From IMG/VR virus record IMGVR_UViG_3300042519_001999, positions 1-23,399 of that record: a DNA stretch of 23,399 nucleotides, one strand, 5' to 3'. This document shows, one piece after another, positions 1-23,399 of the stretch (position 1 is the stretch's first letter; each line of letters opens with the position of its first letter). The translations under genes were made by a program, and so were the position numbers. The stretch comes from a virus. The notes beneath the pieces are model-generated. The model did no database searches, was not told the DNA's origin, and saw nothing but the letters and a program-made list of their open reading frames with translations.

Positions 1-750
1 CCCAAGACTGCGTATCAGTCTTGCCTGTAGATCACTTATGGTATTGTGCATCACCGCCAAGCCACCTATACTGAGTGCATCAAATATGCCTTCTGTTACA
101 ATCACATGTTGCCAGTCTTCGTGCTGTAAGTCTGTGCCAAAAACATATCCGGGCTGACTGTGACTGATAAACTTGGGCGCCTTGCCATCCAACATTCTGG
201 CAGTCCACCCCACCATGACATTGTTGTAGGTAAACGGTATGATCACCTGTGGACGAGTCCAGTGAACGCCATCATTCTTTTCGGCTGTGAGTACAGGAAA
301 GTCCTCAGGCACCTTTCTTGTACGCAGGTAGTTCCACTGAATTGTTTGCTCAGGTGTGACCAATTCGCTAAATGGTGGCAACTCATCAAACTCACCAAAT
401 TGAATGTCGCTGATGGCATTCCAAACTTGCTGTCGTTCACTCAGTATGCCATGTATATTTTTGTGCCGCAGACTTTCCAATCCCAGCATTTCTATTTCTA
501 CTTCTGGAACCCCCATCCAACCCAACAGTTTTCGAGCCCTATAACTTACACTGCGTCCCAGTATAAAACTGGCTGTGTATGAGCAATTGAAGCAGTGATA
601 ACTCCAACCCGCCTCAGAGGCTTTGAGACCACCACGTCCTCGTCGATCCTGTGTGCTTCCATTGTGCTGACAACACACCGCATTGAAACTCAACCACCCC
701 GAGGGTGTTTGTTTCTTTTTTGCAGGTAGGTAAGCAAGGATATCAAGCAT
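1..750 (-). CDS. DNA primase, T4 gp61-like (5' part; runs off left edge)
   Basis: The 250 visible codons start at ATG 750 and stay open to the window edge, so the C-terminus is missing. Near the N-terminus lie C26/C27, H29, C53 and C56, in the pattern of a primase zinc-binding domain that contacts template DNA. At 217-230 the sequence VIVTEGIFDALSIGG-like matches a Toprim core, with the glutamate E220 expected to bind metal. This combination is that of DnaG/T4 gp61 primases, which make RNA primers for lagging-strand replication with a replicative helicase. T4 gp61 is about 340 residues, so about a quarter is probably cut off. A possible promoter lies directly upstream and would give an mRNA beginning at the ATG. 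The family is clear; the exact orthology to gp61 rather than other phage DnaG-like primases is inferred. Confidence 0.85.
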   Translation of the reverse strand, partial: MLDILAYLPAKKKQTPSGWLSFNAVCCQHNGSTQDRRGRGGLKASEAGWSYHCFNCSYTASFILGRSVSYRARKLLGWMGVPEVEIEMLGLESLRHKNIHGILSERQQVWNAISDIQFGEFDELPPFSELVTPEQTIQWNYLRTRKVPEDFPVLTAEKNDGVHWTRPQVIIPFTYNNVMVGWTARMLDGKAPKFISHSQPGYVFGTDLQHEDWQHVIVTEGIFDALSIGGLAVMHNTISDLQARLIRSLG

Positions 751-756
751 CTGTAC

Positions 757-785
757 AGTGTAACAGATTTGTCACGCAAATGCAA
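757..785 (-). promoter_or_regulatory. Possible promoter of the primase gene (weak match)
   Basis: On the minus strand TTGCAT (785-780) and TACACT (762-757) are separated by exactly 17 bp, and the -10 ends 6 nt before the primase ATG at 750. The hexamers are poor matches to TTGACA/TATAAT, so the call rests mainly on geometry shared with the better promoters before 8540 and 10895. Confidence 0.3.
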
Positions 786-788
786 CAG

Positions 789-1868
789 TTAACGATAAAA
801 GATATTGGTTACGTAGCCAGTTGTGATCAGCACAGTCACAGCCTGTGCTTCAGTGCCACCAAAGTTCAAGGGCAAGTAACCAGAACCACCATTTGTGACA
901 GTGATTGCACCAATGCCGCTGGGCCCTGTGAATGGTGCAGCAATGGCTGTGGCACCAGCACCGTTGCCCAGAATCTGAACATAAGGTGCAGCCATGTATC
1001 CCGAGCCAGCATTGTTCACAGCAATGCCCGTGACCACACCATCAACCACAGTGGCAGTTGCACTGGCACCATAGCCTTGACTATTATTGATAGCCAGGCG
1101 TAACAGCGGATGGAATCCTACAACATTGATGTAAAAAGTACCGGTTTCGTCAAAATATTCGCGGCTTTCTGTGACATCTACCCAGACAGATTCGTAATCC
1201 TGTGCTGCCTGCACTTTGACTGTGCCAGTATAATGATCCAGATCATACTTGACGGTGGTCAAACTGGCGCCTGTGGTGTCAATATGGCTTGAGTAGTATT
1301 CTGTGAGATAATTGCGTGACAGTGGCTGTGGGTTCAATGCCCAGTCTGGGTAGGAACTTGGTCCAGGTTGTGGCCATGAATTTTTGCCGTTTATTGTGGG
1401 TATTGTCACTGGTTGACTGGCCATGAACTGTGGTAGCACTGAATCCACAATGTTGCAGTCGGCTCTGGCGCCAGCATTGTCGTCTGTGAATGCGGCTTGC
1501 ACATAGTTTCCTTGTGTGCGTTCAATGCTGTAACTGCCGGGCTGTGCTAGTATGTTGATGGTGTCTGCTGTGTCCAGCACAACTTTGATCCGTCCCAAAC
1601 TGGCACTGAGCACAGTCATGTCTTTTTCGATCAGCAATGCATCACCAGTCTGGTTCAGCAATCTAAAGCGGAATGTGCTGCCTGTGATATTCACAGGTTT
1701 TTGGTCTTGGTTGATGAATTCAAACAACAGTACGTTGTCTACACCTTTGTTAACAGTTAAAGTTTTTGCGTACACTGGGTCGTACCTCGCAGTAAAGTAT
1801 CCACCACTGGTGTCAATCAAAAGTACCCGAATGATTTGTTGGTATAAGTAAGCAGTGGTTGAATACAT
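789..1868 (-). CDS. Phage structural protein, baseplate/fibre-like
   Basis: A 359-residue protein. Residues about 35-125 resemble the BppU-type N-terminal beta domain of phage baseplate/receptor-binding proteins: alternating strands, then NITGSTFRFRLLNQTG and a PGSYSIERTQG-like turn. The C-terminal third (about 265-350) is glycine-rich, with two copies of an (A/G)GSGY-type motif (NNAGSGYMAAPYVQI and NGGSGYLPL), a repeat known in virion fibre and adhesin-like proteins. No enzyme motif, signal peptide or membrane segment is seen. A GAGGA ribosome site lies just before ATG 1868, and a late-type CATAAATA lies further upstream, as expected for a virion gene. The specific virion position is not known. 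It could equally be a neck or tail-fibre-associated protein. Confidence 0.6.
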   Translation of the reverse strand: MYSTTAYLYQQIIRVLLIDTSGGYFTARYDPVYAKTLTVNKGVDNVLLFEFINQDQKPVNITGSTFRFRLLNQTGDALLIEKDMTVLSASLGRIKVVLDTADTINILAQPGSYSIERTQGNYVQAAFTDDNAGARADCNIVDSVLPQFMASQPVTIPTINGKNSWPQPGPSSYPDWALNPQPLSRNYLTEYYSSHIDTTGASLTTVKYDLDHYTGTVKVQAAQDYESVWVDVTESREYFDETGTFYINVVGFHPLLRLAINNSQGYGASATATVVDGVVTGIAVNNAGSGYMAAPYVQILGNGAGATAIAAPFTGPSGIGAITVTNGGSGYLPLNFGGTEAQAVTVLITTGYVTNIFYR

Positions 1869-1883
1869 AGGATCCTCAATACG

Positions 1884-1891
1884 TATTTATG
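1884..1891 (-). promoter_or_regulatory. T4-late-type promoter motif (CATAAATA)
   Basis: CATAAATA on the minus strand differs by one base from the T4 late consensus TATAAATA. It lies 15 nt before ATG 1868, and a GAGGA ribosome site sits between. It also covers the first codon of the plus-strand gene at 1889, so the two genes' signals overlap. Confidence 0.45.
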
Positions 1892-2266
1892 GGTAATAAC
1901 ATCTTTGAAAAACTGGCGGAAAAATACCCCTTTATAACTCTTTGCGTTTATGCCAGCAACGAGTATATTGGAATAGTTCAAAACAAGGACGATGCTGTTA
2001 CAACCATCTACGACTTTGGTGCTGTGCTCTCACAACAAGACAAATTAGAGTTTTTGGAACTGGCCAACACTTGGTGGTGGGAAAGCAATAGGAGCATACC
2101 CATCAACATATTCCTGCGTGGAGATTGGGAAAAGTTTCGTTCAACCCTGCGCACATTTTCAAACAAAGATCTTGAAATCCTACATGGTCCTGTGTGCAGT
2201 TTGATAGACATTGCTCGTAAAAAGAGCAAACGCAAATCAATTACATTAGTTCGTCGTATTGAGTAA
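1889..2266 (+). CDS. Conserved phage protein of unknown function
   Basis: A 125-residue protein starting at ATG 1889, the only plus-strand gene in the left half of the window. The middle holds a tryptophan-rich stretch, NTWWWESNRSIPINIFLRGDW (about 61-81), followed by a phenylalanine/arginine segment and a basic tail (ARKKSKRKS). There is no membrane segment and no recognisable catalytic motif. From memory, similar small proteins with this WWWESNR-type core occur in marine T4-like phages without assigned function. Its last 21 bases overlap the end of the convergent gene ending at 2246. Its start codon lies inside the late-type motif of the divergent structural gene. The low proportion of random-looking composition and the family resemblance make it a real gene; the function is unknown. 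Confidence 0.7.
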   Translation: MGNNIFEKLAEKYPFITLCVYASNEYIGIVQNKDDAVTTIYDFGAVLSQQDKLEFLELANTWWWESNRSIPINIFLRGDWEKFRSTLRTFSNKDLEILHGPVCSLIDIARKKSKRKSITLVRRIE

Positions 2267-2815
2267 GTTCATGTGCAAGGCCACCAAGGCTGCATAACTC
2301 ACAGCGTGTGACTTTTTAAACGTATACCCACGCGATTCGTCCCCGTCCCACACTGACGCAAACACTTCATCCCAGTGCTTTCTTTGTAAATGTGCTTTGC
2401 CCGGGCGGATAATACTAATAAAAGCAGCCATCCTGGGTATCGAGTCAGGTTGCATAGCCACCATTAAATCCACATAGTTGCCCACGTGTACCAACTGACT
2501 GGCCCAGGGTCTGTCTGTCCATAGTCGACTCCATGGAGGTGCGGCTGACAACATGGTTTCATAGTGTAAGGGATCTTGAATCAACTGATACACACTCATG
2601 TTCAACAGGTCAATTTTGAAATAACCACGCTGTTCTGCTGACTCATAGTCTATGGCAGCACAGCCGTGTTCGGGATCTTGCGGAATGTCTGTGATGTAGA
2701 TGCCAGAATTGTGCCGGCGTGGTCGACCATCCACTACCTGCCTGGCAGGTGTGTGACGGATCAGTTCTAATATCTTACTTCGATCTGGGACGTCGATGTC
2801 AATGTCTGCACTCAT
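2246..2815 (-). CDS. Miniature DNA polymerase III alpha (C-family) palm-like protein
   Basis: A 189-residue protein whose motifs follow, in order, those of the bacterial PolIII alpha catalytic core. DIDIDVPDR at 4-12 corresponds to the PDFDIDF motif carrying two catalytic aspartates. HNSGIYIT at 35-42 corresponds to HAAGVVI. GYFKIDLLN at 64-72 corresponds to GLVKFDFLG, with the third aspartate as D69. ISIIRPGK at 133-140 corresponds to IALYRPGP. FKKSHAVSYAALV at 166-178 corresponds to FNKSHAVAYALIS. A normal alpha subunit exceeds 1000 residues, so PHP, much of the fingers, the beta-binding and OB regions are absent. ATG 2815 overlaps the stop of the gene upstream (ATGA). Whether it polymerises DNA or serves as a regulatory or decoy factor is unknown. 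The homology is inferred by eye from the ordered motifs. Confidence 0.7.
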   Translation of the reverse strand: MSADIDIDVPDRSKILELIRHTPARQVVDGRPRRHNSGIYITDIPQDPEHGCAAIDYESAEQRGYFKIDLLNMSVYQLIQDPLHYETMLSAAPPWSRLWTDRPWASQLVHVGNYVDLMVAMQPDSIPRMAAFISIIRPGKAHLQRKHWDEVFASVWDGDESRGYTFKKSHAVSYAALVALHMNLLNTTN

Positions 2816-3165
2816 GTTCTACACAATGCCACAATGGTTTTTAATTGTTCTTCAGCCTCACGAACAGCACCCAGTGCATCTGCCACAGCAGGATACTGTT
2901 CAGCCATACGCCGGGCTTCTGCTTCTTCGTCACGTCGTTTACTCACCCAGTCAAGTAACAATTCAGCATCAGGATTCAATCCAACGTAGTAAGTGCCCAG
3001 GCTGAGTTGTTGCCAACTGGTACCGTTATACACTTCCAATCGTTGTGTGCCAGTATTGAATTGCAATTGCCCCACACCCATGTAGCCAGCGTTGTTGACA
3101 TAATTAGTACCAGGGCCGCCGGTGATCGACGTATACTTGCCAGTTTGTTGTATTTGACCTATCAT
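2812..3165 (-). CDS. Small fibre/virion-like protein with helical tail
   Basis: A 117-residue protein. Residues 1-37 (MIGQIQQTGKY, then GPGTNYVNNAGYMGVGQLQFN) and 38-56 (RLEVYNGTSWQQL) look like a short beta-rich fibre or trimer-forming segment; the phrase LEVYNGTSWQQL is typical of phage tail-fibre-like proteins. Residues about 63-117 are charged and helical (DWVSKRRDEEAEARRMAEQ), with possible coiled coil. A diverged, truncated copy of the first 37 residues lies upstream at 4140-4271 (24 of 37 residues identical). ATG 3165 follows the stop of the SGNH-like gene by one base, and the gene's stop overlaps the start of the PolIII-alpha-like gene. A structural role is an inference from composition. 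Confidence 0.55.
   Translation of the reverse strand: MIGQIQQTGKYTSITGGPGTNYVNNAGYMGVGQLQFNTGTQRLEVYNGTSWQQLSLGTYYVGLNPDAELLLDWVSKRRDEEAEARRMAEQYPAVADALGAVREAEEQLKTIVALCRT
3082..3165 (-). repeat. Repeat A', intact copy (start of the fibre-like gene)
   Basis: The first 84 bases of the fibre-like gene are the core of a diverged direct repeat with 4188-4271. Over the first 111 bases of the two reading frames I count 31 differences (about 72% identity), many of them synonymous. It marks the downstream border of the second cargo gene. Confidence 0.75.
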
Positions 3166-3166
3166 A

Positions 3167-4123
3167 TTAGTCCTTATTATAAACAGTTTTGATGTATTTT
3201 ACTAGTACATCGGCAATGAACTTGTTGGATTCAATGCCTGGATGTAACCTATCATTAGCCACATCCATACAATAATTTTCCATCAAACTTGCAGGCACAA
3301 ACTCTGGCATATGATAAAAATATCGTTGGTCTGCCTTAGAATATATGTCTGAATTTTTATACTCTGCCAGCCAAAAAACCATTTTTAATTTTTTGTCTCG
3401 AGCAATGGCAATCATTGCCCTTATTTTTTGCAACAATTCATAAAATAAAAAATCTTTGTGATAGACATCTATTAGAGAACGACGCAAATTATCAGAAGTA
3501 TGTGTGAATAAAATTTTTCTTAGATTTCGATCAATCCCGCAATAGTGCAATCTTTCAAGATAAGTAAGTTGCACAACGACAATCTGTTCTGGAAAAAAAT
3601 CAAATTGGGTAAATCGATCAAATATCAATCCATTGCTACCAGCACCAGAGGCCAAATTACACACTTGCTTGCCAAAATGTTTTGCTACTTGAGTAGCGTA
3701 ATGTGTTTCAACATCAGGCAACCCCACCCCAGCGGTGTGACTACATCCAAAAAACACAGCATGATTTTGATTTAAATTTTGTGGCAACAACTGATTCCAG
3801 TTATAGTCATCAAATTTAATTTTGTAAAAATTTACAACATTTTTATAGACTAAGTTGTAATCTTTTAGCCAATTAAGAAAATCGTAATAACTATCGGCGT
3901 CAAAAAACTCGTCAATGCTAGATTCTGCCCAGTACACTTCTTTTGCCTGACTTAAAATATATTCAAGATCTTTTAAATCAGGCACATCGCCCACTGATGT
4001 GTGCCCTATTAATTGTTCGTGGTCACAGGTTGTGATTAACATACTCGGCGCAATACCAAGCTGTTTGTAGTACTCTGATGTTTTTAAATCAGTGCTGCCA
4101 ATTATGATAATTGATTTTACCAT
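3167..4123 (-). CDS. SGNH/GDSL-hydrolase-like protein (second cargo gene)
   Basis: A 318-residue protein, taking ATG 4123 as the start because the frame further upstream is repeat DNA from neighbouring genes. The C-terminal two thirds carry SGNH-like blocks: FFGCSHTAGVG at 124-134 (candidate nucleophile S128), NLASGAGSNG at 156-165 (oxyanion glycine/asparagine) and NDRLHPG at 290-296 (candidate D291/H294 pair). This suggests an esterase or acetyl-type hydrolase, or a related acyl-modifying enzyme; the substrate is unknown. Residues 1-100 form a separate N-terminal module (MVKSIIIIGSTD ... HTSVGDVPDLKDLEYIL) that resembles the N-terminus of the radical SAM protein next door. The gene starts inside a 38-bp repeat. 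Its DNA is noticeably richer in A and T than its flanks, suggesting recent acquisition. Confidence 0.65.
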   Translation of the reverse strand: MVKSIIIIGSTDLKTSEYYKQLGIAPSMLITTCDHEQLIGHTSVGDVPDLKDLEYILSQAKEVYWAESSIDEFFDADSYYDFLNWLKDYNLVYKNVVNFYKIKFDDYNWNQLLPQNLNQNHAVFFGCSHTAGVGLPDVETHYATQVAKHFGKQVCNLASGAGSNGLIFDRFTQFDFFPEQIVVVQLTYLERLHYCGIDRNLRKILFTHTSDNLRRSLIDVYHKDFLFYELLQKIRAMIAIARDKKLKMVFWLAEYKNSDIYSKADQRYFYHMPEFVPASLMENYCMDVANDRLHPGIESNKFIADVLVKYIKTVYNKD

Positions 4124-4154
4124 CCTGCTTGTTTCAATATTAGTTTTGCGTATT
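4117..4154 (-). repeat. Repeat B', copy of the zinc-finger gene's 3' end
   Basis: These 38 bp match 5773-5810 with a single difference (C/T). In the other copy they encode the last residues of the zinc-finger protein (AKLILKQAGW and stop). Here they do not end a gene, but supply the ATGGTAA start context of the SGNH-like gene. Confidence 0.9.
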
Positions 4155-4271
4155 GTTGATGTTATATTGTAATTGTCCAACACTCATGTAATTACTGTTA
4201 CTGATATAATTACTACCAGGACCGTCGGTGACTACCACATACTTGCCAGTTTGCCCAATGTTTCCTATCAT
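4140..4271 (-). pseudogene. Truncated relic of the fibre-like gene (repeat A)
   Basis: ATG 4271 overlaps the radical SAM stop (ATGA), and a 43-codon frame follows. Residues 1-37 (MIGNIGQTGKY, GPGSNYISNSNYMSVGQLQYN) match the start of the fibre-like protein at 3165 in 24 of 37 positions. The frame then runs into the B' repeat and stops at TAA 4140-4142, losing the RLEVYNG segment and the helical tail. It is therefore a gene fragment left between two cargo genes. Its reading frame is uninterrupted to the junction, so a short peptide could still be made. Confidence 0.75.
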
Positions 4272-5779
4272 ATCAATTTCCTTGCTGCTTCTAATTCTGG
4301 AATGTAATCTACTAATTTAATATTTCTTGATTGATCTAATTTGTCATTGAATTCAAAAAATGTTTTTAATTTTTCCAGGTCTAAACTATAATCTTTGCTG
4401 TAATACATTATAATGCCATCAATAAAACTTTGCAATAGCGGATCATTGTGATAGCATTTCAATTTCTGAACACCCATCAGATTATCTATAATTAAATTTC
4501 TATTGGGAAAATTCAATGCACTCAACTCATCGGTGTTTGCATTAGCAAATGCAGGGTGTATTAATATACCAGGAAATTCTTTATCAAAAAATGCCAACAG
4601 ATCGTACAATTGAGAAATATTATATATGGATACCGTTGTATTAAATGATACCACATAGTTTTGTTCTTTAAGATATTTAACGTTGTCAACTATTGTTTCC
4701 CACTTGCTAGGCCAACGTATGTAATGATTTAACTCGCCAAGCCCGTCAATACTGATAATAAATTGAAAGTTAGAAAATTCTTTTAGTTGTTTTTTAAATT
4801 TATCACTGAGTTTGGTACCATTGGTGTTAACAACAAATTCAAAATTTGTCTGTTTGATTTGTATGCACTTTTCAACAAAATTATAAAATTCTGGCATTGC
4901 AGTAGGTTCGCCACCGGCAACATACAATTTTTTAATATTTTCAAGTTTAACAAAATCAAAATTTAAATAATGTTTTTTGTTGTAGTCAGTGATCAGATTA
5001 ATTTTTTTATATTCTTGTGCTATTAGGTTACTGTTATCTGGTCCACAAGTTCTACACTGTAAATTACAGGTGTTGCCTGGACGAACTTCATAATACACCG
5101 GATGTTGTAAATTGTCCAAATCATCAATATTAGATAAATTCAACCTATTGGCCCATTCAACAGTCTCTTGCATTCTTGCACTCAAGATTCCTTGTTTTTC
5201 AAGATCATAGCAATGAGAACAATGCTCGGGCATGAGTATTCCCGACAACATGTTGTTTCTAATTTTTTGATAATGTGGATCTGTTTTAAAATCTATAATG
5301 TCTGACAATGATGTTATTGGGGTGTTTGATCTACAACACACTGTTGTTTGACCATTGTCGGCTAATAATTCTATAAATGGAAAAATGCAAAAACTTTTAT
5401 TTGTTTTTGTTAGATCTTCAAAAAATGTTATATTGGTGTCGTATGTTGAATCTAGGTATACCACTGGTACTGTGGCATTGATTTGTTTGGCAGCGCGAAT
5501 AGTTTTATAAAATGCGTTGGGATGAGAATATTGATGTTTTGGTTGATCTAATATTATAATCTGATCAAATTCTTGTGCTAAATCGATCAGTCGATGATAT
5601 TCTAAATCATACACACTAGAATGATAATAACCAGGATATTGTATTAATTCTAAGTCAATCACATGATTAAGTTCAGAAATTAATCCGTGACACTTGACTG
5701 ATTGTTGTTCGGCCAGTCGACGAGTTTTAGTATCAGTATCTTCGGTATTATTTCCAAGGCATAAAATTCGCATTACCAT
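4268..5779 (-). CDS. Radical SAM protein, twitch-type (first cargo gene)
   Basis: A 503-residue protein. CNLQCRTC at 238-245 is the CX3CX2C motif that binds the 4Fe-4S cluster and S-adenosylmethionine, and AGGEPT at 288-293 is the SAM-binding GGE motif. Before the core are C187 and C190 (EHCSHCYDLEKQGILSARM), in the place where twitch/SPASM-like proteins hold an auxiliary-cluster or zinc site. Residues 1-110 form an extra N-terminal module (RILCLGNNTEDTDTKT ... YHSSVYDLEYHRLIDLA). Substrate is unknown; radical SAM enzymes of this type modify peptides or small molecules. ATG 5779 overlaps the zinc-finger gene's stop (ATGGTAA), placing the start inside repeat B. The AT-rich composition matches the SGNH cargo gene and differs from the flanking genes. 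Confidence 0.85.
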   Translation of the reverse strand: MVMRILCLGNNTEDTDTKTRRLAEQQSVKCHGLISELNHVIDLELIQYPGYYHSSVYDLEYHRLIDLAQEFDQIIILDQPKHQYSHPNAFYKTIRAAKQINATVPVVYLDSTYDTNITFFEDLTKTNKSFCIFPFIELLADNGQTTVCCRSNTPITSLSDIIDFKTDPHYQKIRNNMLSGILMPEHCSHCYDLEKQGILSARMQETVEWANRLNLSNIDDLDNLQHPVYYEVRPGNTCNLQCRTCGPDNSNLIAQEYKKINLITDYNKKHYLNFDFVKLENIKKLYVAGGEPTAMPEFYNFVEKCIQIKQTNFEFVVNTNGTKLSDKFKKQLKEFSNFQFIISIDGLGELNHYIRWPSKWETIVDNVKYLKEQNYVVSFNTTVSIYNISQLYDLLAFFDKEFPGILIHPAFANANTDELSALNFPNRNLIIDNLMGVQKLKCYHNDPLLQSFIDGIIMYYSKDYSLDLEKLKTFFEFNDKLDQSRNIKLVDYIPELEAARKLI

Positions 5780-5810
5780 CCTGCCTGTTTCAATATTAGT
5801 TTTGCGTATT
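5773..5810 (-). repeat. Repeat B, original copy in the zinc-finger gene
   Basis: This is the 3' end of the zinc-finger gene. It matches 4117-4154 in 37 of 38 positions. It also supplies the ATGGTAA start of the radical SAM gene, just as the other copy supplies that of the SGNH-like gene. Confidence 0.9.
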
Positions 5811-6447
5811 CAGCGTCTGCGGCATAGTCTGAGAATCGTTTTTGCCACACGTCACTATCTATATAAGGCCATATCATGCTCACCTGATCGGCTGTGAGTT
5901 CTCCCAGGAACTTTTGCCCCGACTCACAGTTGTATATCACCCAAGGACTGATGCGCCCTGTTGTGACAGCATAACACATGGCATGTGTGCTGCCATAACG
6001 CAAACAATCATGAGCAGGTGCTGAGTGAGTTTCACTCCAGTCTATACCAAACTCCACTGCTCGTGCCAAGGCATCTGCCACTGCTTCTACTTTCAAATAG
6101 TCCAACAAGTACTCAGTGTAGATTTTGTCCGAACCCCAGTTGTCGATCTTCTTGTTGTGTTTCAGCAACCACTCTGTGAACTGTCGGGGATTGATTGCCC
6201 GAGTGGCCACACAGTATCTGCCAAACTTGACAAATGCTCGGTAGTAAGGGCTGTCCGCAAAGTCATCAAATGTTTTGAGCCGGGCCGAGCCTTGGGCAAT
6301 CTCATAGAACCGCAGGTAGGATTGAAAACCTAGTTCAACACCACGTTCACTGCGTTCCGATCTGCGGCGTTTGGGCTCGCACATGTGAACTGCAATACTG
6401 GTCTCTCTTGCAAATTCTTTTTTACAAAAAGCACACTGATGACTCAT
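5773..6447 (-). CDS. Zinc-finger protein, conserved phage type
   Basis: A 224-residue protein. The N-terminus has C5, C8, H21 and C23 (CAFCKKEFARETSIAVHMC), a C2HC-like zinc finger, followed at once by a very basic stretch KRRRSERSER (26-35), which suggests nucleic-acid binding. The remainder is a soluble, mixed alpha/beta domain rich in aromatic residues, with no motif I recognise. From memory, similar proteins are common in marine T4-like phages and have no firm function. Its start overlaps the stop of the gene at 6444 (ATGA). Its 3' end is the source of the 38-bp repeat B found again at 4117-4154, so this gene forms the upstream border of the cargo slot. Confidence 0.65.
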   Translation of the reverse strand: MSHQCAFCKKEFARETSIAVHMCEPKRRRSERSERGVELGFQSYLRFYEIAQGSARLKTFDDFADSPYYRAFVKFGRYCVATRAINPRQFTEWLLKHNKKIDNWGSDKIYTEYLLDYLKVEAVADALARAVEFGIDWSETHSAPAHDCLRYGSTHAMCYAVTTGRISPWVIYNCESGQKFLGELTADQVSMIWPYIDSDVWQKRFSDYAADAEYAKLILKQAGW

Positions 6448-7163
6448 TGTAATATTTTATGCTCATTGATGTAGTTTGTCAAGTATGTGTTCAGCACATA
6501 ATGGTGACCTTTTTCTGGGTGTGTCATATCTGGGGGTATATTATGTTGAGAATCGGCTGTATATTTTGTTCCAAGCACACCTAGCTCATATTGATATGCA
6601 GTGGCTCGCCATTCAAATCCATGCACGATTTCTGGACAGTGGTTGAACAAAGTCAGTTTGGGATCATGCAAGTGTGCCTGATAAAGATTGTCTGCTTGTT
6701 GGTACATCAGCACAGCATGCCCACGACTCTTTAAGTCGTTTACGGTGCTCAACATACGATACATTAAATCTTCAGTGCGATCAACGATGCTGTAGATTTC
6801 GCTTTTGAGTTTGGTTTCTACAAATTGTTCTTTGTCCTGGTCTGTCCAATGCATTTGCCACCTTGATTTGAATTCTTGATTTTGTGGATTAACCCAACGA
6901 CCTTCAAACGAGTTTTCTTCTTCACAAATTGGTAATTCAAGTCTGCTGACGAAAGTCATGCCCAGCACATAAAAAGTTGGCACTGTTGTGGCATAACTGT
7001 GTTTTAAAGTTGTTCTTAAAATTCTACTGTTGGCGCTGCCACTCACAGCTATACTTTGTGCAGAGTTGATACCCAATTTAGTTTTTAGATTAACATGTCC
7101 GAGCCCTGCAGCATAATTGTGCATGTAACTGCATCCGTTTACTACCAGTTGCTGATATTTCAT
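6444..7163 (-). CDS. SGNH-hydrolase-like protein
   Basis: A 239-residue protein. It shows VNGCSYMHNY at 8-17 (candidate nucleophile S12), VSGSANSRI at 40-48 (oxyanion-type glycine and asparagine) and DMTHPEKGHHY near 212-222 (candidate catalytic D/H, H215). The order and spacing fit an SGNH/GDSL fold of about 200-240 residues. It lacks the extra N-terminal module of the SGNH-like cargo protein at 3167-4123, and the two are only distantly alike. No signal peptide is present, so action in the host cytoplasm or in the virion is more likely than secretion. Starts and stops overlap the neighbours by ATGA on both sides, placing it firmly in the operon. The substrate is unknown. Confidence 0.55.
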   Translation of the reverse strand: MKYQQLVVNGCSYMHNYAAGLGHVNLKTKLGINSAQSIAVSGSANSRILRTTLKHSYATTVPTFYVLGMTFVSRLELPICEEENSFEGRWVNPQNQEFKSRWQMHWTDQDKEQFVETKLKSEIYSIVDRTEDLMYRMLSTVNDLKSRGHAVLMYQQADNLYQAHLHDPKLTLFNHCPEIVHGFEWRATAYQYELGVLGTKYTADSQHNIPPDMTHPEKGHHYVLNTYLTNYINEHKILQ

Positions 7164-7609
7164 TTGTCGTTGCCGTGATCTCGAATGTATTGATCTAGTT
7201 CTTTCTTTGTGGTCATTGAGGCTAACATGGCTATTTCATCTTGTTTGTATGTGGGAAACAACTCTGCCAACTGCTTTCTAATACTGCTTGCCCCTGCACC
7301 TGTTTCTTTTTTCTTGGGCGAAATCCAGTTGTGTCTGGGTGTGCCCATGTCTGGACTCACCGTGGTGGCGCACAGCCATTGCAGTTCAGGATGCTTGTTA
7401 ATATTAAAGAAGTGTTTGTTCAATCGTTCGTTGGTGGAGATTAGATAAAACTCTTGCAAGTCACGTGATCCTTCCACACATGATGCCCAGCGAATCATGA
7501 GATAGTTAGAAAACTTTTTGCGTTCCTCGTCAGTGAGGTCGCGATAGAAACTTCTGTTCTTGCGATCCAGTTGTCGCATTTCATTGGCAATGTTTAGTTT
7601 GTCGCTCAC
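7160..7609 (-). CDS. Conserved phage protein, possibly gp62-like clamp-loader subunit
   Basis: A 149-residue protein, read from GTG 7609, whose GTGA overlaps the stop of the preceding gene; a longer frame to 7705 would overlap that gene by 100 bases and is unlikely. Features are IANEMRQLDRKNRSFY near the N-terminus, KKFSNYLMIRWASCVEGS in the middle, TVSPDMGTPRHNWISPKKK, and a helical C-terminal region ending in TTKKELDQYIRDHG. The order (short helix, NxLMIRW-type segment, lysine-rich turn, C-terminal helices with LxxMTxxxL) recalls T4 gp62, the small clamp-loader subunit, but no gp44 gene is next to it here. The gp62 link is a tentative analogy. It is conserved in marine T4-like phages, as far as I recall. 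Confidence 0.5.
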   Translation of the reverse strand: MSDKLNIANEMRQLDRKNRSFYRDLTDEERKKFSNYLMIRWASCVEGSRDLQEFYLISTNERLNKHFFNINKHPELQWLCATTVSPDMGTPRHNWISPKKKETGAGASSIRKQLAELFPTYKQDEIAMLASMTTKKELDQYIRDHGNDK

Positions 7610-7917
7610 TTGTCCACTTTGATTAGTTTGTATATCATTATAGCACGTTCCAGAGAGTCTTGTAAAGCCGGATTGGTCCGGGCCAATCGCCGAATGTCCC
7701 CCCACATTTTATCTTCCCGGATGTGATCAACCAAAGGTCTACCATCTGAGGTACGCTTATCATAATCAATTTCATGTCCACTCACCGGATCATATCCATA
7801 TCCAATCAATTCACGTGTGTTGGGATCAGCGCCTGCTTCTCTAGCATACACTTCATTACCCACACGTTCGTATATATACGCGGCGCCAGGTTTAAGGGTT
7901 CCCATACTTGTAGCCAT
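7606..7917 (-). CDS. Conserved phage protein of unknown function
   Basis: A 103-residue protein. The N-terminus reads MATSMGTLKPGAAYIYERVGNEVYARE, followed by GYGYDPVSGHEIDY and a charged helical C-terminus. The KPGAxYIYERxxxxxYARE phrase is, from memory, frequent in small proteins of marine T4-like phages without known function. The start may be ATG 7917 or ATG 7905 (MGTLKPG); the second gives a smaller overlap with the 48-residue gene upstream. The stop overlaps the GTG start of the next gene. There is no membrane segment or enzyme motif. Confidence 0.6.
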   Translation of the reverse strand: MATSMGTLKPGAAYIYERVGNEVYAREAGADPNTRELIGYGYDPVSGHEIDYDKRTSDGRPLVDHIREDKMWGDIRRLARTNPALQDSLERAIMIYKLIKVDK

Positions 7918-8038
7918 ATTGAAAATGCGCCCAGCGCAGGAATCGTTCTAGTCCTTGCTGATCTTCTGGGTAACTTTCCAAGTAAATCTTGGCCAAGCGA
8001 TTGACTATTTCAAATATTTCGGGTTCGGTGTATGCCAT
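7892..8038 (-). CDS. Small conserved-looking protein, 48 residues
   Basis: ATG 8038 lies one base after the TAA of the preceding gene (8040-8042), and the 48-codon frame ends at TAA 7892. The sequence is mostly amphipathic helix: AYTEPEIFEIVNRLAKIYL, then ESYPEDQQGLERFLRWAHFQYG. The tight stop-start spacing and coding-like composition support translation by coupling. It overlaps the next gene by 26 or 14 bases, depending on that gene's start. Function is unknown; a protein-binding peptide is possible. Confidence 0.6.
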   Translation of the reverse strand: MAYTEPEIFEIVNRLAKIYLESYPEDQQGLERFLRWAHFQYGYKYGNP

Positions 8039-8039
8039 G

Positions 8040-8540
8040 TTACCAACTCTTGTTGTAGTCTACTATCTCACAGTTGCGACTGATGTCTTTCACAAAGTAC
8101 ACACAGTCAGGATCAGGATCATCATTTAATGGTACGGCCAACAACTGACCATTCTTGAGTTTGGGTGCATACCACGATACTTCATGATACACGTCTAAGA
8201 TTTCAATGTCCGGAAAACTTGGTCGGAAGCTGGTAAGTGGATTGAACTGAAACACTCTAAAACCACGATCATTGATTGACGTCAATGGCAACACCTCCAA
8301 GTCACCAATCTCAGGTTCACCTATGAGTATCTGCCAGTCCATGGGCATCTTTATGGTGTTCTCACCAATGCGTAGCACCAAGGCAGGCGCATTGAAACTT
8401 TCCAAAAAGATTAGAGGAATAAAATGATAGTCGGGCTCTTGGGGGTTGCTGTTGTCTAATATAGCAAACCTCATGTCATCTACTTCTTCAGGCAAATGAT
8501 CTAGGTCGTAATGAATGTTGTCTAGGGTTAATATTCGCAT
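8040..8540 (-). CDS. Conserved phage protein of unknown function, first gene of operon
   Basis: A 166-residue protein, started at ATG 8540 (MRILTLDNIHYDLDHLPEE) because a promoter ends 6 nt upstream; a longer frame to 8555 would begin inside the promoter. The body is beta-rich: HFIPLIFLESFNAPALVLRIG, then MPMDWQILIGEPEIGDLEVLPLTSINDRGF, KLKNGQLLAVPL and YFVKDIS. No catalytic residues stand out. Proteins with the DWxIxIG...GDLEVLPLTSxNDRGF core are, from memory, widespread in marine T4-like phages and unassigned. It leads a run of overlapping genes that extends to 2246, so it may share a regulator or timing with the replication-linked genes in that run. Confidence 0.7.
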   Translation of the reverse strand: MRILTLDNIHYDLDHLPEEVDDMRFAILDNSNPQEPDYHFIPLIFLESFNAPALVLRIGENTIKMPMDWQILIGEPEIGDLEVLPLTSINDRGFRVFQFNPLTSFRPSFPDIEILDVYHEVSWYAPKLKNGQLLAVPLNDDPDPDCVYFVKDISRNCEIVDYNKSW

Positions 8541-8546
8541 GTTGTT

Positions 8547-8575
8547 ATAATACACTGTTGTGTAACAAAAGTCAA
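8547..8575 (-). promoter_or_regulatory. Sigma70-type promoter, leaderless geometry
   Basis: On the minus strand TTGACT (8575-8570), 17 bp, then TATTAT (8552-8547). Only 6 nt (AACAAC) separate the -10 from ATG 8540, so the expected start of transcription is the A of the ATG or a base away. The -35 overlaps the TGA stop of uvsW. It probably drives the operon 8540-2246. Confidence 0.7.
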
Positions 8576-10041
8576 CCTATTTTCATCCAGTCTAGTTTTT
8601 CTTGTGTAAAAGGATAGTTGGCTTCCCTGTAAAACTGTTTGCGCTTGGTCAAATGACGCTTGGCGAATTTACAAGTGCTGGTCAAGTCCCAGATTTGAAC
8701 ATGGTCTTTGTCTTCTGCTTTACGTATGCCACGGCCAATTGACTGAATAACCCTAACAAATGACTTGCCAGGCTCAACAAGGACCAGATTAAAAATCCTA
8801 GGAATATTAATACCCACGGCAGCGACGCCATAAGTTGCCACAATAATTTTATCGGTTGCATCAGCCACTTCATCATATTCTGCTTGCCTCTTTGTTCCTT
8901 TGGTTGCGCCACTAACAAACACTGCTTTGTCTCCTAGCCTTGCAACCAGTTGTCTACCACACTCGGTGCGGTCTACCAGCACCAAGGTGTTGCCTGTTTC
9001 ATTTACTCTGCGCACAAGATCCGCCATGGTATCCAGTCGCCCAGACTCTTCCAGCAAGTACTTGAGTTCACTTTGATAGTCCTTGTATTCCACATGATCA
9101 ATCAACTGTACAATGTTCACATGACAGTTGGCCAACACACCTTGTTGTTGCAGTTCACTGGCACTAAGTTTACCAATCACAGGACCTAGGCTCACTAGCA
9201 GTGCTTGACTCTCAAACTTTTCTTTGGGCACAGTTCCAGTCAATCCCCAACGAATTGGCACTCTAGCCATCACACCTGTTAACAAGGTTTTGAGTGCATC
9301 TGCCTTGGCCATGTGTACTTCGTCCACAATCACACACACAACATCTTCAAGGAACTCACCAATGGTGCAGTCGCCTACTCCTGCTTTGGTGTTCTTTAGC
9401 AGGTTGTTGAGGCTTTGCCATGTGCATATGGTGTGTTGACGTCCGTATTCTTTTCTGTCACCAAAATACACACCAACATCTTGTTGCATGTTGATATAGT
9501 CTGCTTCGGTCTGTGTCACAAGACTCTTGTTGGGCACAATAACGATTGAGCGTCCATAAGGTGCAACAGCATTGCTCAGGGCCGCTGTCATTATGGTCTT
9601 GCCTGCGCCTGTGGCCACTTCCTGTATGCACTGTGGGTTGGCCAAGAAGTTGTTGATGATTTCCACTTGGTAGTCACGCAACATGATGGGTTCACCTGCG
9701 GCAGGATGTGTCCGAGGCCATGACACATGCTCAAAACTTGTTTCAGTTACTGATTCAAAGTTGAATGTGTTTGAATAGTCACGTTGATCATCCAGTTCAA
9801 TGTCGTAATTGAGTCGTTCCAATATGGGCACAATCTCCGGCAACAAGTTTACATAGGTGCTGCCACCCAGTTGAAAGTATGCCACCTTGCCATCCCAGCG
9901 TCCCAGTCGCACGGCTGGCAAATAACGTGCGGCAGGGTTTTCATATTTGAATGCCGTGACCAGAGCTTTGCGGGCATCCAAGTCTAGGCCTTCAATTTTG
10001 ATGTTTACTTCATCACGTATCTGTATGGTGCATTGTTTCAT
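8572..10041 (-). CDS. uvsW: UvsW-type superfamily 2 helicase
   Basis: A 489-residue protein, close to T4 UvsW (about 500). It has a small N-terminal domain (1-110), then LRDYQ at 121-125 (Q-like motif), Walker A ATGAGKT at 143-149, DEVH at 240-243 (motif II), LTGT at 267-270 (motif III), a C-terminal RecA-like domain with VLVDRTECGRQL, and QSIGRGIRK (motif VI). UvsW unwinds branched DNA and R-loops, shifting T4 from origin-dependent to recombination-dependent replication and aiding fork rescue. ATG 10041 overlaps the stop of the upstream gene (ATGA), so they are co-transcribed from the promoter at 10901. Its TGA stop is part of the next promoter's -35. Assignment to the family is secure. Confidence 0.93.
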   Translation of the reverse strand: MKQCTIQIRDEVNIKIEGLDLDARKALVTAFKYENPAARYLPAVRLGRWDGKVAYFQLGGSTYVNLLPEIVPILERLNYDIELDDQRDYSNTFNFESVTETSFEHVSWPRTHPAAGEPIMLRDYQVEIINNFLANPQCIQEVATGAGKTIMTAALSNAVAPYGRSIVIVPNKSLVTQTEADYINMQQDVGVYFGDRKEYGRQHTICTWQSLNNLLKNTKAGVGDCTIGEFLEDVVCVIVDEVHMAKADALKTLLTGVMARVPIRWGLTGTVPKEKFESQALLVSLGPVIGKLSASELQQQGVLANCHVNIVQLIDHVEYKDYQSELKYLLEESGRLDTMADLVRRVNETGNTLVLVDRTECGRQLVARLGDKAVFVSGATKGTKRQAEYDEVADATDKIIVATYGVAAVGINIPRIFNLVLVEPGKSFVRVIQSIGRGIRKAEDKDHVQIWDLTSTCKFAKRHLTKRKQFYREANYPFTQEKLDWMKIG

Positions 10042-10895
10042 GTTATAGTTACTTCACGCACAAGTTGTCGTGACCTTATTTGAGAGATTAATTCTTGTTG
10101 TGTGCCAGTGTATTCTAAATCTGCCACAGGAAATCGCAACGGTTGTGCTTGTACATTATACACAGTTTCAATACCATGCGCAAGAAAAAACTCTTGATGT
10201 TGCTCAATGTACTGTTGCATGCTGGCAAATTTTTCATTCAAGTCTTGATTATAGAATGCAACATTGAAGTCTGCGCTGTAATAACCAAACGGTCGAAATG
10301 CATCATCACCTATGTATATATCATTGTCGTGTGAGAGATCTTCCACAGTTTTTCCAATTTCGCAATAGTTGAGATACACTGTACCAAATTTGACTTGTAA
10401 TTCACCATGTGTTTGTATTGTCTCAACGTCTAACTGTTTGACTTTGGGCATACCAAACCAAGTGCAAACAAATCTTGGGCAAGGTGCGGCTATGGCAGTT
10501 TCGCATCTGTGTACCGCTAAGTTTAAATTGGCCAAAGCCTGTCGAACAGTATCAGGTGCCGAGTGCCAGTATTCGGATGTTTGTTGATCCAGCAAACCAT
10601 GATAGCGTTCAAATATGCTGTGTAAATAGTTGAGACAATCTTGTGTGTATTCAAACTCACCAACAATGATGTGTTGATAACTGTTGATTGTAGCTATGCA
10701 TTGTTGTATCATGTTGACTGCACGATCTTGCTCCTGTTGCACAGTGCCAAATCCGTAAAATCTATCTGGATTGTCCATGGGCCATGCATGTCGATTGTGC
10801 ATGCGTTCTAACCACAGTTCGGCCAATGGTGTGCGTCTTACTTTAAAACGCAATTCAAAGTTGTTGTCTAATGTAATTACAAGACGCTGAAACAT
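10038..10895 (-). CDS. Unknown phage protein, 285 residues
   Basis: The start is placed at ATG 10895 (MFQRLVITLDNNFELRFKV) because a strong promoter ends 5 nt upstream; a nominal upstream ATG at 10922 lies in the promoter. The protein is aromatic-rich and mostly soluble: beta strands at the start, helical in the middle (about 60-150), then a mixed region with TWFGMPKVKQLDVETIQTHGELQVKFGTVYLNY and a helical stretch rich in Q, E and F. No motif I recognise, no membrane segment, no signal peptide. It is co-transcribed with uvsW, so a link to DNA processing is possible but not shown. Confidence 0.6.
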   Translation of the reverse strand: MFQRLVITLDNNFELRFKVRRTPLAELWLERMHNRHAWPMDNPDRFYGFGTVQQEQDRAVNMIQQCIATINSYQHIIVGEFEYTQDCLNYLHSIFERYHGLLDQQTSEYWHSAPDTVRQALANLNLAVHRCETAIAAPCPRFVCTWFGMPKVKQLDVETIQTHGELQVKFGTVYLNYCEIGKTVEDLSHDNDIYIGDDAFRPFGYYSADFNVAFYNQDLNEKFASMQQYIEQHQEFFLAHGIETVYNVQAQPLRFPVADLEYTGTQQELISQIRSRQLVREVTIT

Positions 10896-10900
10896 ACCAC

Positions 10901-10929
10901 AGTATATACTCTTGCAAAACAAAAGTCAA
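10901..10929 (-). promoter_or_regulatory. Sigma70-type promoter, leaderless geometry
   Basis: On the minus strand TTGACT (10929-10924), 17 bp, then TATACT (10906-10901). ATG 10895 begins 6 bases after the end of the -10, so the mRNA would start at the start codon. The -35 is the continuation of the T tract of the terminator at 10928-10954. Confidence 0.75.
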
Positions 10930-10954
10930 AAAAACAGGCTCCGAAGAGCCTGTT
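10928..10954 (-). terminator. Intrinsic terminator with UUCG tetraloop
   Basis: A perfect 9-bp stem (AACAGGCTC with GAGCCTGTT, 10933-10941 and 10946-10954). On the minus strand the loop is TTCG closed by C-G, the extra-stable tetraloop form, followed by a run of seven T including the two last stem bases. It ends the transcript of the AAA+ ATPase and membrane-peptide genes. Confidence 0.9.
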
Positions 10955-10956
10955 GT

Positions 10957-10989
10957 AAAAACCCGGGGCGGAGCCAACCAATCCCCGGG
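10957..10989 (-). terminator. Second intrinsic terminator, upstream of the first
   Basis: CCCGGGG (10962-10968) pairs with CCCCGGG (10983-10989) around a 14-base loop, and on the minus strand a run of five T follows (10961-10957). It sits just before the UUCG terminator, giving two in tandem. Confidence 0.65.
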
Positions 10990-10996
10990 GTAAAAC

Positions 10997-11086
10997 TCAA
11001 TCAAGTAACAAAATAAGACATGCCAACAAGAATGCAAAGCCAATGTGCCCTAAAAATATTAACAGTAGCACAAGAAGCCAAGCCAT
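10997..11086 (-). CDS. 29-residue membrane peptide
   Basis: ATG 11086 comes one base after the TGA (11088-11090) of the AAA+ ATPase gene, and the frame of 29 codons ends at TGA 10997, just before the tandem terminators. The peptide is almost entirely hydrophobic: MAWLLVLLLIFLG, then a short HIG, then FAFLLACLILLLD, enough for one membrane-spanning helix of about 22-25 residues with an acidic last residue. Position and composition support translation by coupling to the ATPase. Its role is unknown; a membrane anchor, a regulator or a holin-like peptide are possible, though it has no classic holin hallmarks. Confidence 0.6.
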   Translation of the reverse strand: MAWLLVLLLIFLGHIGFAFLLACLILLLD

Positions 11087-11087
11087 G

Positions 11088-12116
11088 TCAGGCACTCTTC
11101 ATGCAAGTTGTCTCTGCAAGACGCTTCCAATTGCCTGCAAAGCTCTTGCGTAAGTCTGCAATCTTCAGGGCCATACGCAAGCTCATCTCACGCAAACGAT
11201 TTTGATTTGCTTCCATGAACTCGATGATCTCGTCCTGCGCACAGGGTTCAAAATCATAGTCTGCAAACAACACACCGTCCTTGGCAATTTGTTTGATACG
11301 CAACACTTTGTCACGCATGGTGTCCAAGGTCAAGTCCAGGTAGTGACAGCGTGATTGCAGTGCATCCAAGTGATCACGCAACTTTTGGCTTTTCATCTGA
11401 TCAAACTTCAAGTTGGTAATAAAGATCACACTACCTTTGAACTCGAAACGATCAGGGATGCCTTCGCGGCGCAAGGTGCTGGACTCACTCAACCATGAAA
11501 TGGTACGCTTCTTGCCGGAGTCTAATGCACCCTTCAACAAGTTCAATGCCACATCGTCAAGCAGGATGCTGTCGCAGTCATCAAACACCAACACACAGTT
11601 GTCATCTGAGTATTTGTACAGTGCTTGATACAAGCCGATAGGGGTCGCTGAACCTTTGACAACTTCAGCACGGAGGCGCTTGCCTGCCAATTTGTCAAAC
11701 AGTGTGGCCTTTTCGATCTCTTGCTCAACACCAAACGATTTGCCAACGCCTGGAGGACCTGACACAATCATGGCACGGATATCACCGTTGACACAGGCCT
11801 TTGTCATCTCATGCAAGATGTCAAACCGCTCACGAATACGTGTCATAATCTCGTCTTCTGTTTCTGCCTCTACTGGGGGCTTGGCAAACGCCACTGTATT
11901 TTCTTTGCTCACTGCATCTCCATTGACATACTCGATGTCGCTAATGTTGTTGACTTTGATACGGATGGTGTCGGGGCAATTGGGAAAAGCACCGTTGTTT
12001 TCTACTGTCACGAAATTACCTTTGGCACCAGATTGAAAGCCTGACACAAGATTGAAAGCGATATTGCGAACGGGTTTGTTGCGATACACACCTTTGATAA
12101 CTCGAATTGCACTCAT
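11088..12116 (-). CDS. AAA+ ATPase, phage type
   Basis: A 342-residue protein with one AAA+ domain. Walker A GPPGVGKS is at 120-127, Walker B VLVFDDCD at 175-182, a sensor-1-like SVIFITNL follows, and an SRC motif (LQSRC) is the likely arginine finger. An N-terminal region of about 110 residues (RNKPVRNIAFNLVSG, then VENNGAFPNCPDTIRIKV) has no clear match. The C-terminal lid is helical and basic. Such proteins remodel protein or nucleic-acid complexes; the substrate is not known. It has a strong ribosome site (AAAGGAGCC, about 7 nt before ATG 12116) and its own promoter. A membrane peptide is coupled directly downstream. Confidence 0.85.
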   Translation of the reverse strand: MSAIRVIKGVYRNKPVRNIAFNLVSGFQSGAKGNFVTVENNGAFPNCPDTIRIKVNNISDIEYVNGDAVSKENTVAFAKPPVEAETEDEIMTRIRERFDILHEMTKACVNGDIRAMIVSGPPGVGKSFGVEQEIEKATLFDKLAGKRLRAEVVKGSATPIGLYQALYKYSDDNCVLVFDDCDSILLDDVALNLLKGALDSGKKRTISWLSESSTLRREGIPDRFEFKGSVIFITNLKFDQMKSQKLRDHLDALQSRCHYLDLTLDTMRDKVLRIKQIAKDGVLFADYDFEPCAQDEIIEFMEANQNRLREMSLRMALKIADLRKSFAGNWKRLAETTCMKSA

Positions 12117-12161
12117 TGTTGGCTCCTTTGAAATGCGTTGTTGTTTACTGTTTATGTCTCT

Positions 12162-12190
12162 ATTATAGCAAATAATGAATTAATGGTCAA
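12162..12190 (-). promoter_or_regulatory. Sigma70-type promoter P1 of the AAA+ gene
   Basis: On the minus strand TTGACC (12190-12185), exactly 17 bp, then TATAAT (12167-12162), a consensus -10. The -35 lies within the last codons of the 60-residue gene upstream. A leader of about 40 nt with AAAGGAGCC follows. Its spacer differs from those of P2-P4. Confidence 0.9.
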
Positions 12191-12362
12191 CCGGTGCAAA
12201 CATCTCTTGGCCCAGTTGCATAAAAACAACAAACGCCTTCATTGTGTTTTCGCCGTACAACATGCGACCATGTTTTTGGATGTCTTGCAGTGTTTCCAAC
12301 AGGCCCATGCCTTGGAAATCTGCTTCATTTTGTATTTGTTTAATTGCTGTTTCGATCTTCAT
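12180..12362 (-). CDS. Small unknown protein, 60 residues (cassette 1)
   Basis: A small helical protein beginning MKIETAIKQIQNEADFQG, then LLETLQDIQKHGRMLYGENTMKAFVVFM, ending FAPVDH. It is preceded by AAAAAGGAGCC at the proper spacing and by a strong promoter, so it is almost certainly expressed. No motif is recognised. It is the last of three tiny genes built on the same promoter/leader. The end of its coding region contains the -35 of the next promoter. Confidence 0.75.
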   Translation of the reverse strand: MKIETAIKQIQNEADFQGMGLLETLQDIQKHGRMLYGENTMKAFVVFMQLGQEMFAPVDH

Positions 12363-12392
12363 TGCTGGCTCCTTTTTGCTTTGTATGCCATT

Positions 12393-12421
12393 ATTATAGC
12401 ATTTTGGGAATTATTGGTCAA
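12393..12421 (-). promoter_or_regulatory. Sigma70-type promoter P2 (repeat unit)
   Basis: TTGACC (12421-12416), 17 bp, TATAAT (12398-12393). From GGTCAA to the GGCTCC of the ribosome site, positions 12367-12421 are identical to 12616-12670, 55 of 55 bases. Confidence 0.95.
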
Positions 12422-12432
12422 CCAAAATAAAT

Positions 12433-12450
12433 GTAATACTCAAGTATTAC
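12433..12450 (-). terminator. Short hairpin at the end of the 54-residue gene
   Basis: GTAATAC (12433-12439) pairs with GTATTAC (12444-12450) around a 4-base loop, and on the minus strand T-rich DNA follows. The gene's TAA stop lies within the stem. It is a weak terminator or an RNA-stabilising hairpin. Confidence 0.4.
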
Positions 12451-12611
12451 AAAACCAAGTCAAGCAGTTGTTGTCTTGCCTGTTTAAGCTCTACCAGCAG
12501 GTCTGCATAGTAACCCACATTGTCCTCGCCACCGTTCACGTATACTTCAGCGTCTGCAATCTGTTCATATACCATGTTTAGTAAAAAATTTGCTGTGTCT
12601 TTAGTAATCAT
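12447..12611 (-). CDS. Small unknown protein, 54 residues (cassette 2)
   Basis: ATG 12611 is preceded by AAAAAGGAGCC and by promoter P3. The frame gives MITKDTANFLLNMVYEQIADAE, then YVNGGEDNVGYYADLLVELKQAR, ending LLDLVL. It is acidic and mainly helical, with no known motif. The ribosome site and promoter are the same as in the neighbouring cassettes. The gene ends within a hairpin, and the next promoter begins about 20 bases further on. Confidence 0.8.
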   Translation of the reverse strand: MITKDTANFLLNMVYEQIADAEVYVNGGEDNVGYYADLLVELKQARQQLLDLVL

Positions 12612-12641
12612 TCCAGGCTCCTTTTTGCTTTGTATGCCATT

Positions 12642-12670
12642 ATTATAGCATTTTGGGAATTATTGGTCAA
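12642..12670 (-). promoter_or_regulatory. Sigma70-type promoter P3 (repeat unit)
   Basis: TTGACC (12670-12665), 17 bp, TATAAT (12647-12642). The whole promoter and leader are identical to P2 over 55 bp. Confidence 0.95.
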
Positions 12671-12672
12671 TC

Positions 12673-12703
12673 AAAAAGTAGTACTGCCAAAGTGTTACTT
12701 TTT
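12673..12703 (-). terminator. Hairpin with T tail at the end of the 69-residue gene
   Basis: AAAAAGTA (12673-12680) pairs with TACTTTTT (12696-12703) around a 15-base loop that can pair further. On the minus strand the stem ends in five T. The gene's TAA stop overlaps the stem and promoter P3 starts right after it. Confidence 0.5.
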
Positions 12704-12904
12704 GAACTGTTCGAAGAAGCGGGTGTTGATTTCGTCCATTTCCGCCTGCTCTACATAGAAGTCGGTAGTAGGGTCGTAGTACTGACCTGCCTTGTTGTCA
12801 TAATACAACACACGACCACTGAAGTTGAACGGGCCTTCCAGGCCTTTGCGTGGCCCATACTTGTCACGCATGATGTCCAGGGTGTCAACTACACGATATC
12901 CCAT
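12695..12904 (-). CDS. Small unknown protein, 69 residues (cassette 3)
   Basis: MGYRVVDTLDIMRDKYGPRK starts the protein, followed by a glycine- and tyrosine-rich middle (FNFSGRVLYYDNKAGQYYD) and an acidic helical end (EQAEMDEINTRFFEQFKK). The middle looks like a short beta-hairpin with repeated tyrosines. It has a GGGAGCC ribosome site and promoter P4. No family is recognised. It is the first transcribed of the three promoter-carrying tiny genes. Confidence 0.75.
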   Translation of the reverse strand: MGYRVVDTLDIMRDKYGPRKGLEGPFNFSGRVLYYDNKAGQYYDPTTDFYVEQAEMDEINTRFFEQFKK

Positions 12905-12933
12905 TGCTGGCTCCCGTTTGTTTGTATGCCACT

Positions 12934-12962
12934 AGTATAGCATTTTGGGAATTTCCGGTCAA
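12934..12962 (-). promoter_or_regulatory. Sigma70-type promoter P4 (diverged repeat unit)
   Basis: TTGACC (12962-12957), 17 bp, TATACT (12939-12934). Most of the spacer and leader match P2/P3, with differences near the -35, the -10 and the ribosome site. Confidence 0.9.
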
Positions 12963-12981
12963 GTACTACTCTAGTATTACA

Positions 12982-13725
12982 TCATTGCCAGTGCATTGCT
13001 ACCACAGGATCCGTGATACATTCATGCGGTTTGGGTTTTCCGTGAAATACTAAAATGCTGGTCTCGTCCCCTACTATGGTTGGTGTTCCAGGTTTTCGGG
13101 GTCGTCGGCGGGAAAAGTCATAACCACCTTCGCTGATTTGCCAACGCCAGCTTTGCAGTTGACTTTGTTCAAAGTTTCTGCGTTGATTGTGATCAATCAC
13201 TGCACCGATGTAGTCTTGATCACCTTGATATCGCCGTACAGTTTGCTGGATGTCTAATTTCACAAAGTCCGCCCAGACATCAGCAAACTTGGTGACATTC
13301 CACCACATCACACTGCTGTTGATTCCTGAGTGAGTGGTTTTTTGTAGATATCTAAAATCTCGTATGGACCAAAAGTAATCAGTGCTGAGTTCGGGTATCC
13401 AACTAATGCCATTGATGATCACACAATCAAGATCAAAGTACAACAAATTGCCTGCATGATGTTCAGGATTGAACAACTGCATTTTGTACCACCACGACCG
13501 TTTGGGACCTGATATACCGGGCCATTCACTCAAACAGTGTTTGATCATGTGTGACGGTACTGATCTGTGTTCTTCAGTATACACATGAAAACGTATGCCT
13601 TGGGGCATGTGTCGTGTCAACATGTTGTACAGTTTGTCCACGTACTGCCAATCATATCCAGTGCCGTGGATTACACAAGCACAATCAATTATGCCGTCAA
13701 TGCGGGCTCGATTCTTTTTAGCCAT
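12982..13725 (-). CDS. Glycosyltransferase-like protein, GT-A type
   Basis: A 247-residue protein. YFDLDCVI at 96-103 carries the DxD metal/nucleotide-sugar motif after a strand, and the preceding region (ACVIHGTGYDWQYVDKLYNML, FHVYTEEH) has the layout of GT8/GT32-like folds. Later GDQDYIGAVI and ILVFHGKPKPHE are typical of the acceptor side. It would move a sugar from a nucleotide-sugar donor to an unknown acceptor. ATG 13725 lies within the last 37 bases of the upstream gene; that overlap is longer than usual, and a later non-ATG start is possible. No membrane segment. It belongs to the sugar region and shares an operon with the capsule-type gene upstream. Confidence 0.75.
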   Translation of the reverse strand: MAKKNRARIDGIIDCACVIHGTGYDWQYVDKLYNMLTRHMPQGIRFHVYTEEHRSVPSHMIKHCLSEWPGISGPKRSWWYKMQLFNPEHHAGNLLYFDLDCVIINGISWIPELSTDYFWSIRDFRYLQKTTHSGINSSVMWWNVTKFADVWADFVKLDIQQTVRRYQGDQDYIGAVIDHNQRRNFEQSQLQSWRWQISEGGYDFSRRRPRKPGTPTIVGDETSILVFHGKPKPHECITDPVVAMHWQ

Positions 13726-14540
13726 AGTCCTTCTCGTAGTTCTTCAACAGTGTATTCAGTATGGCATATCTGCGCCAACCACAGTTCTCTATCCACTTCA
13801 TAGGGTTGTTCAATGTCAGCATAGCCCACAGCAACAGGATATGCCAGGCTGCTGTGTGATACAATGGGTCTGCAGCCTGCAATGCCTGCTTGGATGCCCG
13901 GTCCTGAATTGTGGTTAACCACAGCATGGCAATTGAAGTGCATGTCAAAACTGTCGTAGGTGTGTGCCACGGGTCTAGCCACTTCCATTGTGGTATTAGC
14001 AGGCATGTATGGCATGCGCAGTGGGCTTCGCGGATGTGATCGTATGCGTATGGGACGATCAGTTGAGTTGCGTAGTTGTTGAACTTGCATCAACACCCAC
14101 AATTCCATGCTGTCTATGCCGGCAACTTGCAAACTGTTCCGGTGCTGTGCGGCAATGATGATTTCTGGTCGTGGATTGACTTGTGTGGCCAGGCTTATTT
14201 GCAATTGCCTGGGACGATCCCAGTTCAAATCATGCTCATGTCCGTAATAGCCATCCCTGGTTATATGATTCACTGCCAGTTTCCAAGTGTGTCCACGATA
14301 CAACGCACCAATATCTATCACAATAACTGGCCGGTTTTGACTTCGGTAATGCTCGTACACCGCTTGATTGGCTTGCATTCTACCATGCCACAGCACTGAC
14401 CAAATCACTGCCGCATCAGCAGTCATTGAGTTCTCTTGTGTGATTATACCTGCGGCTTGGCAGCAGTCCAAGAATGCACTCATCACTGGTTTGCTGTTTA
14501 ATGCACACTGAGCAGGAAAATAGGCTATGGTTTTGATCAC
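13689..14540 (-). CDS. Capsule-synthesis/GT-B-like protein
   Basis: A 283-residue protein, taken from GTG 14540 (KTIAYFPAQ follows), since a frame to 14681 would run deep into the divergent gene at 14554. Its C-terminal half has RPIRIRSHPRSPLRM, then HFNCHAVVNHNSGPGIQAGIAGCRPIV: the pattern of KpsS/KpsC-type capsule synthesis proteins, where a strand-serine-glycine turn precedes a G(K/R)P segment. Three other proteins in the window (15354, 19266 and 20185) share this pattern. The role is probably transfer or polymerisation of a sugar or polyol phosphate, but no substrate can be named. No signal peptide or membrane helix. Confidence 0.55.
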   Translation of the reverse strand: MIKTIAYFPAQCALNSKPVMSAFLDCCQAAGIITQENSMTADAAVIWSVLWHGRMQANQAVYEHYRSQNRPVIVIDIGALYRGHTWKLAVNHITRDGYYGHEHDLNWDRPRQLQISLATQVNPRPEIIIAAQHRNSLQVAGIDSMELWVLMQVQQLRNSTDRPIRIRSHPRSPLRMPYMPANTTMEVARPVAHTYDSFDMHFNCHAVVNHNSGPGIQAGIAGCRPIVSHSSLAYPVAVGYADIEQPYEVDRELWLAQICHTEYTVEELREGLWLKRIEPALTA

Positions 14541-14548
14541 TGTAAATA
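14541..14548 (+). promoter_or_regulatory. T4-late-type promoter motif (TGTAAATA)
   Basis: TGTAAATA differs by one base from TATAAATA and lies exactly 5 nt before ATG 14554. It is the only candidate promoter for the plus-strand block 14554-19273. Confidence 0.5.
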
Positions 14549-14553
14549 CGTCT

Positions 14554-15357
14554 ATGAAATACACTGTAGTTACCACGTTCAACGCCGACGGATACAATAC
14601 ATACGGTCGTCGCATGATTGATACCTTTTTGCAGACTTGGCCACAGCAGGTTGACTTAGTGGTGTACGCCGAAAATTGCACAGTGGATCAGTCTGCGACC
14701 AATTTGCAGATTCGTGACTTGGAACAGAGCAGCAGTGAATTGCAAGCATTCAAACAACAGTGGCGCGGTGTGCCCCGGGCCAATGGCGACATATCTGCTG
14801 ACCCTGTGCGAAGCCGTAGAAGAGATGCTGCCAAACCATTCAAATGGGATGCGGTGCGTTTTGCTCACAAAGTGTACAGTATATTTCACTGTGCAAAGAA
14901 TACCACAGCAGATGTGCTGATTTGGATGGACGCAGACACCATTTGTCACAGTTCAATTACCATGCAAGACATACAACAGTTGATTCCCGCTGACAAAGAC
15001 CTGTGCTTCCTTGGAAGAAAAGGAAAATTCAGCGAGTGCGGATTGTATGCAATGAATTTGCGTTCAGTGACTGTGCAGGATTTTCTAAAAAGATTTCAAT
15101 GGATGTATGATGACGCAGAAAATGGAATTTTCCAACAGGATGAATGGCATGACAGTTTTATTTTTGATGTTGTTCGTCGACACGTTGTGTTGAAAGAACT
15201 TGACTGGAGCAGTCATTTGATCACAGGCGAAGGGCATCCATTGATTAATTCTGCATGGGGTGCATATTTGGACCATCTCAAAGGTTCACGTAAAAAAACT
15301 GGACGCAGTCCAACCACTGACTTGAAAGTCAAAAGAACCGAAGCATACTGGCAATGA
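14554..15357 (+). CDS. Glycosyltransferase-like protein, GT-A type
   Basis: A 267-residue protein from ATG 14554 (MKYTVVTTFNADGYNTYGRRM), chosen over ATG 14527 because a late-type motif sits 5 nt upstream and the earlier ATG overlaps the divergent gene. VLIWMDADTI at 121-130 carries the DxD motif of GT-A enzymes. The basic stretch RSRRRDAAKPFKWDA (87-101) precedes a conserved lysine/histidine segment, and EWHDSFIFDVVRR looks like the acceptor-binding end. It has the compact length of phage-coded GT-A proteins. It opens the plus-strand operon and overlaps the next gene by ATGA. Confidence 0.7.
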   Translation: MKYTVVTTFNADGYNTYGRRMIDTFLQTWPQQVDLVVYAENCTVDQSATNLQIRDLEQSSSELQAFKQQWRGVPRANGDISADPVRSRRRDAAKPFKWDAVRFAHKVYSIFHCAKNTTADVLIWMDADTICHSSITMQDIQQLIPADKDLCFLGRKGKFSECGLYAMNLRSVTVQDFLKRFQWMYDDAENGIFQQDEWHDSFIFDVVRRHVVLKELDWSSHLITGEGHPLINSAWGAYLDHLKGSRKKTGRSPTTDLKVKRTEAYWQ

Positions 15358-16163
15358 ACTGGATCTATCTCAGCAAAAATGGTGACGACGAGTACATTGA
15401 TATGTACGCACAAGGTCTAGGTCAAGTCAGCACACCCTTGGAGTCTTGGCGCTATGAAGACAGTGCTGATCCCATCATGCTACGTGGCATAATGAAACAC
15501 AAGATTATCAAACAGTGCTGGGCAGACAACAGGCCATTTAGATACATGGACTCAGGATACTTGGGCAATCGCCCTGGTTATAAGAATCCTCATGGTTGGA
15601 AGGTATGGCATAGAATTGTGCCCAACAACTTACAACATGATCAGGTGATTGCACGACCTAGTGACAGGTGGAATGGCCTGGGTCTTGAAATTTCACGCCG
15701 GCGACCAGGTAGTTCAATATTGATTGTTGCACCTGATGAAAAGCCTTGCAAGTTTTATGACATAGACTTAGACACATGGTTGGCAGAGACTGTGGCCAAG
15801 ATCAAGCAATACACTGATCGCCCCATCATCGTACGTGAACGTAATCGGAGCCGCACTGATAGAAAAAACAATCGTGTGGAACATGCCCTAACTCATGTAC
15901 ATGCCATGGTCACATTTAACTCAATTGCAGCCACAGAATCGGTGTTGGCCGGGGTGCCGGTGTTTGTGATGGCCCCATGCAATGCTGCACGACCCGTGGC
16001 CAATTTGGATCTGGCTGGTATAGACAATCCTTGGTGGCCGGAACAGGATCAAATACAAGCCTGGGCCAATCACTTGGCTTATGGACAATTTCACATTGAC
16101 GAATTCCGAAACGGCACAGCCGAACGTATAATTAAACAAACTGAGGAGATATTAAATGATTGA
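15354..16163 (+). CDS. Capsule-synthesis/GT-B-like protein, paralogue of 20185-21183
   Basis: A 269-residue protein clearly related to the gene at 20185-21183. Shared features in order: IMLRGIMKHKIIKQC / IVLRGITKRKEMNAC; MDSGYLGN / IDTGYFGN; WHRIV and YHRIT; RPSDRW / RPGDRF; VTFNSIAATESVLAGVP (186-202) against ITYSSIAAGEAILHGKP; and a WANHLAYGQF / WANHMAYCQF tail. The serine-glycine turn before G(V/K)P is the KpsS/KpsC-like pattern. Likely a glycosyl or polyol-phosphate transferase; the substrate is unknown. It overlaps both neighbours (ATGA, then 8 bases). Confidence 0.6.
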   Translation: MNWIYLSKNGDDEYIDMYAQGLGQVSTPLESWRYEDSADPIMLRGIMKHKIIKQCWADNRPFRYMDSGYLGNRPGYKNPHGWKVWHRIVPNNLQHDQVIARPSDRWNGLGLEISRRRPGSSILIVAPDEKPCKFYDIDLDTWLAETVAKIKQYTDRPIIVRERNRSRTDRKNNRVEHALTHVHAMVTFNSIAATESVLAGVPVFVMAPCNAARPVANLDLAGIDNPWWPEQDQIQAWANHLAYGQFHIDEFRNGTAERIIKQTEEILND

Positions 16164-16806
16164 GCATTATGGATGGAAATTCCCGGACTTTGAAACACAC
16201 CTTCCGCGAATGTTGAAGAAAAGTGTGGACAAAGGTCTTCCGGCCGAATATCAAGTTGCTGTGCGTCGCCGAAGTATTGAACTGTGTAAAAATCGAGACC
16301 TAGCCCTGGACATTGGTGCCAATGTGGGCTTGTGGAGTCGTGACTTTGTTGGCAGTTTTTCTCGTGTGATAGCATTTGAACCAGTGGCCTTGTTTAGAGA
16401 ATGCTTGGAACACAATGTGCAAGGCAAGAACTTTGAAGTTCAACCAATTGCCCTTGGTGATCAAGACACACAAGGCACCATGATCATCACTGAGGACAAT
16501 TCTGGTCACAGCCACCTAGATCCTGCCACCATGGGCACAGGCAATGTACAAGTTGTTCGGTTGGATACACTGAATTTCGATGATGTCAGTTATATAAAAA
16601 TTGATTGCGAAGGCTACGAGTATCGCATCTTGCAAGGCGCTGAACAAACTATTCGTCGTTGTAGACCAGTGGTGGTAATAGAACAAAAACCACATGATGC
16701 GTACAGCAAGCAATACGGACAGTTTGCGGCAGTGGCGCTGTTGCAAGAATGGGGCATGATCAAACTAGATCAAGTACGTGACGACTGGATCATGGGATGG
16801 CAATGA
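16156..16806 (+). CDS. FkbM-family methyltransferase
   Basis: A 216-residue protein. LDIGANVGLWSRDF at 51-64 is the SAM-binding motif I of FkbM methyltransferases, followed by VIAFEPVALFRECLEHNV (motif II area), VQPIALGDQ, VRLDTLNFDDVSYIKIDCEGYEYRIL, where the LDTL...IKIDCEGxE pattern is diagnostic of the family, and VVVIEQKPH. Members methylate hydroxyl groups of sugars or natural products. In this context a sugar O-methyltransferase acting on the product of the neighbouring glycosyltransferases is the natural inference. The start overlaps the previous gene by 8 bases. Confidence 0.9.
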   Translation: MIEHYGWKFPDFETHLPRMLKKSVDKGLPAEYQVAVRRRSIELCKNRDLALDIGANVGLWSRDFVGSFSRVIAFEPVALFRECLEHNVQGKNFEVQPIALGDQDTQGTMIITEDNSGHSHLDPATMGTGNVQVVRLDTLNFDDVSYIKIDCEGYEYRILQGAEQTIRRCRPVVVIEQKPHDAYSKQYGQFAAVALLQEWGMIKLDQVRDDWIMGWQ

Positions 16807-16856
16807 GCACTCACCAGTCCGATAAGTATGAATTTGTAGAAGCGATTTACCGATGA
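16803..16856 (+). CDS. Candidate 17-residue coupled ORF
   Basis: ATG 16803 overlaps the FkbM stop (ATGA) and the frame's TGA (16854-16856) overlaps the ATG of the next gene (ATGA), so the ORF joins the two genes exactly. The sequence MSTHQSDKYEFVEAIYR is hydrophilic. It may be a coupling peptide that keeps ribosomes on the message, or the remains of a lost gene. It may also be chance. Confidence 0.35.
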   Translation: MSTHQSDKYEFVEAIYR

Positions 16857-17605
16857 AGTCATATATCATTACCATGCTGGGGCATGAATTGTCAGAACAG
16901 CTATCAGCTGAGTGCAGAGAACAAGCAGCCCGAGTTGGAGTCAACGTAGAAATATTTCAAGCCATATGGGGTCGAGACTATGAACAACACTTGAAAAAAC
17001 TCAACATCAGACTGGGCAAACAAAAACTCAGCAAAATGACCTTGGGGCATTATGGTAATTTTTTAAGCCATTTTTATCTATGGATGCAGTGTGTGCGAGA
17101 TCAAGTGCCGTATCTTGTGCTTGAACATGATGGTTGGCTCATGCGAGAAATTCCTAGCAACATCATGAGTCAATTTGATGACATTTGTAAATTAGATTGT
17201 TTTAGCCCTTGGATGAAACAAGATGGCGGATATGATGTTGTGGTAGATAAGGATCAGACATCACCTGTATCAGTCTATTCAATTCTTGACATTCCAGCAG
17301 TGACTGGATACCCTGATCCACTGCGATTTAAAAAACAAGCTGGATGCTACAGTTCAGGTGTGTATGCTTACATCATCAAACCACGAGGGGCAAAAAAGTT
17401 AATTGATTATATTAGAGAAAACGGATTCTTGGCCACAGACAATCAAGTCAACACCAATGTTATGGATGTAAAGGTGTGTATACCATCAGTGGCCAGGTTA
17501 CATCCAGTAATGAAAAGTCGTGAGATTATTGGGCAGATGTCAACTTCAAGACAGAGCCCAAATCCACACACAGGAAAAGGTATGGAAAATGCAGAACAAA
17601 AATAA
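16853..17605 (+). CDS. Glycosyltransferase family 25-like protein
   Basis: A 250-residue protein. The N-terminus (YIITMLGHELSEQL) is the first strand; LGHYGNFLSHFYLWMQCV at about 64-81 and YLVLEHDGWLM at about 86-96 match GT25, where a GxxxxSH segment is followed by LEDD-like acid residues (here LEHDG). SSGVYAYIIKPRGAKKLIDYI follows, typical of this family (GAYxIxxxxAxKLL). GT25 members include LPS-modifying galactosyltransferases such as LgtB/LpsA. The C-terminus (ends NAEQK) overlaps the next gene's start by 17 bases. Confidence 0.8.
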   Translation: MKSYIITMLGHELSEQLSAECREQAARVGVNVEIFQAIWGRDYEQHLKKLNIRLGKQKLSKMTLGHYGNFLSHFYLWMQCVRDQVPYLVLEHDGWLMREIPSNIMSQFDDICKLDCFSPWMKQDGGYDVVVDKDQTSPVSVYSILDIPAVTGYPDPLRFKKQAGCYSSGVYAYIIKPRGAKKLIDYIRENGFLATDNQVNTNVMDVKVCIPSVARLHPVMKSREIIGQMSTSRQSPNPHTGKGMENAEQK

Positions 17606-18692
17606 ACACATCGCACTGACACAAAAATTCAGCACCTGGGGTGACAAATTGTTGCAACACACTGATGTATTGTACAGTATTCAACATGACAAAAAGTTCC
17701 GACCCATCACAATACAACTGTCACCGTGCGAAGTTTGCAGCAGTGGTTGCCCATTTTGTAGTGTGGCTGAACGACCACTGAAATCATACTTGCCATTTGA
17801 AAAAATCAAACAGGTTTTGCGTGACTTTCGAACACTGGGTGCAAAGAGTGTGGAGATCACCGGTGGTGGCGAACCCTTGATCTATCGTGACAAGGACACC
17901 CGGGACGACATCAACAGCATAGTCGAGTATGCACATGAACTGGGCTACGACATTGGCATCATCACCAACACATTAAAACTGTCAAAACTAAAACCAGAGA
18001 ACTATCACAAGATCAATTGGATCAGAGTTAGTTTGATCAAACTAGATGAAGGTTATGAACCAGAGGATTTTGATTTCTGTGGGTTTCCTCCTGAGAAAAT
18101 GGGCTTGTCATACATCATATATGAAGGCGATACAGGTACAGGCAACAGATTAGGCAAACCCTATCGGCCCACAGATGTTGAAACAATCCGACGAATTGCA
18201 CGAGTGTTGGAACTGCACCCTGAGCTGAAATTTGTCAGAATAGCAGGCAACTGCTTGATCAAAGGCAACAACGCACAAATCAGAACACAATTCAAACAAG
18301 TGATTGATGAGATCGACACCATGAACAAAATTTTTATCAAGGACATTGGCGAAGACGATTCACCATTTGAGGATGGATGCTATGTGGGCATGATCCGCCC
18401 ATACGTGGCACCGGATCCACATGGCACTGGAAAATATCAAGTGTACATTTGTACCAGTCATGTGTTGAACAAGCAAAACTACGACTTGGATTATTCATTG
18501 TGTGATGTGGACAACATCATTCCCACATGGCAACAACTCAGTGACAACTATGCTGCCAAAGGATATCCATACGAAGTAAAAAACAACTGTGGACAAGACT
18601 GGACTGCAAGTTGCAAGTACTGCTACTATAAATTCAACAACAAAATTTTACACACTGTGGCACAACAAATGCCAGATCGGAACTTTCCATGA
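17589..18692 (+). CDS. Radical SAM protein of the sugar island
   Basis: A 367-residue protein from ATG 17589; a longer frame from 17520 runs into the previous gene and is less likely. VCSSGCPFC (C50, C54, C57) is the CX3CX2C cluster motif, and ITGGGEP at 90-96 the SAM-binding motif. A C-terminal cysteine group CGQDWTASCKYCYY, near 335-350, may bind a second cluster. The length suggests a single-TIM-barrel enzyme. The substrate is unknown; in this operon, chemistry on a sugar or a tRNA/peptide carrier are possibilities. It overlaps the adjacent methyltransferase start by ATGA, which suggests they act together. It is not closely similar to the radical SAM protein at 4268-5779. Confidence 0.85.
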   Translation: MQNKNKHIALTQKFSTWGDKLLQHTDVLYSIQHDKKFRPITIQLSPCEVCSSGCPFCSVAERPLKSYLPFEKIKQVLRDFRTLGAKSVEITGGGEPLIYRDKDTRDDINSIVEYAHELGYDIGIITNTLKLSKLKPENYHKINWIRVSLIKLDEGYEPEDFDFCGFPPEKMGLSYIIYEGDTGTGNRLGKPYRPTDVETIRRIARVLELHPELKFVRIAGNCLIKGNNAQIRTQFKQVIDEIDTMNKIFIKDIGEDDSPFEDGCYVGMIRPYVAPDPHGTGKYQVYICTSHVLNKQNYDLDYSLCDVDNIIPTWQQLSDNYAAKGYPYEVKNNCGQDWTASCKYCYYKFNNKILHTVAQQMPDRNFP

Positions 18693-19273
18693 CCCAGGTG
18701 TTTGATGAACAGTACTATCGTTCCAACAACTATGTGGACTATCTCTCCAAACGCGAACGGTATGTAAAAACAGCTGAAGAAATACAACAAGTGTTTCATA
18801 AGTTCAGTGTGATCGATCAGGATTCAACCATCTTGGATTATGGATGTAGTCTGGGCTTCTTGATCAAAGGATTTGAAAAAGCTGGATTCAAAAATGTATT
18901 TGGTTATGACGTATCAGACTGGGCTGTGGAGCAGGCAAGAAACAATGGATGCCGCATACTGGCACATGCTCAAGGCACATTTGATTTGGGCATATTTTTA
19001 GATGTGCTTGAGCACATGTCTGATCAACAAATTGCTGAATTATTTTCTGGACTCAAACTTGATAAAGTTTTGGTTAGAATACCATGTGCTGTTGCTGAAC
19101 AACCTGATCGATTTCATCTAGAAGTATCACGTCGTGACGTCACACATATCAATTGCAAAACAGATCAAGACTGGATAGAAGTGTTCAAGAGCCTGGGGTA
19201 CCGCAACTGTTTTCGTCTCAACATGTCTACCATATACGATTCGCCAGGATGCTTTTGTTGCTTGTTTATTTGA
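18689..19273 (+). CDS. Class I SAM-dependent methyltransferase
   Basis: A 194-residue protein. DSTILDYGCSLGFLIKGFEKAG at 45-66 is motif I of class I methyltransferases (DxGCxxG form). VFGYDVSDWAVEQAR is the acidic loop area, and DLGIFLDVLEHMSD is the motif around the catalytic pocket (the VLEH form of many small-molecule methyltransferases). The C-terminus is short and ends with CCLFI. The target could be a sugar, a lipid or a small molecule. It is the last gene of the plus-strand operon, ending in an 8-base convergent overlap with the gene at 19266. Confidence 0.8.
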   Translation: MTQVFDEQYYRSNNYVDYLSKRERYVKTAEEIQQVFHKFSVIDQDSTILDYGCSLGFLIKGFEKAGFKNVFGYDVSDWAVEQARNNGCRILAHAQGTFDLGIFLDVLEHMSDQQIAELFSGLKLDKVLVRIPCAVAEQPDRFHLEVSRRDVTHINCKTDQDWIEVFKSLGYRNCFRLNMSTIYDSPGCFCCLFI

Positions 19274-20192
19274 GATAAGGCAAGAATTTTTGATAGATAC
19301 GACCTGCCTGTGCATCTGCATCGCTCCAGTGTGCTGATGCTAAATCATATATCCATTGTTCTCTAGAAAATGTTTCTGGTGACTCAATTTTAGAAATATC
19401 TTTGTTGGCCACTGCCCAGGCCACACAACTCGAATCATCTGCGAATATTGGTATACCTTCACACACTGCTGCCACGCTGGCACTGCTGTTGAAAAATACT
19501 GCTGCATGAGCACCTTGCAAATTGTCTATTAATTGACTGTGCGTGGGCTCAAGTATGGTAACATGGTGTTTGATTTGTTTTTTGTCAGTCCAGTGTTGGA
19601 AATCTTTCATGTCGTACTGCCCTGGGTGCGGTCTAACCCAGATAGGACGGGCAGTAATTGATCTTATCTGTTGTATTTTTTCATTCAACCAAGTCATGGG
19701 ATCCAGAGTTTTCATGGCAAACCCACCGTCACGTTGCATACAAATTAAAATGTGTCCTTCAGTATTACCTTGGGCTGGTTTCAACTGTACCCCTAGTGTG
19801 CGACTGATTTCTGACCATTTTGAGACATCACTGTTGTGGTTGGCATATTCAGCATGATCATAAAATGGTCCATTGAGACTGTAACGCAAATAACTGCCGT
19901 GATTGTCAAGATACTTCCAACATGACGCATCTATGCACATGGTCTGAAATCCCAATCTACGTTGTTCGGCAATGACTTGTTTGCGCAGTGTAATGTTGCG
20001 ACCACCTGTGTTTGTGGTGGCCCAGCCTAGTATCACAGCCAAGCGGCTGGGAATGTATCGGTGTTCCCATTCTGTAACAACAGAGTGTCCTACTGCACGT
20101 ACACCTTGGGCAAAACTTTCTAAACACTCAATTTTTCTTGTGTGTTTGCGAGTGTTGGCCACACTGCTGACATAAACTACTACATCAACCAC
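19266..20192 (-). CDS. Capsule-synthesis/GT-B-like protein
   Basis: A 308-residue protein, started at GTG 20192 (VVDVVVYVSS follows), 8 bases inside the previous gene; ATG 20219 is an alternative with a longer overlap. It has an ARPIWVRPHPGQYDM segment, then AAVFFNSSASVAAVCEGIPIF and VAWAVANKDISKIESP, the KpsS/KpsC-like arrangement found in three other proteins here. The N-terminal half has GHSVVTEWEHRY and ILGWATTNTGGRN, suggesting a Rossmann-like domain. Probably a glycosyl or polyol-phosphate transferase. A GGAG ribosome site lies about 11 nt before the GTG. Confidence 0.55.
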   Translation of the reverse strand: MVDVVVYVSSVANTRKHTRKIECLESFAQGVRAVGHSVVTEWEHRYIPSRLAVILGWATTNTGGRNITLRKQVIAEQRRLGFQTMCIDASCWKYLDNHGSYLRYSLNGPFYDHAEYANHNSDVSKWSEISRTLGVQLKPAQGNTEGHILICMQRDGGFAMKTLDPMTWLNEKIQQIRSITARPIWVRPHPGQYDMKDFQHWTDKKQIKHHVTILEPTHSQLIDNLQGAHAAVFFNSSASVAAVCEGIPIFADDSSCVAWAVANKDISKIESPETFSREQWIYDLASAHWSDADAQAGRIYQKFLPYLK

Positions 20193-21183
20193 CTTGCAAT
20201 ATTCTCCATGCTGTGCCATCACGCAGTTCTGTTTCAGTGAATTGACAATAAGCCATGTGGTTTGCCCAGACTCTAATTTCGTCAAGACTGGGTATTTTGA
20301 GTTTTTCTATTTCTGGAATGATAGTACTGCACAGCGAGGCAGCAGCGTTGGGACCAAGTGTGATGGCAGGTTTACCATGCAATATGGCCTCACCGGCTGC
20401 AATGCTGGAATAAGTTATCAAGCAATATATGTCTTGGTCCAAGGCCATTTCTATAGTATCTGTGTTGACTCTGGCACTGCGCCCTTGTTTGCGGCGTATC
20501 ACTACTTCACGGTCAGTATGGGCATGAATATCGGCTAAAGTTTGATCCAACCAAGTTTCAAGATTGATGTCATACAAATTCAGCAATTTCTGACTGGGTG
20601 GCGCCAACAAAATTTTACTACCTGTTGCACGGACTTTGCTGAGTTGAATTCCTGTGCGTTCAAATCTATCTCCAGGACGTTCAATCACTGGTCCAAAATT
20701 TTGTACATCATTTTTTGTAATTCTGTGATAGAGTTTTTTCTTACCGTTGCCAAAGTATCCTGTGTCAATATAATAAAAGTCTTTGCCTCGAGCACGACAA
20801 GCATTCATTTCTTTGCGTTTGGTAATTCCTCGCAACACTATTGGGGTAGGTGTTGTTTCTGTTTTGTTCCAGGTGGTTATCTGTCCACCACATCCACGCA
20901 CAAAACTTTCTAGTATAGGATCGTACATATAACCTTTTCTTTCGTATCTGTATTCGCTGTCAATGGCGTGAACAGCTGATGTGTCTAATGCGCGAATCTT
21001 TTCAGTCAACGCAGCCAAACTCATGCCATAATAGTCACCTGCTGGGTCCACTCGATATTTTACAATGTCATAAACTATATTTTGAATTTCCGGCAATAGC
21101 AAATCAAATTCATGTGGTGGGGGTGGTGCTGGTGGTGCTGGTGGTGCTGGTGGTGTTCTGTCCTCTTGTTCCCATTCATTCAT
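20185..21183 (-). CDS. Capsule-synthesis/GT-B-like protein with proline-rich N-terminus
   Basis: A 332-residue protein. Residues 11-23 are a proline-alanine stretch (PPAPPAPPAPPPP). About 24-95 is an extra domain with no recognised match. Residues about 115-320 are paralogous to the protein at 15354-16163: IVLRGITKRKEMNAC, TGYFGN, RPGDRF, ITYSSIAAGEAILHGKP (256-272) and WANHMAYCQF. The KpsS/KpsC-like SS..G..........GKP pattern is clear here. The role is likely sugar or polyol-phosphate transfer. Start and stop are tightly packed against the neighbours. Confidence 0.6.
   Translation of the reverse strand: MNEWEQEDRTPPAPPAPPAPPPPHEFDLLLPEIQNIVYDIVKYRVDPAGDYYGMSLAALTEKIRALDTSAVHAIDSEYRYERKGYMYDPILESFVRGCGGQITTWNKTETTPTPIVLRGITKRKEMNACRARGKDFYYIDTGYFGNGKKKLYHRITKNDVQNFGPVIERPGDRFERTGIQLSKVRATGSKILLAPPSQKLLNLYDINLETWLDQTLADIHAHTDREVVIRRKQGRSARVNTDTIEMALDQDIYCLITYSSIAAGEAILHGKPAITLGPNAAASLCSTIIPEIEKLKIPSLDEIRVWANHMAYCQFTETELRDGTAWRILQGG
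21119..21155 (-). repeat. Short tandem repeat encoding proline-alanine
   Basis: On the plus strand a TGGTGGTGC-type 9-bp unit recurs about four times. Read on the minus strand it encodes the Pro-Pro-Ala repeat of the protein above. Such repeats are prone to change in copy number. Confidence 0.85.
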
Positions 21184-21184
21184 G

Positions 21185-21868
21185 TTATATTCTTTGCTGA
21201 CAATAGTCGGTTAATAATCTTTCTTTGTGCCACTCTTCTGCAAAGTCTCCAGCATCAGCAAACTCATGAAAGCAAGGAGTACCTAGTGTGTAATGCACCA
21301 GTTTTGCCTCAGGATTAGCATCATATTCAACGTCCAGCCAGTTCCACTCTGGGGGCAGTTCACCAATTCTAGCATCTTCTATCCAAGAGAATCTATGCAG
21401 TTCAGCGCCGGTTGATTTTTGCACAAACTCGGGTGTTAGTTTGCGATTGGGAAAACTGTTGCAGTTCCACAGTATCACACTTGACCAGTTCTTTCTTGGA
21501 TAGTCTTCGTTCTTGCTGCCAAGATACTTTTCAGCCATGCGTGTTCGATAGTCATGTTTGACAACCATAATGTCTTTGGTAAGGTCTTGCAGGTCCCACA
21601 GTTCTACAATGTCACCACGCAGGATCATGTCGCCGTCAATGAATATAGCCCAGCCCCGGTAGTCCATCAAGTGTGGCACAAGGAAACGACTGTAGATAAA
21701 TTGATTGCTACCGTCGGTATGTGTTTCATCGTAGTCTTTGAATAGATTCAATGCCACAGGAATGATAGCCACTGGCTGACTGGCATGCCTGATGATTGAG
21801 TTCACACACACATGATATGCAATGGCTTCTCTGGGGTCGTAGCCCACAAACACAGGAATTGGTTTCAT
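21185..21868 (-). CDS. Glycosyltransferase-like protein, GT8 type
   Basis: A 227-residue protein. PVFVGYDPREAIAYHVCVNSI at 5-25 is the first strand and nucleotide-sugar region. FIYSRFLVPHL at about 57-67 is a GT8 signature (phrase xxSRFxxP), and WAIFIDGDMILRGDI at 73-87 carries the DxD motif (DGD at 78-80). WSSVILWNCN and EWNWL-type segments near the end fit the family. It transfers a sugar to an unknown acceptor. It overlaps the fusion gene upstream by ATGA, so the donor made by that enzyme could be its substrate. Confidence 0.8.
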   Translation of the reverse strand: MKPIPVFVGYDPREAIAYHVCVNSIIRHASQPVAIIPVALNLFKDYDETHTDGSNQFIYSRFLVPHLMDYRGWAIFIDGDMILRGDIVELWDLQDLTKDIMVVKHDYRTRMAEKYLGSKNEDYPRKNWSSVILWNCNSFPNRKLTPEFVQKSTGAELHRFSWIEDARIGELPPEWNWLDVEYDANPEAKLVHYTLGTPCFHEFADAGDFAEEWHKERLLTDYCQQRI

Positions 21869-22632
21869 TTTTTACGTTCTATGTCTTCTTCAACACAGCG
21901 ATCGCCATATTGTATCTCAATCAACTTCAAGGGTTGATCGGTTTCATTACACAGCTGATGCCATTCATTCACACGGATAAATGTATGTTCGTGCATGACA
22001 AGACTGCACTTGACTTCTTGATCTGTTGATGCCTCATCCAGGGTATACACTGTGGCTTCGCCCTCGGCCACAAACCAAAACTCAGCACGACTGTCATGAC
22101 GTTGCATGCTCAAACATGTTTTGGGCATTACAGTGAGTTCTTTGAGCTTGGTATTGGCACCTACTTCGTGCAACACACGATAGTACCCCCAGGCACGATC
22201 AGTCTTGGGGGTTTTCCATTCTGTTAGTATCCACGAACTTGAGTTCATTTTGTGCTCGCCGCCCACACCAAAGCGGAAGTCCACATCATCAAAAACCATT
22301 TCTGGAATGTTGTCGGCTGTGCGATCACCACCATTGGCAAAGATAAACCGTGCTCTGGGCATGGTATAGTATGTACGGGCAACACGTATGGCTTCTATGG
22401 CAGTGTCATCATCATCATTGAATTCGATCACACGGTCTACCATGCGTAAGTTTTCAATGATGGCTCGTCGTTCTGCTGCAGGCATAAATGGTCTACCTTT
22501 TTTGCGGGTGAGCCACTCATCACTGTTGATGCCAACCACAAGCCTATCGCCTAGTGCGCGGGCTGCCTCAAAGTAGGCAATGTGCCCAGAATGTAGCGGG
22601 TCAAACCCGCCTGTGACAATTACGATTTTCAT
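21865..22632 (-). CDS. Nucleotidyltransferase-cupin fusion
   Basis: A 255-residue protein. Residues 1-135 are a nucleotidyltransferase of the HldE/RfaE C-terminal or TagD type: VTGGFDPLHSGHIAYFE at 6-22 with the HxGH motif at 14-17, VVGINSDEWLTRKKG at 32-46, and ANGGDRTADNIPE at 99-111. Residues about 148-250 are a cupin like that of type II mannose-6-phosphate isomerases: WGYYRVLHE, then LSMQRHDSRAEFWFVAEGEA, with H179 and E184 as metal-binding candidates. The fusion probably makes an activated sugar (ADP- or CDP-linked) from a phosphosugar, with the cupin preparing the sugar or only binding it. It is the first gene after a TATAAATA late-type motif. Confidence 0.85.
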   Translation of the reverse strand: MKIVIVTGGFDPLHSGHIAYFEAARALGDRLVVGINSDEWLTRKKGRPFMPAAERRAIIENLRMVDRVIEFNDDDDTAIEAIRVARTYYTMPRARFIFANGGDRTADNIPEMVFDDVDFRFGVGGEHKMNSSSWILTEWKTPKTDRAWGYYRVLHEVGANTKLKELTVMPKTCLSMQRHDSRAEFWFVAEGEATVYTLDEASTDQEVKCSLVMHEHTFIRVNEWHQLCNETDQPLKLIEIQYGDRCVEEDIERKK

Positions 22633-22637
22633 GCGGG

Positions 22638-22645
22638 TATTTATA
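22638..22645 (-). promoter_or_regulatory. T4-late-type promoter motif (exact TATAAATA)
   Basis: TATAAATA on the minus strand is the exact T4 late consensus. It ends 5 nt (CCCGC) before ATG 22632, so a transcript beginning at the usual distance would start at the A of the ATG. It lies in the 25-bp gap behind the methyltransferase gene. Confidence 0.65.
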
Positions 22646-22657
22646 GACGCAGATAAC

Positions 22658-23287
22658 TCAGACCAGCTTTATTTCAACTGTGCTGCGTTTTTTACTATAA
22701 GCTGATACCACATCTACTATTTCAAATCCGTCTACACCCACATAATTGCCCACTGTACCTTTGGTGCGTACATCCAATATAATACGTGTATTTTCGTGCA
22801 AATGTCGACGCATGAGATCTATATAAGTTTTTACAGGGTAGTGATGTCCACAACTGAGCCATGATGTTATCACGTCAAATTTCACATGTTCGGGTATGTT
22901 GATGTTGTTGGCATTGATCAAATGATAATTTTTTGTGCCAAGTTCTTGAAGTTTTGCATCCAAAAAATCAAAACTGTGATAAAAGTACAAAGCATCAGCA
23001 GTTGTGTTCCAATTACCATAAGACGCTGATTCTGGCTTGCTGTCATTTTGTTGTTGGTCACCATCCAGCAACCATAACTCTGTGCCGTACTTTTCCGCAA
23101 ACCAACGAGATTCCCAGGCAAAACCACATCCTATGTCCAACAATTTGCCAATGGGTTGAGACAAGTATGCATCAACTGTTTCAAAGTTTTCTCGTCGCTT
23201 GGCAATGTATTCTGGTTTTGTCCATTTTACTGCCCAGGCGGCAGAATCATCATCACCTTTTTTTGGATTGTCTATGTATGAGTTCAT
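22658..23287 (-). CDS. Class I SAM-dependent methyltransferase
   Basis: A 209-residue protein, with ATG 23287 chosen because it overlaps the stop of the preceding frame by ATGA; the upstream ATG at 23332 would overlap that gene by 49 bases. KLLDIGCGFAWESRWF at 48-63 is motif I, followed by LWLLDGDQQQ at 71-80 (acidic loop) and FDVITSWLSCGHHYP, then TRIILDVRTKG. This is a small-molecule or sugar methyltransferase by pattern; the target is unknown. It sits just before the nucleotidyltransferase-cupin gene in the sugar region. Confidence 0.8.
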   Translation of the reverse strand: MNSYIDNPKKGDDDSAAWAVKWTKPEYIAKRRENFETVDAYLSQPIGKLLDIGCGFAWESRWFAEKYGTELWLLDGDQQQNDSKPESASYGNWNTTADALYFYHSFDFLDAKLQELGTKNYHLINANNINIPEHVKFDVITSWLSCGHHYPVKTYIDLMRRHLHENTRIILDVRTKGTVGNYVGVDGFEIVDVVSAYSKKRSTVEIKLV

Positions 23288-23399
23288 AATGTTATATATG
23301 TATGATGGACCATCCACCAAAAAGCTATCCAAGCTTCAGCAAAGAACAACACAAAGAAGATTTCCATTTCTTCCAGATCCCGGTACCAGCGTTCTCGAT
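23284..23399 (-). CDS. C-terminus of a membrane protein (or a 27-residue peptide); runs off right edge
   Basis: The frame open at the right edge reads RERWYRDLEEMEIFFVLFF, then a hydrophobic tryptophan-rich stretch AEAWIAFWWMVHH, and ends at TGA 23284, overlapping the next gene's ATG. About 20 residues are strongly hydrophobic, fitting one membrane helix near the C-terminus. An internal ATG at 23367 would give a free 27-residue peptide. The overlap with the methyltransferase start is the main support. Confidence 0.45.
   Translation of the reverse strand, partial: RERWYRDLEEMEIFFVLFFAEAWIAFWWMVHHTYITL

Follow-up and report, generated by a model that had tools for sequence, protein, structure and literature searches.

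How do unrelated tiny genes come to stand behind one and the same promoter sequence, and what is the role of the short palindromes that accompany these promoters? Both questions are raised by a locus in a complete IMG/VR virus record of 23,399 bases, referred to here as the window.

Layout of the Array and Conservation of the Small Genes

The minus strand of this locus (Table 1) contains three tiny genes encoding proteins of 69, 54, and 60 aa (ORF3, ORF2, and ORF1), each with its own promoter-like site and ribosome site, as the first-pass annotation had stated; the ribosome site reads GGAGCC. Three promoters had been counted in that annotation; a scan of the window identified four promoter-like sites on the minus strand, all of one form (TTGACC-N3-AATTC-N6-TGC-TATAMT). 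While P4, P3, and P2 do precede tiny ORFs, P1 drives the gene encoding the 342-aa ATPase, a conserved core gene, and the promoter class is thus not specific to tiny genes. The leader is approximately 30 nt long, and longer ahead of the ATPase gene. Judged from its sequence, the array is real and looks functional.

Table 1. Features of the array and of the flanking genes, with positions in the window.
Feature	Position	Strand	Comment
AAA-type ATPase, 342 aa, phrog_1250	11088..12116	-	conserved core gene of the neighborhood
Promoter P1, TTGACCATTAATTCATTATTTGCTATAAT	12162..12190	-	5′ of ATPase gene
ORF1, 60 aa	12180..12362	-	3′ end overlaps P1; predicted three-helix protein
P2 55-bp unit (promoter 12393-12421, leader, ribosome site)	12367..12421	-	5′ of ORF1
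Perfect palindrome GTAATACTTGAGTATTAC over ORF2 stop codon, candidate operator	12433..12450	-	11 bp upstream of P2 -35
ORF2, 54 aa, cassette present/absent between P3 and P2 repeats	12447..12611	-	
P3 55-bp unit (promoter 12642-12670, leader, ribosome site)	12616..12670	-	same sequence as P2
Imperfect hairpin over ORF3 stop codon	12673..12703	-	includes degenerate GTANTAC pair 12681-12698, 10 bp upstream of P3 -35
ORF3, 69 aa, phrog_13298	12695..12904	-	homologues in at least 28 contigs
Promoter P4, TTGACCGGAAATTCCCAAAATGCTATACT	12934..12962	-	5′ of ORF3
Paired GTANTAC element GTAATACTAGAGTAGTAC, candidate operator	12963..12980	-	0 bp from P4 -35; RNA fold not above chance
Glycosyltransferase-like gene, 247 aa, phrog_1962	12982..13725	-	upstream neighbor

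Poor conservation of the tiny ORFs would have spoken against the first-pass annotation; we found the opposite, with purifying selection on the widely conserved ORF3 and on ORF1, which is conserved in 18 contigs. Pooled pN/pS was 0.16 for ORF3, 0.27 for ORF1, and 0.18 for ORF2 (the last from three sequences only), and dN/dS in pairs with the window sequence ranged from 0.04 to 0.17 for ORF3. By this measure, the small ORFs are genuine genes.

Two further features were observed elsewhere in the window. ARAGORN reported a 98-nt tRNA-His (958–1055), which lies inside an ORF on the same strand (789–1868) and is probably a false positive. A 108-nt stretch is repeated at 74% identity (3060–3167 and 4166–4273), giving two ORFs similar N-termini (MIG-I-QTGKY...).

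A Lineage-Wide Promoter Class with a Conserved Spacer

Each unit contains a strong sigma-70-like promoter, as predicted from sequence motifs: -35, TGn, and -10 are all present, at a spacing of 17, and three of the four array promoters are among the five best sigma-70 matches of the window, with scores of 11/12 each. Generic sigma-70 sites, as a class, did not exceed the number expected by chance (50 in the window vs. 46 expected); the 29-bp pattern occurred three times, as compared to none in 100 dinucleotide shuffles.

At least 120 stretches with the promoter pattern were found among the viral contigs listed, and the promoter recurs in uncultivated viral contigs of up to 345 kb, nearly always on a single strand per contig. 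A search for TTGAC-N15-TGN-TATAAT, which fixes only the hexamers and the TG, identified 137 sites in 12 related contigs drawn from the pattern-bearing viral contigs; all but one of these sites conformed to a single strand per contig, and the backwards control gave one match in the same 12 contigs. The logo of 115 of these promoters (one contig, a near-duplicate of another, was excluded) presented a conserved 17-bp spacer, AATAATTSCCAATTTGC, and a second sample of promoters, picked through the GTANTAC pair described below and not through the spacer, presented nearly the same one. The earlier claim that conservation extends beyond the hexamers is thus borne out, and across the lineage. Around the inferred transcription start, 221 promoters with ordinary leaders showed the consensus YATA.

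The suggestion that this spacer holds an operator fared less well, as a better candidate is the GTANTAC pair located 5′ of the -35. The spacer may simply belong to an extended promoter, by analogy with the early promoters of T4, in which a consensus also exists outside the hexamers (PMC2988021); extended promoters are therefore a known kind of element. Like the promoters of the array, those of T4 early genes have all three elements (-35, TGn, and -10) in perfect or near-perfect form, with additional consensus around them; the array differs from them in its -35, TTGACC, and neither its spacer nor the fixed element at about -45/-55 appears in the passages on T4 that we consulted (PMC2988021). 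In T4-type early promoters, which are active as soon as infection begins and need no phage protein synthesis, the region from -40 to -60 holds a UP element rich in A+T; in the same region the array has the GTANTAC pair at P4 and an A/T-rich gap at P2 and P3.

The near-consensus pattern TTGACCAATAATTSCCNNNNTGCTATAAT had no match in the genomes of 84,980 prokaryote species, and the promoter plus the GTANTAC element had none in prokaryote genome contigs; no host can therefore be named. Searches of the 55-bp unit against named phages gave partial matches only (E of about 2 or more), and no cultured member of the lineage carrying this promoter class was found.

A separate observation concerns leaderless genes, in which the ATG lies exactly 6 nt past TATAAT, i.e., at the inferred start and not approximately 30 nt downstream of it. 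Such genes follow 44 of 297 deduplicated promoters (in L084, L044, L066, L097, L099, L108, and other contigs); the arrangement is most striking in a GIY-YIG-like family of 108–115 aa (13 of 13 members behind GTANTAC promoters).

Gene Content Changes at Promoter Copies

P2 and P3 have the same sequence over exactly 55 bp although they stand before unrelated ORFs, in agreement with the first-pass annotation. Among relatives, the order glycosyltransferase gene, ORF3, ORF1, ATPase gene is kept and the slots in between vary. In six contigs (L117, L020, L022, L053, L082, and L112) the slot between ORF3 and ORF1 is empty. In the window, L080, and L128 it is occupied by ORF2, and in L064, L070, and L081 by an unrelated 86-aa gene, in each case together with an extra promoter. 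A further contig, L125, matches the window at approximately 99% identity over the stretch running from the 3′ part of ORF3 to the ATPase gene and is without exactly the 249-bp ORF2 unit; a single hybrid promoter junction remains, located at the direct repeat, in which the left side of P3 is fused to P2. The same junction is also the expected product of an assembler collapsing a repeat of approximately 60 bp; the other empty sites, which differ in sequence around the junction, make such a collapse unlikely for L125, although it is possible in principle.

DNA identity to L128 and L080 is 98% for ORF2 but 75–88% for ORF3 and the glycosyltransferase gene, indicating that the ORF2 segment has travelled. 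In L128 a different promoter precedes ORF2, so the bracketing promoters are not always near-identical. Within a contig, neighboring promoters show a higher average similarity than promoters that lie far apart (10 of 283 neighboring pairs agreed at 48 or more of 52 bases vs. 3 of 350 distant pairs), and near-identical neighbors occur in several unrelated contigs.

Comparison of these contigs shows near-identical promoter units to be places where gene content changes, with gain, loss, or replacement of one cassette at a time; the presence or absence of ORF2 may reflect either a gain or a loss. An empty site, a filled site, and a replacement by the 86-aa gene, all at promoter copies, suggest that recombination between copies adds and removes genes, and the earlier proposal of insertion behind copied promoters is right in outline: as the empty site of L125 and the relatives with the 86-aa gene show, small genes both come and go there. 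An account without recombination, in which promoters converge on an optimum for the host RNA polymerase and selection keeps P2 and P3 identical, would draw on the T4 early consensus beyond the hexamers (PMC2988021) and on the identical 29-bp promoters found in different contigs. We consider it improbable: the 55-bp identity takes in the whole leader, neighboring promoters resemble each other more than distant ones do, gene content switches exactly at the repeat in the empty-site allele, and DNA identity steps from 75–88% to 98% around ORF2.

Elsewhere in the window, a 38-bp direct repeat (97% identical; 4117–4154 and 5773–5810) brackets a second gene, a radical-SAM gene on the minus strand (4268–5779) with a low GC content (31%).

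Similarity to Promoter-Early Stem-Loop Cassettes

Promoter-early stem-loops (PeSLs) are elements for which circular recombination products (mini-circles) are seen in virions. They are mobile regulatory cassettes of the T4-type phages RB49 and phi1, reportedly described by Arbiol et al. in 2010 and by Comeau et al. in 2014. Gene shuffling through PeSL cassettes in T4-type phages is reported in PMC4503421, and the cassettes of RB49 and phi1 are also cited in PMC5348500. In RB49 DNA, which we read directly, a terminator hairpin stands straight before the -35 (TTGACA) and is followed by the -10, leader, ribosome site, and start codon. The array follows the same succession: a stem-loop or palindrome comes after the gene stop, then the promoter (-35 and -10), a leader of approximately 30 nt, the ribosome site, and the start codon. 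It also has several near-identical copies among small genes, with gene gain, loss, and replacement at these copies. It differs from PeSLs in belonging to another virus lineage and having another promoter sequence; the two RB49 copies examined do not show the conservation of the spacer that marks the array class. In addition, the PeSL stem-loop is an effective terminator, whereas the array has at that place the paired GTANTAC, which need not be one. By analogy, the array would work in the manner of PeSLs, with incomplete membership of that group.

The setting may be of T4 type: the ATPase belongs to a family (phrog_1250) that many T4-like phages share, with a gene for a DNA helicase (phrog_16) next to it. 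No capsid or tail gene was identified in the window. The best ATPase relatives in named phages are those of the Pseudomonas jumbo phage PA5oct (Arenbergviridae) and its kin (41–46% identity over 90–99% of the query). PA5oct resembles the array in having four small genes directly upstream of its ATPase gene but lacks the promoter class, with scattered sigma-70 matches on both strands and without the spacer.

The Paired GTANTAC Element

A hairpin had been proposed at the stop of each tiny gene. Palindromes are present at three of the four promoter units in the window, and the proposal holds for the stops of ORF2 and ORF3 but not for that of ORF1, which lies inside P1; a palindrome also lies just past the stop of the glycosyltransferase gene. 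RNA folding was weak, with z values of -1.7 after ORF3, -1.0 after ORF2, and +0.8 after the glycosyltransferase gene, and a terminator scan returned none of the palindromes of the window.

These "hairpins" belong to a family, GTANTAC-N4-GTANTAC, with 57 occurrences in the first set of loci as compared to 0 in a reversed control, and in the larger contigs most pairs directly precede a promoter of the array class. A scan of the collection that covered gaps of 0–12 bp yielded 113 unique pairs no more than 12 bp from a -35, with a gap of 0 in 38, 9–11 bp, or one turn of the helix, in 70, and other distances in 5 (or, when binned, 0–2 bp in 41, 7–11 bp in 72, and 3–6 bp in none); these counts are less than fully independent, as the contigs are related to one another. 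The two-mode pattern spans 45 unrelated clusters of downstream genes, and the gaps fit a period of 10.5 bp (vector length 0.92 vs. a random maximum of 0.43). A third group in the first set of loci lies 32–36 bp from the -35, nearly always with a G+C-rich terminator in between. In several promoter-bearing contigs the pair is absent or nearly so. Two tandem pairs precede one promoter in L096, L097, and L019, an arrangement that resembles multiple operators.

These palindromes could be weak intrinsic terminators or 3′-end hairpins that insulate the cassettes, which would make the array a plain PeSL system whose stem-loop is A+T-rich and which has no operator. They do begin at the stop codon of the upstream gene or close to it, TTTT follows the stem in 47 of the 72 copies with a gap of 7–11 bp, the hairpin after ORF3 has the lowest z of the three, and the terminator of RB49 cassettes occupies the corresponding place; however, copies with a gap of 0 are without the T-run, the gap length is constant even where the T-run is missing, and in ten relatives a G+C-rich terminator of its own stands between palindrome and promoter. 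An RNA hairpin was also rejected on the pairing itself: the central N positions were pairable in 37 of 113 copies (shuffled mean, 38.5) and showed no covariation, the flanks paired no better than shuffled ones, and the loops occurred both as TTGA and as TCAA. We therefore regard the terminator explanation as unlikely, although it suits part of the copies that have a T-run. We infer that the GTANTAC pair is distinct from the true terminators, which in those ten relatives lie between it and the promoter, and that it acts at the DNA level, as a candidate operator whose bound protein would sit on one face of the promoter.

The pair might instead be the target of an enzyme that inserts the cassettes, either a site-specific recombinase or a homing endonuclease, since it lies at cassette borders and since the largest family behind GTANTAC promoters (13 of 98) is the small GIY-YIG-like family. 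This is very improbable, as the spacing of the pair is fixed to the -35 and not to gene ends, and as the junction in L125 coincides with the promoter repeat and not with the palindrome; moreover, the GIY-YIG-like family occurs in contigs with few or no GTANTAC sites and was undetected in several contigs with them (these may be fragments). The same family, considered as the GTANTAC-binding protein, was rejected because its presence (13 records) does not track the element, and our search found no regulator gene for the pair.

The phased GTANTAC element is the newest part of the array. That it serves as the operator of an undescribed regulator, one that controls an entire regulon of early genes in large uncultivated viruses, with the conserved spacer as part of the same recognition system, is a possibility to which we give slightly less than even odds.

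Products of the Small Genes and Proposed Mechanism

In profile searches of the window proteins, ORF1 and ORF2 presented no family match. ORF1 is predicted to fold into three helices (pLDDT 89), and the closest matches to this structure are uncharacterized phage proteins (best E 0.0045). The ORF3 protein and its 27 homologues (28 of 28) presented a weak match to Pfam OCRE (best E 8e-6), with the match of the window protein under the curated cut-off; its predicted structure is poor (pLDDT 63). OCRE consists of aromatic-rich YYD repeats and is known from eukaryotic splicing factors; the likeness of ORF3 may reflect either convergence or a distant relation.

The explanation we favor, with a probability of roughly 75%, is that the array represents single-gene expression cassettes of a T4-related lineage of large viruses, in which genes are exchanged at promoter copies as in PeSLs and the GTANTAC pair serves as an operator. 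In the sequence, each gene has its own sigma-70-type promoter of the lineage-wide class, with leader and ribosome site, and many of the promoter copies are preceded by a paired GTANTAC whose position is fixed. Homologous recombination between these copies would change gene content. Host RNA polymerase would read the promoters immediately after infection, and a regulator bound at the GTANTAC pair would act on one face of the promoter DNA; the early timing, the high-level expression proposed in the first-pass annotation, and the use of the promoters are all predictions from the DNA. The products would be small proteins that are either host-directed or dispensable.

Compatible with this cassette explanation is the more specific reading that the early proteins made from the array serve host takeover or are toxic to the host. 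Small, turning-over genes behind strong promoters fit the early genes of T4-type phages, and the size of these genes, their strong predicted promoters, and their turnover among relatives all point in this direction. Family searches, in contrast, offered nothing beyond the OCRE-like match of ORF3, and conservation of ORF3 across most relatives indicates that it is not a typical dispensable accessory gene; we thus hold this reading only tentatively.

With single-gene cassettes exchanged at promoter copies as the preferred explanation, the window and its relatives offer a natural pair of alleles, with and without the gene and resolved to the nucleotide, for the idea that promoter copies serve T4-related viruses as recombination sites for trading small accessory genes. 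Exchange of tiny genes between identical promoter copies is a likely route by which such viruses swap small genes, and the 29-bp promoter with its phased 18-bp element may serve as a signature for finding early genes in metagenomes of large viruses and for seeking their regulator.
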